Below are positions 1-64,000 of a stretch of DNA of 64,000 bases, piece after piece. A program made the translations under genes and the position numbers. Source of the stretch: Actinophytocola sp. (lineage in GTDB: Bacteria > Actinomycetota > Actinomycetes > Mycobacteriales > Pseudonocardiaceae); contig WHUD01000007.1 in NCBI GenBank assembly GCA_009377385.1, positions 1-64,000 of the forward strand, given 5' to 3'. Under the pieces are notes generated by a model. It was not told the DNA's origin. It saw only the letters and a program-made list of their open reading frames with translations, and ran no database searches. How positions within the stretch are numbered: the stretch's first letter is position 1; every line of letters starts with the position of its first letter.

Positions 1-2
1 AG

Positions 3-221
3 CACAACCCTACCGAAGCGAAACAGATATACCTATCTAATTACCGCGCGCGTCCCAAAGAGACCCCGACCGTGTCGACCCCGGTGACCTGGGACGAGGT
101 GGCCGATTGCCGCCGCGCGTCGGAACTGCGCTTCGACGCCCGCGACGTTCTGGACCGCATCGCGGCGGAAGGGGACCTGTTCGATGGTGTGCTTGCGGAG
201 GCGGCTCCGGTGCCGGAGTGA
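3..221 (+). CDS. LigD-type polymerase (PolDom) C-terminus, truncated by window start
   Basis: Frame 3 reads ...HNPTEAKQIYLSNYRARPKETPTVSTPVTWDEVADCRRASELRFDARDVLDRIAAEGDLFDGVL..., resembling the C-terminal PTVSTPVTWDEV block of LigD Pol domains; stop at 219-221. Confidence 0.7.
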   Translation, partial: HNPTEAKQIYLSNYRARPKETPTVSTPVTWDEVADCRRASELRFDARDVLDRIAAEGDLFDGVLAEAAPVPE

Positions 222-264
222 AGGGCGTCTTCACATCGCCTGGTGTTGCAAAGACGCCCTTCAC
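218..264. terminator. Inverted repeat between convergent genes (GTGAAGGGCGTCTT ... AAGACGCCCTTCAC)
   Basis: Perfect 14-bp arms (218-231 / 251-264) between the LigD-Pol stop and the VKOR stop. Confidence 0.7.
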
Positions 265-278
265 AAGACCCCGTTCAC

Positions 279-875
279 TCACACGAGCGTCGACCAGTAG
301 TCCCAGAACCGGACGCCGATGAGCGCGATGATCACCACGAACCACAGCGTCAAGACGAAGCTGTGGTAGCGGGCGAGCAGTGCTCCCACCGGGCGGTGCG
401 AGAGGTTGTGCAGCGTCGTGTACCAGAACAGCGGGATTGTCACCGCCCACACCACCATGCAGTACGGACACAGCGCGCCGATCGTGTACAGGCTCTGCCA
501 GATCAGCCAGTGCACGAACAGCACGCCGAACGTCGTCCCGGCCTGCAGCGCCAGCCAGAACCAGCGTGGTGGGCGGAACCCGGAGGCCAGCGCGCCCCCG
601 GCCGTTACCAGCATCGCGAACCCGGCGATACCCAGCAGCGGGTTCGGCACGCCGAACGCGGCGGCCTGCGGTGTGGTCATCACCGACCCGCACGAGAGCA
701 CCGGGTTGAGGCTGCACGTCGGCACGTAACTGGCGTCTTCGAGGAGCGCGACCTTCTCGACCATCAGCACGAACGACGCCAGCAGGCCGATGCCGCCGCC
801 GACCAAGTAGAGCCACCGGACGACCCGCTCCAGCGAGCTCTCGCCTGTCACCGGCGTCGCCCGTGCGGTGCTCAC
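279..875 (-). CDS. Vitamin K epoxide reductase (VKOR) family membrane protein
   Basis: 198 aa, multiple TM segments, CSLNPVLSCGSV and CPYC motifs typical of bacterial VKOR. Confidence 0.92.
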   Translation of the reverse strand: MSTARATPVTGESSLERVVRWLYLVGGGIGLLASFVLMVEKVALLEDASYVPTCSLNPVLSCGSVMTTPQAAAFGVPNPLLGIAGFAMLVTAGGALASGFRPPRWFWLALQAGTTFGVLFVHWLIWQSLYTIGALCPYCMVVWAVTIPLFWYTTLHNLSHRPVGALLARYHSFVLTLWFVVIIALIGVRFWDYWSTLV

Positions 876-1603
876 TGCGCCAGCTCCGCGTCGAGCCGGT
901 CCCGGAACTGCTGCTTCACCTCCGCGAACGTCTCACCGGACGGTGTGAAGCGCTCTCCGTTGACGAACAGCGTCGGCGTCCCGGTCACCTCGGCCTTCTC
1001 CGCGTCGGCCTTGTCCGCCTCGATGCGCTTGGCCACCGCGTCCGAATCCATGTCGGTGTGGAATCGCTCCAGGTCGAGGCCGATCTCCTCCGCGAAGCGG
1101 TCGAAGGCCGCCCGCGCCCTGTCCTCGTCATCGCTGATCTCTGCGGCGTCCTCGGTGACCGCCCACTGCTCGTAGTTGTCGTACAGCGCGTGGTACATCT
1201 CGGCGTACTTGCCCTGCATCCCCGCCGCTTCGGCCGCCTTGGCCGCTGACAGCGCGAGCGGGTGATTGTCGAGCGGGAAGTTGCGCACCACGAACGTGAT
1301 CCGGTCGCCGTAGTCTCGCTCGACGTCGACGGTGATGTTGCGGTAGTAGCCCGCGCACGCCGGGCATTGGAAGTCAAGGAACTCCACGACGGTGACCGAG
1401 TCGTCACCCGCATCGGTGAGCCGGTGGCTGTTCTCGTCGACCAACACGTCGCTCGGCACGGTCGCCGCGCCCTGTGGCTCGTCGTCACCGCTCAGCAGCA
1501 CACCGCCGAGCACGATGATCGCGACGACGACAACCCCGACGGTGAGCAGCACGTTCGCCGACGGCCATGCACGCCCGCCCTCGACGATCTTTTCCTTCGG
1601 CAT
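872..1603 (-). CDS. DsbA-family thioredoxin-fold protein, membrane anchored
   Basis: N-terminal TM, FLDFQCPACAGYY (CPAC) motif, cis-Pro TGTPTLFVNGE; overlaps VKOR start (ATGA). Confidence 0.92.
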   Translation of the reverse strand: MPKEKIVEGGRAWPSANVLLTVGVVVVAIIVLGGVLLSGDDEPQGAATVPSDVLVDENSHRLTDAGDDSVTVVEFLDFQCPACAGYYRNITVDVERDYGDRITFVVRNFPLDNHPLALSAAKAAEAAGMQGKYAEMYHALYDNYEQWAVTEDAAEISDDEDRARAAFDRFAEEIGLDLERFHTDMDSDAVAKRIEADKADAEKAEVTGTPTLFVNGERFTPSGETFAEVKQQFRDRLDAELAQ

Positions 1604-1903
1604 GACTTCGTTGACTACCTTCCCCTGCTCGATTCCGCCGCGACCCGGCGCGGCCCGCTCGCTCGCCGCCGCGACAGTAACCGCGTTGCCTGAGACGACG
1701 CTGAAATCGCGCGGCCTGTGCCGCACAGCCTACGGGTGGCGCTGGCCACGGCCGCGACGCCCAGCGTTGCTGGTGTTTACACCGCGTCGCGACGGGCACT
1801 CGACCTGGTGTGGCGGGGTAGGAGGACCCGCGACGCCGGGACCTCCTGCCGTGACGACGTGGTGCGGTCCGGGCGAGGCTGATAGCCCGACCGCGACAGC
1901 GAG

Positions 1904-4900
1904 GTGACGGTGAGCACTGATCACGAACGGGTGTGGCTCGGCAACCGCCAGTTCGGTGCGTTCCTGTTCGACCTGGACGGCGTCGTCACCGACACGGCGT
2001 CGGTCCACCAGCGCGCCTGGCAGCGGCTGTTCGACGACGTCCTGCCCGGCAGGTTCGACGCCACGACCTACCGTGCCCACGTCGACGGCAAGGCCCGCAT
2101 CGACGGGGTGACGGCGGTATTGGCCGCCAACGACGTCACGCTGCCGCGCGGCGAGCCGGACGACGAACCAGGGACGACAACCGCGTGGGCGCTGGCGAAC
2201 CGGAAGGACGCACTGTTCGCCGAGGAGCTCGTCGCCCGTCCGCCGCACGCCTTCGACGGCGCTATCACACTGCTGCGCACGCTCCGCAAGGCCGGGATCG
2301 CCACGGCGCTGGTGTCCGCCAGCAAGAACGCCGCGCGGGTGCTCGACGTCGCCGGGGTGGCCGACCTGTTCGACGTCCGCGTGGACGGCGTCGAGGCCGA
2401 GCGGCTCGGCCTGCCGGGCAAACCGGACCCCGCGCTTTTCCTGACCGCCGCCCGCACGCTCGACGTCGCACCGGTGGACGCCGTCGTCATCGAGGACGCC
2501 ATCTTCGGGGTGCAGGCCGGTCACGCCGGGGAGTTCGGGCTGGTCGTCGGCGTGGACCTGGGCGGCGCCGCAGCGGGTCTGCGCGCGGCGGGCGCCGACA
2601 TCGTCGTCACCGACCTTGACCAGCTCGCGGTGCACACCGCGTCGCGGGACTGCCCGATGTGCGCCGAGCCAGCTGACGAGTGGCAACTGGACTACGTCGG
2701 ATCCGACGCGGCCGACGAAGGCACAAGGGAAGCACTGCTCACAGTGGGGAACGGGTATCTCGCGACACGCGGGGCCGCGCCGGAGTCGCACGACGACGGG
2801 GTGCACTATCCCGGCACCTACATCGCAGGCATCTACAACCGGCTGACCTCGGAGATCGACGGTGTGCCCCGCGAGGACGAGAGCATGGTCAACCTGCCCA
2901 ACTGGCTGCCGCTGACGTTCCGGCCGGAGGGCGGGCAGTGGCTGCGACTGGACACCCCAGAGCGGCGCCATGAGCACCGCAGGCTCGACCTGCGCACCGG
3001 CGTGCTGCACCGGGACGTCGTGCTCGCCGACGCCGAGGGCAGGGTGACCCGCCTGCGGCAGTGGACCCTGGTGTCGATGGCCGAGCCGCACCGGGCGGCG
3101 CAGCGCACCGTGCTCATCCCGGAGAACTGGTCCGGCAGGCTACAGGTGCGCACCGGGCTCGACGGCACGGTGCGCAACCGCAACGTCGCCGCCTACACCC
3201 GGCTTGCCGACCGGCATCTCACCGACGTGAGCACCGGTAGCGATTCGAGAGCACCGCTCTGGCTCGCCGCGCGGACGACCCAGTCGACCACCACCGTCGC
3301 GTTCTGCGCCCGCACCGAGGTGTTCCGCGGCGGCGCGCCGGCGGACGCGCAACGGCAGGTAGGCGGCGAGGACGACTTCATCGAGGAAGACCTCACCATG
3401 GCGGTGGCGGCGGGGGAGGAGATCACCGTCGACAAGACTGTCGCGGTGTTCACCTCCCGCGACTGGGGCATCTCCGAACCGCGCACCGCGGCGCGCGACG
3501 AGCTGGCGCGCTGCGGCGGGTTCGACGCGCTGCTCGGCCCGCACGCCGAGGCGTGGCGGCGGCTCTGGCAGCGGTTCCGGGTGGAGCTCGCCGACGGCGA
3601 TCCGCAGCGCCGTGCCGTCATGCTGCATGTGTTCCATCTGCTCCAGACACTCTCGCCGCATACAGCGGAGCTGGACGCCGGGGTGCCGGCGCGTGGCCTG
3701 CACGGCGAGGGCTACCGGGGCCACGTGTTCTGGGACGAGATCTTCGTGCTGCCGTTCGTGAACTTCCGGATGCCTGAGCTGAGCCGGTCGCTGCTGCGCT
3801 ACCGGTACCGGCGGCTGCCGCTGGCCCGCGAACGGGCAAGGGCGCTCGGCCTGCGCGGCGCGCTGTTCCCGTGGCAGAGCGGCAGCAGCGGGCGAGAGGA
3901 GACGCCGCGCTCGTTCTACAACCCGCTGTCCGGCCGCTGGATGGCTGACAACTCGCGACTGCAGTACCACGTCGGGCTCGCCATCGCCTACAACGTGTGG
4001 CGCTACTGGCAGACCACCGCCGACACCGGGTTCCTCAGCGAGTACGGCGCCGAGATGCTGATCGAGGTCGCCCGGTTCTGGGCCAGCGTCGCCACCTACG
4101 ACGCCGCCGCAGATCGCTACGACATTCGCGGCGTGATGGGCCCGGACGAGTTCCACGACGGCTACCCGGACTCCCCAGGCCGGGGCGTCGACAACAGCGC
4201 CTACGTCAACGTCATGACCGCGTGGGTGCTGCGCAGGGCACGCGACGCCTACGACATCCTCGGCCCGCAACAGGCCGCCGAGCTGTGGCAGCGGCTCGGG
4301 CTCGACGACGCCGAACTGGACCACTGGGAACGGATCACCCGCAGGCTACGGGTGCCGTTCCTGCCCAACGGGCTGCTCGCGCAGTTCGACGGCTTCGGCG
4401 AGCTTGCCGAGCTGGACTGGGGCGACTACCGGCGGCGCTACGGCGACATCGGCAGGCTGGACCTCATCCTCGAAGCCGAGCACGACACCCCCAACCGCTA
4501 CCAGGTGAGCAAGCAGACCGACGTACTGATGCTGCTGTACCTGTTCAGCGCCGAGGAGCTGATCGAGCTGCTCGAAGGGCTCGGCTACCGCTTCGACCCC
4601 GCCACCATCCCGGACACGGTGGACTACTACCTCTCGCGCACCTCGCACGGCTCGACGTTGAGCCGGGTCGCGCATTCCTGGGTGCTTGCCCGCACCAACC
4701 GCAGGCATTCCTGGCGGATGTTCGCCGACGCGCTGCGCGCCGACCTCGACGACATCCAGGGCGGCACCACCCGTGAGGGCATCCACCTCGGCGCGATGGC
4801 AGGCACGCTCGACCTGCTGCAGCGCTGCTACACGGGGCTGGACGTCCGCTGCGACGCGCTGTGGCTGCACCCCGCGCTGCCGGACGAGCTGACGAAGTTG

Positions 4901-5089
4901 GCGTTCGAACTGCGCTACCGCAACCAGTGGGTGTCGGTGCACGTCGACCACGCCGAGACGACGGTGTGCTCGCAGCCAAGCGGGGCGCTGCCGGTCCACG
5001 TCGTGATCGACGACGTCCGCTACGAGCTGCCGCCTGGCGGGTGCGTCTCGGTACCGGTCTCCGCCCCGGACGCCCCGGCGTCGGCGTGA
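1904..5089 (+). CDS. Fused HAD (beta-phosphoglucomutase-like) + glycoside hydrolase family 65 phosphorylase
   Basis: N-term FLFDLDGVVTDTASVHQRAW (HAD motif I); C-term GHVFWDEIFVLPF, MGPDEFH, KQTDVLMLLYLF typical of GH65. Confidence 0.92.
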   Translation: MTVSTDHERVWLGNRQFGAFLFDLDGVVTDTASVHQRAWQRLFDDVLPGRFDATTYRAHVDGKARIDGVTAVLAANDVTLPRGEPDDEPGTTTAWALANRKDALFAEELVARPPHAFDGAITLLRTLRKAGIATALVSASKNAARVLDVAGVADLFDVRVDGVEAERLGLPGKPDPALFLTAARTLDVAPVDAVVIEDAIFGVQAGHAGEFGLVVGVDLGGAAAGLRAAGADIVVTDLDQLAVHTASRDCPMCAEPADEWQLDYVGSDAADEGTREALLTVGNGYLATRGAAPESHDDGVHYPGTYIAGIYNRLTSEIDGVPREDESMVNLPNWLPLTFRPEGGQWLRLDTPERRHEHRRLDLRTGVLHRDVVLADAEGRVTRLRQWTLVSMAEPHRAAQRTVLIPENWSGRLQVRTGLDGTVRNRNVAAYTRLADRHLTDVSTGSDSRAPLWLAARTTQSTTTVAFCARTEVFRGGAPADAQRQVGGEDDFIEEDLTMAVAAGEEITVDKTVAVFTSRDWGISEPRTAARDELARCGGFDALLGPHAEAWRRLWQRFRVELADGDPQRRAVMLHVFHLLQTLSPHTAELDAGVPARGLHGEGYRGHVFWDEIFVLPFVNFRMPELSRSLLRYRYRRLPLARERARALGLRGALFPWQSGSSGREETPRSFYNPLSGRWMADNSRLQYHVGLAIAYNVWRYWQTTADTGFLSEYGAEMLIEVARFWASVATYDAAADRYDIRGVMGPDEFHDGYPDSPGRGVDNSAYVNVMTAWVLRRARDAYDILGPQQAAELWQRLGLDDAELDHWERITRRLRVPFLPNGLLAQFDGFGELAELDWGDYRRRYGDIGRLDLILEAEHDTPNRYQVSKQTDVLMLLYLFSAEELIELLEGLGYRFDPATIPDTVDYYLSRTSHGSTLSRVAHSWVLARTNRRHSWRMFADALRADLDDIQGGTTREGIHLGAMAGTLDLLQRCYTGLDVRCDALWLHPALPDELTKLAFELRYRNQWVSVHVDHAETTVCSQPSGALPVHVVIDDVRYELPPGGCVSVPVSAPDAPASA

Positions 5090-6147
5090 ACGCCGGAGCC
5101 GCGAGTCGCACCTTCCTGGGCGCGAGTCGCACCTTCCGGTGTGGCGAGTTCTCCGGTGCGGCGGTGCAGCCGGAATCCGATCGCGCTGGCGATCAGTAGC
5201 ACGGCGCCCGCGATGAGCAGCACGGCTGCGCCGCCGACGGCGCCGTCCGTGAGGTCCCAGACGGCTTCCGGCGCGGCCACGCTCACCGCGACCACGCCAG
5301 CCACCAGCACCACCCAGGTGCGCACCCAGCGGTACAGCACCAGGCACCCGATGCCGAGCACGAACGTCGCGACGTACGCCAGGGGCTGCCAGTCGTGCTC
5401 ACCCATCGGCGTCTGCGCGCCGTAAAGCATGATCACCAGGCCGAGCCCGAGCCCGGTCAGCCGATGCCGCAGCAGCCCGCTCAGCGCGAGCCCGGTGAGC
5501 AGCGCGCCGCACGCGAACACCCCGATGCCGCCGGCGAGCGGGGTGAGGTCCGTGTTCGCGCCGACCGTCGTGAGCACGGTGAACAGCAGCAGCCCCGTCG
5601 CCGCGAGCAGTCCTGACACTCCCGGCAGCACGATGTAGCTGACGACGGCCACCAGCAGGCCAGCGCCTCCTGCCAGCGCCAGCTCGGCCTCCGTCACTGG
5701 GTCGGGGAGCGCGATCCCCACCGTGATCGCGGTGCTCACCGCCGCGAGCGCGAACAGCACCGACGCCACTCGGAGCCGCGCCGTCGCCGCGCGCGACTCC
5801 CGCGCATGGCCCCTGCCCGCCGCGACGGCGCCTGCCGCCAGCAGCGCGACGGTGACCAAGGCGAGCAGGCTGGTGCGCGCGGTCTCGGTGAGCCGTTCCC
5901 ATGAGGACGCCACAAGCACGATGGCGCCGGTCAGCACCAGCGCGCCGCCGAGGTAGCCCGCGATCTCGGCGATGAAACCGCGCGTGGGTCCGGCGTGCGC
6001 GGTGATGCCCAGCTCGCGCCGGACGATGTCGGCCTGCTCGGCCGAGAGCACGCCACGCTCGACGAGCGACGTCAAGGCATGGTCCTGGGTGCGCGGTCGC
6101 GGCCACGCGGGGTGAGACACCCGTTGAGCGTTCATATCGCTGAGCAT
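5020..6147 (-). CDS. DUF2157-like multi-TM membrane protein
   Basis: N-term LVERGVLSAEQADIVRRELGI followed by about 10 TM segments; start may be 6135. Confidence 0.75.
   Translation of the reverse strand: MLSDMNAQRVSHPAWPRPRTQDHALTSLVERGVLSAEQADIVRRELGITAHAGPTRGFIAEIAGYLGGALVLTGAIVLVASSWERLTETARTSLLALVTVALLAAGAVAAGRGHARESRAATARLRVASVLFALAAVSTAITVGIALPDPVTEAELALAGGAGLLVAVVSYIVLPGVSGLLAATGLLLFTVLTTVGANTDLTPLAGGIGVFACGALLTGLALSGLLRHRLTGLGLGLVIMLYGAQTPMGEHDWQPLAYVATFVLGIGCLVLYRWVRTWVVLVAGVVAVSVAAPEAVWDLTDGAVGGAAVLLIAGAVLLIASAIGFRLHRRTGELATPEGATRAQEGATRGSGVHADAGASGAETGTETHPPGGSS
5101..5137. repeat. Two direct copies of GCGAGTCGCACCTTCC (5101-5116, 5122-5137)
   Basis: Seen directly; reverse-complement pair found at 9616-9652. 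Confidence 0.9.
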
Positions 6148-6292
6148 GGCACGCGGATCGACGTCAGGCAGCTGCCGAGAGTCAGCAGCAGAGGGGACTA
6201 AGGTGAGTGTGGATGTCGGAACTCGCCCGTCCGGAAGTCGGGCTCGCGGCGTGGCCAGGCGGGGCGGCCCTGCCTGGCCACGCCGGTGCGGA

Positions 6293-7942
6293 CTACTTCC
6301 TCGGCTGGAGGACGAACAGCCCCTGTTCGATGCCGGACACCACGACGGTGCCGGACTCGAAGTACGGGTAGTTGCTCCAGGCGCCGTTGAACTCGGCGGC
6401 GTCATCGGCGGGGTAAACGTCGAAGAACGCCGTCTCCCGCAGCGTGCCGCGCTCGACGCGCTTGCCGTCGAGGATGCGCAGCCCCGACCGGTAGTTCGCC
6501 TCGTATACCGTGTCGCCCTTGGTGTAGAGGTTGTGGTCGATCGCAGGCGTGTCCGCCACGTAGGTCCCGCGTAGCTTCGGGTCCGTCAGGCTGGTGACGT
6601 CGAGGATGTACGTCGTCGTGTTCACGCCGTGGTCGGTCTCATCGGCCTCGTCGTTGAACAGGAACGTCCGCGAGTCCTCGGTCAGCCAGCCCTGGTGGGT
6701 GTACGAGGCGTTCTCATAGCCGAACCTGGCGAGCTGCACCGGGTTCGACTTGTCGGTGACGTCGACGATGGTCACGGTGTCCTCATTGGAGTTGAACAGG
6801 ATCTCGTGGCCGGTGAAGCGGCTGTCCGGGCCGTCGTATGTCACCGCCTGGGTGTCGTGCGTGTAGCCGTCCTCGCTGACACACCCGGCGAACTGCGGCG
6901 ACGTCGGCTCGCTGATGTCGACCATGTGCGGGCCGCCGTCGCAGGTGAGCGAGCCGAGGATGTAGGCGAACCCGGTGTCGGTGTTGATCGCGACGTTGTG
7001 GGCGCCGCCGACAAGCGGGTAGTGCGCGTCCTCGGTCCACTGCTGCGGCTCGGTCGCCCCGCGAAGCCGGGTCAGGTCGAACACCTGCATGCCGTGGAGC
7101 GGCTCCTCGCTGACGACGTAGGCGTGGTTCTGGTACACCTTCACGTCGCGCCAGGACGCGAACAGCGTCTCCACCGGCTGGTGCGAGGGCAGCATGCCAA
7201 GGTACTCCGGGCTGGTGGGTGTCGTGACGTCGACGAACGCCGTCCCGCTCGTTGTGCCGAGCAGCGCGTACTCCCTGCCGGTCTGCGGGTCGGTCCAGCC
7301 CCAGATGTCGTTCGCCGCGGTGGGGGAGCCGACCGACGACAGCGGCAGGAACGCGGCCAGGTCGACGCCGCGGCACGGGAACGGACCTGCGGCTCCGCCT
7401 TGGCACGGCACGTCGTAGAGCGGCTCGTCCGGCACCTCGCTGACGGCGCCTCGCCTGCTGTGCAGTTCGGCCCTGCCGTCATATCCGGAGTCGGACACAT
7501 TGAACGGGTTCACGTAGACGTCGTAAGTGCCCGATGGCTTGGAGATGAGCACGGTCTCCTCGGTGCTGTTCTCCGATATCGAGTGCCCGACGTGGTTGCC
7601 GTCGGCGTCGAAGACGTGCACGTCGAAGTCGTCGGCGGGGTCCTGCCATCCGATGCTGACCTCGGCGCCGCCCCGGTAGTTCTCCCAGTGCGCCGGGTCC
7701 ACGTCGACGTTGAGGGTGAAGTGGTCGCAGACCTCGTTGGGGCTGCCGGGGCAGACGGTGTCGGCGAACGCGGTCGACCCAATGGCGTAGTGGTGGCCCT
7801 CCCAGCTCACGGTGCGCTGATCCAGCGAGACCGTGCCCTCCTCCGGGGTGGCCGCCTGCGACGCCGGCATCACGATCATGCCGAGTCCGAGCACGGCGGG
7901 CGCGAGCAGGCCCAGCCATCGGGTGCGGGTGGGTAGACGCAT
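6293..7942 (-). CDS. Secreted LVIVD-repeat / choice-of-anchor B family protein
   Basis: Signal peptide MRLPTRTRWLGLLAPAVLGLGMIVMPASQAA; LVIVD-like repeats (GMQVFDLTRLR, VTIVDVTDKSNP, TYILDVTSL). Confidence 0.8.
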   Translation of the reverse strand: MRLPTRTRWLGLLAPAVLGLGMIVMPASQAATPEEGTVSLDQRTVSWEGHHYAIGSTAFADTVCPGSPNEVCDHFTLNVDVDPAHWENYRGGAEVSIGWQDPADDFDVHVFDADGNHVGHSISENSTEETVLISKPSGTYDVYVNPFNVSDSGYDGRAELHSRRGAVSEVPDEPLYDVPCQGGAAGPFPCRGVDLAAFLPLSSVGSPTAANDIWGWTDPQTGREYALLGTTSGTAFVDVTTPTSPEYLGMLPSHQPVETLFASWRDVKVYQNHAYVVSEEPLHGMQVFDLTRLRGATEPQQWTEDAHYPLVGGAHNVAINTDTGFAYILGSLTCDGGPHMVDISEPTSPQFAGCVSEDGYTHDTQAVTYDGPDSRFTGHEILFNSNEDTVTIVDVTDKSNPVQLARFGYENASYTHQGWLTEDSRTFLFNDEADETDHGVNTTTYILDVTSLTDPKLRGTYVADTPAIDHNLYTKGDTVYEANYRSGLRILDGKRVERGTLRETAFFDVYPADDAAEFNGAWSNYPYFESGTVVVSGIEQGLFVLQPRK

Positions 7943-8239
7943 CGATCCTCCTTGCCGGAGCGGTTTCGCCGGGTACGGCGGCGACGGACGGCTCCACTGC
8001 GGTCGAGACTTCGGTAGGTGGTTCAACGCGCGGAGATGCCGAAGGTTGCGGCAAAGCTGAATCCTGTGCGTTATTCCCGTTATGTCTGGTGATGGTCGCC
8101 CAGGCAAGGGCACTTCTGCCCTGCACTGCCACCGATGCCGCTGCGTACCGTCAGCGGCGACGGGAGCCGCCCGGCGCGTTTCCCCGGCGCGGGACGCGGG
8201 GTATCCGGGGCAAACGGGACGACGAGAAGGAGGCAGCCG

Positions 8240-9022
8240 ATGAAGGCGACGCTGTCGCTCGGCCGCATCGCAGGCGTGCGGGTCGGTCTGCACTGGAGCG
8301 TGCTGGGGATCGTGGCCATCCTGGTGTCGTTGGCGCTGGCGCGCTGGCCAGTCATGGTGCCGGGCTACTCATGGGTCGCCTACGCCGTCGCGGCGGTGAC
8401 GACGGCGGTGCTGTTCGTCGGCTCGCTGCTGGCGCACGAGCTGGCGCACGCCGTGGTGGCGCGCAGGGAAGACGTCGACGTCGGCGCCATCACGCTGTGG
8501 CTGCTCGGCGGGGTCGCCCAGCTACGCGGCGACGCGACGACCCCGGCCGCCGCGCTGCGGATCGCCGTGGTCGGTCCTGCGATGAGCTTGGCGCTTGCGG
8601 TGGTGTTCGGTCTGATCTCGCTGCCGTTCGCGGGCGGCGACGGCGGCATGCTCGTCGCGGTGACGTTCGGCTACCTCGGCGTGATCAACCTCGTCCTTGC
8701 CGTGTTCAACCTGATCCCCGCTGCTCCGCTTGACGGCGGCCGGATCCTGCGCGCCGCGCTGTGGCACTGGCGCGGTGACCGTGACAAGGCCGCGGTGTGG
8801 AGCGCCCGCGCGGGCCGGGTGTTCGGCATCGGCCTGATCGCGCTCGGCGCGGTGTGGCTGTTCGTCGGCGCCGGAGCGGACGGCCTGTGGTGGATCTTGA
8901 TCGGGCTGTTCATCGTGACCGTGGCCGGTGCCGAGGAGCAACAGGCCACGCTGAGTGGCTCGCTCCGCAACCGACCGGCCGGAGACCACCACGCTGCTGG
9001 ACGTCGCGTGCCCGCCCGCTGA
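8240..9022 (+). pseudogene. Site-2 protease (M50) family metalloprotease; probable internal deletion and frameshift
   Basis: HELAH and NLIPAAPLDGGR motifs intact; the expected CBS pair is lost, a remnant CBS follows in another frame (8955-9215). Confidence 0.75.
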
Positions 9023-9215
9023 GATGCCGCTGACCTCGCGGGAGGAGTCGTTGACCGACCTGCTGCCCCGGATGGTGGGCTGCGAGGACGGCAGGGCGCT
9101 CGTCGTAGAGGACGGCAGGCTGATCGGCATCGTCACCTCGCGCGACATCAGCCACGCAGTGTCGGTGAGCGACCTGCACGGCACCGGCGCCGACCTCGTC
9201 GCCGGGCGAGGGTAG
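8955..9215 (+). pseudogene. Orphan CBS-domain remnant of the M50 gene
   Basis: TTLLDVACPPAEMPLTSREESLTDLLPRMVGCEDGRALVVEDGRLIGIVTSRDISHAV in frame shifted from 8240 ORF. Confidence 0.65.
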
Positions 9216-9319
9216 TTGGCGGCGTTGTCCGTCCAGTGGGTGCCAGCGAGCCAGCCGCTGTCAATGTAGATGACCTGACCGGTGATGAACGATCCCGCGT
9301 CGCTGGCGACGGCGACGCC
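9207..9319 (-). pseudogene. SDR-family oxidoreductase C-terminal fragment
   Basis: Minus-strand reading GVAVASDAGSFITGQVIYIDSGWLAGTHWTDNAANYPRP resembles SDR C-termini; no SDR body present. Confidence 0.65.
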
Positions 9320-9605
9320 CGAGAGCTTCGGCCCGGTGGCCGAGGCGGCCGACGCGGTGGCGGCGTACCTGCCGCACCGGCCCCCGCAACCTCGACGGGC
9401 TCAGGCGGAACCTGCGGGAGGCGGACGGCAGGCTGTTCTGGCACGGGGACTCCGAACTGCTGGCGAACTCGATGGAGCGATCGGTGCAGCGCAACACCCT
9501 GATGGACCCCGCAAGGCTCGCGGCGGCCGCGGCGTCGCTGCGGGTGCCGACCCTGCTGGTGCGCGGTGGCCAGTCGGACGTGCTCGGCGATTTCCTCGAC
9601 CGCCG
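9312..9605 (+). pseudogene. Alpha/beta hydrolase internal fragment with frameshift
   Basis: SFGPVAEAADAVAAYLPHRP (one frame) then NLDGLRRNLREADGRLFWHGDSELL...RVPTLLVRGGQSDV (another); switch at C5 run 9381-9385. Confidence 0.65.
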
Positions 9606-9615
9606 CATCCGCTCC

Positions 9616-9652
9616 GAAGGTGCGACTCGCGGGTCCGGAAGGTGCGACTCGC
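9616..9652. repeat. Two copies of GAAGGTGCGACTCGC (inverse orientation to 5101-5137)
   Basis: Copies at 9616-9630 and 9638-9652. Confidence 0.9.
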
Positions 9653-9655
9653 GGG

Positions 9656-10914
9656 TTACGTCCGCCGCAGCAGTGGGATGCTGACCGCCAGTAGTAACCC
9701 GGCGATGAGGAAGATGGACGAGTAGCCCTTCGTCGCGGCGAAGGCCAGCACCGGGATCGACGCGGTGAACTTGACCGCCAGCCCGGCGAGCAGCGGCCCT
9801 GCCAGTACGCCGAGCCCCCGGCTCAGCCCGAACACGCCGGCGCCGGTGCCGTGCTCCGAAAGCCGGGGCAGCAGTCCCATCAGCAGCGAGTACGGCAGTG
9901 TCATCAGGATGACGGCGGCGAACGCCACCGGCGCGATCGCCGCCACGAACGCGGTGTTCGTCGTCAGCACCGCGGGCACGAGCCCAATGGCGAAGGCGAG
10001 CAGCCCGAACCGCATCGTCTTGCGGTGGCCGTGGCGGTCGGCGAGCGTGCCTGCCAGCGGTGCTGCCAACACAGCCGCCCCGCCGACCAGCGCCAGGGCG
10101 GTGGACGACTGGTTCAGCGAGAACCCGAGCCCGATGGTGAAGTACAGCACCGCGAACGTCCGCAGGGAGGCGACCGAGCCCTCCCAACAGGCGTTGGCGA
10201 AGAACCACGCCCTGATCCGCCGGTCCCGCGCCAACAGCCCGAGGCTGCGCGCGATGCTGCCGCGCTGGGTCGGCGTCGGCGGCGACGGCCATGGCTTGGT
10301 CCGCAGTGCCAGCCACAGCCCCATCGTGAACACCGCGATCGCGGCGGCCCCGACAAAGAACGGCAGCGGCTGCGCGACGCTCAGCAAGAACCCGCCACCG
10401 GAGATGCCGAGCAGCAGCCCCGCGGAGCGCAGGCCGCCCTGGAAACCCAGCGACCTGCCCCGGAAGTCGTGCGGCACCAGGTCGGGATACAGCGCGTAGT
10501 ACGGCGTGTAGTACGCGAAGTAGCCAATGAAGAACACCCCGAGCGCGACCGCGAGCACGCTGAGCGAACCCGCGGCAAGCGGCATGATCGCCAGCGCGGC
10601 GACCGCCACGACGCCGCCACCGAGCACGATGGTCAGCCTGCCGCCGACCCGGCGGCTCATCTGGTCGGACATGCCGCCGGCGAGCACCGGCACGAACAGC
10701 GAGAACAGACCTCGCCGCCGATGATCAGGCCGGTCAACGCAGGGCCCGACAGCTCGTGGATCAGCACGGGGCCGTACGTGGTGACGAACGTGTAGGCCAG
10801 GGCCATGCCGAAGGCGGGGGAGCCGAGCGCGAACAGGAAGGTGCGCTCGTTCCACCGCAGCGGGCGGTGCGACACCGGGGCGCCCGTGTCCCGGTGCGCA
10901 TCCTCGGCGGGCAT
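9656..10914 (-). pseudogene. MFS transporter with apparent frameshift
   Basis: N-term RTFLFALGSPAFGMALAYTFVTTYGPVLIHELSGPALTGLIIGGE in ORF 10657-10914; continues as GLFSLFVPVLAGGMSDQM... in ORF 9656-11116; switch at about 10709-10713. Confidence 0.8.
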
Positions 10915-10941
10915 CCTGACCTCCTTCGGCCGGTCGGGTGA

Positions 10942-11361
10942 TCAGCCCTCGTCGCCGCCGGACTGCACGTCGAGCACCGCCAGCCCCGCGGCGAACGCGG
11001 TCGACCCACCGGCGAGCACGAGCACGAGCAGCCTGCCCTTGCGCGGCATACGTCGCCATGAGGCGATCGTCGCCCCGGCATCCACCGCGTCGGCGGCGCC
11101 ACCGGCGATGATCCACGGCAACATCTCGCGGCCGGTCGCCGCGGCGGCGGCCATGCCGACGCCGAGGCTGACGTCACGCCCGCCGAGTGCGCGCGCGAGC
11201 ACCGCTCCGGCGTGCGGCGGCCGGACCCTGCCGACCCACGGCCCGGCCACGTTCGCCGGTTTGACAAGGGCGACGGCACCGAGCGCGGCCCGTGCCAGCC
11301 CCCACAGTCCTGCCGCGGGTCGTACGGCGCGGGTGAGATCCCGGGTGAGATCCATTGTCAT
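10942..11361 (-). CDS. Small membrane protein of unknown function
   Basis: MTMDLTRDLTRAVRPAAGLWGLARAALGAVALVKP...; hydrophobic segments, coherent codon bias. Confidence 0.6.
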   Translation of the reverse strand: MTMDLTRDLTRAVRPAAGLWGLARAALGAVALVKPANVAGPWVGRVRPPHAGAVLARALGGRDVSLGVGMAAAAATGREMLPWIIAGGAADAVDAGATIASWRRMPRKGRLLVLVLAGGSTAFAAGLAVLDVQSGGDEG

Positions 11362-11521
11362 GCGGTGCCTCCTCGGTGGGCTCGTGTGGTTGTCGCGGAC
11401 GCCGGGTGTGGCGTTGCACATCGGACATCCCCGGCAACGTCCACCTGTAGCGTGCCAGCTAGCGGACCGCACAACGACCTGGCGCCGGACAATGGCTCCG
11501 GCGCCAGGGATGTCACCTCGG

Positions 11522-11977
11522 TCAGGCCCTGCGCTTCAGCCCACCAGCCGCGATGGCGACGACGATGCCCAGCACCGCGAGCACCGCGTGCAGCACGTTG
11601 TCCGCCGTGTCGACCGGAATCAGCATCGCGATGTCGGAGGTGTCGATGAAGCCCCACACCGTGACCACGCCGTAGACGACGCCGAACGCGAGCAGCCCGA
11701 CGGCGGCCGAGGTCGCGCTCGCCATCATGAGCAACAGGAAGGCGCCGGTCGCGACATGCACGACGTTGTGCCAGCCGTTCACCGCGAAGCCGAACAGCTC
11801 GCCGCTCTTCAGGTTGTCGCCGACGCCGAAGCTGCTGTCGCCGTAGAAGAAGCCCAGGACGCCAGCCACGACGAGGACGATGCCGACGACGGCCGATGTG
11901 ACCTGGGCCAGCGAGCGGGCGACTCCCGCCGCGTCGCCTGGATTGCTCGCCTGGTGGGTATCCGGCTCCGAGTTCAT
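11522..11977 (-). CDS. DUF4383-like membrane protein
   Basis: GFFYGDSSFGVGDNLKSGELFGFAVNGWHNVVHVATGAFLLL pattern. Confidence 0.8.
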   Translation of the reverse strand: MNSEPDTHQASNPGDAAGVARSLAQVTSAVVGIVLVVAGVLGFFYGDSSFGVGDNLKSGELFGFAVNGWHNVVHVATGAFLLLMMASATSAAVGLLAFGVVYGVVTVWGFIDTSDIAMLIPVDTADNVLHAVLAVLGIVVAIAAGGLKRRA

Positions 11978-12240
11978 TGGTGTCTCCTTCCTGTGCCGCG
12001 AACACGGGTTGTGTTCTGCTGGCTGAACTACACACCTCAGCTGGCACCGATGCTGGCTGGAGACCCTTCCGGACGCCGTGTTGGCCCGGATCGGGTGACC
12101 GACATGCCCGGTTTGTACGCGCTGTCATCCCGCGCGCCGTCCCACGGTCACGGTCAGCTCCTGCTGGCCCGAGTCGCGCGGATCACTTGTCTGTTGCGCA
12201 GCATGTCGGAGGCGTACCCACATCCCGACGCCGGCACGCC

Positions 12241-13170
12241 TCATGGCGCGAGGGTGTCAGCGTCCGTGGCGAGGTCGCGCCAGCGCAACACCGGACGCCC
12301 ACCGAGCCTGCCCGCGCTGTTGGCCGCGGCGGCGACGGCGAACGCCGCCGCCCGCCGGGTGCCCTCGCCGTGGGCGAGTGCCGCGGTGAACGTGCCGATG
12401 AGCGCGTCGCCTGCCCCCGTTGTGTCGGCGACGTCGACCTCGAGCAACGGGAACAGCTGCCTGCCGGTGCGGCTGACGAACAGATTGCCCGCACCGCTGA
12501 CCGCGAGCAGCACCAGCGTGGGACCGTAGTCCAGCAGCCGGGACGCCGCGTCGGCGGCGGTGGTGACATCGGTGATCGGCCGCCCGGTGAGCAGTTCCGC
12601 TTCGTGCTCGTTCGCGCGGATCACGTGCGCGCGGGACAGTACCTCGGCAATGTCGGCCTCGGAGCCGCTCGGCGCGCCGTCCAGGATGACGCGCGCGCCC
12701 GTGTCCCGCGCGAGCCGCGTCGCCAGCAGCATCGCCTCGAGGGGCTGCTGTAGCTGGCAGAGCACCCACTTGGCGCGTTTGAGCAGCGTGGACGCGGCGA
12801 ACACGTCGCCTTCGGTGAGCAGGACGTCGGTCGGGATGTGTTCGAGGTAGCGCCACTGGTGCGTGTCGTCCACGATGTCGGCGATCAGCGCGGTCTGTGC
12901 GCCCTCGCGGGAGACGACGTGGCTGACGTCGATGCGGTCGGTACGGGCCTGCTCCAGCAGCCGCGCGCCGACGGAGTCGTTACCGACGACGCCGACCAGC
13001 GACACGGGCACGCCGAGCTGGCGGAGCGCGACCGCCTGGTTGGCGCCCTTGCCGCCGAGCATCTCGCGCCGTGTCCGCACCGCGGCGCTGCCGTGCGGGC
13101 CGGGGACTTCGGCGACCCGCAGGACGAGGTCTCGCGCCACCTGGCCGAGCACGACTACCTCATCCGCCAT
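12241..13170 (-). CDS. PfkB-family carbohydrate kinase (ribokinase-like)
   Basis: GGKGANQAVALRQLG and DTTGAGDALIGTF motifs. Confidence 0.9.
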   Translation of the reverse strand: MADEVVVLGQVARDLVLRVAEVPGPHGSAAVRTRREMLGGKGANQAVALRQLGVPVSLVGVVGNDSVGARLLEQARTDRIDVSHVVSREGAQTALIADIVDDTHQWRYLEHIPTDVLLTEGDVFAASTLLKRAKWVLCQLQQPLEAMLLATRLARDTGARVILDGAPSGSEADIAEVLSRAHVIRANEHEAELLTGRPITDVTTAADAASRLLDYGPTLVLLAVSGAGNLFVSRTGRQLFPLLEVDVADTTGAGDALIGTFTAALAHGEGTRRAAAFAVAAAANSAGRLGGRPVLRWRDLATDADTLAP

Positions 13171-13235
13171 GGTTCAGGCATACCCGAGCGAGCGGCGTAT
13201 TACCACGTGCTGGTGGGGGAGAGCGCTACGCTGTC

Positions 13236-13250
13236 TGCCACATAGTGAGA
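13236..13250. promoter_or_regulatory. Candidate IclR operator TGCCACATAGTGAGA
   Basis: 12/15 identity with TGCCATATAGTGGCA at 21016-21030; just upstream of IclR start 13261. Confidence 0.45.
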
Positions 13251-13260
13251 GAGTGGGGTC

Positions 13261-14052
13261 ATGGCACAGCGCGCGACAACACAGCAGCCGCGAGACGGCC
13301 GGGTGGCGGGCACGCAGACCATCCGCCGCGCGTTCATGGTGCTGAACCTAGTGCGTGACGAGGGCGGCGAGATGGGCGTCGTCGAGATGGCGAACCGGCT
13401 CGGCCTGAACCTGTCGACCACCCACCGTATCGCCAGGGGCCTCGTCGCCGAGGGGTACCTGTCGCAGGGCGAGGGCAGGGAGCGATACCGGCTCGGCCCG
13501 CAGTCACTGCTGCTCGGTCAGGCGGCGCAGCGCGTGCTCGGCATGGACGCCGCCCGCCCGGTGCTTGAGCGGCTGGCAGAACGCACCGAGGAGTCGGTCA
13601 ACCTCGGCCTGCTCGACGGGCACCATGCCGTCGTGGTGCAGCGCATCGAGTCCACCCAGCCGCTGCGGTTCTCCATGGAGGTCGGCTCGCGGGTCGAGTT
13701 GCACGCGACGTCCATGGGCAAGGCGCTGCTCGCCCGCAACGAGGAGCTCGCGGGCTTCCTCGCTGACCACGAGGAGTCGCTGGCACCGCTGACGGCGAAG
13801 ACGCACGCCACCGTGACGAGCCTGCGTGCGGATCTTGCCGAGATCACCGAGCGTGGCTGGAGCATCGACGACGAGGAGTCGGTCGAGGGTGTGCGGTGCG
13901 TCGGCGCGCCTATCCTCGACGCGGAAGGGCAGGCACGTGCCGCGGTCGCGGTGCAGGCGCCCGCGGTGCGGATGCCGGAGCAGCGGCTCGCCCAGCTCGG
14001 CCCGGTTCTGGTGGCGACCGCGACCGAGCTGGCGCGACTGGTGCCGCTGTAG
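13261..14052 (+). CDS. IclR-family transcriptional regulator
   Basis: N-term wHTH (LGLNLSTTHRIARGLVAEGYL) and IclR effector domain (RIESTQPLRFSMEVGSRVELHATSMGKALLA). Confidence 0.93.
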   Translation: MAQRATTQQPRDGRVAGTQTIRRAFMVLNLVRDEGGEMGVVEMANRLGLNLSTTHRIARGLVAEGYLSQGEGRERYRLGPQSLLLGQAAQRVLGMDAARPVLERLAERTEESVNLGLLDGHHAVVVQRIESTQPLRFSMEVGSRVELHATSMGKALLARNEELAGFLADHEESLAPLTAKTHATVTSLRADLAEITERGWSIDDEESVEGVRCVGAPILDAEGQARAAVAVQAPAVRMPEQRLAQLGPVLVATATELARLVPL

Positions 14053-14056
14053 CGGT

Positions 14057-14950
14057 TTAAGCGGCCTCGCGTGCGGTCGGCATGACTTCCAGCGCGGCCA
14101 GCGCGGGGCCTATCTGGCTGGGAATGTCGACCACGGTCGCCCCAGCGGCCCGTAGCGCGGCCACCTTGGACTCGCCGCTGCCCGCTCCCGCGGTCACGAT
14201 CGCACCGGCATGGCCCATCCTGCGGTGCGGCGGCGCGGTGCGGCCCGCGATGAACGCGACCGTCGGCACGCCGGACGCCGCGATCAGCTCGGCCGCGTCC
14301 TCCTCCATCGCGCCGCCGATCTCCCCGACGACCACGATCGCGTCGGTGCCGTCGTGGTCGACGAGGGTGGCGATGGCCTCCCTTGTCGTCGTGCCGAGGA
14401 TCGGGTCGCCGCCGATGCCGATGAACGCCGATTGCCCGTACCCCGAGGTGATCAGGTCCATCGAGACCAGCGTGCCGAGGCTTCCGCTGCGGGAGACGAC
14501 GCCGACGGTGCCCTTGGCGAAGATGTTGGGCGCGAAGCCGGGCATGATGCCGACGCTGGCCTCGCCGGGCACGACAAGGCCAGCTGTGTTCGGGCCGAGC
14601 ACCCGCGTACCCGCCGCGCGAGCCGCCGCGAGCATGGCCATGACGTCGTGCGACGGGATGTGCTCTGCGAGGCAGACCACCTTGCCGATGCCCGCCTCGA
14701 CGGCGTCGACCACCGCCGTCCGCGCGCGCAGCGGCGGCACGAACAGCACGCTCGCCGCGATGTCGTGCGCGACGGCCGCTTCGGCCACCGAGTCGTACAC
14801 CGGGACTTCGTGGATCCGCTGTCCGCCCCGGCCGGGACTGACGCCTGCCACGACGCGGGTGCCGCACGCCTGCATGCGCTCGGTCCAGAACCTGCCCTGC
14901 TTCCCGGTGATGCCCTGCACCAGGACGCCGTCATCGCCGGTAATGATCAC
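14057..14950 (-). CDS. Succinyl-CoA synthetase alpha-like acyl-CoA ligase subunit
   Basis: QGITGKQGRFWTERM; phosphohistidine region MGHAGAIV; IGIGGDPI. Confidence 0.88.
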   Translation of the reverse strand: MIITGDDGVLVQGITGKQGRFWTERMQACGTRVVAGVSPGRGGQRIHEVPVYDSVAEAAVAHDIAASVLFVPPLRARTAVVDAVEAGIGKVVCLAEHIPSHDVMAMLAAARAAGTRVLGPNTAGLVVPGEASVGIMPGFAPNIFAKGTVGVVSRSGSLGTLVSMDLITSGYGQSAFIGIGGDPILGTTTREAIATLVDHDGTDAIVVVGEIGGAMEEDAAELIAASGVPTVAFIAGRTAPPHRRMGHAGAIVTAGAGSGESKVAALRAAGATVVDIPSQIGPALAALEVMPTAREAA

Positions 14951-16113
14951 GAAGCCACCTCCTGCCGCTCCCGCGCCGCGGTGACCGCGGCGCGCACGGC
15001 GTCGTCCATCTGGTCGTGCGGTGTGATGCCGAGTCGGTCCCGCACCAGGGCGATGGCCTCCCGTTCGCCGGTGCCGTGGATGGTGAACGCGATGGGGATC
15101 TCGGGCCTGAGCTCGTCGATGGCGTTGAGCACGCCTTCGGTCATCACGTCGGTGCGGGCGAACGCGCCGCAGAAGTTCACCAGCAGCGAACGGACGTTCG
15201 GGTTCGACAGCACCAGCCGCAGCGCCGGTGTCGCCTTGGTGTACGCGTCGCCACCGATCTCGAGGAAGTTTGCCGGTTTGCCGCCGAAGTGGCTGATGGC
15301 GTCCACTGTGGTCATCGTCAGTCCCGCGCCGTTGGCCAGCACGCCGACATCGCCGTCCAGCTCGATGAACTGCAACCCGAGCCGCGCGGCCTCGCGTTCC
15401 AGGTCGGTGCCGGGTTCGATGGGGAGGACGCCCGGCAGCGTGTCGAGGGTGTGTTGCTGCCGGGGTGCTGCCGCCGTGTCGATGCTGACCTTCGCGTCGA
15501 TCGCGACCACGTCGCCAGCTTCGGTGAGCACGAGCGGGTTCACCTCGACCAGGCTCGCGTCGGTGTCCCGGTAGACGCGGTAGAGCCGTGTCAGTGCCGC
15601 CGCGACCGGGTCGGCGACGTCGGTGGGTAGCGCGGACCGCCGCACCAGCGTGAGCGCTGCGTTCGGCTCCAGCCCGGTCCTGATGTCGACGGCGAGCTTG
15701 TGCAGCCGCTCCGGCCTTGTGGCGCTGACCTCTTCGATTTCCATGCCACCGTCGGCCGACAACAGCACCAGCGGACCCTTCGACACCGGATCGTTGAGGA
15801 TCGCGGCGTAGAGCTCAGCCGCGATGTCGACGGCCTCCTCGACAAGCAGGCTCTCGACGCGGTGACCGCCGACGTCGCTGCCGAACAGCCGCGTGGCGAT
15901 GTCGTGCGCCTCGGCCGGGGAGGTGACGAGCTGGACGGCCCCTGCCTTGCCGCGCCTGCCCGCCGGGACCTGCGCCTTGCAGACGACACGGCCGCCAAGC
16001 CGCTCGGCCGCGTGCGCCGCGTCGGCTGGCGAGCTGACCAGTGTGCCGCGTGGCACGGCGATCCCGGCCTCGCGTAGCAGGTGTTTTCCTTGGTGCTCAA
16101 GCAGATCGACCAT
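14947..16113 (-). CDS. Succinyl-CoA synthetase beta-like acyl-CoA ligase subunit
   Basis: LLEHQGKHLLREAGIAVPRG; EVNPLVLTEAGDVVAIDAKV; NGAGLTMTTVDAISHFGGKPANFLEIGG. Confidence 0.88.
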   Translation of the reverse strand: MVDLLEHQGKHLLREAGIAVPRGTLVSSPADAAHAAERLGGRVVCKAQVPAGRRGKAGAVQLVTSPAEAHDIATRLFGSDVGGHRVESLLVEEAVDIAAELYAAILNDPVSKGPLVLLSADGGMEIEEVSATRPERLHKLAVDIRTGLEPNAALTLVRRSALPTDVADPVAAALTRLYRVYRDTDASLVEVNPLVLTEAGDVVAIDAKVSIDTAAAPRQQHTLDTLPGVLPIEPGTDLEREAARLGLQFIELDGDVGVLANGAGLTMTTVDAISHFGGKPANFLEIGGDAYTKATPALRLVLSNPNVRSLLVNFCGAFARTDVMTEGVLNAIDELRPEIPIAFTIHGTGEREAIALVRDRLGITPHDQMDDAVRAAVTAARERQEVAS

Positions 16114-16117
16114 ACCG

Positions 16118-17542
16118 TCACCGCCCGTACCGCTGGAAGTAGCCCTCGAACAGGTCCTGCTCGGACGGTTCGCGGGGTGGGATGACCCGCGCGAGGCGGG
16201 TGGTGTTGATGAAGTGCCGGTAGGAGAGGTTCTCGCTGATGCTGTTGCCCGCCCAGGTGCCGGCGCCCATCGTCAGCGTGAAGCCGAGGCCGTTGTCGAA
16301 GCTGCCGCCGTTGCCGATGCAGTGGGCCTGGTTGACGAGCACTCGCGCCACCCGGAGCCGTTCCGCGACCAGGCGCGCCCTGCTGCCGTTGGCGGTGTGG
16401 ATGCCGCAGGAGTGACCGGCGCCCTGGAAGTCGAGCAGGTCCTGGATCCGGTCGAGCGCGGCGTCGAGGTCGCGCCATCGGTACACCGCCAGCACAACGG
16501 ACAGCTTCTCCCCGCTGAACGGGTGCGCCGGCCCGATGCCGTTCTCGGCCACCATGAAGAAGCTCGCCGCCCGCGCCTCGGGGTGGTCGAGGCCTGCGAG
16601 CTCGGCGATGGTGGCCGGTGACTTGGCGGTGACGCGCTGGCTCAGCCTGCCGTCCGGCCACATCACGTCCCGCAGCTGTGCGGTCTCGGCTGCGTCGAGC
16701 AGGTAGCCGCCCTCGGCTCGCAGCGCGTCGAGCATGTCGTCGTAGACGTCGTCGTGGATGTGGACGGAGTTCTCCGAGGAGCAGCTGGTCGCGTAGTCGA
16801 ACGTCTTGCTGATCTTTATTTTGCGAGCGGCGTCGGCGAGGTCGGCGTCGTGGTCGACGATGACCGGAGCGTTGCCGACGCCGACCCCGATCGCGGGGGT
16901 GCCGGAGCTGTAGGCAGCCTTGACGTTGCGCTGCGAGCCGGTCACCACGACGAAGTCCGCCTGGCGCATCAGCTCGTACGTGAGTGGCTTGGTGGGCTTC
17001 TCGACGAACTGCACCAGGTCGAGCGGAGCGCCGACCTTATCGAGCTGTCCGTGGATGTAGGAGACGAGCAGCGCGCAGGTCGATGCACCCTTCGGGGACG
17101 GCGAAATGATGACGGCGTTGCCGCCCTTGAGCGCCATCATGGTCTTGTTCGCCGGGGTCGCCGCCGGGTTGGTCGACGGGCAGACGGCGGCGACGACGCC
17201 CATCGGCTTGGCGTACTCGGTGATGCCGAGCTCCGGCAGTTCGCGGATCACGCCGACGGACGGGGCGCCGGTCAGGTCGCGCAGGGTGCCAAGCGTCTTC
17301 CTGCGGTTCTTGGTGACCTTGTCCTCGACGTTGCCGAGCCCGGTGTCGCGCACCGCCAGCTCGGCGAGTGCCCGCGACCGTGCCGGCTCGATGATCGACC
17401 ACGCCACGGCGGCGACCACGTCGTCGACACGTTCCTGGGTGAAGGTCTCGAAAGCGCGCTGCGCCGTGCGGGCGCGCCGCGTCAGCGAGCTGATGGTGTC
17501 GGCAACGTCGGTGTCTTCTCGGGTCTGGCTGGCCACGGTCAT
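16118..17542 (-). CDS. CoA-acylating aldehyde dehydrogenase, sulfoacetaldehyde dehydrogenase (SauS)-like
   Basis: TSCSSENS catalytic Cys motif, PSTNPAATPANKTMMALKGGNA, GAGHSCGIHTAN, GTWAGNSISENLSYRHFIN; family is clear, substrate is tentative. Confidence 0.8.
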   Translation of the reverse strand: MTVASQTREDTDVADTISSLTRRARTAQRAFETFTQERVDDVVAAVAWSIIEPARSRALAELAVRDTGLGNVEDKVTKNRRKTLGTLRDLTGAPSVGVIRELPELGITEYAKPMGVVAAVCPSTNPAATPANKTMMALKGGNAVIISPSPKGASTCALLVSYIHGQLDKVGAPLDLVQFVEKPTKPLTYELMRQADFVVVTGSQRNVKAAYSSGTPAIGVGVGNAPVIVDHDADLADAARKIKISKTFDYATSCSSENSVHIHDDVYDDMLDALRAEGGYLLDAAETAQLRDVMWPDGRLSQRVTAKSPATIAELAGLDHPEARAASFFMVAENGIGPAHPFSGEKLSVVLAVYRWRDLDAALDRIQDLLDFQGAGHSCGIHTANGSRARLVAERLRVARVLVNQAHCIGNGGSFDNGLGFTLTMGAGTWAGNSISENLSYRHFINTTRLARVIPPREPSEQDLFEGYFQRYGR

Positions 17543-17600
17543 GGCGCCTCCGTCGACGATCGTGTGAAGCCGGAAATCCTGGCTTTCATTATGTGGGAGT

Positions 17601-17619
17601 TAGTGTCATATCGACACTA
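17601..17619. promoter_or_regulatory. Palindromic candidate operator TAGTGTC-ATATC-GACACTA
   Basis: Perfect 7-bp arms, about 60 bp upstream of the aldehyde dehydrogenase start. Confidence 0.55.
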
Positions 17620-17657
17620 GGGCGCTGGTAAAGGTCCGTCAAGGCTGGACATGAAGC

Positions 17658-17687
17658 GGGCCCGGCGGCCTGCTCGCCGCCGGGCCC
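17658..17687. terminator. Strong hairpin GGGCCCGGCGGC ... GCCGCCGGGCCC
   Basis: Perfect 12-bp arms, 6-nt loop, between tctC-like stop and ALDH promoter. Confidence 0.8.
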
Positions 17688-17754
17688 GTGCGGTGGGTTT
17701 TCCCGCTGGTCAGGACACACCGCACCGCACGCGGTATGCGGTGCGTCACTCCGC

Positions 17755-18750
17755 TCAGTCCGCGAGCATGTCGTACTCGCGGAGCTGGCTCGTGATGAGC
17801 TTGTCCTGGTCTTCGAGGAAGCGCTGGAACTCCGCCGCGTTCTGGTAGCTGTCGTCGGTGGCGTACACCTCCTCCTGGAACGCCGCGAACTTCCTGCTCT
17901 CCGATGCCTGCCTGCAGGCGCTCGACATCTGGTCGACGATCTCCTGCGGGGCGTCAGCGCTCATCACGAGGCCGCGGAACTGGGGCAGCACGACACTTTC
18001 CGGTATTCCGATGTCTGATGTGGACGGCACATCCGCATAGCCATCGACCGGCTCATCGGCCACCGTGAGCACCGGGACGAAGTCACCTGAGTCGAGATAC
18101 TCCCGCACGTCCCCTAGTTGCTCGTAGAGCACGTCGACCTGGCCGCCGAGCAGCGCGGCGTAGCGCTCGCTCGGCTCGGAGAACGGCACCGCCCTGAACC
18201 GTGTGCCCGCGACCTCCTCGGTCGCGGCGAGCACGATGTCGTCGACGCTACTCGCACCGACCGTCGCGACCTTGAGCTTGCCGGGGTTCGCGCGGGCGGC
18301 GTCGGCGAGCTCCTGCCAGTTGGCGTAGGTGTCCTTACGCACCATCAGTGCCGACGGCATGGACTGTAGCCGGCAGACGGCCTTGATCTCGTCGAACTGG
18401 AACGACGCCCTTCCCGCAGAGACGGTCGCGAGGGTGTCCTGGATGAGCACGGACATCGACTGCCCCGCGTTGGCCGAGAGCATCCTGACGGTTCCTGAGC
18501 TGCCGGTGGCGCCATCGACATTGATGACAGGGACGTCCACCCCTATTCGTTCGCTGATGATGTTGCTCGCCGATCGCGCGACCGCGTCGGCGCCGCCGCC
18601 GGGACCGAATGGCACCACCAGGTCGACCGGCCGGTTGAACTGGGCGCCTGCCGGCTGGTGGGTGTTGACCTGACATCCCGTGCTGGTCAGGAACAACGTT
18701 GCGGCCGCGGCGGCGAGTACGCGCCGAGTGCGGACGTGTGGTGCGCGCAT
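17755..18750 (-). CDS. Tripartite tricarboxylate transporter substrate-binding protein (TctC/Bug)
   Basis: Lipobox-like LTSTGCQV; RPVDLVVPFGPGGGADAVAR motif. Confidence 0.9.
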   Translation of the reverse strand: MRAPHVRTRRVLAAAAATLFLTSTGCQVNTHQPAGAQFNRPVDLVVPFGPGGGADAVARSASNIISERIGVDVPVINVDGATGSSGTVRMLSANAGQSMSVLIQDTLATVSAGRASFQFDEIKAVCRLQSMPSALMVRKDTYANWQELADAARANPGKLKVATVGASSVDDIVLAATEEVAGTRFRAVPFSEPSERYAALLGGQVDVLYEQLGDVREYLDSGDFVPVLTVADEPVDGYADVPSTSDIGIPESVVLPQFRGLVMSADAPQEIVDQMSSACRQASESRKFAAFQEEVYATDDSYQNAAEFQRFLEDQDKLITSQLREYDMLAD

Positions 18751-18763
18751 GAGGAGACCTCCA

Positions 18764-20314
18764 TTACTTGGGCTGGGCGTCGTGCGATTCGACAGGTGTG
18801 GTTGTGGATGCCGTCGCGGCACCCGATGTCTGGCGTGCGTCGCGTACGGCGCGATAGATGAGAAAGCTGAGCACGCCGATCCAGGCGACGATCAGGCCTG
18901 CCGAGATCGGCCGGGTGATGAAGACCGAGACGTCGTTGTTGGACGCGATCATGGCGGTGACGAAGTAGCGCTCCGCGAGTGGGCCGAGGATCGCGCCGAG
19001 CACGAGTGGCGCGAGAGGATATCCCTTGCGCTGCATGAAGTACCCGAGCACCGCGAAGATCGTCATGATCCAGACGTCGGAGAGTGAGTTGCGGATGGCG
19101 AACGCGCCGATATAGGCGAACAGCACGATCACCGCCGCGACGTAGGCTTCTGGAATGCGCAGCAGCCGGACCATCGGCTTGCTCGCCAACAGCCCGAACA
19201 ACGTCATCAGCACCACGCTCACCAGCAGCGCGGCCATGACGGTGTACACCAGCTCTGGCTGCTGGGCGAAGATCTGCGGTCCCGGCTGGATGTTGTGCAG
19301 CAGCAGCGCTCCGAGGATGACAGCGGTGGCCGCGCTGCCGGGGATGCCGAGCACCAGCAACGGGATGAACGCGCCACCCACGGTCGCGGTGCTCGCCGCC
19401 TGCGGGGCGATAACGCCGTTCGGCGAGCCGGTGCCGACCAGATGCCGTTCCTTGCCCACCTGCTTCTCGACGCCGTAGGCAAGAAACGACGCCACGGTGG
19501 CACCGGCGCCGGGCACCGCACCCATGAGGCTGCCGACGCCGACCCCGCGTGACAGGCTGCCCGCATGCCGCCGGAGCGCGCTGAGGCCGGGAATGCTGGT
19601 GCGCACGCGTGTGGGCTGGTTGCCGACGCCGCCCGCGAACCCGGCGCCGAACCGGATGATGACGTGGCCCAGCGCGTAGATGCCGACCATCGCCGGCAGG
19701 TAGTCGATGCCGTCGCGCAGGATCGGGATGCCGAAGTCGAACCGCACCGTGCCGTACACGGCTTCGACGCCGACCGTGGCGAGCAGCATGCCGACCATCA
19801 GTGCGGTCAGCGACTTCGCGACGGAACGCTCGCCGAGCGCCAGCACGCTGGTGAGGCCGAGCACGACGATGACGCAGTACTCCGCAGGCCCGAAGTTGAG
19901 GGCCACCGTCGCGAACGGCTTGGCCGCGAAGGTCACGAGCAGCCAGGCCGCCATGCCACCCGCGAAGGCGGCCACCGCAGCCCAGCCGAGGGCCTCTGCG
20001 GCGCGGCCCTTGCGGGTCATCTCGTAGCCGTCCCACAGCAGCGGCACCTGGTCGGGCGTTCCCGGGATGCGCAGCAGGACAGCCGTGATCGCGCCACCGT
20101 AGGTGCCCGCGATGTAGACGGCGACCATGAGGGCGACGCCGATGTCGACGGGCATGCCATAGGTGAACGGCAGGATCAGCAGCAGGCCCATCACGAAGGT
20201 CAGGCCGGGTAGCACCCCGACGAGCATGCCGATGACGACGCCGAGCACCAGCGCCAGCCACAAGGTGGGGCCGAAGCTGGTCAGCGTGTCGGCGATGCCG
20301 GCTAACGTGTTCAT
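18764..20314 (-). CDS. Tripartite tricarboxylate transporter large membrane subunit (TctA)
   Basis: 516 aa, GVLPGLTFVMGLLLILPFTYGMP; GAVPGAGATVASFLAYGVEKQ; LGIPGSAATAVILGALL. Confidence 0.93.
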   Translation of the reverse strand: MNTLAGIADTLTSFGPTLWLALVLGVVIGMLVGVLPGLTFVMGLLLILPFTYGMPVDIGVALMVAVYIAGTYGGAITAVLLRIPGTPDQVPLLWDGYEMTRKGRAAEALGWAAVAAFAGGMAAWLLVTFAAKPFATVALNFGPAEYCVIVVLGLTSVLALGERSVAKSLTALMVGMLLATVGVEAVYGTVRFDFGIPILRDGIDYLPAMVGIYALGHVIIRFGAGFAGGVGNQPTRVRTSIPGLSALRRHAGSLSRGVGVGSLMGAVPGAGATVASFLAYGVEKQVGKERHLVGTGSPNGVIAPQAASTATVGGAFIPLLVLGIPGSAATAVILGALLLHNIQPGPQIFAQQPELVYTVMAALLVSVVLMTLFGLLASKPMVRLLRIPEAYVAAVIVLFAYIGAFAIRNSLSDVWIMTIFAVLGYFMQRKGYPLAPLVLGAILGPLAERYFVTAMIASNNDVSVFITRPISAGLIVAWIGVLSFLIYRAVRDARQTSGAATASTTTPVESHDAQPK

Positions 20315-20350
20315 GGCTTCTCTTTTCCGATCGTGCGGCCGGGCAGGCGG

Positions 20351-20965
20351 TCAGTAGGCGCCGATGAGCTGGAGGAGCCGGAAGGTGATGAGGTCGAAGA
20401 TCCCGAACCCCGTCGGCAACGAGATGTAGACGACCTTGACGAAGATGAAGGCGAAACCGACCGACAGCGCGACGGCCAGCGGGATGGTGAGCCACAGCCT
20501 GCGCTTGCCTGACAGGTACAGGAACAGCGTCACGAAGCAGGCTGTCGCGATGACCCAGCCCAGGTACACCGTCGCGATGACGTAGCCGACGGTCATTCCC
20601 ATGACGACGGCGATCCTGCGTCGGGAGAGGTTCTCGGACGCGAGCTCGTCGTCCGCGATGGCACGACCGCCGATGCTCGCGCGCAGCTCCCTGACGATGA
20701 GGAAGACGAGCGCGACGGCAAGCAGGCCGATCAGGATGCGGGGGTAGAGCGCGGGGCCTGGTCCGCCGGTGCTGCCAGCGGTGTAACCGGCGGTTTGCCA
20801 GTACAACACGCAGCAGGCCACGAGCGCGGCCAGCTCAGGGCCGATGCGCCGTAGCGCGTGTCTGAGGCGTGGACGTGGCTCGGGTGTCGTGGTGTGAGCG
20901 GCCACGTCGCCGGGCGGGGCGGTCCCCGCATCGAGTGTGGTGCGGGTGGGTGGAGCCTCGTGCAT
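20351..20965 (-). CDS. Tripartite tricarboxylate transporter small membrane subunit (TctB)
   Basis: Four predicted TM segments; position upstream of TctA/TctC. Confidence 0.85.
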   Translation of the reverse strand: MHEAPPTRTTLDAGTAPPGDVAAHTTTPEPRPRLRHALRRIGPELAALVACCVLYWQTAGYTAGSTGGPGPALYPRILIGLLAVALVFLIVRELRASIGGRAIADDELASENLSRRRIAVVMGMTVGYVIATVYLGWVIATACFVTLFLYLSGKRRLWLTIPLAVALSVGFAFIFVKVVYISLPTGFGIFDLITFRLLQLIGAY

Positions 20966-21015
20966 GCCGTGTGCCTCCGTCCTCCGCGACGCTGGCCGTG
21001 ACGCGGACTCCGTAC

Positions 21016-21030
21016 TGCCATATAGTGGCA
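21016..21030. promoter_or_regulatory. Palindromic candidate IclR operator TGCCA-TATAG-TGGCA
   Basis: Perfect 5-bp arms in the divergent tctB/iclR intergenic region; matches 13236-13250 site. Confidence 0.5.
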
Positions 21031-21159
21031 ATGGCTTTCACGAAAACATACCTACCGGATCGGGTGACGTCAATCACGACGAGGAAGGCGATGCGATGAT
21101 GCGATGGTCACCAGGGACAATCACCGGTGGGATTGCCGGTGCGGAACAGGGAGCGGGAC

Positions 21160-21960
21160 ATGGCCCAGCGTCAGGCAGCGGTGTCCGGCGAGCGCGCGGA
21201 CGAGGTCGGCGGGACACGCGCCATCGGGCGTGCGCTCGCGGTGCTCGGCGCGCTCAGGGACGCCAAGGGGGAGCTCGGCTTCACCGAGATCGTCAACCAG
21301 CTCGACCTCAACGCAAGTACGGTGCACCGCATCCTGCGGGCTCTCGTCAACGCGGGCTACGTCAGCAAGAACCCGCAGGAGCGGTACCGATTGGGCAGGG
21401 AGGCGTTCCTGCTGGGCCACGCCGCCGAACGCGGGCTGGGCTTTGATCTGGTGCTGCCCGCACTCGAACGGGCCGCGGAGGCGACGGGGGAATCGGTCAA
21501 CCTGGTGATCAGAAACGGCGCGGAGGGCGTTGTCGTGCTTCGGGTCGAGTCGAAGCAGCGGCTGCGGTTCGCCCAGCCGGTCGGCACACGAATCCCGCTG
21601 CACTGCACCAGCACCGGCAAGGTGCTGCTCGCGTTCAGCGATGATCCGAAGGCCGAGCTGGCCCAGCTCGGCAGGCTGAGCCGCGAGACGCCTGCCACCA
21701 TCACGTCCAAGCGCGAGCTCGCCGACGAGCTCACGGCGATCCGGAGCACCGGTTACGCCGTGAACCGGGCGGAACGGATGCCGGGCGTGCACGGTGTCGC
21801 AGCTCCAGTGCGGGTTGCCGACGTTCCGGTGAGCGCGGCGGTCGCGGTGCAGGGCCCCGACATCAGGATGCCGGATGAACGCATCGCCGAGCTGGGTCGC
21901 ATTGTCGTCGACCTCGCCGCCGAGGTCGCGACGCTGATCCCGGCGGGCTGGGAGATGTAG
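21160..21960 (+). CDS. IclR-family transcriptional regulator
   Basis: FTEIVNQLDLNASTVHRILRALVNAGYV; RVESKQRLRFAQPVGTRIPLHCTSTGKVLLA. Confidence 0.93.
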   Translation: MAQRQAAVSGERADEVGGTRAIGRALAVLGALRDAKGELGFTEIVNQLDLNASTVHRILRALVNAGYVSKNPQERYRLGREAFLLGHAAERGLGFDLVLPALERAAEATGESVNLVIRNGAEGVVVLRVESKQRLRFAQPVGTRIPLHCTSTGKVLLAFSDDPKAELAQLGRLSRETPATITSKRELADELTAIRSTGYAVNRAERMPGVHGVAAPVRVADVPVSAAVAVQGPDIRMPDERIAELGRIVVDLAAEVATLIPAGWEM

Positions 21961-21964
21961 CCGC

Positions 21965-23539
21965 TCACTCCAGCGGGTCCGTGTCAGGCCCGAGCACGCG
22001 GTGCGTCAGGCGTTCGGACTGTGGGGGGATGTCGTGGACGTCGGCCTCCAGCCCTGCGGCACGGGCCTGGTCGAGCAGCGAGCGGAGCACCAGCGCGCCG
22101 GTGGTGTCGATCCTGCCGAGCCGGTTGAGCTCGATCACCAGCCGGGTGGCGTCGGGGTGGTCGGCGAGCGCGTCGAGCAGGGTGGCATCCAGCCGTTGCG
22201 CGGTGCTGAACCACAGCACGCCCCTCGGGGTGAAGGTGAGGACGCCGTCGTGCTCGGCGACGTCGATCTCCAGTTGCAGCGACCGCCACAGGAACACGCC
22301 GACCGACAGCCCGACCCCGGCAACCACGGCGAGGTCGATCCGGGGCGCGAGCAGCAGCGTCGCCACGAACGTCGTCCAAGCGATCAGCGCCTGCGGCAGC
22401 GAGAGCCGCCACAGCCGCAGCAGTGGACGGACGCGCATCAGCCCGAGCACCGAGACGATCACGATCGCGCCAAGCACGGCGAGCGGCAGTGGTTCGAGCA
22501 CGGCGGCGAACGGCAGGAACGCCAGCACCGTCAGCCCGGTGACCGCGCCAGCCACCCTGCTGCGGGCGCCGGAGAGCCGGTTCACCGAGCTGCGGGAGAA
22601 CGACCCGCCGCACGGCATACCGCCGAACGTGGCCGCCGCGATGTTGGCCGCGCCCTGGCTGATGAACTCGCGGTTCGCGCTCCATCGGGTGCGCTCCTCC
22701 GATGCGAACCGCCGCGAGATCGACGCCGCCTCGGAGAACCCGACCAGTGCGATGATCGCCCCGGACAGCACCAGCGTCGGCAGCTTCGTCCACGAAATGT
22801 CGTCCAGCGTGAACGGCAGAAACCCGGACGGGACCGCGCCGACGACCTCGCCGGAGTAGAAGCCCATGCCGGACACCGCGACGCCGACGAGCGCCGCAAC
22901 CAGCACGCCGGGGAACAGCGCGTGCAGCTTGCGCCCGCCCAGGATGAGCAGCGCCGTCATCGCCGTCATCAGCATCGCGGCCATGGCCCATCGGTCCGGG
23001 TTCGACAGCGCCCACACCGCCTGCAGGATCACGTTGTCGTAGTCGGGCGGGGACGTGCCGAGCGCCTTCGGCAGCTGCGAGCTGGCGATCAGGATCGCCG
23101 ACGCCGGCACGAAGCCGAGCAGCATCGGCTGCGACATCAGGTACGCCACCCAGCCCGCGCGCAGCAGCCCGAGCAGCACCCTTGTCAGGCCGACGACGAG
23201 GGCCAGCGCCAGCCCCAGCCCGACGTACTCCGGGCTGCCCGGCGTCGCCATGGTGCTGAGCGCGCCGAACGTCAGCAGCGAGGTGATCGCGACCGGCCCG
23301 GTCTGCAGGTACGGCGACGACGCGAACAGCGCCGCGATGATCGGCGGCAGCGCCCCCGCGTAGAGCCCCACGATCGGCGGCATCCCGGCCAGGTCGGCGT
23401 AGGCGAGCGACTGCGGGATGCCGATCATCGCCACGCTGACACCGGCGAGTAGATCGTGCCCGAGCCAATTGCGCCACGACGGACGTCCGCCGTGGTCAGC
23501 GTTCCGTCGTGGCCACGAGGTCAATTCCCGCAGGTTCAC
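21965..23539 (-). CDS. SulP-family anion permease with STAS domain
   Basis: GVSVAMIGIPQSLAYADLAGMPPIVGLYAG; C-terminal STAS. Confidence 0.92.
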   Translation of the reverse strand: MNLRELTSWPRRNADHGGRPSWRNWLGHDLLAGVSVAMIGIPQSLAYADLAGMPPIVGLYAGALPPIIAALFASSPYLQTGPVAITSLLTFGALSTMATPGSPEYVGLGLALALVVGLTRVLLGLLRAGWVAYLMSQPMLLGFVPASAILIASSQLPKALGTSPPDYDNVILQAVWALSNPDRWAMAAMLMTAMTALLILGGRKLHALFPGVLVAALVGVAVSGMGFYSGEVVGAVPSGFLPFTLDDISWTKLPTLVLSGAIIALVGFSEAASISRRFASEERTRWSANREFISQGAANIAAATFGGMPCGGSFSRSSVNRLSGARSRVAGAVTGLTVLAFLPFAAVLEPLPLAVLGAIVIVSVLGLMRVRPLLRLWRLSLPQALIAWTTFVATLLLAPRIDLAVVAGVGLSVGVFLWRSLQLEIDVAEHDGVLTFTPRGVLWFSTAQRLDATLLDALADHPDATRLVIELNRLGRIDTTGALVLRSLLDQARAAGLEADVHDIPPQSERLTHRVLGPDTDPLE

Positions 23540-23547
23540 CCATCACC

Positions 23548-24666
23548 TCATCCAGTACCGACAACACTCAAGGGCAGCGGCACCCCAGCGAGGGACCGCT
23601 TCACCACCGGCAGCCGCGTCGCCACCTCCGCCAGCGCCACCGCGGACGGCGCGTCCGGCGTGCTCGCCACCACCGGGGTACCCGCGTCGCAGGACGCGGT
23701 CAGCGCGGCGTCGATCGGGATCTGCCCGAGCAGCTCGGTGTCCAGCTCGTCAGCCAGCTGTTGGCCGCCGCCGGAGCCGAACAACGCCGTGTGCCTGCCG
23801 CATTCGCACGCGAGCGAGCTCATGTTCTCCACCACCCCGGCGATGGGCATCCGCATGTCGCGTGCCATCCGCCCTACCCGGGACGCCACCGTCTGCGCGG
23901 CGGTCTGCGGCGTGGTCACCGCGAGCAACGCGGCCTGGGGGAGCAGCTCGAGCAGCGACAGCGTGATGTCACCGGTACCCGGCGGCAGGTCGATCAGCAA
24001 TACGTCCGGCTCATCCCAGTGTACGTCGGTGAGGAACTGCTCCAACGCCTTGTGCAGCATCGGCCCGCGCCACACCACCGGCTCGCCGTCCTCGACGAAG
24101 AACCCGACCGACATCAGCCGCACCCCGTGTGCCTCAACCGGCAGCATCAGCCCCTTGAGCGCGACCGGGTTGCGCCGCACCCCGAACAGCTGCGGCACCG
24201 AGTAGCCCCAGACGTCGGCGTCCAGCACCCCCACCCGGTTGCCCCGCGCCGCAAGCGCCACCGCGAGGTTGGCCGTCACGGTGGACTTGCCGACGCCGCC
24301 CTTGCCGCTGGCCACGGCGTAGACCTGGGTGTGTTCGCCGATGCCTGTGGCGCGCTGCTCCCGCAGGCGTTGCGCCAGGGCGAGCCGTTCTCGCTCGGAC
24401 ATCGTCTCGAAGCTGACCTCGACGGAGCTGACCCCGGCGACCGTGCTGGCCGCCGCCGTGATGTCGTCGCGGAGGCGATCGCGCAGCGGGCAGCGGGACG
24501 TGGTCAGCGCGACCTCCACGTGCACCCTGCCGCCGCGTCCCGCGCGCGCATCGCGCAGCATGCCAAGCGAGCGCAGGCTCCGGTGGATCTCAGGGTCCTC
24601 GACGGCGCCGACGGCGTCCCACAGTGCCGCCTCGTCGATGCCGCGGGTATGGATGCGGGTCAGCAT
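23548..24666 (-). CDS. Mrp/NBP35-type P-loop ATPase with N-terminal MIP18 (DUF59) domain
   Basis: VASGKGGVGKSTVTANLAVALA; DLPPGTGDITLSL; GVVENMSSLAC. Confidence 0.93.
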   Translation of the reverse strand: MLTRIHTRGIDEAALWDAVGAVEDPEIHRSLRSLGMLRDARAGRGGRVHVEVALTTSRCPLRDRLRDDITAAASTVAGVSSVEVSFETMSERERLALAQRLREQRATGIGEHTQVYAVASGKGGVGKSTVTANLAVALAARGNRVGVLDADVWGYSVPQLFGVRRNPVALKGLMLPVEAHGVRLMSVGFFVEDGEPVVWRGPMLHKALEQFLTDVHWDEPDVLLIDLPPGTGDITLSLLELLPQAALLAVTTPQTAAQTVASRVGRMARDMRMPIAGVVENMSSLACECGRHTALFGSGGGQQLADELDTELLGQIPIDAALTASCDAGTPVVASTPDAPSAVALAEVATRLPVVKRSLAGVPLPLSVVGTG

Positions 24667-27494
24667 GGTGTGTCCGTCCGATAGCCGCGCCGGGTCGGGG
24701 CGAGCGGGCGCATCATGAACTCCGGCCGTCGCTGCCCGCCGGGCCCGAGCGTCGGGCGAGCCTTGGCCAGCCACTCGCGGTACACCTCGGCGGAGCGCCG
24801 GGTGTCGACGTAGACGTCGCCGTAACGGTCGTCCGGCCGTGCCTGCTCCATCCGGATCTTCTGCAGCCAGCAGTGCATGCCGGAATGCGGGTCGGGGTGC
24901 ACCGCGAACGCCAGGTTCTGATGCACGCCGGGGTCCTCCCAGGTGATCCGCGACGAGTCCGGGTCGGACGAGTCGAACGGCACGACGCCGCCCTTGTGCC
25001 GCAGCAGCCAGGTGTGCTCACCGTCCGGATGGGACAGCTCCACCATTCCGGACACCCAGCGGCTGCCCTCGCCGGGATGCAGCCGCCACCGTCCCATGTG
25101 GTGCGACAGCGCGCACACGCCCGGCCGGATGCCCTCGGTGACCCACACCCGCGCCACGAAGTAGCCGATCTCGGTGCTGATCCGCACCAGGTCGTCGGTG
25201 CGCACCCCGTGCCGGGCGGCGTCGGTGGAGTTCAGCCACAGCGGGTGGGTGTTGGAGATCTCGTTGAGGTACTTCGCGTTGCCGGAGCGGGTGTGGATCA
25301 GCGTCGGCAGCCGGAACGTCGGCACCAGCACCAGCTCGCCCGCGTCGACGTCGACCTCGCTGCGGGCCACATGTGAGCGGATGTAGCCGGGGGTTGCGTG
25401 CTCGCCATGGCCCCAGTCGCGCATCGCGGTGGCGTACACCTCCAGCTTCCGCGACGGCGTCGGCCAGCCGAACGTGACGTCGCCGTCGTCGTGGCGCACG
25501 CCCATCGCACCCGCCTCGCCGAACACCGGAGCCACCGAGTCCAGCGTGACCGGCTTGCGCACCACGCTCTGCTCATCGACGGCGGTGTCGGCCAGTTCGG
25601 CGTCGGTGAGCGGGCGCTCGTCGACGCGGTAGACGTCGGTGTCGACCTCGACGACGCCGTAGCGGCGCATGTACTCCAGCGGCGTCATGCCCTGCTCGGC
25701 CGCCTTCTCCGGCAGGCCGGGGACGCTGTGCTCGAACACCCAGCGGTAGTAGTCGTCGGTGGACATCTTCTCGCCGGAGCGGTACGGCGACTCGAAGTAC
25801 TTCCTGATACCCAGCGCGCCGTCCGGGTCGATCCGCCAGGACAGCTCGAACCAGAACTCGTTCTCCTCCCACACCTCGCCGGGGTTGGCGTCGCGGGTGT
25901 CGGTGTAGTCCTGGCCCAGCTTGTCCATCGCGACCCGCCGCACCGGCTGCCGGAAGCCGAGCCACTTGCCTGCGTGGGTCTCGTACGAGTGGGTGTCGTG
26001 CCGCTCGCTGGCATGGCCCATCGGCAGCACGTAGTCGGCGAACTCGGCGGTCTCCGACCACGTCGGTGTCAGCGCGACGTGCAGTCCGATCTTGTCCTGG
26101 TCGGTCAGCGTCTCGATCCAGGTGAAGCCGTCCGGGTTGGTCCAGATCGGGTTGTAGACGCGGGAGAAGTAGACATCGAGCGTGCCGCGTCCCTCGCGCA
26201 GGAAGTGCGGCAGCAGGAACGACAGCTCGTTGGTGGCCAGCGGGTACTCGCGCGGCCAGACCAGCTCGTTCCAGTGCTCGTGGTGGCCGGGCATGTTTGG
26301 GCCCTGCGGGATGAACTTGTGCCAGCCGTTCGGGCTGGTGCCGCCGCGCCCGCCGATGCTGCCGGTCAGTGCGAGCACGAACCACAGCGCCCGCGCCACC
26401 TGCCAGCCGCCGAGGTTGCCCGCCGCGGCGGCGCGCCAGATGTGGGCGGACAGCCTGCCGTTGCAGTTCGCCACGATCTCGGCGATCTCGGCGATCCGCT
26501 CGGCAGGTACCTGCGCTTCTTCGGCGGCGAACTCGAAGGTGAACTCGGCGTAGTCGGCGGTGATCCGCTCGAGGAACGTCTCGAAGTCGCACTCGGCGTC
26601 CGGGTGGAGCTCGGCCAGGTAGGTCCGCCAGTTGAGCCAGCGGCGAAGGAACGCCTCGTCGATGCGGCGGGTGCGCAGCAGATAGGACGCGACCGCGAGC
26701 AGGATCGCGGCCTCGCTACCGGGCCATGGCGCCAGCCAGGAGTCGGCGTGTGCCGCCGTGTTGGACATCCTGGGATCCAGCACGACCAGCTTCGCGCCGG
26801 ACTGCTTGCCTTCCATGATCCGCTGCGCGTGCGGGTTGAAGTAGTGCCCGGTCTCCAGGTGGCTGGACAGCAGCAGGATGACCTTGGCGTTGGCGTGGTC
26901 GGCGGACGGCCGGTCGAACCCGGTCCACATCGACATGCCGAACCGGGCTCCTGCGGAGCAGATGTTGGTGTGGGTGTTGTGACCGTCGACACCCCAGGTG
27001 TTGAGGATGCGCTCGGTGAAGCCGTCCTCGCCCGGCCGTCCGACGTGGTACATGACGTCTTCGTGGCGGCCTTCGGTGATCGCCGTGCTGATCCGGCCCG
27101 CGATGTCGTTGAGTGCGTCGTCCCAGCTCACCCGCTCCCACTGGCCCGCGCCGCGCTCGCCGGTGCGTCGGAGGGGGTAGAGGATGCGTTCCGGGTCGTT
27201 GAGCTGGTTGACGGTGGCCGGTCCCTTGGCGCAGTTGCGCCCGCGCGATCCGGGGTGGGCGGGGTTGCCCTCCAGCTTCTTGACCGACAGGTCGTCCTTG
27301 TCGACGTAGGCAAGCAGGCCGCACGCGCTCTCGCAGTTGAAACACGTGGTAGGGATCAGCATGTAGGAGTGCGGGACCTTGCGCGGGTGGGCCTTGGCGT
27401 CGTACTCGACGTGGTGGTCCCAGGTGGACACCGGCGGGAAGTTCCGTAGGTGCTCGTGACGTCGTGCCCCTGGCAGGTCCGATTCTACGCTCAT
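24660..27494 (-). CDS. Molybdopterin oxidoreductase catalytic subunit (DMSO-reductase family, SoeA/PsrA-like)
   Basis: N-terminal 4Fe-4S CFNCESACGLLAYV...GRNCAKG, THTNICSAGARFG; no Tat signal visible. Confidence 0.88.
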   Translation of the reverse strand: MSVESDLPGARRHEHLRNFPPVSTWDHHVEYDAKAHPRKVPHSYMLIPTTCFNCESACGLLAYVDKDDLSVKKLEGNPAHPGSRGRNCAKGPATVNQLNDPERILYPLRRTGERGAGQWERVSWDDALNDIAGRISTAITEGRHEDVMYHVGRPGEDGFTERILNTWGVDGHNTHTNICSAGARFGMSMWTGFDRPSADHANAKVILLLSSHLETGHYFNPHAQRIMEGKQSGAKLVVLDPRMSNTAAHADSWLAPWPGSEAAILLAVASYLLRTRRIDEAFLRRWLNWRTYLAELHPDAECDFETFLERITADYAEFTFEFAAEEAQVPAERIAEIAEIVANCNGRLSAHIWRAAAAGNLGGWQVARALWFVLALTGSIGGRGGTSPNGWHKFIPQGPNMPGHHEHWNELVWPREYPLATNELSFLLPHFLREGRGTLDVYFSRVYNPIWTNPDGFTWIETLTDQDKIGLHVALTPTWSETAEFADYVLPMGHASERHDTHSYETHAGKWLGFRQPVRRVAMDKLGQDYTDTRDANPGEVWEENEFWFELSWRIDPDGALGIRKYFESPYRSGEKMSTDDYYRWVFEHSVPGLPEKAAEQGMTPLEYMRRYGVVEVDTDVYRVDERPLTDAELADTAVDEQSVVRKPVTLDSVAPVFGEAGAMGVRHDDGDVTFGWPTPSRKLEVYATAMRDWGHGEHATPGYIRSHVARSEVDVDAGELVLVPTFRLPTLIHTRSGNAKYLNEISNTHPLWLNSTDAARHGVRTDDLVRISTEIGYFVARVWVTEGIRPGVCALSHHMGRWRLHPGEGSRWVSGMVELSHPDGEHTWLLRHKGGVVPFDSSDPDSSRITWEDPGVHQNLAFAVHPDPHSGMHCWLQKIRMEQARPDDRYGDVYVDTRRSAEVYREWLAKARPTLGPGGQRRPEFMMRPLAPTRRGYRTDTPC

Positions 27495-27504
27495 GACGAT
27501 CCTT

Positions 27505-29013
27505 TCAGGACAGCGGGACGTCTTGGCCTGCGCGGACGAACACGCTCTCGTATGCCAGCAGCGCGGCCTGCACCAGCAGCCCGGCCACGGCGGCGACCAG
27601 CAGCGTGCCCGCCGCCCATGCGGTTCCTGCGACGGCGGCGGCGAGCGCGGCAAGACCGATGCCGCCGGTCCAGAACAGGCGGGCGTAGCGGCCGTGGGTG
27701 ACCATGTGTGCAGCGGTCGCGGCCTGGGCGCTGGTGTGCCTGCCGAGGAACTCGAACAGCACCATCACCACGTGCCCGAGAGTGCCCAGCGTCAGGGCCG
27801 CCAGCAGGAAGGTGGACGGGCCTGCCCCGATGCTTGCCAGCGCCATGGCGCCCGCGCCGACCATCACCGCCTGCACGATCAGGTGCCAGAACAGCAACGG
27901 CGACTGCCACAGGTCGCGGCCTTCGGCCTGGCCGAACAGGAAGCCGGTGTAGCCCGCCGTCATGGCCGCCGCGAGCAGCGCTGGCACCGCGAGCCAGTCG
28001 TAAACGACGTCCGGCGCGCCGAGCACCCCTGCAGCCAGCCACGCGGTGAACAGCGCCGCCCCGGCCGCGAGCACGACCGCGCCCCAGAACATCCACGAGC
28101 GCGGGTTCGGCTTCAGCAGGATGTAGAGGAACCGCTCCGGCCGCTTGAGGTCCCACACCAGCAGCGCGCCGGTGATCGCGATGCCCGCCACACCCAGCAC
28201 GGGCGCGACGACGTCACCGACACCGCCGAGGTCGACGCCGAGCAGGTGCGCCAACGCCGCGAGCAACATCGCGCCAGCGCCGACCGCTTTGGTCCAGAGG
28301 TACGTCGTCACCCGCCAGCCCCACGGGCGAGGGTGGGCGGTGTTGAGCGTGGTGCGGGCCTTGCTGACCGGGTCGGTCGGCAGATCGCGCGACACCTCGC
28401 GGCGGTGCTCGTCGGGGCGGGCCCACAGATAGGAGTCGCCGGTCGGCGCGGCGGTCGGGTCGAGCACGGCGCGGTCGGCGCCGAGGTAGAAGACGTTGGG
28501 GCCGGTGTTCTGCTCCGGCGCGCGCACCTGCACCGGATTGGTGTTGACCAGCTTCGCGATGCCGCTCTCCGGGTCGTCCAGGTCGCCAACCCAGATGGAG
28601 TGTGTGGGGCAGACGACCACGCAGGCGGGTTCGAGCTCCTCATCGACGCGGTGGGCGCAGAAGTTGCACTTGGCTGCGGTGTTGGTGTCGGCATCGATGT
28701 AGATCGCGTCGTAGGGGCAGCCCTGCATGCACGCCTTGCAGCCGATGCAACGCTCGTTGTCGAAGTCGACGATGCCGTCGTCGCGCTTGAACAGTGCCTG
28801 CGTGGGGCAGATCGTGACGCACGGGGCGTCGGTGCAGTGGTTGCAGCGCATCACGCCGAAGTCACGGGTGGTAGCGGGGAACTCGCCCGACTCGACGTAC
28901 TTCACCCAGGTGCGGAACTGGCCGACCGGCACGTCGTGCTCGGTCTTGCAGGCCACGGTGCAGGCGTGACACCCGATGCAGGTGTTCTGGTCGATGGCGA
29001 AGCCATACCGCAT
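27505..29013 (-). CDS. Fused 4Fe-4S dicluster (SoeB/NrfC-like) and NrfD/DmsC-like membrane anchor
   Basis: CIGCHACTVACKTEHDVPVGQFRTWVKYVE; CNHCTDAPCVTICP; CIGCKACMQGCPYDA; CNFCAHRVDEELEPACVVVCP; C-terminal half with about 8 TM. Confidence 0.88.
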   Translation of the reverse strand: MRYGFAIDQNTCIGCHACTVACKTEHDVPVGQFRTWVKYVESGEFPATTRDFGVMRCNHCTDAPCVTICPTQALFKRDDGIVDFDNERCIGCKACMQGCPYDAIYIDADTNTAAKCNFCAHRVDEELEPACVVVCPTHSIWVGDLDDPESGIAKLVNTNPVQVRAPEQNTGPNVFYLGADRAVLDPTAAPTGDSYLWARPDEHRREVSRDLPTDPVSKARTTLNTAHPRPWGWRVTTYLWTKAVGAGAMLLAALAHLLGVDLGGVGDVVAPVLGVAGIAITGALLVWDLKRPERFLYILLKPNPRSWMFWGAVVLAAGAALFTAWLAAGVLGAPDVVYDWLAVPALLAAAMTAGYTGFLFGQAEGRDLWQSPLLFWHLIVQAVMVGAGAMALASIGAGPSTFLLAALTLGTLGHVVMVLFEFLGRHTSAQAATAAHMVTHGRYARLFWTGGIGLAALAAAVAGTAWAAGTLLVAAVAGLLVQAALLAYESVFVRAGQDVPLS

Positions 29014-29136
29014 GGGCGACCTCCGGTCACGAGCATCGTTGACTCACTGTGACCGTAATGGCGCTCACATCGGCGCGGTACTAACCTTGTCTTTGGGAGG
29101 CCCAAAGACAGGCTTGGGAGTCGGGAGGTAGGCACC

Positions 29137-30063
29137 GTGCCGTTGCCCTCGCGGGTGCCCGAACTGGGCGCGCTCGACCTGCTGCTGAGCGTCGCGCGGC
29201 TGGGCAGTCTGGGGAAAGCCGCCCGCGAGCGGGGCATCTCGCAGCCGGCGGCCGCCTCCCGGATTCGCACGATGGAGCGGCTGATCGGGGTGCCGCTGAT
29301 CGTCCGCTCCAACACCGGCTCCCGGCTCACTGAGAAGGGCGCGATGATCGCCGACTGGGCGCGCCGGGTGGTCGAAGCGGCGGGCGAGCTTGACGCGGGT
29401 ATCGACGCGCTGCGCAACGAGCAGGCCAGCCGGGTGCGGCTCGCGTGCAGCATGACGATCGCGGAGTACCTGCTGCCCCGGTGGCTGTCCGAGCTGCGAC
29501 GGCGGCTGCCCACGGCGTCTATCGGCCTGCAGGTGGTCAACTCGGTGGTGGTCGCCGAGAAGGTGGCCAGCGGCGATGTCGACCTCGGTTTCGTTGAGGG
29601 CGCCGAGGTCAGCGAGGGGCTGGAGTCGCATGTGGTCGCCACGGACGAGCTGCTGCTGGTTGTGCCGCACAACCACGTGTGGGCCGCCCGGCGCGACCCG
29701 GTGCACGCCGACGAGCTCGCCAGGACGCCGCTGATCAGCCGGGAGCCAGGGTCCGGCACGCGCTACGTGCTCGACCACGAGCTGGCGCGGCTCGGCTACG
29801 TCGAGGCGGACCGGCCGGAGTCCATCATGGAGCTGTCCTCCACCACGGCGATCAAGGCGGCGGTCGAGGCGGGCATCGGGCCTGCCGTGCTCAGTTCGCT
29901 TGTGCTCGCCGAGGACGTCGCCGCGGGCAAGCTCGTCGTCGTGCCGACCGCCGGGCTGGACCTGCGCCGTACGTTGCGACTGGTGCTGCGCGCGGGGGAG
30001 CAGCTCGCGCCAGTACTGCGCGACGTCGTCGCCGCGACACGGCAGTTGCGGCAGTTGGTGTGA
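29137..30063 (+). CDS. LysR-family transcriptional regulator
   Basis: N-term wHTH LGSLGKAARERGISQPAAASRIRTMERLIGVPLIVRSNTGSRLTEKG; divergent from the Mo enzyme operon. Confidence 0.93.
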   Translation: MPLPSRVPELGALDLLLSVARLGSLGKAARERGISQPAAASRIRTMERLIGVPLIVRSNTGSRLTEKGAMIADWARRVVEAAGELDAGIDALRNEQASRVRLACSMTIAEYLLPRWLSELRRRLPTASIGLQVVNSVVVAEKVASGDVDLGFVEGAEVSEGLESHVVATDELLLVVPHNHVWAARRDPVHADELARTPLISREPGSGTRYVLDHELARLGYVEADRPESIMELSSTTAIKAAVEAGIGPAVLSSLVLAEDVAAGKLVVVPTAGLDLRRTLRLVLRAGEQLAPVLRDVVAATRQLRQLV

Positions 30064-30221
30064 GCCCACCTGCCGCGTATGGATCATGAGGTTGATCGGC
30101 GATCCATGTCGCCACAATGCATGATGATCCACTGAGTCCGCGATCCACCCCGTCATGTTTCGCGGCTTGCCGTCGGGTCAACCCCTGTCATGACAGCGAT
30201 GCCGCCCGATGGGAGGTCGTC

Positions 30222-30692
30222 ATGACGGAGGGCAAGGACCCCGGCACGCCACCGCAGGACACCGGTATGCCCGACGAGGTGGAGACCGATCCGGCGGCGC
30301 TGAACAGCAGCGAGGACCTCGACGAGGACCGGCTGAAGGTCGATCCGCTTGAGACCGGGGTCGAGCCGCCCGAGCGCTGGTCAGCGGCCGAACGGCACGG
30401 CAGGACGCCGTTCGAGGAGGAACAGGGCGAGTCCCTCGACGAGCGCGTGCGGCAGGAGCAGCCAGACACCGAGGTCGCCGAACCGCCCGACCCGCCGATC
30501 TCGGCGACCCCGGCCAGCGAGCTGGACGCATCGATGGACGATCCGGCGGTAGATCCGGAAGAACCGCTGGTGCGCGAACAGTTCAACGAGGAGGGACCGC
30601 CCACGGACGCCGAGCGTCGCGGTCAGAGCGCGGACAAGGCAGGCGGGTCGGTCGCCGACGCGCTGCGCGAGCCGGACCGTCCGGCGGAGTAA
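30222..30692 (+). CDS. Acidic DUF5709-like protein
   Basis: Acidic, low-complexity; LDERVRQEQPDTEV, LVREQFNEEGPPTDAERR. Confidence 0.65.
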   Translation: MTEGKDPGTPPQDTGMPDEVETDPAALNSSEDLDEDRLKVDPLETGVEPPERWSAAERHGRTPFEEEQGESLDERVRQEQPDTEVAEPPDPPISATPASELDASMDDPAVDPEEPLVREQFNEEGPPTDAERRGQSADKAGGSVADALREPDRPAE

Positions 30693-30695
30693 CGC

Positions 30696-31601
30696 TCACT
30701 CCCGCAGCGCCGCGAGGCGGCGCTCCGCCTCGCCGGGGGAGCACGCCAGGCGCTCGTCGTGCAGCCGCTGCCAGGGGTCCGTCTTCTGTGCCAGCCGCCG
30801 ATGCGCCCGCCGCATGTCCCAGCCGTTCGGCCACGCCCCTGCCAGCTCGCTCCAGTCGAGCGGCATCGCACAGGACCCGCCGGGCCGGGCGCGTACCGAG
30901 TACGGCGCGATGAACGTCTGGCCGTAGCCATTACGGTTGACGTCGAGGAAGATCCGATCGCCCCGGTTCTCCTTTCGGAACTCCGTGGTGAGCCGGTTCG
31001 GGTCGTCGGCGACCAGGGCGTCGGCGATATCGCCTGCCAGTCGGCGCACCGCCTCGAAGTCCGCCGACCGGTCCAGCGGGGCGAGGACGTGGAAGCCACG
31101 CCCACCAGTGGCCTGGAGGTAGGCGAGCAGTCCCAGCTCACCGAACAGGTCCTGCAGCCGCCGCGCCACGCTACGGATCTCGCCGATGGGGGCGGAGCTC
31201 TCCGGCGGATCGATGTCGATCACCAGCAGGTCCGGGCAGTCCAGCGCGGCCACGGTGGATGGCCAGATGTGGAACTCGATCGTGGCCTGGTCCACCAGGT
31301 ACGTCAGCGCCGCCTCGCTCGACCCGAGCACCGCGCGCTGGCTGCCGCCGTCGCGCAGCGGCACGTCCACCGTGTCCAGCCAGTCGGGGAAGTGCTCTGA
31401 CGCCTGCTTCTGCACGAACCCGTCGGCGTCGATGCCGTCCGGGAACCGCTGCAACGTCAGCGGCCGGTCGCGCATGTGGGGCAGCATCACCTCCGCCACG
31501 TGCTCGATGTGGTCGGCCAGGTCACGCTTGGTCAGTCCCGCCTGCGGAAACAGCACCTTGTCCTGCTTCGAGACCGGGACCTCACGACCCGCGATCGGCA
31601 T
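30696..31601 (-). CDS. LigD-type DNA polymerase domain protein (NHEJ)
   Basis: DLLVIDIDPPE, LQATGGRGFHVLAPLDR, RIFLDVNRNGYGQTFIAPYSVRARPGG. Confidence 0.92.
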   Translation of the reverse strand: MPIAGREVPVSKQDKVLFPQAGLTKRDLADHIEHVAEVMLPHMRDRPLTLQRFPDGIDADGFVQKQASEHFPDWLDTVDVPLRDGGSQRAVLGSSEAALTYLVDQATIEFHIWPSTVAALDCPDLLVIDIDPPESSAPIGEIRSVARRLQDLFGELGLLAYLQATGGRGFHVLAPLDRSADFEAVRRLAGDIADALVADDPNRLTTEFRKENRGDRIFLDVNRNGYGQTFIAPYSVRARPGGSCAMPLDWSELAGAWPNGWDMRRAHRRLAQKTDPWQRLHDERLACSPGEAERRLAALRE

Positions 31602-31626
31602 GATGGGCACCTCCTCGGGTCTGTGG

Positions 31627-31959
31627 TCACCGTCCCAGTGCCCGCGCCAGCTCGCGTTTCGACATCGACGAGCGCCCCTTGATGTTGCGCTGCCGTGCCT
31701 CGTTGTAGAGCTGCTCCTTGGTGGGACCGCCAGGGCCGAGCCGCTTGCCTGAGCGGTGGCTGCCGCGCTGCTGTGGCGCGACGTCGCGCACCGAGGTCTC
31801 GCTCTTGCGGCTTGCCTCGCCGGTGCGGGCGCGGCTCTTGTTCACGGTGCGCGCCGCGATCTCCTTGGCGCGGCCGTGGCTCGCGCCTCGCTCGTGGGCG
31901 CCTTCCTTGATGTGCTCGTACTGGCGTTCCCGTTTGGTGTTCCATTGTTGTTGCGGCAT
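31627..31959 (-). CDS. Small basic protein often annotated plasmid stabilisation protein (SAP/Rho-N-like C-terminus)
   Basis: WNTKRERQYEHIKEGAHERGASHGRAKEIAARTVNKSRARTGE...MSKRELARALGR. Confidence 0.75.
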   Translation of the reverse strand: MPQQQWNTKRERQYEHIKEGAHERGASHGRAKEIAARTVNKSRARTGEASRKSETSVRDVAPQQRGSHRSGKRLGPGGPTKEQLYNEARQRNIKGRSSMSKRELARALGR

Positions 31960-31984
31960 TGTCGTGCCTCCTTGTCGTTCGTCG

Positions 31985-33115
31985 TTACCGGTAGCGGAGC
32001 AGTGCTCCGAACCCGTCTTCCAGCGCGAGGTCGTCCCCGACGACGAGCAGGTCGGCGCCGACGGCGATCGCGGCCAGTGGCAGCGCCTCGTCCGCGCGGT
32101 CGCGGTCGACAACCGAGATGCCGAGCTGGTCGAGCATCTCGGGGTCGGCGGCGACCTCAATGGGATCAGCGCCGGTGTGGATGTGCTGGTCGTCGTCGCT
32201 GCCGATCAACAGCGCCTCGACGTTCGCCTCGCGCAGGGCGGCACACACCCCACTGATGCCCTGCACTGCGAGGCCGTCCGTGCCGTGCGCCAGCTCGGCT
32301 CGGAACTGGTCGGCGCGCGCGGCGATCCGTTGTCGCTCCCGTTCGGCGACGAGGGAGTCGACCTCCTCGCCGAGCGCGTCGCTGTATGGGGCTTGGGTGC
32401 GGCCACCGTCGCCGACGTCGACGACGCTGTCCCGCAGCCGGTCCGGCAGCGCGTCCCGCAGCGCCCGCCTGCCCTTGACCTCGCCGGAGATCACGATGAG
32501 CTCCGCGCTGACCGCGTCCGCGACTTTGGTGACGTCGTCTGCGACAAGATGGATGTTCTGCTTGACGGTCTCCTGCACGTGCTCGCGGTCGTGCCTACGT
32601 GGCAACCCGGCGTTGGTGCCCGCCTCGTGCACCGGGTGCTCCGACCCGAGCACGGGATGCTGGTACGCCACGGCGCCGGTGCTGTCGACGCCGGTCATCT
32701 CGGCGCCGACCTTGTCGACGGTGACGACGACGTGCGCCACCGACGGCGGCGCGTGCGCGACGAGCGGCACCAGGTAGGGCAGCGTGGACCAGCGTGCGAC
32801 CGGCCGTGCCGGGGGTTCGCCGAGCGAGCGGTCGACCAGCACGGCGCCACCCGCCGCGATCAGCGCGCGCCCGCTCCGGCCGGCAGGGTACGGCGCGGAC
32901 CAGACGGCGTCCTCGAGCGCGGCGACGGTATCCGCGTCGGCGCCCTGCGCCCTGAGGTCGTCGGCGAGCTCTCGCCAGGTCAGTTCGAGCACCTTGGTGG
33001 CGTCTTCGGTGGTGTGCGAGCTCTCGTAGTACATCGAGGCGAACGGTGTTCCCCTCGTCTGCCGCGTCCTGGCCACCAGGTCCCGCAGGCCGGAATCCAC
33101 CGCGATGTCCACCAT
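31985..33115 (-). CDS. Rv2629 / bacterial eRF1-like (baeRF) family protein
   Basis: VVVTVDKVGAEMTG, LIVISGEVKGRRALRDALP, C-terminal eRF1_3-like region. Confidence 0.8.
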   Translation of the reverse strand: MVDIAVDSGLRDLVARTRQTRGTPFASMYYESSHTTEDATKVLELTWRELADDLRAQGADADTVAALEDAVWSAPYPAGRSGRALIAAGGAVLVDRSLGEPPARPVARWSTLPYLVPLVAHAPPSVAHVVVTVDKVGAEMTGVDSTGAVAYQHPVLGSEHPVHEAGTNAGLPRRHDREHVQETVKQNIHLVADDVTKVADAVSAELIVISGEVKGRRALRDALPDRLRDSVVDVGDGGRTQAPYSDALGEEVDSLVAERERQRIAARADQFRAELAHGTDGLAVQGISGVCAALREANVEALLIGSDDDQHIHTGADPIEVAADPEMLDQLGISVVDRDRADEALPLAAIAVGADLLVVGDDLALEDGFGALLRYR

Positions 33116-33183
33116 GACCTCCCTTGCGCCGGCTGTCCTCGTCGGTAACGGGGTACCCAGCGGCGCGCGGCTCAATCCGCGGG

Positions 33184-33477
33184 TCAGCCCGGCTCGCCGC
33201 GGCGTTTCCGGTGCAGCACCCAGCCGAAGTCGACGACGAGGCCCGCCGCGACGGCGAACATCACGATGCCGAGCCAGACCATGCCGCCGATGGTCACCCA
33301 CAGGATCCCGACGCCGACGCAGAGCACAACGCCGAGCGCGGCCAGCCACAGCCGCAGCGTCAGCGCGCTGTACATCGGCGCTGCGCCCGCCCAGCCACCG
33401 GTCGGGTCGTGGTAGTCCGGCAGCCCGCGTTCGTAGTCCGCGTGGGTGAGCTTGCGACGGGATTTTCGTACACGCAT
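33184..33477 (-). CDS. Small membrane protein (DUF6343-like)
   Basis: MYSALTLRLWLAALGVVLCVGVGILW. Confidence 0.6.
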   Translation of the reverse strand: MRVRKSRRKLTHADYERGLPDYHDPTGGWAGAAPMYSALTLRLWLAALGVVLCVGVGILWVTIGGMVWLGIVMFAVAAGLVVDFGWVLHRKRRGEPG

Positions 33478-33541
33478 GTCACTGGGGTTGCCACTGCTGG
33501 CGCGGCTAATCCCGCGCGCCGCTGGTCATCCGTAGGCGCGG

Positions 33542-34504
33542 CTAACCCACCCGCGCGGGTGGCGTCCCTTCCCCGAACGGCAGGCCGCCGAGCTGCTCCC
33601 TGCCGTGCGGGGTGTCCCAGCCGGACAGGTCAGGACCAAGCGGGACGATGCCTGTCGGGTTGATGTTGGTGTGCACGAGGTAGTAGTGGCGCTTGATGTG
33701 GTCGAAGTCCACGGTGTCACCGAACCCCGGCGTCTGATAGAGGTCCCGCGCGTACGCCCACAGCACCGGCATCTCGGTGAGCTTGTTCCGGTTGCACTTG
33801 AAGTGGTTGTGATACACCGCATCGAACCGCACCAGCGTGGTGAACAGCCGGATGTCCGCCTCGGTGATGGTGTCGCCGACCAGGTAACGCTGCCGTTCCA
33901 GCCGTTCGGACAGCGCATCCAGCCGGGTGAACAGCCGGTGGTAGGCGTCGGCGTACGTCTCCGGCCGCTTGGCAAAGCCCGCCTGGTAGACGGCGTTGTT
34001 GACGTCGGCGAACACCGCGTCGTTGATGTCGTCGATCTCGTCCCGCAGGTGCTCCGGATACAGGTCCGGCGCGCCGTCGCGGTGGTAGGCGGCCCACTCG
34101 GTCGCGAAGTCCAGCGTGATCTGCGGGTAGTCGTTGCTGACCAGCTTCCCGCTGGAGACGTCGACCAGCGCCGGCACGCTGATGCCACCGGTGTAGTCGG
34201 GATCGACGGCGTAGTACGCCTCGGACAGCAGCCGGATGCCCAGCACCGGATCCCGGTCGCCGGGGTCGAGGGTGAACCGCCAGCTCCGCTCGTCCTGGAT
34301 CGGGTCCGCGACGGCCACCGAGACGACGTCCTCCAGCCCAAGCAGTCGCCGCGAGATCAGCCCCCGGCTGGCCCACGGGCACGCCAGGCTGACCACCAGC
34401 CGGTAGCGGTCCGGTTCGGCGGGCCACCCGGACGACCCATCGGCGGTCACCCGGTCGGTGAAGGCATTGGGTGCGCGGACGAACTCCCTCGCCTGCGTAC
34501 TCAC
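33542..34504 (-). CDS. Ecm4/YqjG-family glutathionyl-hydroquinone reductase-like protein
   Basis: RYRLVVSLACPWASR catalytic Cys; C-terminal GST fold FKCNRNKL. Confidence 0.9.
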   Translation of the reverse strand: MSTQAREFVRAPNAFTDRVTADGSSGWPAEPDRYRLVVSLACPWASRGLISRRLLGLEDVVSVAVADPIQDERSWRFTLDPGDRDPVLGIRLLSEAYYAVDPDYTGGISVPALVDVSSGKLVSNDYPQITLDFATEWAAYHRDGAPDLYPEHLRDEIDDINDAVFADVNNAVYQAGFAKRPETYADAYHRLFTRLDALSERLERQRYLVGDTITEADIRLFTTLVRFDAVYHNHFKCNRNKLTEMPVLWAYARDLYQTPGFGDTVDFDHIKRHYYLVHTNINPTGIVPLGPDLSGWDTPHGREQLGGLPFGEGTPPARVG

Positions 34505-34531
34505 GGAATCACTCCTCTTGTGCGTTGGATG

Positions 34532-35656
34532 TCAGCCGAGTCCAAGCACGGATACCATGGCCCGCGCCGCGTCGCCGCCGCTGTCGATGGCGACGTCCAG
34601 CGCGGCGGGTACGTTCAGGTCGGTGCGCAATGCCGTACGCAGCTCGTCCTCGGCGGCAGCGGTGTCCGCGGTGCGGCGGCCTGCGGCGCTGTAGAGCCGT
34701 TCCAGTCGTTCCGCCGCGGTGTCGAGCAGCGCGGGGGTGTAGTCCCACGGCTGGTGCCACGGCCGGTCCAGGATCATGATCCGCACCACGGCCGCCGCGT
34801 GGTCGGTGAGCAGGTCAGAGATCAGCACCAGGTTGCCTGACGACTTCGCCATCTTCTCGCCGTCCACCGTCACCACCCCGACGTGCAGCCACGACCGGGC
34901 GTACGGGCGCACACCGGTGAGCGCTTCGGCCATCGCGGCATGGCAGGCGTGGTGCGGGTAGGTCAGGTCGGCGCCACCCGCGTGGACGTCGACGCCGACG
35001 CCGAACACCGACGACGCCATGGCGACGCACTCGGCGTGCCAGCCGGGACGTCCCCTGCCCCACGGCGAGTCCCAGCCGACCCGGTCGGGCCCGCACGCCT
35101 GCCACACCGCGACGTCCAGCGGGTCGCGCTTGGCGGGGTCGTCCGGCTGCCCGCCGAACTCGGCAGCCAGCTCCAGGGCCGTCGTTCGGTCGATCCCGGC
35201 CACCGAGGGGATGCCGTCGCCGTGGAAGTAGACGCTGCCATCGGCGACATAGGCGTGCCCGGAGCGCACCAGGTGCCGGGCGAGCCGGACGACGTGTGGG
35301 ATGTAGCTGTGGGCGCGGGGCTCGTGCCGGGGCGTACGCACCTTGAGGTTCGCCATGTCGGTGTCGAACTGGAACTGCCCGACGGCGGCGTACCAGTCGG
35401 CGTCGGTGCCCGCCCGCGCGGCGGCCTCGTCGAGGACGTCGTCCACGTCGGTGACGTTGCGGCAGATCTCGGTGTCCACCCCGAGCTGCCACAGCGCCCG
35501 CGCGAGGACGTCCACCCAGACGAACGTCGCGGCATGACCGAGGTGAGTGACGTCGTAGGGCGTGATGCCGCAGGCGTACACCCTGGCGCGGTCCAGCAGC
35601 GGCACCGTCCGCTCGCCGAGCACGAGGGTGGCGTCGGCGTCCCACTTGGCGTTCAT
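34532..35656 (-). CDS. MshC/CysRS-like class I ligase
   Basis: CGITPYDVTHLGHAATF (HIGH), RPGWHAECVAMA, KMAKSSGNLVLISDLL (KMSKS); lacks CysRS C-terminal domain. Confidence 0.85.
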   Translation of the reverse strand: MNAKWDADATLVLGERTVPLLDRARVYACGITPYDVTHLGHAATFVWVDVLARALWQLGVDTEICRNVTDVDDVLDEAAARAGTDADWYAAVGQFQFDTDMANLKVRTPRHEPRAHSYIPHVVRLARHLVRSGHAYVADGSVYFHGDGIPSVAGIDRTTALELAAEFGGQPDDPAKRDPLDVAVWQACGPDRVGWDSPWGRGRPGWHAECVAMASSVFGVGVDVHAGGADLTYPHHACHAAMAEALTGVRPYARSWLHVGVVTVDGEKMAKSSGNLVLISDLLTDHAAAVVRIMILDRPWHQPWDYTPALLDTAAERLERLYSAAGRRTADTAAAEDELRTALRTDLNVPAALDVAIDSGGDAARAMVSVLGLG

Positions 35657-35712
35657 GGTTCGAGTATGCCGCCGCGCCAGGACATGCGGCAGGACGCCGC
35701 GGCCGGTGCGTG

Positions 35713-36306
35713 TCACGTGCGGTGTTCGTCCAGCTCTTGCCATTCGCGTTCCCACGCCGCGTAGCGAGCGTGGTCCAGCCGGACGCGCATCAGAACGTAG
35801 TACCCGGCGAGCGCGGCGACGAACACCAGCCAGATCCCGAGCGTAGCGAACACCGACGCGGCCGCCGTCTCGCCGGATGACAGCGGTGCGGCCGTCCGGT
35901 TGCCGTCGCGGTCGACCCAGATGGTGACCGTGTCGCCCGCGTTCGATCCGCTGGTCACCGGGACCTTGCCTTCCCGTCGTAGACCGTCCGGAGTGGACCA
36001 CTCTGCCCGCGCGGCGGCCGTGCGCGGCATCCGAACCGCTGCGGCGCCCGCTGGCGCCGGAACGGGGGCGTCCTCAAGCAGCACGGCGTCGACCGGGGAC
36101 CGGTCGTGGCGCTGCGCGGTGGCGCGGTCGGTGAGGCTGGCGTGGTAGCTGAAGCCGAACCCGCCGATGATCGGGCCCGCGAGCAAGGCGAGACCGATGA
36201 GGACCGCCGCAAGCCGGGCCTGGCGGCGGTCCGTAGGCCTGATGAGCGGGTTCCCGCCGGGCTGCAGCGCCGTCCAGAGTGCGGACCCCGATGCTGTGCC
36301 GAACAT
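35713..36306 (-). CDS. Rv1733c-family two-TM membrane protein
   Basis: Two TM segments flanking soluble region ending GDTVTIWVDRDGNRTAAPLS. Confidence 0.75.
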   Translation of the reverse strand: MFGTASGSALWTALQPGGNPLIRPTDRRQARLAAVLIGLALLAGPIIGGFGFSYHASLTDRATAQRHDRSPVDAVLLEDAPVPAPAGAAAVRMPRTAAARAEWSTPDGLRREGKVPVTSGSNAGDTVTIWVDRDGNRTAAPLSSGETAAASVFATLGIWLVFVAALAGYYVLMRVRLDHARYAAWEREWQELDEHRT

Positions 36307-36494
36307 GACCTGACTCCTCATGCGGCGGACCTGTTTCTCCATCGTGTTCGGAGCCGACGGCCGAGCCGAAGGGCCTTCTGTCGGATTCCTCGGTGACGGT
36401 GTACCCAAGCTCGCGCGAGGCCAACCACGCGACCAACGGCCCTGGCGACACGGCCTGATGCGGTCCTTGACCTGGGCCGACGCTGCGGTGATGC

Positions 36495-37379
36495 TTGCGC
36501 GGAACGTCGGGGAAGGATCTTGCTGTGGTGCGCAGTACTATGATCGCCGCCGGGACGGCGGCGGCAGCGGTTGTGGTCGCGACCGTGATGGTTGTGCTCA
36601 TCAGCGTCACGCCGAACGGTGAACGCGCGGTCGGCGAACCGGGACCGCCGACCACACCCGCGACGTCCACGACGACGCCGTTCCCTGCGGAGCTGGCAGG
36701 CAAGGACCTCGAACGCATCCCGACGTCACGGCGGGTGGTCGCGCTCACCTTCGACGCGGGCGGCAATGGCGGCGGTACGGCCAGCATTCTGGACACCCTC
36801 GGCCGCACCGGCGTGCCGGCGACGTTCTTCCTGACCGGCGGCTTCGTCCGGGGCGCGTCGGACGCGGCGCGGGCGATCGTGAACTCGGGCCATCGCATCG
36901 GCAACCACTCGGAGACCCATCCGGAGTTCAGCAAGCTCACCGATGCGGAGATTGGCGCGGAGATGGCCTTCGCCGAGCGCACGCTGAACGGCATTGGCGC
37001 CGACCCGAGGCCGCTGTTCCGATTCCCGTATGGCGACCGTGACGCGGGTGCCATCCGGGCGGTCAACGACACCGGGTACCTGCCGGTTGGCTGGACCGTC
37101 GACACCGCAGGGTGGAAGGGCACCAGCGCGGGCATGACCCAGCGGCAAGCCGTGCGGCGGGTACTCAACACCCTGGGGCCGGGCCAGATCGTGCTGGCAC
37201 ACGTCGGCGCGCATCCCTCTGACGGGTCCACTATCGACGCCGACGCGCTCCCCACGATCATCCGCGAGGTGCGCGAGCGCGGCTACCGGTTCGTCTCGTT
37301 GGACACGCTGCTGTCCGTCGATCATGACTCCCGATCCGATCAGCATCCGGGTGAACCTGGGACCCTTGCCACGTCGTGA
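36495..37379 (+). CDS. Polysaccharide deacetylase (NodB homology)
   Basis: VALTFDAGGNGGG, IGNHSETHPEF, RFPYGDRD motifs; start uncertain. Confidence 0.9.
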   Translation: MRGTSGKDLAVVRSTMIAAGTAAAAVVVATVMVVLISVTPNGERAVGEPGPPTTPATSTTTPFPAELAGKDLERIPTSRRVVALTFDAGGNGGGTASILDTLGRTGVPATFFLTGGFVRGASDAARAIVNSGHRIGNHSETHPEFSKLTDAEIGAEMAFAERTLNGIGADPRPLFRFPYGDRDAGAIRAVNDTGYLPVGWTVDTAGWKGTSAGMTQRQAVRRVLNTLGPGQIVLAHVGAHPSDGSTIDADALPTIIREVRERGYRFVSLDTLLSVDHDSRSDQHPGEPGTLATS

Positions 37380-39198
37380 GAAGCTTTCGGGTGTGGATCA
37401 CGATCCGAACGGCGCGGTGTTCGCCCCGATGCTGGGCACGGTGGTCCGCGTCGCGGTGAGCGACGGCGCCCAGGTGCGCTCCGGCCAGCAACTGGTGGTG
37501 CTGGAGTCGATGAAGATGGAGCACATCGTCGCCGCTCCGCATGCGGGCGTGGTCGCGCGGGTGGCGGTGGCCGAGGGCGAGCGGGTGCGCCGGGACCAGC
37601 GGCTGCTTGACGTCATCGAGGCGGCGGGGCCCGTGGTGGACAAGACCGAGGACGCCGAGCGCGACCCGGACGCCGTGCGCGCCGACCTCGATGAGGTGCG
37701 GCGCAGGCACGCCATCGGACAGGACGCCCAGCGCCCCGACGCCGTCGCCAAGCGGCACGACGCCGGGCGGCGCACCGCGCGGGAGAACATCGCCGCGCTG
37801 TGCGACGAGGGCACCTTCCTGGAGTACGGGCCGCTGGTGGTCGCCGCCCAGCGGCAGCGCCGCTCGCTGGAGGACTTGATTGAACGCACCCCGGCGGACG
37901 GCCTCGTCGGCGGGCTGGCGGACATCAACGGCTCGCAGTGCGCCGTGCTGGCCTACGACGCGACGGTGCTTGCGGGCACCCAGGGCGCGTACAACCACCT
38001 CAAGAAGGACCGGCTGTTCGACGTCGCCGCGCGGCGGCGGCTGCCGGTGGTGCTCTACGCCGAGGGTGGCGGCGGGCGTCCCGGCGACGTCGACATCCCG
38101 ACCGTGTCCGGGTTGCAGGTGATGGCGTTTCACCTGTTCGCGAGGCTCAGCGGGCATGTACCGCTGGTCGGCATCGCGTCCGGTCGCTGCTTCGCGGGCA
38201 ACGCGGCGTTGCTCGGATGCTGCGACGTGGTGATCGCGACGCGGGACGCCACCATCGGCATGGGCGGGCCGGCGATGATCGAGGGCGGCGGGCTCGGCAC
38301 GTACGACGCCGACGAGGTGGGCCCCATCGACGTCCAGGCGCCCAACGGCGTGGTCGACGTGGTGGTCGCGGACGAGGCGGAGGCGACAGAGGTCGCGAAG
38401 CGGTACCTGTCCTACTTCCAGGGCACCCTGGCGGAGTGGGAAAGCCAGGACCAGCGGCGGCTCCGGCAGGCGGTGCCGGAGAACCGGGTGCGGGTCTACG
38501 ACGTCCGCTCCGTGATCGACACGATCGCCGACAGCGGCAGCGTGCTCGAGCTGCGGCGGGACTTCGGCCCGGGCATCATCACCGCGCTGGTGCGGATCGA
38601 GGGGAAGCCGTACGGGCTCATCGCCAACAACCCGGCGCACCTCGGCGGCGCCATCGACAGCGAAGCCGCCGACAAGGCGTCCCGGTTCCTGCAGCTTTGC
38701 GACGCGCACGGGCTGCCGGTCGTCTCGCTGTGCGACACGCCAGGCTTCATGGTGGGACCGGACGCCGAGCGCACAGCGACGGTGCGGCACGTCAGCCGGA
38801 TGTTCGTGACCGGGGCGAACCTGCGGGGACCGCTGTGCGTGATCGTGCTGCGCAAGGCCTACGGGCTCGGCGCGATGGCGATGGCGGGCGGCAGCCTCAC
38901 CGTGCCGGTCGCGACGGTGTCGTGGCCGACGGGCGAGCTCGGCGGCATGGGGCTGGAAGGCGCCGTCAAGCTCGGCTTCCGCAAGGAGCTGGACGCCGTG
39001 TCCGACCCCGAGGAGCGGCAGCGGCTGTTCGACCAGATGGTGGCCACGGCCTATGAGCACGGCAAGGCGCTGAACGCGGCGTCGCTGTTCGAGATCGACG
39101 ACGTCATCGATCCTGCCGACACGCGGCGCTGGATCACCACCACGATGTCGGAGCCGCCGCGCGAGCCGGGCGGACGGGCGTTCGTCGACACGTGGTGA
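37324..39198 (+). CDS. Biotin carboxyl carrier + carboxyltransferase fused acyl-CoA carboxylase subunit
   Basis: VVLESMKMEHIV biotinylation motif at N-term; GMGGPAMIEGGGLG and LCDTPGFMVG in CT domain; probable start GTG 37393. Confidence 0.9.
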   Translation: MTPDPISIRVNLGPLPRREKLSGVDHDPNGAVFAPMLGTVVRVAVSDGAQVRSGQQLVVLESMKMEHIVAAPHAGVVARVAVAEGERVRRDQRLLDVIEAAGPVVDKTEDAERDPDAVRADLDEVRRRHAIGQDAQRPDAVAKRHDAGRRTARENIAALCDEGTFLEYGPLVVAAQRQRRSLEDLIERTPADGLVGGLADINGSQCAVLAYDATVLAGTQGAYNHLKKDRLFDVAARRRLPVVLYAEGGGGRPGDVDIPTVSGLQVMAFHLFARLSGHVPLVGIASGRCFAGNAALLGCCDVVIATRDATIGMGGPAMIEGGGLGTYDADEVGPIDVQAPNGVVDVVVADEAEATEVAKRYLSYFQGTLAEWESQDQRRLRQAVPENRVRVYDVRSVIDTIADSGSVLELRRDFGPGIITALVRIEGKPYGLIANNPAHLGGAIDSEAADKASRFLQLCDAHGLPVVSLCDTPGFMVGPDAERTATVRHVSRMFVTGANLRGPLCVIVLRKAYGLGAMAMAGGSLTVPVATVSWPTGELGGMGLEGAVKLGFRKELDAVSDPEERQRLFDQMVATAYEHGKALNAASLFEIDDVIDPADTRRWITTTMSEPPREPGGRAFVDTW

Positions 39199-39199
39199 C

Positions 39200-39216
39200 G
39201 TGAAGGGCGTCTTCAC
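39200..39216. repeat. GTGAAGGGCGTCTTCAC element (same family as 218-264)
   Basis: First 14 nt identical to the left arm of the 218-264 inverted repeat; starts 2 nt after a stop codon. Confidence 0.75.
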
Positions 39217-39275
39217 AACAGCGCCCGGCGCCACCGGCGCGCGATGCCTTGCCGACACCGGTACTGTCGTCGGGG

Positions 39276-40589
39276 ATGAGTGAGCGCAGCGAGCAGATCG
39301 TCAGCATCCTGGAGAACGCCTTCGCCGACCGCGTCCGGCGCGACCCCGCCGCCTTCCGGAAGCGGTTCAGAAAGATGGCCGCGGATCCGTTCGCGTTCTA
39401 CCGGGGCTCTGCGGCGCTGTACTACGCCGACATGGCCGATCGGGACGACCCGTGGGCCACCGGCGCGCTGTCGCGGGCGTGGATCCATGGCGACCTGCAC
39501 GCCGAGAACTTCGGCACCTACCTGAACGACCAGGGCAGGCTGATCTTCGACGTCAACGACTTCGACGAGGCGTACCTCGGCCACTTCACCTGGGACCTGC
39601 AACGGTGCGCCGCGAGCCTCGCGCTGATCGGCTGGCGCAAGGCGTTCCCCGACGAGGTCATCGACGAGCTGATCGCCCGTTACATTCGTTCCTACCTCGA
39701 CCAGGTCGCCTACTACACGCAATCCGACCGGGACAAGGACTGGGCGCTGCGGCTCGACAACGCGCGCGGGCCCGTCCGGCGGACGCTGCTCGACGCGCGG
39801 TCGGCGAGCCGGATCGACCTGCTCACCGCGAACACGGTCGTGGTCGACGAGGACAGGCAGTTCCTGGACGGCTCAGGTGTGCGCAGGCTCGACGATGACG
39901 AGCACGAGCGGGTGCTGCGCGCCTACGAGCGTTACCTGGACACCGTGCCGCAGACGAAGCGGACGCCGAACGAGATCGCGTTCGAGGTCAAGGACGTCGT
40001 CGGGCGGTCCGGTTTCGGCATCGGCAGCGCAGGGCTGCGGGCGTACAACGTGCTGCTGGAAGGGCGCAGCGAGGCGCTGGAGAACGACGTCATTCTCTCG
40101 GTCAAGGAGGGCAACGTCGCCGCGGCCAGCGCTGTAGTGCACGACGAGCGGCTCGCGGGGGCGTTCGAGCACCACGGCCACCGCACCGCGTTGTCGCAGC
40201 GCGCGCTGCAGGTGCACACCGATCCGTACCTGGGCTGGACCGAGATCGACGGCACGGGGTTCGTCGTCAGCGAGCTGTCACCATACGAGTCCGACCTGGA
40301 GTGGGACGACCTGACCGAGCCGGACGAGATCACCGAACTGGTGACCGACCTCGGCAAGGCGACCGCCAAGATGCACTGCGTGTCCGACGCCGACGCCGAG
40401 GGCCTCGCGGTCGATGAGCAGGTGGAGAACCTGGTGCTCGCGCGGGTCGACGGTCGCGTAGGGGAGTTGGTCAGCTGGGTGCAGGAGTTCGCCCGCGAGT
40501 ACGCCGAACTGACCCGCGCTGACCACGCCCGGTTCGTCGACGCCTTCCGTCACGGCGGGTTCGGCAGGGTGAGCGCGGTGGCTGGCTAG
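39276..40589 (+). CDS. DUF2252 family protein
   Basis: WIHGDLHAENFGTYLNDQGRLIFDVNDFDEAYLGHFTWDLQR. Confidence 0.92.
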   Translation: MSERSEQIVSILENAFADRVRRDPAAFRKRFRKMAADPFAFYRGSAALYYADMADRDDPWATGALSRAWIHGDLHAENFGTYLNDQGRLIFDVNDFDEAYLGHFTWDLQRCAASLALIGWRKAFPDEVIDELIARYIRSYLDQVAYYTQSDRDKDWALRLDNARGPVRRTLLDARSASRIDLLTANTVVVDEDRQFLDGSGVRRLDDDEHERVLRAYERYLDTVPQTKRTPNEIAFEVKDVVGRSGFGIGSAGLRAYNVLLEGRSEALENDVILSVKEGNVAAASAVVHDERLAGAFEHHGHRTALSQRALQVHTDPYLGWTEIDGTGFVVSELSPYESDLEWDDLTEPDEITELVTDLGKATAKMHCVSDADAEGLAVDEQVENLVLARVDGRVGELVSWVQEFAREYAELTRADHARFVDAFRHGGFGRVSAVAG

Positions 40590-40594
40590 GTGCC

Positions 40595-41395
40595 TCACCG
40601 GCGTCGTCCGTCCGGTTCCGGCTGACACCGAGGGCACCACACGGTGGCCCTGCTGCCGACGCGGCCGTGCGCTAGGGACGACCCGCAGCGCGGACACGTG
40701 CCGGGGTCGTCGTCGCGGTGTCCGGTCAGCCAGTTCCGCTGGGGCGGCACCCGACCCGCGTCGATGGCGTGCCGCAGCACCGCGCCCATGCGCGCGTGCA
40801 GCCGCCCGCAGTCCCGCGCGCTGAGCGTCGAGGCGCGGGTGCGCGGATGAAGCCGGGCACGCCACAGAATCTCGTCCACCAGCAGCGTGCCGAGCCCGGC
40901 GACCTCCGACTGGTCCATCAGGACCGCTTTCACCTGCCGGTCCCGGTGCGCCAGCAGCTCCCACAGCTCGCTACGCGACACCTCGGTCGCGTCGACGCCG
41001 AGGTCACCCAGCACCCGCTCGCGGTCGGCCTCCCCGCGCGTCAAGTGCATGCCCTCCAGCTTGCGCATGTCCCGGTAGCGCAGCTCGCCGTCGTCGAACG
41101 CGACCACGACGCGGTCGTGGCGATGTTCCTGCTCGTCGGATCCGGACCACACGAGGCGTCCGGTCATGCCGAAGTGCAGCAGCACGGCGGAGTCCGACCC
41201 GCGCACCGGCGCGATCAGCCACTTGCCGTGCCGACGCGCCCGGTCGAACCGCTCGCCCTCGATCGTTTTCGCCAGGCTGCGCGGGCTGGTGCCCCGCACC
41301 ACTTGGGCGTCGCGGACCCGCACCGCACGGACCGCGCCTCGGGCGTGGTCGTTGAACACGCGGCGGAACCCTTCGACGTCTGCGAGTTCCGGCAT
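40595..41395 (-). CDS. Fpg/Nei-family DNA glycosylase
   Basis: MPELADVEGFRRVF N-terminal Pro-Glu; C-terminal zinc finger CPRCGSSLAHGRVGSRATVWCPRCQ. Confidence 0.92.
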   Translation of the reverse strand: MPELADVEGFRRVFNDHARGAVRAVRVRDAQVVRGTSPRSLAKTIEGERFDRARRHGKWLIAPVRGSDSAVLLHFGMTGRLVWSGSDEQEHRHDRVVVAFDDGELRYRDMRKLEGMHLTRGEADRERVLGDLGVDATEVSRSELWELLAHRDRQVKAVLMDQSEVAGLGTLLVDEILWRARLHPRTRASTLSARDCGRLHARMGAVLRHAIDAGRVPPQRNWLTGHRDDDPGTCPRCGSSLAHGRVGSRATVWCPRCQPEPDGRRR

Positions 41396-41398
41396 GCG

Positions 41399-41635
41399 TC
41401 AGGAGCGCTCGTCGCGACCGTGCCTGCGCTGCTCGGCGCCGGACTCCTCCTCGCCGCTGAAGTCCTCGGACAACCTGCCGACGAATGTCTCCGACCTGCG
41501 CTTCCTGTCGGCGTTGCGGCCGCGACGGGGCGGCCGGGACAGGGCCATGGTTGGGTCGGTCGGCGCGTCGGACTCCCTCGGGGTGTTGACCGGCATCCGA
41601 AACCGTTCCCAGAACCAGCGAATCCACCGGGGCAT
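41399..41635 (-). CDS. Hypothetical small basic protein
   Basis: Tight spacing to the glycosylase gene; no recognisable family. Confidence 0.4.
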   Translation of the reverse strand: MPRWIRWFWERFRMPVNTPRESDAPTDPTMALSRPPRRGRNADRKRRSETFVGRLSEDFSGEEESGAEQRRHGRDERS

Positions 41636-41703
41636 ATGCTCACCTCGCTCGTCTTGACGGTGAGGGATACCCCATGAGCCAGGCGGTCACACCTGGCGGG
41701 CGG

Positions 41704-42552
41704 TCACGCCGGAGTCGCGAGGCGCTGCTCAGGCACCGGCTCCTCGTCGGAGCCCGGCAGTGGCGCGGCGTCGGCCAGCAACCGGCCAAGGGCGCGCACG
41801 CGCTCCGCGAGCCCGTCCTTGAGCTGCCGCAGGACGTCGACCTCCTGCTGCGCCGCCCGCACGATCCGGCTGGCTTCCGCGCGGGCCTCGGCGACGATGC
41901 GGTCGGCGTCTGCCTGTGCCGCGCGGCGCTGTTCGGCGATGTCCCGCCGTGCCTCCACCCGCCGGGCGAGCATGGCGAGCTCGAAGTCCTTCGTGACCTG
42001 CGTGCGGTGCTGCTCGACGGCCTCGTCCAGCTGCATCCGCCGACGCTCCGCCTCGCGCGACATCGCCTCGGCCTGGGTGTGGGCGCGGTCGAGTAGCTCC
42101 TGGTGCTCGGCCGCCATGGCCGTCCGCTGCGACTCAAGGTCAGCGAGGAACCATTCGGAGCGCTTCCGCAGCCGCTGCGCCGCGTCGTTGGCAGCGCTCC
42201 AGGTGTGCTCTGCCGCCGTCTGCGCCCGTCCGGTGATCTCGGCGGCCTCCTCCCGCGCGAGCTCGACCATCCGCCGCAGCCGGTCCGGCACCGTGTCCGG
42301 GTCGATCGGTGTACGGCATGCCCGGTCGAGCCGGGCGCGCAGCTCGCGGACCGCCGACCGGCTCGATTCCAGCCGCGCCGCGAGGTTTTCTCCCTCGGCG
42401 ACGGCGGCGTCGCGATCGGCGGCGGCCAGCCGCAACTCGGCCTCGACGCCATGCACGTACCGGCGTACCTGGTCGCGGTCGTAACCCCGCCACGCTACGT
42501 CGAAATCGGTGCGCAACGGCACCAAATCATCCCGGATTTCCAGCGACTCCAT
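41704..42552 (-). CDS. DivIVA-like coiled-coil protein
   Basis: N-term VPLRTDFDVAWRGYDRDQVRRYVHGVEAEL followed by long Ala/Glu/Arg coiled coil. Confidence 0.8.
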   Translation of the reverse strand: MESLEIRDDLVPLRTDFDVAWRGYDRDQVRRYVHGVEAELRLAAADRDAAVAEGENLAARLESSRSAVRELRARLDRACRTPIDPDTVPDRLRRMVELAREEAAEITGRAQTAAEHTWSAANDAAQRLRKRSEWFLADLESQRTAMAAEHQELLDRAHTQAEAMSREAERRRMQLDEAVEQHRTQVTKDFELAMLARRVEARRDIAEQRRAAQADADRIVAEARAEASRIVRAAQQEVDVLRQLKDGLAERVRALGRLLADAAPLPGSDEEPVPEQRLATPA

Positions 42553-42727
42553 CCCGCACCTCCACGCAGCCCTTGCCAGCTTAGACGACCCCGCGCCGTC
42601 TGCGCTCGTCACATAGTCCGACGCCACAGGGGTGCTGCTCCATCCGTGCGTTGCTGGGCGGAAATGCCGGGCTAGCGCGGCAGTCGGCCGCAACATCGGT
42701 GGGGCAACCGAGCCTGTGGGGGAAGGT

Positions 42728-43399
42728 ATGGGACGTCCAGATCAGCCGCGTGACCCCCGGACCGGGCGTTGGGTGAAACGACCGGCGGCGGGCCTCGCCG
42801 CGGCGGCGCTCGCGGTCATGCTGGCGCACGGCCCGCTTGGCGTCACGGGAGGCGCCGTCGGGGGGCCCGCGGGGAGCGCGTCCGTCGAGTCGGCACTCGG
42901 CCAGGCGATGCGGAGCAAACTCGTGAAGAGCAAACGCTCAGCGAGGAGGGGGCATCAGGGCACCACCTGGAAACGCCTCGGCCTCAAGCGGAAGCAACGG
43001 CGAGTCGAGCGTGGACTGCCGTGCGCCGCGAACTCGTACGGCCAGGTACAGCGGTCCTTCCTGCGCACGCCCTGCCGTGCGCTGGACCGCATGTTGGTCC
43101 GGCTGGGCGATGGGAACGGCACGGAGATCGTCGTGTCCGTCGCCTGGGTCGAGATGCGAAGCACAGTTGCGGCACTGCGGCTGCGCGAGCTGGCCGACAC
43201 CCACGGCACGGGGAACGTGTCGCCGCTGCCTGGCGCGGTCGTTGGCTCCGAACCCATCCGATGGACCGGCCACAACTACGATTCGCGTCGCGCTCGGCGG
43301 ACCGTGGTCATCGCGGAGGTGGAGCCGCTGCGGGGATCGCCGACGCGGGAGTACATGGACGGTATCGCTGACGTCGCCGTCGCTTTCCCGCGGCCATGA
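42728..43399 (+). CDS. Hypothetical exported protein
   Basis: Hydrophobic N-terminal segment AAAALAVMLAHGPLGVTGG. Confidence 0.6.
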   Translation: MGRPDQPRDPRTGRWVKRPAAGLAAAALAVMLAHGPLGVTGGAVGGPAGSASVESALGQAMRSKLVKSKRSARRGHQGTTWKRLGLKRKQRRVERGLPCAANSYGQVQRSFLRTPCRALDRMLVRLGDGNGTEIVVSVAWVEMRSTVAALRLRELADTHGTGNVSPLPGAVVGSEPIRWTGHNYDSRRARRTVVIAEVEPLRGSPTREYMDGIADVAVAFPRP

Positions 43400-43463
43400 C
43401 GTCCTGCGCGATGGTGTCATCGGCGCGAGGATGGTGCTAGCGCAGCCGACAAGGGGGAGCGAT

Positions 43464-44360
43464 GTGACTGACTACCGACGTCCCGTGCGGTTCGGGGTTT
43501 TTCCGACACCGGACGCCGACCGGGTGGACGGCATCCTGACGATCGCCTCGGTTGCCGACCAGGACGGGCTGGACCTCATCGGCATCCAGGACCACCCGTA
43601 TCAACGGCGGCATCTGGACGCCTGGGCGCTCATGGCGACGGTGCTGGCGCGCACCGAACGGGTGCGGGTGTTCCCGGACGTCGCCAGCCTCCCGCTGCGG
43701 GACCCCGCCGTCATGGCGAAGACCGCCGCAAGCCTGGATGTCCTCTCGGGCGGGCGGTTCGAGCTCGGTCTCGGCGCTGGTGCGTTCTGGGACGCCATCG
43801 CCGCCATGGGCGGGCCGCGACGCTCCGCGCGGGACGCGGCGGACGCGCTGGTCGAGGCGATCGAGGTCATCCGACTGATGTGGTCGGGGGAGCGGTCGGT
43901 GCGATTCGACGGCGTCCACCACCGGCTCGTCGGTGTCACGCCTGGCCCGTCGCCCGCGCATGACATCGGGCTGTGGCTAGGCGTGACCGGGCCTCGGATG
44001 CTCGGCGTGCTCGGCCGCAGCGCCGACGGCTGGATCCCGTCGTCCAGCTACGTGCCGCCGGAGACACTGGCCGAGAAACACGCGCGCATCGACGACGCGG
44101 CCGTGCAGGCCGGCCGGAACCCCGCCGACATCCAGCGGATCTACAACGTGTTCGGCTCGATCACCGACGGGTCACCGTCCGGGTTCCTGCACGGACCGGT
44201 GGACCAGTGGGTCGACGCGCTGACCGAGCTGGTGCTCGACGGCGGCATGGACACCTTCGTATTCGCCGCGCAGGACGACGACCTGGGGCAGATCCGCCGC
44301 TTCGCCCGTGAGGTCGCGCCCGCCGTCCGGGAGGCGGTCGCGCGCGAACGCGGTGAATGA
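43464..44360 (+). CDS. LLM-class (luciferase-like) flavin-dependent oxidoreductase
   Basis: GIQDHPYQRRHLDAWALMATVLARTERVRVFPDVASLPLRDPAVMAKTAASLDVLSGGRFELGLGAG. Confidence 0.93.
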   Translation: MTDYRRPVRFGVFPTPDADRVDGILTIASVADQDGLDLIGIQDHPYQRRHLDAWALMATVLARTERVRVFPDVASLPLRDPAVMAKTAASLDVLSGGRFELGLGAGAFWDAIAAMGGPRRSARDAADALVEAIEVIRLMWSGERSVRFDGVHHRLVGVTPGPSPAHDIGLWLGVTGPRMLGVLGRSADGWIPSSSYVPPETLAEKHARIDDAAVQAGRNPADIQRIYNVFGSITDGSPSGFLHGPVDQWVDALTELVLDGGMDTFVFAAQDDDLGQIRRFAREVAPAVREAVARERGE

Positions 44361-44379
44361 CGTTGCGTCAGGCAGGGAG

Positions 44380-44432
44380 GAGCCGAACGGGGCGTTCGGC
44401 ACGCAATGTGCACCGAACGCCCCGTTCGGCTC
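44380..44432. terminator. Perfect 20-bp arm inverted repeat GAGCCGAACGGGGCGTTCGG / CCGAACGCCCCGTTCGGCTC
   Basis: Arms 44380-44399 and 44413-44432, 13-nt loop, downstream of LLM gene stop. Confidence 0.85.
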
Positions 44433-44465
44433 GCAGCGAAGGCGTCATACCGCACCCGCCTCGAT

Positions 44466-44490
44466 ACCTATCCGATCGGACAGGTACGGC
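44466..44490. promoter_or_regulatory. Near-palindrome ACCTATCCGA/TCGGACAGGT; candidate response-regulator site
   Basis: Upstream of Fe-ADH; CGATCGGACAGGTACGGC matches the 52919-52936 motif at 14/18. Confidence 0.5.
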
Positions 44491-44578
44491 CATCGGAGTG
44501 AACGGTGTGCGGCCCATCACACAGGCATTAGCCTGGAGGGGTTCTGGCCGCGACACCGGACAACCGAGGAGTGTTCAC

Positions 44579-45886
44579 GTGTCTCACCTGACCCCGGCCA
44601 TCGACGCGATGCCGCCAGGCTCGCTCGCCTGGTCGCAGCCGGAGCGAAACGGCGCCGACCTGCTCAGCGACCCGGACACCGTGCCGGACGAGCTGAGCGG
44701 TCCCCGCACCGCGATGCCGGATTCGATCGAGTCCGCGTTCCAACTCGCCAAGTTCCACGCCCCCGAGATCGTGCTCGGTCCCGGCTCGCTCGCGGAACTC
44801 GGCCACGCGGCGCTGCGGGTCGGTGCAAGGAGGCCGTTCCTGGTCACCGACGGTGGCATTCAGGAGGCGGGCTGGGTGGCCGAGGCGGTCGGGCACCTCC
44901 AGCTGGCAGGCCTCCGCCCGGTCGTATGGTCGGACATCACCCCGAACCCCAAGGACCGCGAGGTGCAGGCCGCCTACGAGCAGTACGTCGCTAGCGCTGG
45001 CGACGTGATCATCGCGGTGGGCGGCGGGTCCTGCATCGACGCGGCGAAGGGCGTGGCGATCCTGTCAAGCAACGGCGGCACCATCCTCGGCTACGCGGGC
45101 GTGGACAAGGTGACCCAGCCGATCCCGCCGCTGGTCATGGCGCCATCGACGTCCGGGACCGGCGCGGACGTGTCGCAGTTCGCCGTCATCACCGACACCG
45201 CGCAGCGCACGAAGATCACCATCATCAGCCGGACACTTGTCCCTGAGATCTCGATCATCGACCCCCGGCTGCTGATCACGATGCCGGACGACCTCAACGC
45301 CGCCACCGGCCTCGACGCGCTCACCCACGCGATCGAGGCCTACGTCTCCCGCGCACACAACCGGCTCACCGACCACCACGCGCTGCACGCCGCGCACCTG
45401 ATCACCAAGCACCTGCAACGCACGCTGCTGCAGCCGACGAAGGCCGAGTCAAGGATCGCGATGGCGCAGGGTGCGCTCGAGGCGGGGATGGCGTTCACCA
45501 ACGCGATCCTGGGCGTCACCCACGCGATGAGCCACCAAGTCGGCGGCCTGCTCGACGCCCCGCACGGCGTGCTGAACGGCGTGCTGCTGCCGCACGCGAT
45601 CCGGTTCAACGCCGCGTTCGCCCCGGAACGCTACGTGCCGCTGGCCGCGGCGGTAGGCATCGACGTCCACGGCACGTCCGCCATAGAGGTCGCGGACCTG
45701 CTGGCCAGCTACGTGCGTCGCCTCGCAGACGCGGTGGGCGTGCCCAAGGGCCTCGCCGATCTCGGCGTCACCGAGGCGGACATTCCGACCCTGGCCCGCA
45801 CCACGCTCAACGACGCCTGCCTCGCCACCAACCCGAGGGACGCGAGCGCCGCCGACATCGAGTGGCTGCTACGGCAGGCGTTGTAA
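44579..45886 (+). CDS. Iron-containing alcohol dehydrogenase (1,3-propanediol dehydrogenase-like)
   Basis: VGGGSCIDAAKGVAIL, APSTSGTGADVSQFAVI, GVTHAMSHQVGGLLDAPHGVLNGVLLPH. Confidence 0.92.
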   Translation: MSHLTPAIDAMPPGSLAWSQPERNGADLLSDPDTVPDELSGPRTAMPDSIESAFQLAKFHAPEIVLGPGSLAELGHAALRVGARRPFLVTDGGIQEAGWVAEAVGHLQLAGLRPVVWSDITPNPKDREVQAAYEQYVASAGDVIIAVGGGSCIDAAKGVAILSSNGGTILGYAGVDKVTQPIPPLVMAPSTSGTGADVSQFAVITDTAQRTKITIISRTLVPEISIIDPRLLITMPDDLNAATGLDALTHAIEAYVSRAHNRLTDHHALHAAHLITKHLQRTLLQPTKAESRIAMAQGALEAGMAFTNAILGVTHAMSHQVGGLLDAPHGVLNGVLLPHAIRFNAAFAPERYVPLAAAVGIDVHGTSAIEVADLLASYVRRLADAVGVPKGLADLGVTEADIPTLARTTLNDACLATNPRDASAADIEWLLRQAL

Positions 45887-47275
45887 ATGGACAATGCGAC
45901 GGACCGCGACGTCAGCGATGCCTACCTGGGCGCCCTCACCGGCGTCCGGTCGGGGAAACGATCGTTCTACCCGGAGTACGTCCGGTCGGCTGAACGGCTG
46001 GAGAACGCCGTCCGCGCGCTGGACCGCATCTCCCGCGCGCTCGTCGTCACCGGCGAGGGTCCCCGCGCGCTGGTCGAGGCGGTCGTCGCGACAGCGACCG
46101 AGCACCTGCAGGCCGACTGGCTGCTCGTCGCTGTCGCCGACGGCGCGCTGCAGGCGGCCCGGCCAAGGTTCCTGTTCTCCGCAGGCGACGACCTGATCGA
46201 CGACGAGCACCGGCTGCCGCACAGCGCGCTGGAGCAGCTGCGGGTGCTGCGTTGTCGGCCGTGGGAGGCCGAGCACGAGGACGTCAGCGCGGACTACCAG
46301 CACACCGGCATCGTGCGTGTCGGGATGACGCTGGACGGCGAGCCGGTCGGTGGAATCGCCGCGCGGCCTGGTCCCGCCGTCACGGTCGCGGACACCGACC
46401 TGGCGCTGCTGCGGGTGCTGGCCAACCACGCGGCGGTCGCGCTGCACAACTCGTTTCTGCTGCACGCGACGACGCGGCTGCGGGGCAGGACGGAGCAGTT
46501 GTCGGAGACGGCGGAGCAGCGTGCCCGTGACCTCGCCGCGCGCAACGCCGAGCTGGCCGAGACGCAGCAGCGGCTCATCGCGGCGATGCAGCGGCAGGCG
46601 CTGGACGACGAGCGGCACCGGATCGCGCGGGAACTGCATGACAGCGTCACACAGGACGTCCTCTCGGCGGGCATGACGATCGAGCTATGCCGCGCGGAGC
46701 TGGCCGATGCCCCGGACGATCTTGAGCCGACGATCGAGCGGCTCAGCGCCGCGAAGGATCTCACCCGACACGCGGTTGAGCGGTTGCGGGCGGCGATCTA
46801 CGCGCTGCACAACACCGCGGAGGAGTCGTCGGGCTCGCTGCCTGTGCTGCTGGAGCGGCTGTCCACAGTACACCTGCCGAGCGACCTGAAGGTACAAGTC
46901 ACGGTCACCGGCGAGCCGGTCGCGCTGCCGGGGGAGGCGGAGCACTCGCTGCTGCGGCTGACCGGGGAGGCGCTGTTCAACATCGTGATGCACACCAACG
47001 CGACGCAGGCGCAGGTGCGGCTGCGCTACCTGGCGCGCACGATCGTGCTCACGATCTCCGATGACGGCGACGGCGACCCGGCGCATCTGCGCAAAATGCT
47101 GCGACTGGCCTCGGCCGCCGATCTCGCCGGGGAACACAGGGGCCTGGCGAACATGGCGGCGCGCACCGCGGATCTCGACGGGACGATGTCGATCCGCAAG
47201 TCACGCCACGGCGGCATCATGCTGCGATTCGAGATACCCGCACCAGAGCGGAACGACAGGAGGGCGGCGGGATGA
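45887..47275 (+). CDS. GAF-domain sensor histidine kinase (HisKA_3; MnoS-like)
   Basis: RHRIARELHDSVTQDVLSAGMTIE; HATPase GLANMAARTADLDG; starts directly after ADH stop. Confidence 0.92.
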   Translation: MDNATDRDVSDAYLGALTGVRSGKRSFYPEYVRSAERLENAVRALDRISRALVVTGEGPRALVEAVVATATEHLQADWLLVAVADGALQAARPRFLFSAGDDLIDDEHRLPHSALEQLRVLRCRPWEAEHEDVSADYQHTGIVRVGMTLDGEPVGGIAARPGPAVTVADTDLALLRVLANHAAVALHNSFLLHATTRLRGRTEQLSETAEQRARDLAARNAELAETQQRLIAAMQRQALDDERHRIARELHDSVTQDVLSAGMTIELCRAELADAPDDLEPTIERLSAAKDLTRHAVERLRAAIYALHNTAEESSGSLPVLLERLSTVHLPSDLKVQVTVTGEPVALPGEAEHSLLRLTGEALFNIVMHTNATQAQVRLRYLARTIVLTISDDGDGDPAHLRKMLRLASAADLAGEHRGLANMAARTADLDGTMSIRKSRHGGIMLRFEIPAPERNDRRAAG

Positions 47276-47946
47276 ACGTACGGGAGCGGTCGGTCATGGT
47301 GCGGTCACGCGGACGGGAACTGACGATCGTGCTCGTGGACGACCACGCCATCGTCCGGCAGGGGCTGCGCTCGATCCTGGAGCGCGAGGACGACATGTGC
47401 GTGGTGGGGGAGGCGACCACCGCCGCCGAGGCCAGGACGGTGATCGACCGGCTCCGGCCGGACTTCGTGCTGCTCGACCTCAAGCTGTCCACTGGGTCCG
47501 ACACCGAGGGGCTGGAGGTGTGCTCCGAGCTCACCGAGCGGTATCCGGACATCGGGGTGCTGGTGCTGACGACGTTCCTCGACGACGCGCTAGTGCTCGA
47601 GGCGATCCACCGGGGCGCCAAGGGCTACGTGATCAAGGACGTCGACACAAGCGGCCTGGTGTCGTCGATCCGGGCGGTGGCGCGCAACGAGAGCGCGTTC
47701 GACTCCCGATCGGCCTCGGTGATGGTGCGTTCGATCCGCACCGCCCCTGACGAGCCAACGCTGACCGAACGGGAGCAGGGCGTGCTGGAGCTGCTCGCGC
47801 ACGGGCTGAGCAACCGCGACATCGGCCGCAGGCTGTTCATCTCCGAGACCACGGTCAAGTTCCACGTCCGCAACATCATGCGGAAGCTATCCGCGTCCAG
47901 CAGGGCCGAGGCGGTCTACGAGGCCAGCAAGATGGGTTTGATCTGA
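47272..47946 (+). CDS. NarL/LuxR-family response regulator (MnoR-like)
   Basis: VLVDDHAIVRQGLRSILE; LTEREQGVLELLAHGLSNRDIGRRLFISETTVKFHVRNIMRKL; ATGA overlap with kinase. Confidence 0.93.
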   Translation: MNVRERSVMVRSRGRELTIVLVDDHAIVRQGLRSILEREDDMCVVGEATTAAEARTVIDRLRPDFVLLDLKLSTGSDTEGLEVCSELTERYPDIGVLVLTTFLDDALVLEAIHRGAKGYVIKDVDTSGLVSSIRAVARNESAFDSRSASVMVRSIRTAPDEPTLTEREQGVLELLAHGLSNRDIGRRLFISETTVKFHVRNIMRKLSASSRAEAVYEASKMGLI

Positions 47947-47947
47947 G

Positions 47948-48832
47948 CTACGCCATGTCGATCACGAGCCAGCCGCCGTGGTGCTCGGTCACCGTGAACG
48001 GCCGCCCGGTCCACCGTCCGATCTCCGTCAGCGTTGCGACGTCGAAGGTGCGGATGTGGCCGTAAGTCGGATCGGGGACGTCCTCGAACGGCACGGCGAT
48101 GACCACCCAGTTCGCGGCAAGCCGGACCGCCTCGGTGACGACCCTGGTGCCGTCCGCCTGGTCGAGGTGCTCAAGCAGATGCAGCACCGTGACGGTGTCG
48201 ACCGATCGATTGGGCAGCGGGACGCTGGTGGCGTCGCAGGGAAGCGTCTCGATCGGCACGTCGAGGGTATCGGCGATCGCCGCAAGCAGGCGCATGCTCC
48301 CTGGCACGACGTCCGATGCGATCACCGAGGTGTCGCCGCGATCGGCGAGGAGCAGCGGGAAGAAGCCGAAGCAGGACGCGAGATCGAGCACCCTGCCCGG
48401 CGGGGTGAGCTGGAGCGCGCGGTCGTACACCGGAATCATGTCCGCGATGACCGAACCCGGCGCTCCGCCGTCCGCTGTGGCGTGTCGGATCTTGGCCAGT
48501 GTGTTGGCGTAGAAGGTGTGCCACGCCCGCAGCGGATCGCTCATCGCCGACCGGACGACGCCGGTCAGCACTCGTTCGAAGACGTCGTTGCCGGTCAGCC
48601 AGCCGGGGCGGAACAGCTCGTCGTCCAGCAGTCCGGCCAGGTCGTTGTCGAGCTCCTCCGGCCGCAGCCAATGGCGCAGCTCGATCCGTCTGTCCTGCCT
48701 GCGGAGCTGGAAGTGCGCCGTCGTGGTGATGGCCTTCCCCGAGCCGGGTTGCCCTTGGGGAACGCCGCAGACAACGCGCACCCGGTCGTCGCCATCTCGG
48801 AGTGACAACGGATCGAGCATCGCGCCGCTCAT
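47948..48832 (-). CDS. SAM-dependent methyltransferase, MftM-like (mycofactocin glycan methyltransferase)
   Basis: RVLDLASCFGFFPLLLADRG motif I; locus context matches the mycobacterial methanol dehydrogenase/MftM neighbourhood as recalled. Confidence 0.7.
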   Translation of the reverse strand: MSGAMLDPLSLRDGDDRVRVVCGVPQGQPGSGKAITTTAHFQLRRQDRRIELRHWLRPEELDNDLAGLLDDELFRPGWLTGNDVFERVLTGVVRSAMSDPLRAWHTFYANTLAKIRHATADGGAPGSVIADMIPVYDRALQLTPPGRVLDLASCFGFFPLLLADRGDTSVIASDVVPGSMRLLAAIADTLDVPIETLPCDATSVPLPNRSVDTVTVLHLLEHLDQADGTRVVTEAVRLAANWVVIAVPFEDVPDPTYGHIRTFDVATLTEIGRWTGRPFTVTEHHGGWLVIDMA

Positions 48833-50352
48833 CGGCCCACGACCGCCGTGGTCAGCTCGCGCGCGGTGCGCTCGAGCCCGGACAGGTCGCGCACCACCCG
48901 CACCCGGTCGCAGTACTCGGCGTAGCCCGGCAGGTCGCAGCCGCCGAGGCCCCACGAGTAGCGCGGTTCCGGGGTGAGCCAGATGGTCTCCCGCGCCCGC
49001 CGGGTCAGCTCCGCGAACCCGGCGAGGTTCGGGTCGTTGCCGTTGCCCCTGCCGTCGCCGAGCACGAGCAGCGTGGTGCGCCGGGTGACCGCCGAGGCGT
49101 ACTCGCCGAGGAACTCGCTGATCACGGTGCCGTAGTCGGAGTTCGCGTCGACGTCGAGCACGTCGCCGCCGAAGATCAGCCCGAGGGCGCGTTCGGCAGG
49201 ATGGTCCGCGAACAGCTCCGTCGTCTCGGCGATGTCCGCCACGAACGCGAACGACCGCACCTGCGCGAACAGATCTTGCAGGCCGTGCACCAGGTGCAGG
49301 GTGAACCGCGCCGTCGCCCGGACCGACAGGCTGACGTCGGCCAGCACAACCAGCCGGGGCTTGTCCTCGGCACGCCGCACCGTCACCGGCGCGAACGGCA
49401 CGCCGTCGTAGCGCATGTTGCGGCGCATCGTCTTGCCGGGATCGACCCTGCCGACCGGCGACACCCGCCTGCGGTGGGTGAGCGCGCCCCGCAGCGTGCG
49501 CGCCAGCCTGCGCAGCGACTCCTCGAGATCGGCACGCTCCCGCTCGGCCACACTATCCACTGTGGCCACCCGCTGCTCCCGTGACTCGACCGCGCGGGTC
49601 TCAAGCGAGAGCAACGACTCCAGGTGCCGCTTGAGCGCCTGCGGCAGGTTCGCCAGCACCCCCGCCATGCGGGTGCGCAGCGCGGCGGCGTCCGACTCGT
49701 CCCCGGTCTGGTCCTCCTGGTCGTTGAGCCAGCCGAGCAGTGCCTCGGTCTCGGCGATGGTCAGCTCGGCGTCCACTGTGGTGCCGCTGTCACCGGCGAG
49801 CCTGCCTGGCGTGCCCGCGCCGTGCAGCCGTTCGGTGTCGAGCTGCACCCGGTAGCCCTCGCTGCCCGCGACGACGTCGTTGTCCTTGGAGAACACGATC
49901 TCGTCCGTCAGCGAGGCGATGTCGATCTTGTTCGCCTCCTGGTGCAGGTTGTAGCGCTGCGCCAGGTCATCCTGGTCGAAGTACTCCCTGATGCTGGACG
50001 GCTTGCCGTGCTCGTGACCCTGCTGCGGCGTCTGGCTCGGCTCGTCGGACAGCGTGAACGACTCGAGCTCGCCGGTGTCGGTCAGGTCGTCGTGCTCGTG
50101 GCTGTGGCCATGCCCTCCGGCCTCGCCACCGACCTTCACCAGCGCGAAGAAGGCGTCGAAGACCTCGTCGAACGCCGGCTCGTCGCGCCGGTCCTTGACC
50201 AGCGCGACCCGCAGCGCCGCCCGCAGCCGCTCCTTGTCGGCGAGCACGCCCGGCTGCGCGGCGCAGCGGAGCGCGTCGAGCACCTCGGGAACCGAGACGC
50301 GCACCCCGTAGAGCCGCAGCAGCCGGACGAACCGGTGGATCGTGGCTTCCAC
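48829..50352 (-). CDS. VWA/CoxE-like protein, partner of MoxR ATPase
   Basis: MIDAS DVSLSV; partner ATPase upstream; His-rich GHGHSHEHDD; stop overlaps MftM-like start (ATGA). Confidence 0.88.
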   Translation of the reverse strand: MEATIHRFVRLLRLYGVRVSVPEVLDALRCAAQPGVLADKERLRAALRVALVKDRRDEPAFDEVFDAFFALVKVGGEAGGHGHSHEHDDLTDTGELESFTLSDEPSQTPQQGHEHGKPSSIREYFDQDDLAQRYNLHQEANKIDIASLTDEIVFSKDNDVVAGSEGYRVQLDTERLHGAGTPGRLAGDSGTTVDAELTIAETEALLGWLNDQEDQTGDESDAAALRTRMAGVLANLPQALKRHLESLLSLETRAVESREQRVATVDSVAERERADLEESLRRLARTLRGALTHRRRVSPVGRVDPGKTMRRNMRYDGVPFAPVTVRRAEDKPRLVVLADVSLSVRATARFTLHLVHGLQDLFAQVRSFAFVADIAETTELFADHPAERALGLIFGGDVLDVDANSDYGTVISEFLGEYASAVTRRTTLLVLGDGRGNGNDPNLAGFAELTRRARETIWLTPEPRYSWGLGGCDLPGYAEYCDRVRVVRDLSGLERTARELTTAVVGR

Positions 50353-50361
50353 CGCCAGCTC

Positions 50362-51519
50362 CTACAGCGCCCTGCGGCGGGCGAACGACCGGCTGCCCTG
50401 CCCGGAGTTCACCGGCATCCGTTGCTGCTTGCCCGACGAGTTGCCGTAGTAACCCTCGTCGAACCGGCCGGGCTCGTCCTTGGCCGCCCGCACCGCAGCG
50501 CCATCGGGCTCCTCGTGATGGTGATACCCGTGGTGATGGTGGTGGCCGTGGTGGTGATGCCCGTGGCTCAGCGACGCCGGCACCTCGGCGTTCGGGTCGA
50601 CCAGGCGCGGCAACGCGTCCAGTGCCTTGTCGACGTCCTTGTCGTACTTGACCACCACCGACACGGTGTCCGCCAGCAGCTGCGCCGAGAGTTCCTCCGA
50701 GCCGAGCACCGCGAGCGTGCGCGCCCAGTCGATCGTCTCCGAGATGCTGGGTGCCTTGCGCAGCTCCAGCTCGCGGAGCCCGCGCACGATGTGCACCAGC
50801 TGTTCGGCCAGCGCGTCGGGGAGTCCGGTCCGCTTGCTGCGCACGATCTCCAGCTCCCGATCCGCCGCCGGATAGTCCAGGAACAGGTGCAGGCACCGCC
50901 GTTTCAGCGCCGCAGCGAGGTCGCGGGTGTTGTTCGACGTCAGGACGACGTAGGGCCGTTGGTCTGCCGTGAACGTGCCGACCTCCGGGATCGAGATCTG
51001 GTACTCGCCCAGCATTTCCAGCAGCACGGCTTCCAGGGCCTCGTCGGCCCGGTCCACCTCGTCGACCAGCAGCACGGCTGGCTGTTCCGAGCGCACCGCC
51101 TCCAGCAGCGGCCGGGGCGCGAGGAACCGCTCGGAGAAGAACACGCTCTCCTGCGCGCCGATGCGTGTCACGGCGTCGTGCAGCGTGGCCGCGTCGGCGA
51201 CCACCTCGCCGATCTTGTCCCGCAGCATCTGGGTGTAGAGCAGCTGCTTGCCGTAGTCCCACTCGTACAACGCCTTGGTCTCGTCCTGGCCCTCGTAGCA
51301 CTGCAACCGGATCAGCCTGCGCCCGGTGGCCGCCGCGAGCACCTTGGCGAGCTCGGTCTTGCCGACCCCGGCCGGGCCCTCGATCAGGACCGGCTTGTCC
51401 AGCCTCGTCTGCAGGAAGACCGTGGTGGCCAGCCGGGAGTCGGTGATGTAGCCCTGCTCGGCCAGCGCGGCGCCGACGTCGTCGACCGAGTCGAACGGGC
51501 CCTCAGCTGAGCAGGTCAT
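50362..51519 (-). CDS. MoxR-type AAA+ ATPase with poly-His C-terminal tail
   Basis: IEGPAGVGKTELAKVLA Walker A; VLLVDEVDRAD Walker B; tail SHGHHHHGHHHHHGYHHHEE. Confidence 0.92.
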   Translation of the reverse strand: MTCSAEGPFDSVDDVGAALAEQGYITDSRLATTVFLQTRLDKPVLIEGPAGVGKTELAKVLAAATGRRLIRLQCYEGQDETKALYEWDYGKQLLYTQMLRDKIGEVVADAATLHDAVTRIGAQESVFFSERFLAPRPLLEAVRSEQPAVLLVDEVDRADEALEAVLLEMLGEYQISIPEVGTFTADQRPYVVLTSNNTRDLAAALKRRCLHLFLDYPAADRELEIVRSKRTGLPDALAEQLVHIVRGLRELELRKAPSISETIDWARTLAVLGSEELSAQLLADTVSVVVKYDKDVDKALDALPRLVDPNAEVPASLSHGHHHHGHHHHHGYHHHEEPDGAAVRAAKDEPGRFDEGYYGNSSGKQQRMPVNSGQGSRSFARRRAL

Positions 51520-52795
51520 CCAGCTCGCCATTCATGCTGTGGTCCACGACCGGCCGGACGGTCTCGAATGTGCACTCCTTCGGGTTGCCCGGCGTGCAGG
51601 CGTCGCCGAGGACGTGATTGGTGATGCGGTCGACGTCGGTGTCGTCGCCCTTGATCACCGAGGCCTGCTCGTAGAACTTCGTCGGGCCCTGCCCGAGCCG
51701 GTTCTTGGAGTAGCTGTCCTGCTTGACGTCGACGAACCGCTCCGGGATGCCGACGTCACGCAGCAGCCGGATCGACGCGGCCAGCGCGGCGTCGGCGGCC
51801 TGAACGTCGGTCATGCCGTGGGTGTCGACGCCCATCGCGCCCGCCATCTCCGCGAATCGCTTGTACGCCACCGGCATGTTGAACGCCCACACGCGCGGCA
51901 GCGCGATCGCGTTGTTGAGGCCGTGGTGGGTGTCGTAGAACGCGCTCACCGCGTGCGAGATCGAGTGGATGATGCCCAGCCCGCCGGAGTTGAACGCCTG
52001 CGCCGCGATGTACTGCGCGTACATCATGCCCTCGCGGCCGGACAGCTCGGTCGGGTTCCAGGTGGCCTGCCGCAGGTTCTCGGCGGTCAGCTTGATCGCG
52101 CGCAGCGCGTTGCCAAGCGAGGGCTCGAAGTTCAGCCGCGACACGTATGGCTCGGAGGCGTGCGCAAGCACGTCGAAACCGCACTGCGCGGTGTAGTCGA
52201 TCGGGCAGTCGTAGTACAGCGTCGGGTCGTCGATCGCCAGCGACGTCACCGAGTTGTCGTCGAAGGCCACGTACTTGTGCGGGTTGTCCGGGTCGGTGGT
52301 GGTGTCGGTGATGACATACGCCCAGGACGTCTCCGAGCCGGTGCCCGCCGTCGTCGACACCGCGATGTGCGGCGGGTTGTTCGGGTTCTCCGACTTGTTG
52401 AAGCCCTCGAAGTCGTTGACGTTGCGGCCGTCGTGCGCGACCGAGATCCGCGCGCCCTTACATGCGTCGTGCGATGAGCCGCCGCCGATGGAGACGAAGC
52501 TGTCGCACTTGTTCTCCTGGTACAGCGCGACGGAGTCCATCACGTTGTAGTCCTTGGGATTGGACTCGACCTTGTCGTAGACGACGACGTCCAGCCCGTG
52601 GTACTTCATCGACTCCACGATCTTGTGCACGGTGTCGGAGCCGCGCAGCCCGGTGGTCATCACGAGCGTCTTCTTGAAGCCGAGGTTCTTTGCCTCCGGC
52701 CCGATCATCTCGTGCGCGCCGGGGCCCATCAGGGCACGCGGGAACGGGTGGAACTCCTTGATCGGGAATGGCTTGAGTAGTTCGTCTACCTGCAT
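51503..52795 (-). CDS. mdo: NDMA-dependent methanol dehydrogenase (Mno/Mdo-type Fe-ADH superfamily)
   Basis: FPIKEFHPFPRALMG, LVMTTGLRGS, DKVESNPKDYNVMD, SIGGGSSHDACKGARI, STTAGTGSETSWAYVITDT, GLGIIHSISHAVSAFYDTHHGLNNAIALPRVW. Confidence 0.9.
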   Translation of the reverse strand: MQVDELLKPFPIKEFHPFPRALMGPGAHEMIGPEAKNLGFKKTLVMTTGLRGSDTVHKIVESMKYHGLDVVVYDKVESNPKDYNVMDSVALYQENKCDSFVSIGGGSSHDACKGARISVAHDGRNVNDFEGFNKSENPNNPPHIAVSTTAGTGSETSWAYVITDTTTDPDNPHKYVAFDDNSVTSLAIDDPTLYYDCPIDYTAQCGFDVLAHASEPYVSRLNFEPSLGNALRAIKLTAENLRQATWNPTELSGREGMMYAQYIAAQAFNSGGLGIIHSISHAVSAFYDTHHGLNNAIALPRVWAFNMPVAYKRFAEMAGAMGVDTHGMTDVQAADAALAASIRLLRDVGIPERFVDVKQDSYSKNRLGQGPTKFYEQASVIKGDDTDVDRITNHVLGDACTPGNPKECTFETVRPVVDHSMNGELDDLLS

Positions 52796-52918
52796 TGTGG
52801 TGTGCCCCTTTCCGTGGTCCGTGTTTCCCGGTGACGCTATGGCGGGCGTCACCACGGCGGAACAGCTCGGAGCGGAAACCGTCGAGGTGGCACGGCGAAA
52901 CCGGCCGGTCGAGCCGGG

Positions 52919-52936
52919 GCGGTACCTATCCGGCCG
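52919..52936. promoter_or_regulatory. GCGGTACCTATCCGGCCG; reverse complement CGGCCGGATAGGTACCGC resembles the site upstream of the propanediol-DH-like gene
   Basis: 14/18 identity with 44473-44490 in same orientation relative to gene. Confidence 0.5.
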
Positions 52937-53130
52937 AACGGGGCGGTCCGGGGCGGTTGGTGTTGATCTTGATCCGCTTGACCGCGTGTTCGTGCTGGCT
53001 GTGGATCTTGATGCTGAGTGGCGGTAGGTACAGCCGAAACGCATCATGATCGGAACGGTGACTACCCGACGGCAGGATCGGCGGCGACAGACGCCGCCGG
53101 TCCACCGAGCAGAGTTCGTCGTCGCCCGCG

Positions 53131-54138
53131 TTATCGCGCCGAGTCGCGTGCCCGCTCGCGATGACCCTGGATGGCGCCGGAGTGCGCCTTGACCGTGGGA
53201 TCCCGCCGGACCTTGACCAGGCTCGCCACCGTCACGACCGTCAGCACCACCACGATCACGCCGAGGCTCACCGGTGTCGGGATCTCCGGCACGCTCTTGC
53301 TGACGTCGAGGTGCGCCCACTGCAGCAACAGCTTCACCCCGATGAACGCCAGGATGATCGACAGCCCGGTCGAGAGGTACACCAGCCGGTCGAGCAGGCG
53401 CTTCACCAGGAAGTACAGCGCCCGCAGCCCGAGCAGTGCGAAGGCGTTGGCGGCGAAGACGATGTACGGCTCCTGAGTGATACCGAAGACCGCTGGGATC
53501 GAGTCGACGGCGAACAAGACGTCGATGGTGCCGATGGCCAGCAGCACGATGAACAGCGGCGTGACCTTCCGTCGGCCGTCCACCCGCGCGAGGAGCTTGC
53601 CGTCGACATAGTCCTCGCTGAGCGGCAAGACCTTGTGCGCGGTGCGGATGACAACACTGTCCTCGACGTCCGGGTCCTCGTCGCGATGGCGGAACAGCTG
53701 GATCGCCGTGTAGATCAACAGCAACCCGAACAGCGCGAACACGAACGAGAACAGCGAGATCAGGCTCGCGCCAAGCGCGATGAAGACCGCGCGCATAGCC
53801 AGCGCCAGCACGATTCCGAACGTGAGCACCTTGTGCTGATGCCGCTCCGGCACGGTGAACGTCGTCATGATGAGGACGAACACGAACAGGTTGTCGACCG
53901 AAAGGCTCTTCTCGACGAGGTAGCCGGTGAAGTACTCGACGCCGAAGTCGCCGCCATGCTGCAGGGTGAACCAGACACCGAAGGCGACCGCGACGAGGAC
54001 GTAGAACGTCGACCAGGCAGCGGCCTCACCGAAGCCGACCCGGTGCGGGCGCACCGTCGCCACCACCAGGTCCACCGCGAGCAGGGCGAGAATCAGCCCC
54101 ACGGTGACGGCCCAGGTGAGCCAACCGATCTCCAGCAT
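53131..54138 (-). CDS. TerC-family integral membrane protein
   Basis: EYFTGYLVEKSLSVDNLFVFVLI, DVLFAVDSIPAVFGIT. Confidence 0.95.
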   Translation of the reverse strand: MLEIGWLTWAVTVGLILALLAVDLVVATVRPHRVGFGEAAAWSTFYVLVAVAFGVWFTLQHGGDFGVEYFTGYLVEKSLSVDNLFVFVLIMTTFTVPERHQHKVLTFGIVLALAMRAVFIALGASLISLFSFVFALFGLLLIYTAIQLFRHRDEDPDVEDSVVIRTAHKVLPLSEDYVDGKLLARVDGRRKVTPLFIVLLAIGTIDVLFAVDSIPAVFGITQEPYIVFAANAFALLGLRALYFLVKRLLDRLVYLSTGLSIILAFIGVKLLLQWAHLDVSKSVPEIPTPVSLGVIVVVLTVVTVASLVKVRRDPTVKAHSGAIQGHRERARDSAR

Positions 54139-54191
54139 CGGCCGACGAATACCCCGGTGGCCGCGTCGCTACACCCCGGACGGCCGAGCCA

Positions 54192-54635
54192 TCATCGCCC
54201 GGTGAGGAAGACGAGCCGGAACTTGCCGATCTGCACCTCGTCGCCGCTGGCGAGCTCGGCCTCGTCCGTCGGGTGGCGGTTGACGTAGGTGCCGTTGAGG
54301 CTGCCGACGTCGCGCAGCACGAACTGCCCTGCCCTGCGGGAGAACTCGACGTGATGCCGCGAGACGGTGGTGTCGTCGAGGAAGATGTCGCTGTCCGGGT
54401 GCCGCCCCACGCTGACGGTCTCCTTGTCAAGCAGGAACTGCGAGCCGACGTTCGGCCCGCGTTTGACCACCAGCAGCGCCGACCCCGCCGGAATGCGGGC
54501 CTCGACGATGTCGCCTTCGGGCTGCGACTCACCTCTGCCGGTGTCGTTGCGGAAGGTGGGCTGGAAGTACGACGTCCCTTCCGGCGACTCCCGCGGGCGG
54601 TCGTCCGGCTCGGAGTTCATGTTCACGTCAGCCAA
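54192..54635 (-). CDS. garA: FHA-domain protein, GarA/OdhI-like
   Basis: FLLDKETVSVGRHPDSDIFLDDTTVSRHHVEF...LRDVGSLNGTYVN; N-terminal ETTQ/ETTS-type phospho-motif not evident. Confidence 0.8.
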   Translation of the reverse strand: MADVNMNSEPDDRPRESPEGTSYFQPTFRNDTGRGESQPEGDIVEARIPAGSALLVVKRGPNVGSQFLLDKETVSVGRHPDSDIFLDDTTVSRHHVEFSRRAGQFVLRDVGSLNGTYVNRHPTDEAELASGDEVQIGKFRLVFLTGR

Positions 54636-54795
54636 CTCCTCATCGTGCTGGTCATCCCCTAGCTATGCTCGCGCGCTGCGTGCCACCGTAGTCGCCCTGC
54701 CAAGATCGGGCGAAGCGTACAAAGCTCAGGCACCGCCTCTGCGCGGAACGCGTAATGGGCGGTACCGGTTCCGGCAGGGTATTCCGTCGGACGGG

Positions 54796-55056
54796 GTGAC
54801 CGCGACGTCGACGGCAGGATTTGCCGGTGCGATCTTCATCGCCGCAGCCGTGGTGACGATCGCGGCGTCCGGCAAGGCGCGCTCACCCCGCGGTCGCAAC
54901 TGCCTCGACGCCCTCGTGCTTGCGCTCGTTTACGCCACGACGGTCGGCGCACTCGTGGCGTTACTGGCAACCAGAGCGGTGGCCGAAAGTGGGCAGAACG
55001 TACTGCCCCGCGCACGTACTGTCAGGTACCGTGACAGTCGTCGCTCTGACGAGTGA
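54796..55056 (+). CDS. Possible small membrane protein
   Basis: Two hydrophobic segments; GTG start; weak evidence. Confidence 0.35.
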   Translation: MTATSTAGFAGAIFIAAAVVTIAASGKARSPRGRNCLDALVLALVYATTVGALVALLATRAVAESGQNVLPRARTVRYRDSRRSDE

Positions 55057-55139
55057 CTTCGAAACGGTGAACGGACAGGGAGCGCGTGGGTTTGCACGGG
55101 ACGATCGGCGTGCGGGAACGCCACAGCCCTAGGGTGCTA

Positions 55140-55364
55140 TCAGCTATCGCGGTTACGCATCAGATGTGTCCCTTTCCGCGTGAGTTTGGCGTGGTCAGAA
55201 CGGGCTCGTGCGGTTCAGCTGTCGCGGTTACGCATCGCGAATGTCCTTCCGCGCATCGGGGTGGGCTGGTCAGAACGGGTTCGCGGAACTCAGGAGTCAC
55301 GGTTGGACACGGGAGGCACCTCCTATCGCAGGGTCGGAGGAGAGTGGCGCGTGGGTCGCTCAAT
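55140..55364. repeat. Tandem repeat, exact 75-bp period (units start 55140, 55215, 55290)
   Basis: TCAGCT[A/G]TCGCGGTTACGCATC and GGTCAGAACGGG recur at exactly 75 bp; third unit degenerate. Confidence 0.75.
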
Positions 55365-55462
55365 AGTGTGAATCTCTACGGCGTTCGATCTCCCGGCGGG
55401 GGTAATGTCGGAGTGCAGCTACACGCGGTGCATATTCGGTCACCGCGGGTGGTGGTGACCTG

Positions 55463-56806
55463 ATGGGGTGGACAGGTGGTATTGTCCTTGCTTCCCACGA
55501 TCGAGGGAACTCTTCCGGGGGAACGAGGAGTCTCGCCGACGGATACGGCCGTCTGAGGCGGTTTTCTAGTCGGTTTCCCAGTACCCCGGGGGCGTACGCG
55601 CTACTCATCGATGTCGCGGCAGCGCTCTTGTGCCTGCTCGCCGTGTGGCTGTCGCCGGTTCCGACCGCCGAGGATGTCCTGGGCTTCGGAGTCCTCGCAG
55701 TCGCGCTCGCCGCGCACATCGTCGTCGTCTGGCGCGGGGAGGAACGCCGCCGCGACAGGGCGATGGGCCCGATCTTCGACCTCACCAGCGTGTGGACGTT
55801 CGCCGCCGTCGTGGTGCTGCCCGCCGCCCTCGCGCTCGTGTTGATCGTCGGGATGCGGGTCGGGACGTACCGGATCCGCCGCAGGCCGTGGTGGCGCTAC
55901 CTGTTCGGCACGGCCGTCATCCTGGCGTCGGCCGCCGCGGCGGAGATCGTGCTCGAGGTCATCGACGCCCCGCTCAGCGGCGGCGGCATCGGGGGCCAGG
56001 CGCTGATGCTGGTCGCGCTCGCGGCCGCAGCGGGCGTGTACTGGCTGGTCCAGGCCGCGGCGCACGCGGGCATCCTGACGCTCACCCTCACCGGTGAACG
56101 GTTCCGCGACCAATGGGGCACGCGCACGGAGAACCTGATCGAGGCGGGCACGCTCGCGGTCGGCGCGCTGCTCGGCGTCGTCATGACCAACGGCGCGCTG
56201 TACCCGGTGCTGGTGTTCGCGGTGCTGGCGCCGTTGAACCTGCTGCTCGCCGACCGGCAGGCAGACGCGGCGGAGCTGCGCGAGCACGCCCGCACCGACG
56301 TGCGGACCGGGCTGCTCAACGCGCGCGGGCTGGCCGAGCAGGGCGCTCGGATGCTGCAACGGTGCCAGGCGGCGGGGTCGCCAGCCGCGATGCTGATCAT
56401 CGACCTTGACCACTTCAAGTCGATCAACGACTCCTGGGGCCACCCCGCTGGTGACGCCGTGCTCAGCGCGGTCGGGCGGGTGATCCGGAACGCCGTGCGG
56501 CCTGGTGACGTCGCTGCGCGCGACGGTGGTGAGGAGTTCGTCGTCGTCCTGCCCGACACCACGATCGCCGACGCGTCCGCCGTCGCGGACCGGATCCGCT
56601 CCGAGCTGGCCGCGCTGGAGGTCGTCGCCAGCGACAAGAACGGCGCACCCGTCGTGATCACCGAGCGGACCGCGTCCGTCGGCGTGGCGGCGCAGCCGGA
56701 GCACGGCACGACGTTCGACGACCTGCGCCGTGCCGCCGATGCCGCGCTGTATGAGGCGAAGAACGCCGGCCGAGACCGGACCGTGCTGGCCACCGAGTCT
56801 CCCTAA
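55463..56806 (+). CDS. Membrane-anchored GGDEF diguanylate cyclase
   Basis: Multiple TM segments then LIIDLDHFKSINDSWGHPAGDAVLSAVGRVI...DGGEEFVVVLPDT (GGEEF); start uncertain. Confidence 0.9.
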   Translation: MGWTGGIVLASHDRGNSSGGTRSLADGYGRLRRFSSRFPSTPGAYALLIDVAAALLCLLAVWLSPVPTAEDVLGFGVLAVALAAHIVVVWRGEERRRDRAMGPIFDLTSVWTFAAVVVLPAALALVLIVGMRVGTYRIRRRPWWRYLFGTAVILASAAAAEIVLEVIDAPLSGGGIGGQALMLVALAAAAGVYWLVQAAAHAGILTLTLTGERFRDQWGTRTENLIEAGTLAVGALLGVVMTNGALYPVLVFAVLAPLNLLLADRQADAAELREHARTDVRTGLLNARGLAEQGARMLQRCQAAGSPAAMLIIDLDHFKSINDSWGHPAGDAVLSAVGRVIRNAVRPGDVAARDGGEEFVVVLPDTTIADASAVADRIRSELAALEVVASDKNGAPVVITERTASVGVAAQPEHGTTFDDLRRAADAALYEAKNAGRDRTVLATESP

Positions 56807-56807
56807 C

Positions 56808-56827
56808 GAGTCTGGGACTTCAGACTC
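56808..56827. terminator. Convergent hairpin GAGTCTG-GGACTT-CAGACTC
   Basis: Perfect 7-bp arms at the convergent stops. Confidence 0.6.
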
Positions 56828-57635
56828 AGCGCTCGGTCGTCGGCGTGCCGCCCAGCCTGCGGGTGAGCGCATCTGCGGTGGACATCACCTGACGGGCGAG
56901 CGTCGGCCAGGTCTCCGGCTGCCGGGCGGTGCGCCGGAACGCGACGGCGACGCTGGCGACTGGGTGGCCGTTGTGGTCGAACGATGGCGCCGCCACGCAC
57001 GCAAGCTCGGGCGTCACTAGCCCGTCCTCGACGGCCCAGCCCTGCCGCCGCTCGCTGTTGAGCATCGACCGCAGCTCCGGCAGGTTGCGCGGCCCTGCAC
57101 CGGTGCGGGTGGGGAACGAGTCCTTGCTCGGGAACAGCGCCCGGACCTGCTCCTGCGGCAGGTGTGCGAGCAGCGCGCGGCCGGACGCCGTCAGGTGCGC
57201 GGGCAACCGCACGCCGACGTCAGTGACCAGCGTCGTCGGGTGTTCGGGCTGCACCTTGAGCAAGTAGAGCAGCTCCGCGCCGTGTAGCACGGCCAGGTGC
57301 GCGGTGTCGCCGATCTCTGACACCAGCCGGACAAGCAGCGGGCGCGCGAGGTGCTCAAGCGGGTCGTGGCGCAGATACGCCGACCCCAGCTCGAAGACGC
57401 CCAGCCCCAGCCCGTACCGGTGGCGTTCCGGCAGATGCACCACAAGTCCCTCGTCCACCAGGACGGACAGCAGGTGGTACATCGAGCTGCGCGGCACGTC
57501 CAGCGCCCGCGCCAGCGCCGCAGCGGGCAGCGGGTCAGGGCTGGCGGCCAGGCGGCGCAGCACGGCGACGGCGGTCCGCACGGCGGGCACGTTGCTGACC
57601 GTGCCGCCCTGCCGTGGTGTCGACTCCACCGCCAT
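56826..57635 (-). CDS. IclR-family transcriptional regulator
   Basis: ALARALDVPRSSMYHLLSVLVDEGLVVHLPERHRYGLG; ASGRALLAHLP. Confidence 0.92.
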   Translation of the reverse strand: MAVESTPRQGGTVSNVPAVRTAVAVLRRLAASPDPLPAAALARALDVPRSSMYHLLSVLVDEGLVVHLPERHRYGLGLGVFELGSAYLRHDPLEHLARPLLVRLVSEIGDTAHLAVLHGAELLYLLKVQPEHPTTLVTDVGVRLPAHLTASGRALLAHLPQEQVRALFPSKDSFPTRTGAGPRNLPELRSMLNSERRQGWAVEDGLVTPELACVAAPSFDHNGHPVASVAVAFRRTARQPETWPTLARQVMSTADALTRRLGGTPTTER

Positions 57636-57648
57636 CCGTGCTCCCGAC

Positions 57649-57664
57649 GTCTGAGATGTCAGAC
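57649..57664. promoter_or_regulatory. Palindrome GTCTGA-GATG-TCAGAC, candidate IclR operator
   Basis: Perfect 6-bp arms between divergence point of IclR start (57635) and MetE-like stop (57701). Confidence 0.45.
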
Positions 57665-57700
57665 CCTAGCTCAGGGCGGCGGGAGGTCGACAGCTGTGTC

Positions 57701-58816
57701 TCACCGCGTCCCGAAGGCGCGTTCCGCCGTGCGGGCAAGCAACGCCAGCTTGCGGTGTTGGCCGTCGATGCTGAGGGCGTTGCCGAGCAGCGACGTGGCG
57801 AACCCGCACTGCGTGCCGAGCGCGAGCCGTTCCCGGCCGATCACCGCGCTCGCCTCCCGGATCCGTGCCAGCAGCGTGTCCTCCGCTTCGAGGTCGGGGC
57901 GTTTGGTCGTGATCAGCCCGAGCACGACCGTCCGGTCGTCCGGCACGAGCCGCAGTGGCGCGAAGTCGCCGGAGCGTTCGTCGTCGTACTCCAGCAGCAG
58001 GCGGTCGGCATCGACGGCGCCGAATAGTTGGCGGGCGATCGCGTCGTAGCCGCCGGACACCAGCCAGCGGCTCCGCTGGTTGCCCCGGCACAGGTGGAAC
58101 CCGACCGTGGCGGGCCGTCCCGCCGCGATGACCGCGTTGTCGTGCTCGACGCCGTAGGTCAGCCACCGATCGGCTGGCCAGCCGCGCTGCTCGTAGAAGG
58201 CGCGCCAGGCCGGGTCCACCAGCAGCGGGTAGTGCGGCGCGTCGAGCTGGAGGTAGCGGCACCCCAGCCGGACCAACTCGCGCGCCTCGTCGCACAGGAT
58301 CTGGGTGACGTCGGCCAGGAAGTCGTCGAGCGTGCGGTACGGCCCGGTCTGCTCCGGCGACCACAGGCTCGCGAACAGCGTCGGGCTCGGCAGGGTGACC
58401 TTCAGGGTCTCGGCGTCGACGCAGGACCGGAGAAACGTGAACTCCTCGGCGGCGAGGTTGCGGCGTTTGCGCAGCGGTCCGGTGACGGCGAGGTCGGCGG
58501 GCCGCTCGACGTGGGCGTCCCCGAACTCCTCGGAATGCCAGTCGCCCCACAACCAAGCGCCCAGCCCGGCGCCGGTGATGCCGTCCACGGCCGCGGCCAG
58601 CTCGCTCTGGAACGACTCGCGGCGCAGCTCGCCGTCCGTCAGCACCGGCATCCCGGCTTCCCGCTGTAGTGCGACGACATCCCGGACGGCCCTGTCCTCG
58701 GTCGCCTTGAACTCTGCGGCGGTCAGCGTGCCGTCGGCGTGTGCCGACCGGGCAGTCAGCAGGTAGTCGGGCCGCAGCAGGCTGCCGACGTGCTCTGCGC
58801 GTGCGGTGACGCTCAT
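57701..58816 (-). CDS. Cobalamin-independent methionine synthase (MetE C-terminal) family protein
   Basis: EHVGSLLRPDYLL, QREAGMPVLTDGELRRESF, YLQLDAPHYPLL, FHLCRGNQRSRW. Confidence 0.88.
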   Translation of the reverse strand: MSVTARAEHVGSLLRPDYLLTARSAHADGTLTAAEFKATEDRAVRDVVALQREAGMPVLTDGELRRESFQSELAAAVDGITGAGLGAWLWGDWHSEEFGDAHVERPADLAVTGPLRKRRNLAAEEFTFLRSCVDAETLKVTLPSPTLFASLWSPEQTGPYRTLDDFLADVTQILCDEARELVRLGCRYLQLDAPHYPLLVDPAWRAFYEQRGWPADRWLTYGVEHDNAVIAAGRPATVGFHLCRGNQRSRWLVSGGYDAIARQLFGAVDADRLLLEYDDERSGDFAPLRLVPDDRTVVLGLITTKRPDLEAEDTLLARIREASAVIGRERLALGTQCGFATSLLGNALSIDGQHRKLALLARTAERAFGTR

Positions 58817-58838
58817 ACGTCGAGGTTACGGTGAGGGC

Positions 58839-59738
58839 ATGCGGATCGTGTCGCTGTTGCCGTCTGCCACCGAGATCGTATTCGCGCTCGGTGCGGGTGA
58901 TGACCTGGTCGGTGTCACGTTCGAGTGCGACTACCCGCCCGAGGTGCGCGGCAAGCGGATTGTGTCGACCAGCACGCTGCCCGAGGGGCTGTCTGCCGCC
59001 GAGATCGACGCGGTGGTCGCCGAGCGCACGGCGGCGGGGGAGGACATGTACCGCCTCGACGAGGGCGCGCTCGCCGCACTCGACGCCGATCTCGCGCTCA
59101 CCCAGGACCTATGCGCGGTGTGCTCCGTCGACGTCAGCCAGGTGCGCCATGCGCTCGACTTCCTCGGCAGCTCGGCGAACGTCGTCAACCTCAACCCTCG
59201 TACGCTGCCGGAGGTGCTCGACTCCATCCGCACCATCGGTGCCGCCATCGGGCGGACGTCCGAGGCGGAGCGGCTGGTCGCGGAGCTGTCCGAACGGCTC
59301 GATGCGATCCGGGACGCGGTGGCGGGCCGTCGCCGGGTGCCGACGCTGGTGCTGGAATGGACCGATCCGCCGTACGCGCCGGGCCATTGGATCCCGGACA
59401 TGGTGACCGCCGCGGGCGGCGACTGCGTGCTGGGCCGGTCCGGCGAACGCTCGTTGCGCACCGACTGGGACTCCGTGGCGTCGGCCGATGCCGAGGTGGC
59501 GATCGCCGCGCCGTGCGGATTCGACCTGGCGGAATCCGCCGCGCTCGCTACGGACGTCGCCGGCAGGGAGGTCCTGCCCGACGGGCTGCCGGTGTGGGCG
59601 GTCGACGCGAACGCCCTGTTCGTCCGGCCCGGTCCCCGGCTTGTCGATGGCGTCGATGTTCTCGCGACGATCTTGCACCCCGAGGCGGTTGGCGCACCGG
59701 ACGCCAGCTGCGCCCGTCTGGTGCCGTCCGAGGCGTAG
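58839..59738 (+). CDS. BtuF-like periplasmic-binding-fold (cobalamin-binding) protein without signal peptide
   Basis: MRIVSLLPSATEIVFALGAGDDLVGVTFECDYPPEVRGKRIVST; ALTQDLCAVCSVDVSQV. Confidence 0.9.
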   Translation: MRIVSLLPSATEIVFALGAGDDLVGVTFECDYPPEVRGKRIVSTSTLPEGLSAAEIDAVVAERTAAGEDMYRLDEGALAALDADLALTQDLCAVCSVDVSQVRHALDFLGSSANVVNLNPRTLPEVLDSIRTIGAAIGRTSEAERLVAELSERLDAIRDAVAGRRRVPTLVLEWTDPPYAPGHWIPDMVTAAGGDCVLGRSGERSLRTDWDSVASADAEVAIAAPCGFDLAESAALATDVAGREVLPDGLPVWAVDANALFVRPGPRLVDGVDVLATILHPEAVGAPDASCARLVPSEA

Positions 59739-59760
59739 GCGCTGGAGGGTTCCCTGCAGG

Positions 59761-59850
59761 GGTTACCACGCGACCGGGCTGAATCAGGTCGTCGCCGAGG
59801 CCAAGGTACCCAAGGGGTCGCTGTACTACGGTCGGCACGGCGGTGACGTC
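59761..59850 (+). pseudogene. TetR-family regulator N-terminal fragment
   Basis: GYHATGLNQVVAEAKVPKGSLYYGRHGG only; no upstream start or C-terminal domain. Confidence 0.65.
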
Positions 59851-59870
59851 GAGGTATTTTCCGCGCACGA

Positions 59871-60785
59871 TCACGCCGAACTCGCCCGGTACACGCCGGT
59901 ACCGACAGGCTGAGTGCCGGGCGGAGGCGCCAATCGCGACGGCCTCGGGCCTACGCTCCACAATGGCTCGGTCCTCTCATTCGCGTTGGCGTAGTGGTCT
60001 TCGCAGGTGTAGTGGATCCGCACCTGCCAGTCCGTGTGGTGGATCGTCATGTGGTGACGTGTGCACACCAGCACGAGGTTGTTCAACTCCGTCGGCCCGC
60101 CGTCGACCCAGTGCCAGATGTGATGACCTTGGCACCACTTCGGCTTGCGAGAACACCCTGGGAACGCGCAGCCCTGGTCGCGCGCGAGCAAGGCGCGTCG
60201 GATCGGTGTGGGGATAGTGCGCTGCTTCCGACCGATGTCCAGCAGCTCGGCGCGGCTACCGAGCACGGAAGGGATCACCTGCGCGTCGCAGGCCATCCGC
60301 CGTACCTGGGCAGCGGACATCGGGGCGCCGCTGTCCAGCAAAGCTGCGCCGACCCCACGCTCCAACTGCTCCAGCCCGACGGTGACGAGCAGCGCGACGG
60401 GTTTGCCCGCCTCGGTGGGACTGTTCTCGTTGGCAGCCGCCAGACGCAGGATCTCCGCGAGCCCGTCGGCGTCGCGTTCGAGCTTGGTGCGGAGATCGGG
60501 TCCGTCGGCGCTGGAGTTGTCGGGAGTGGTGTGTGGCGAGAGCAGGTTCGTCAGCAGGCTGCCGGTCTCGGGGGCGAGGTCGAACCGGCCATAGACGCGG
60601 CCTTCGGCGGTTTCGTGGCGGTCGAGGCTGCGATGCGGCCGATGAAGATCGCGATGGTCCGGCGGAGGCCCGTCTTGGTCGAGCCGGGCGTGGATTTCAC
60701 GGCCGAGTTTGGTGACGATGTTCGGCTCGTGCTGGTGCGCGGCGTCAAGCAGGATCCGCTCGGCAGCCGTGCGAATCGGCGCCGG
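59871..60785 (-). pseudogene. DUF222/HNH endonuclease (13E12-like), 5'-truncated
   Basis: HNH region CAFPGCSRKPKWCQGHHIWHWVDGGPTELNNLVLVCTRHHMTIHH; N-terminal part missing at junction with desulfurase-like gene. Confidence 0.75.
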
Positions 60786-61992
60786 GGCAGCCCCGTAGGA
60801 ACTCCGCCATCCCCGCAAGCAACCGGTCGACGTCGTCGTCGGTGCTGTACGACGCAAGACCGATACGGAGGCCACCGGAATCGCCCAAACCGAGCCAGCG
60901 CGATGCCTCGATCGCATAGAACGACCCGGCCGGCGCGTGAATGTCGCGCGCGGCGAGGAACCGATAAGCGTCGGTCGTCTCGTGGTTGGCGAACGTGATC
61001 AGCAGGGTGGGGGTGCGGTCGCTCGCGCGGGAGTGCATCGTGACCTCACCGTACGTCGACAGTCCCTTCTCGACTCGCGAACACAGGCCGTGCTCGTGCT
61101 CGGCCATCGCGGCGTACGCGACCGCCAACCGGTCACGGCGGCTCCCCGTCGCCTCCGGTACGAGCCCGGCGAGGAAGTCCACCGCGGCGCGAGTGCCCGC
61201 GAGCAGCTCGTACGGCAACGTGCCGAGCTCGAAGCGCTCCGGGACGACGTCGGTGGACGGCAGCAGCTTGTCTGGCCGCAGGGTCTCCAGCACCTCGGGC
61301 CGCACGGCGACGACGCCGTGGTGCGGGCCGAGGAACTTGTACGGCGAGCACGCGAAGAAGTCCGCGTCGAGCTGTTCGACGTCGACCAGCGTGTGGGCGG
61401 TGTAGTGCACGCCGTCGACGTAGAGCAGCGCGCCCGCACGGTGCACGTCGGCGGCGATGTCCGCGATGGTGGGCCGGGTGCCGATCAGGTTGGACGCGGC
61501 GGTGACCGCGACCAGGCGCGTGCGCTCGGAGAGCACTGCGCGCACGTGCGCCGGGGTGAGTTCACCGGTGTCCGGATCGAACTCCGCCCAGCGAACTGTG
61601 GCGCCGACCCGCTCAGCGGCCTGAACCCACGGACGGACGTTCGCATCGTGGTCCAGCCGGGTGACGACGATTTCGTCGCCGGGTGACCACGTCTTCGCCA
61701 ATGCGCGGGAGAAGTCATACGCCAACTGGGTGGCACTGCGTCCGAACACGATCCCGGACGGCTGCGCGCCGAGCAGATCCGCCATCGCCTGACGGGCCTC
61801 GACGACGATCGCTTCCGCGTTGCGCTCGCCGAGCACCGTGCTACCCCGGTTCGACAATGGATGTGCGAGCGCGTCGCTGATCGCGTCGATCACGGGCTGC
61901 GGCGTCTGCGTGCCGCCCGGCCCGTCGAAGTGGGCGATGCCCGCCGCCAGGGCGGGGAATTGCGCGCGGATCGCGGAAACGTCATACGTCAC
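60745..61992 (-). CDS. Cysteine desulfurase-like PLP protein
   Basis: IAHFDGPGGTQTPQPVIDAI; YVDGVHYTAHTLVDVEQLDADFFACSPYKFLGPHHG (SPYKF Lys); GTG start. Confidence 0.88.
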   Translation of the reverse strand: MTYDVSAIRAQFPALAAGIAHFDGPGGTQTPQPVIDAISDALAHPLSNRGSTVLGERNAEAIVVEARQAMADLLGAQPSGIVFGRSATQLAYDFSRALAKTWSPGDEIVVTRLDHDANVRPWVQAAERVGATVRWAEFDPDTGELTPAHVRAVLSERTRLVAVTAASNLIGTRPTIADIAADVHRAGALLYVDGVHYTAHTLVDVEQLDADFFACSPYKFLGPHHGVVAVRPEVLETLRPDKLLPSTDVVPERFELGTLPYELLAGTRAAVDFLAGLVPEATGSRRDRLAVAYAAMAEHEHGLCSRVEKGLSTYGEVTMHSRASDRTPTLLITFANHETTDAYRFLAARDIHAPAGSFYAIEASRWLGLGDSGGLRIGLASYSTDDDVDRLLAGMAEFLRGCPGADSHGCRADPA

Positions 61993-62051
61993 GGGAACTC
62001 CTATCGGGGTCGCCGACTGTGGTCCGTTCGGGTTGTGACGGTATCCAACCC

Positions 62052-62080
62052 GGTGGCCCCGGGACACGCCCGAGGCCACC
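62052..62080. terminator. Hairpin GGTGGCC ... GGCCACC downstream of metE
   Basis: Perfect 7-bp arms after the metE stop. Confidence 0.6.
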
Positions 62081-62087
62081 AGCCGGA

Positions 62088-63998
62088 CTACCGCGACGAC
62101 CGCACCGCGGCCGTCGCGTCGACGAGGTTCGCCAGGGCCGCGTCCACCTCGGCGTATCCCCGGGTCTTCAGCCCGCAGTCGGGGTTCACCCACAGCCGGT
62201 CCTCCGGAACCGCCCGCAATGCGGCCCGCACCAGGTCGGCGACCTCAGCCTGCTCCGGCACGCGGGGCGAGTGGATGTCGTACACGCCAGGCCCGACGCC
62301 CCGGTCGAAGCCGACCGCGTTGAGGTCGTCCAGCACCTCCATGCGGGAGCGGGCTGCCTCGATGCTGGTGACGTCGGCGTCCAGCGCGACGATCGCGTTG
62401 ATCACGTCACCGAACTCGGAGTAGCACAGATGGGTGTGGATCTGCGTGGCGTCCGCGACCCCGGACGTCGCCAGCCGGAAGGCCTCCACCGCCCAATCGA
62501 GGTACGCCTTGTGCCGCGCCGCCCGCAGCGGCAGCAGCTCCCGAAGCGCGGGTTCGTCCACCTGCACCACGCGGATGCCCGCCGCTTCCAGGTCGCGCAC
62601 CTCGTCGCGGATCGCCAGCGCCACCTGCCGCGCGGTGTCTCCCAGCGGCTGGTCGTCGCGGACGAACGACCACGCCAGGATCGTCACCGGCCCGGTGAGC
62701 ATCCCCTTGACCGGCTTGTCGGTGAGCTCCTGGGCGAACCGCGCCCACTCGACCGTGATCGGCTCCGGCCTGGAGACGTCGCCGAACAGGATCGGCGGCC
62801 GCACGCACCGCGAACCGTACGACTGCACCCAGCCGTTGTCGGTGGCGGCGAACCCCGTCAGGTGCTCGGAGAAGTACTGCACCATGTCGTTGCGCTCCGG
62901 CTCGCCGTGCACCAGGACGTCCAGCCCGAGCCGTTCCTGCAAACGGATGACTCGCTCGATCTCGTCACGCATCCGTTGGGTGTACGTCGCCTCGTCGAGT
63001 TCACCCTTGCGAAGCGCGGCACGCGCCTTGCGGACGTCGGTCGTCTGCGGGAACGAGCCGATGGTCGTGGTCGGCAACGGCGGCAGCCGCAGCGACTTCT
63101 GCTGTGCCCGCCGCCGCACGGCGTAGTCACTCCGTCGGGTGTGCTCCGGGCGTAGCGACGCCAGCCGCGCGTGAACCCGGTGGTCGCGCACCCCTTCCGC
63201 GGTGGCGCGGTCCGCGACGGCCTCGCGCGCCTCGGTCAGCTCGTCCGCCACGACATCGCGGCCTTCCCGCAGCGCACGTCCCAGCACGACGACTTCGCGG
63301 ACCTTCTGCGCGGCGAACGCCAACCACGACGTCACGTGCCGGTCGATTCGCGTCTCGCTCTCGACGTCGTAGGGCACGTGGAGCAGCGAACACGACGTGC
63401 TCACCGCGACCTCGCCCGCGAAGCCGAGCAGCGTGGCCGCGGTCGTCAGTGCCTTGTCGAGATCGGTCCGCCAGATGTTGCGGCCGTCGACCAGCCCGGC
63501 GACGAGCGTCTTGTCCCGCAGGTTCCGGCACGCCGACAGCGCGTCCACCGTGGACGGCGCGGTGACGAGATCGACGCCGAGCGACTCCACCGGCGAGGAC
63601 GCCAGCATCGGCAGCGCATCGCCGAGGTTGCCGTAGTAGCCGGTGACCAGGATGTTCGGCCGTTCGGTCAGCTCACCGAGCGTGCGGTACGCCTCGCCCA
63701 GCGCGGCCAGTTCCGCCTGCGATCGGTCCGCCGCGAACGCGGGCTCGTCGAGCTGCACCCAGCCCGCGTCAGCTCGGTGCAGCTCCCGTAGCAGCTCGGC
63801 GTAGACGTCGAGCAGCTCACCGAGCTTGTCCAGCGGCCGGAACGACCCAGCGGCGTCCGGTTTGGACAACAGCAGAAACGTCAACGGGCCGACCAGCACC
63901 GGGCGGGTCGTCACGCCAAGCTCAGTCGCCTCGCGGTACTGCTCGACCGGCGTCAGGTCTGCCAGCGAGAACCGCGTGCCCGGGCCGATTTCCGGCAC
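62088..63998 (-). CDS. metE: Cobalamin-independent methionine synthase, N-terminus beyond window
   Basis: [59 protein letters not shown]. Confidence 0.95.
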
Positions 63999-64000
63999 AA

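Follow-up and report, generated by a model that had tools for sequence, protein, structure and literature searches.

The mdo locus of Actinophytocola sp.

The window, a 64,000-nucleotide stretch of Actinophytocola sp. DNA (contig WHUD01000007.1, positions 1 to 64,000), carries a methanol dehydrogenase gene (mdo) with genes for a MoxR-type ATPase and a VWA protein behind it, and the features of this locus were as follows.

44357..45886, plus strand: second iron-type alcohol dehydrogenase (NF041833, 463 bits, under the cut-off of 550)
45887..47275, plus strand: MadS (MnoS-like) sensor kinase (NF047786, 611 bits, cut-off 500)
47272..47946, plus strand: MadR (MnoR-like) response regulator (NF047785, 353 bits, cut-off 300)
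47948..48832, minus strand: mftM, mycofactocin oligosaccharide methyltransferase (NF041255, 339 bits, cut-off 200)
48829..50352, minus strand: VWA partner, CoxE-like and MadC-like, 507 aa (PF05762, NF047783, AF2 model)
49324..49338, minus strand: MIDAS DxSxS of the VWA protein, D339-V-S-L-S343
50002..50025, minus strand: VWA linker His motif 2, QQGHEHGK, residues 110-117
50086..50118, minus strand: VWA linker His motif 1, GGHGHSHEHDD, residues 79-89
50362..51531, minus strand: MoxR-type AAA+ ATPase, 389 aa, MadB-like (Walker motifs, NF047784, fold matches to NorQ/CbbQ)
50362..50508, minus strand: conserved C-terminal MoxR peptide after the His segment, DGAAVRAAKDEPGRFDEGYYG ... GQGSRSFARRRAL
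50509..50568, minus strand: His-rich tail segment of MoxR, 13 His in 20 aa, in frame, predicted disordered
51503..52795, minus strand: mdo, NDMA-dependent (mycofactocin-type) methanol dehydrogenase, 430 aa (TIGR04266, PF00465/PF25137), start ATG at 52795
52923..52950, minus strand: operator-like imperfect palindrome, CCGTTCGG..., about 146 bp upstream of mdo

The Mdo of the window has a type III Fe-ADH fold with D208, H212, H277 and H291 as metal ligands, and these four Asp-His-His-His columns were invariant across all 217 aligned Mdo sequences. The first-pass annotation had named this neighbour an NDMA-type methanol dehydrogenase, an assignment borne out by profile searching, in which the protein exceeded the TIGR04266 equivalog cut-off (691 bits against 625). 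The start of the MoxR reading frame overlaps the mdo stop, and the mftM ATG overlaps the VWA stop in a coupled arrangement.

MoxR has an AAA+ fold with intact Walker A (GPAGVGKT) and LLVDEVDRAD motifs, and its top PDB fold matches were NorQ (9qh4 and others) and CbbQ (E ~1e-11). The AF2 model of the VWA partner, which scored 108 bits against PF05762 (gathering threshold 26.4), comprises a helical N-terminal domain (residues 1-70), a disordered linker (~72-197), a helical stalk and a C-terminal VWA domain (~292-507), with NorD and the midasin MIDAS among its best PDB fold matches. In a 28-sequence alignment the MIDAS residues D339, S341 and S343 and the distal D433 were invariant, and the T position is perhaps represented by the equally invariant S405.

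The histidine-rich tail of MoxR reported in the first-pass annotation, with its 13 histidines, is real and in frame at residues 322-341 (SHGHHHHGHHHHHGYHHHEE), its position being corrected from 50513-50569 to 50509-50568 on the minus strand. The 319 residues ahead of it contain only three histidines, and at least 13 histidines in 20 residues would be expected by chance with a probability of ~2e-17 (background His 2.2%). This tract is not a pure DNA repeat, as its histidine codons are a mixture of CAC and CAT broken by GGG, GGC and TAT. The peptide that follows was partly retained even in orthologues lacking the histidines. Both HxH motifs previously noted in the VWA protein were present as described and lie in its predicted disordered linker.

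Conservation of the mdo-MoxR-VWA unit

In an order-wide sample (n=399), all 54 Mdo-bearing genomes, and four relatives in addition, possessed the mdo>MoxR>VWA unit in invariant order, and a scan that started from the VWA protein recovered this order again in 79/79 testable named loci. Among 298 genomes of a single genus (Mycobacterium, going by the named loci), Mdo was found in 48 and a MadC-type VWA in 48, with both present in 47, only one of them in 1 + 1 and neither in 249; one of the two exceptions was a genome of 70% completeness, the other a fragment lying at the edge of a contig. Solitary mdo genes without a complete pair (L201 and L216) were dismissed as counter-examples because each of these genomes has a complete unit elsewhere. 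The possibility of a MoxR-VWA conflict or defence system was also discarded, as PADLOC returned no convincing match.

That the pair serves Mdo, as first proposed, is upheld by adjacency and order in 54/54 genomes, by the near-perfect presence/absence pattern, by the NorQ/NorD and CbbQ folds and by the co-variation of the tracts; the stricter claim of metal loading by the tails fits poorly with 40 of 182 units that have no tract and yet keep Mdo. The interpretation of MoxR and VWA as a NorQD-like machine dedicated to Mdo is strongly supported, and activation without metal loading would fit the invariant part of this system equally well.

Joint presence and loss of the histidine tracts

Conservation of the tail among orthologues, which the first-pass annotation had left to be checked, was extensive but incomplete. 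The MoxR tail was His-rich in 142 of the 182 distinct Mdo-linked units (the L252 unit included), spread over several families, and every inspected MoxR paralogue away from mdo lacked it. Orthologous tracts varied freely in sequence while staying His-rich (HGHGHGH, HTHDHDHPH, HHHHDGHHHH and so on), the pattern that would be expected if selection keeps composition and not exact sequence.

Comparison of the two partners across the same 182 units showed tail and VWA motifs together in 142, neither in 40 and one alone in none. In L050, for example, motif 2 has become QRGLTPGK and the MoxR tail is likewise without histidine. Grouping of the His-less rows as one clade was rejected (AU p=0.0005; 0.006 without L053), indicating that joint loss was repeated, and the starred branches of the concatenated tree, in which L050 is resolved inside Amycolatopsis, force at least three changes of the trait. 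Independent losses in the sample number only 3-4, and the Mdo-only tree gives just two His-trait changes and too small a number of independent pairs. As tail and motifs were never mixed and were lost together repeatedly, the two tracts appear to work together.

Putative metal-binding segments were thus a feature of most Mdo-linked pairs and not of every one, 40/182 distinct units being without a tract. In these 40 His-less units the Asp-His3 ligands of Mdo are likewise invariant, so an Mdo can look functional without the tracts; since a whole Mdo subfamily is among them, relaying metal cannot be what the pair does universally. The His-less units are nevertheless compatible with metal insertion of the NorQD kind, as NorQD works without such tracts.

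Comparison with known MoxR/VWA systems

NorQD is an iron-insertion machine in which the linker is essential for insertion (PMC13036017), and NorD is built as N-domain, disordered linker and VWA (PMC9976466). The window pair shares this plan, gives NorQ as the best fold match for its MoxR and NorD among the best for its VWA, and likewise consists of a MoxR and an adaptor with a C-terminal VWA encoded with one target metalloenzyme. The targets differ, nitric oxide reductase being a membrane enzyme and Mdo a soluble Fe-type alcohol dehydrogenase; the NorQD structure paper mentions no histidine-rich segment (PMC13036017), and metal insertion, iron being inserted by NorQD, is a candidate role for the window pair. 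CbbQ/CbbO resembles the window pair in lying downstream of its target enzyme genes and in the top fold match to CbbQ, but it removes inhibitory sugar phosphates from rubisco, has no metal role and includes a CbbO of ~770 aa. CoxD/CoxE and MSMEG_0748/0751 also place a MoxR and a VWA beside a metalloenzyme, with a role in cofactor assembly, and the window VWA falls in the CoxE-like family PF05762; the CoxD/CoxE target is CO dehydrogenase, and the portions of these sources that were consulted report no His-rich tracts (PMC3471820, PMC12657314).

The best-scoring families were MadB (NF047784, 387 bits over the full length of MoxR) and MadC (NF047783, 287 bits over VWA residues 7-504), although these near full-length matches fall under the respective equivalog cut-offs of 475 and 600. 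In Mycobacterium genomes with a 423-aa type I Mdo, scores against MadC do exceed the cut-off, and His tracts are missing from type I pairs. The window pair is a His-rich variant of the named pair MadB/MadC, for which no literature behind the name 'Mad' was found.

The mno operon of M. smegmatis (MSMEG_6242-6240) encodes a methanol/alcohol dehydrogenase, an AAA ATPase and a 'hypothetical' protein in the same order. MnoSR regulates mno, and mycofactocin mutants show a parallel increase in dehydrogenase and ATPase, while the function of MSMEG_6240/6241 is unreported in the literature found. MSMEG_6240-6242 were lowered 24-28-fold by mutation of zur and 3-5-fold when zinc was in excess (PMC7174638). 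MSMEG_6242 (46262 Da, pI 5.36) matches the Mycobacterium type I Mdo of 46.2-46.4 kDa and not type II (47.0-47.2 kDa), so these data probably concern the His-less type; as mdo itself also changes with carbon source, zinc regulation was not counted as direct support for the tails.

Poly-His tails serve as metal reservoirs in the nickel/zinc chaperones HypB, UreE, SlyD and CooJ. These are not AAA+ ATPases and have different folds; their likeness to the window tail, a candidate metal-binding segment, is a resemblance only.

Proposed mechanism and alternative explanations

We propose that MoxR and VWA form one AAA+ remodelling machine for NDMA/mycofactocin-type Mdo. On the pattern of NorQD and CbbQO, MoxR would assemble into a hexamer that holds the VWA protein, the MIDAS face of the latter would dock onto Mdo and the VWA linker, twisted by the ATP-driven motor, would open the enzyme. 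The tail and the two HxH motifs, the latter lying in the linker that the motor would pull, may gather divalent metal, with zinc as the best guess, and offer it to the Asp-His3 site while Mdo is kept open. The argument draws on the exclusive mdo-MoxR-VWA unit, the folds, the ATPase motifs and the MIDAS DxSxS, both intact, and the way in which the tracts come and go together, all evident at the level of sequence; the physical complex, metal binding, metal identity and transfer to Mdo we infer. A two-protein metal relay feeding the invariant site of Mdo is a plausible role for the tracts, and the proposal as a whole, dedicated remodelling machine and relay combined, we regard as evenly poised between right and wrong. 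To our knowledge no dedicated metal-maturation factor exists for Fe-type alcohol dehydrogenases in general, and therefore none may be needed. A related decameric methanol dehydrogenase contains Zn and Mg in each subunit (PMC3602061). The searched literature contained no report of metal binding or other metal data, of mutants, of a complex or of an effect on Mdo for this MoxR/VWA pair. The fullest form of the proposal, a two-subunit AAA+ metallation machine whose poly-His motor tail and HxH linker relay metal into the active site of decameric Mdo, would make the pair the first dedicated Fe-type ADH maturase and the first MoxR/VWA pair with its own metal reservoir, and is put forward tentatively.

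The main rival holds that the pair is an activase or repair machine that reshapes Mdo so that an inhibitory or damaged nucleotide is driven out, much as CbbQO frees rubisco and, in effect, as the Nudix activator clears ADP-ribose from Bacillus methanol dehydrogenase, with the His tracts being a lineage-specific addition (a metal-sensitive switch or buffer). We know of no inhibitor of Mdo. The pair is invariant where the tracts are not, and CbbQ, among the top MoxR folds, is an activase that inserts no metal, CbbQO activating rubisco via the VWA MIDAS (PMC4660213). Furthermore, ADP-ribose strongly inhibits Bacillus methanol dehydrogenases (PMC12926040), and NAD is non-exchangeable in mycofactocin-linked dehydrogenases (PMC3023750). 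Relatives of Mdo are decamers with Zn, Mg and tightly bound NADP(H), and Mdo itself probably holds NAD(P) tightly. The joint appearance and disappearance of tracts on two proteins is left unexplained by such an activase, which we consider possible but on the doubtful side.

Perfect co-occurrence and repeated joint loss could alternatively reflect a divalent metal that links the MoxR tail to the VWA motifs, joining motor to adaptor or gating assembly by metal supply, and is never handed to Mdo. Tail and linker are both predicted to be disordered and thus free to meet, yet the contacts between NorQ and NorD are of another kind, being made by a finger and by the C-terminus of NorD (PMC13036017), and the pair is retained in His-less lineages, making such a staple unlikely. 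It is very unlikely that the pair serves another neighbour, be it mycofactocin methylation, the second ADH or the two-component system: these genes are often close by, but mftM, madS, madR and the second ADH shift around and in many loci are missing or rearranged while mdo>MoxR>VWA stays constant, and in the window the ADH2/MadS/MadR block lies on the opposite strand. Least credible is that the tracts are neutral low-complexity sequence. Their length and exact sequence do vary and some consist almost purely of HG or HD repeats; even so, they are kept in 142 distinct units from several families, confined to Mdo-linked MoxRs, matched perfectly by the HxH motifs that another gene encodes and specified by mixed His codons.

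Significance and neighbouring features

NDMA/mycofactocin-type methanol dehydrogenase is an enzyme with which many actinomycetes oxidise alcohols, and it is a possible building block for synthetic methylotrophy. Should Mdo depend on the pair to be active or to obtain its metal, expressing mdo heterologously without MoxR and VWA would yield inactive enzyme. Mdos 86-87% identical to that of the window occur both with and without tracts, and joint gain and loss provides natural comparisons among close enzymes (Amycolatopsis- and Saccharopolyspora-like pairs) that render the metal supply of MoxR/VWA machines directly testable.

Upstream of mdo, a core of the CCGWYCGG/CCGAYCGR type was found in 134/217 regions compared with 15.6% of random 300-mers, its positions clustering near 145 bp, and on this basis the palindrome is a candidate MadR site. 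TerC, also upstream, was rejected as a system component, being present besides the window only in L091. The second iron-type alcohol dehydrogenase corresponds to the gene named '1,3-propanediol dehydrogenase' in M. smegmatis and is a recurrent but mobile neighbour.

The locus and its histidine-rich tracts

The gene for Mdo, the NDMA-dependent methanol dehydrogenase of the window, is followed on the same strand by genes for a MoxR AAA+ ATPase and a VWA protein, with ends that overlap or almost do so, and then by mftM. The positions that the first-pass annotation had read for both reading frames and their His tracts were borne out:

51503-52795, minus: mdo (TIGR04266, 691 bits; cut-off 625)
50362-51531, minus: MoxR reading frame
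50509-50568, minus: MoxR His-rich tail SHGHHHHGHHHHHGYHHHEE, 13 His in 20 residues
48829-50352, minus: VWA protein reading frame
50086-50118, minus: VWA His motif GGHGHSHEHDD
50002-50025, minus: VWA His motif QQGHEHGK
after the VWA gene, minus: mftM, mycofactocin methyltransferase (339 bits; cut-off 200)

MoxR upstream of the tail holds only 3 His in 319 residues, and the chance of at least 13 His in 20 residues is about 2e-17 at a background of 2.2%. The tail uses mixed codons and so is no simple repeat at the DNA level. The opposite strand of the locus carries a second Fe-type alcohol dehydrogenase (ADH2) and the MadS/MadR two-component pair, both members exceeding their family cut-offs, and a mycofactocin radical SAM gene well above cut-off lies elsewhere in the genome. 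The M. smegmatis mno operon region (MSMEG_6242-6236) has the same gene set.

Linkage of the MoxR/VWA pair to Mdo

Mdo was found in 54 of 399 genomes of the order, and loci were compared from these 54 and four relatives. The order mdo>MoxR>VWA was present in every such locus with no other recognised gene in between; mftM, madS, madR and ADH2 shift position or strand, or are missing. A second scan, seeded with the VWA protein in named genomes, returned 80 loci, and the same order was found in all 79 with sufficient sequence, across Mycobacterium/Mycolicibacterium, Amycolatopsis, Pseudonocardia, Actinomycetospora, Rhodococcus/Rhodococcoides, Saccharopolyspora, Williamsia and Streptomyces. When adjacency was not required, a set of 298 genomes from a single genus, taken to be Mycobacterium, held both Mdo and a MadC-type VWA protein in 47 cases, Mdo alone in 1, the VWA protein alone in 1 and neither in 249; of the two outliers, one is a genome that is 70% complete and the other a fragment lying at the end of a contig. 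By the usual logic, constant linkage together with co-occurrence argues strongly that the pair is dedicated to Mdo, which is our strongest result.

Second mdo copies without a complete pair occur at loci L201 and L216, and both genomes hold a complete unit at another site. These solitary copies possibly rely on the pair encoded elsewhere and are natural tests of pair sharing.

NCBIfam models for MadB and MadC already exist, and the window MoxR and VWA proteins both score below their cut-offs; the Mycobacterium VWA proteins above the MadC cut-off come from genomes with the shorter type I Mdo described below. No paper on MadB/MadC function was found in the literature searched. In published data, expression of the M. 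smegmatis operon drops when zur is mutated and when zinc is in excess, and 6241 and 6242 are co-abundant proteins. As the mass and pI of this operon's Mdo fit type I, these data probably do not bear on the His tails. The window pair is described as a His-rich form of the MadB/MadC kind, with a strong target assignment and a putative metal function.

Distribution and loss of the His tracts

Mdo falls into type I (~423 aa, ~62–68% identical to the window Mdo) and type II (~430 aa, 77–97%). His tracts were found in none of 23 distinct type I pairs and in 142 of 159 distinct type II units. MoxR tail and VWA linker motifs were concordant in all 182 units, with both present in 142, both missing in 40 and none mixed. 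The 17 His-less type II units comprise a subclade (L084, L089, L094, L177, L180, L195, L231 and kin), L083, L050, which nests with Amycolatopsis, and L053, which nests with Saccharopolyspora. On a concatenated tree of Mdo, MoxR core and VWA protein, built with the His tracts left out, starred branches forced at least three changes of the trait and the best tree needs four, the sample holding few independent gain or loss events. A single clade of His-less rows was rejected (AU p 0.0005; 0.006 without L053). In L050 the linker is mostly intact, yet QQGHEHGKP has become QRGLTPGKP, and the MoxR tail has lost its His while retaining the end peptide PKVSADRGSRSF.

The His-less type II subclade has a different conserved VWA linker motif, QRPPRADMESPDA, near the expected site of the second His motif, and an alternative linker function is possible. 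Tandem type I and type II mdo units ~3 kb apart were observed in three Pseudonocardia-like genomes (L198/L199, L206/L207 and L213/L214 in G878, G905 and G930, respectively); in other Pseudonocardia-like genomes the two types occupy separate loci.

Predicted structures and proposed function

AlphaFold2 models were built from 28-sequence alignments. The MoxR model has an AAA+ core that is confident for the most part and a disordered tail; in the PDB it matches best to NorQ, both by itself and together with NorD, and to CbbQ. The VWA model, to be read with caution given its low mean pLDDT of 67, shows a helical N-domain, a disordered linker (~72–197) in which both His motifs lie, and a VWA domain in which DxSxS and the distal Asp are invariant across the alignment. 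Its better structural matches include NorD and the midasin MIDAS domain, and NorD shares this layout of N-domain, disordered linker and VWA domain (PMC9976466). The NorQD motor takes hold of its VWA partner and strains the linker, which is essential for iron insertion (PMC13036017); by this resemblance, the His motifs may be located where force is applied.

Most likely, the pair would dock on Mdo via the MIDAS face and open it using ATP. The invariant part of the system by itself supports these two steps, which would fit either metal insertion or nucleotide clearance. The latter is the main rival reading, in which the pair would act as an activase and free Mdo of an inhibitory nucleotide; it is prompted by the CbbQO precedent (PMC4660213), by the inhibition of Bacillus methanol dehydrogenase by ADP-ribose (PMC12926040) and by the finding that mycofactocin-linked dehydrogenases hold a non-exchangeable NAD (PMC3023750).

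As for metal, in most type II lineages the His tracts probably also bind it. That the tracts are lost jointly indicates that MoxR and the VWA protein use them together. In our view the target would most likely be the Asp-His3 site of Mdo, invariant in 217 sequences; a related decameric enzyme holds one Zn and 1–2 Mg per subunit (PMC3602061), and several metals are acceptable to type III alcohol dehydrogenases (PMC12926040). Since His-less pairs persist with closely related Mdos, we consider that the tracts would improve metal supply and not be essential. Of the initial proposal that the His-tailed pair loads metal or activates Mdo, the tie to Mdo is upheld by linkage and co-occurrence.

Other features of the window

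A palindromic CCGATCGG-type site lies at 52923-52950, ~145 bp 5' of mdo. Such palindromes occur in 134 of 217 regions upstream of mdo versus 15.6% of random 300-mers, making the site a candidate MadR/MnoR operator, in agreement with the position of the single site reported 137 bp upstream of MSMEG_6242. Also upstream of mdo is a TerC/Alx family metal-homeostasis membrane protein gene (53131-54138), which among the other fetched loci was found near mdo in L091 only. A tRNA-Gly predicted by ARAGORN within madR (47669-47751) is probably a false positive. In the regions 14947-17542 and 21965-23539, SauS, an acylating sulfoacetaldehyde dehydrogenase (786 bits; cut-off 600), adjoins a beta subunit resembling that of succinate-CoA ligase, and a SulP-type transporter is encoded close by; this is likely a sulfoacetaldehyde degradation cluster.
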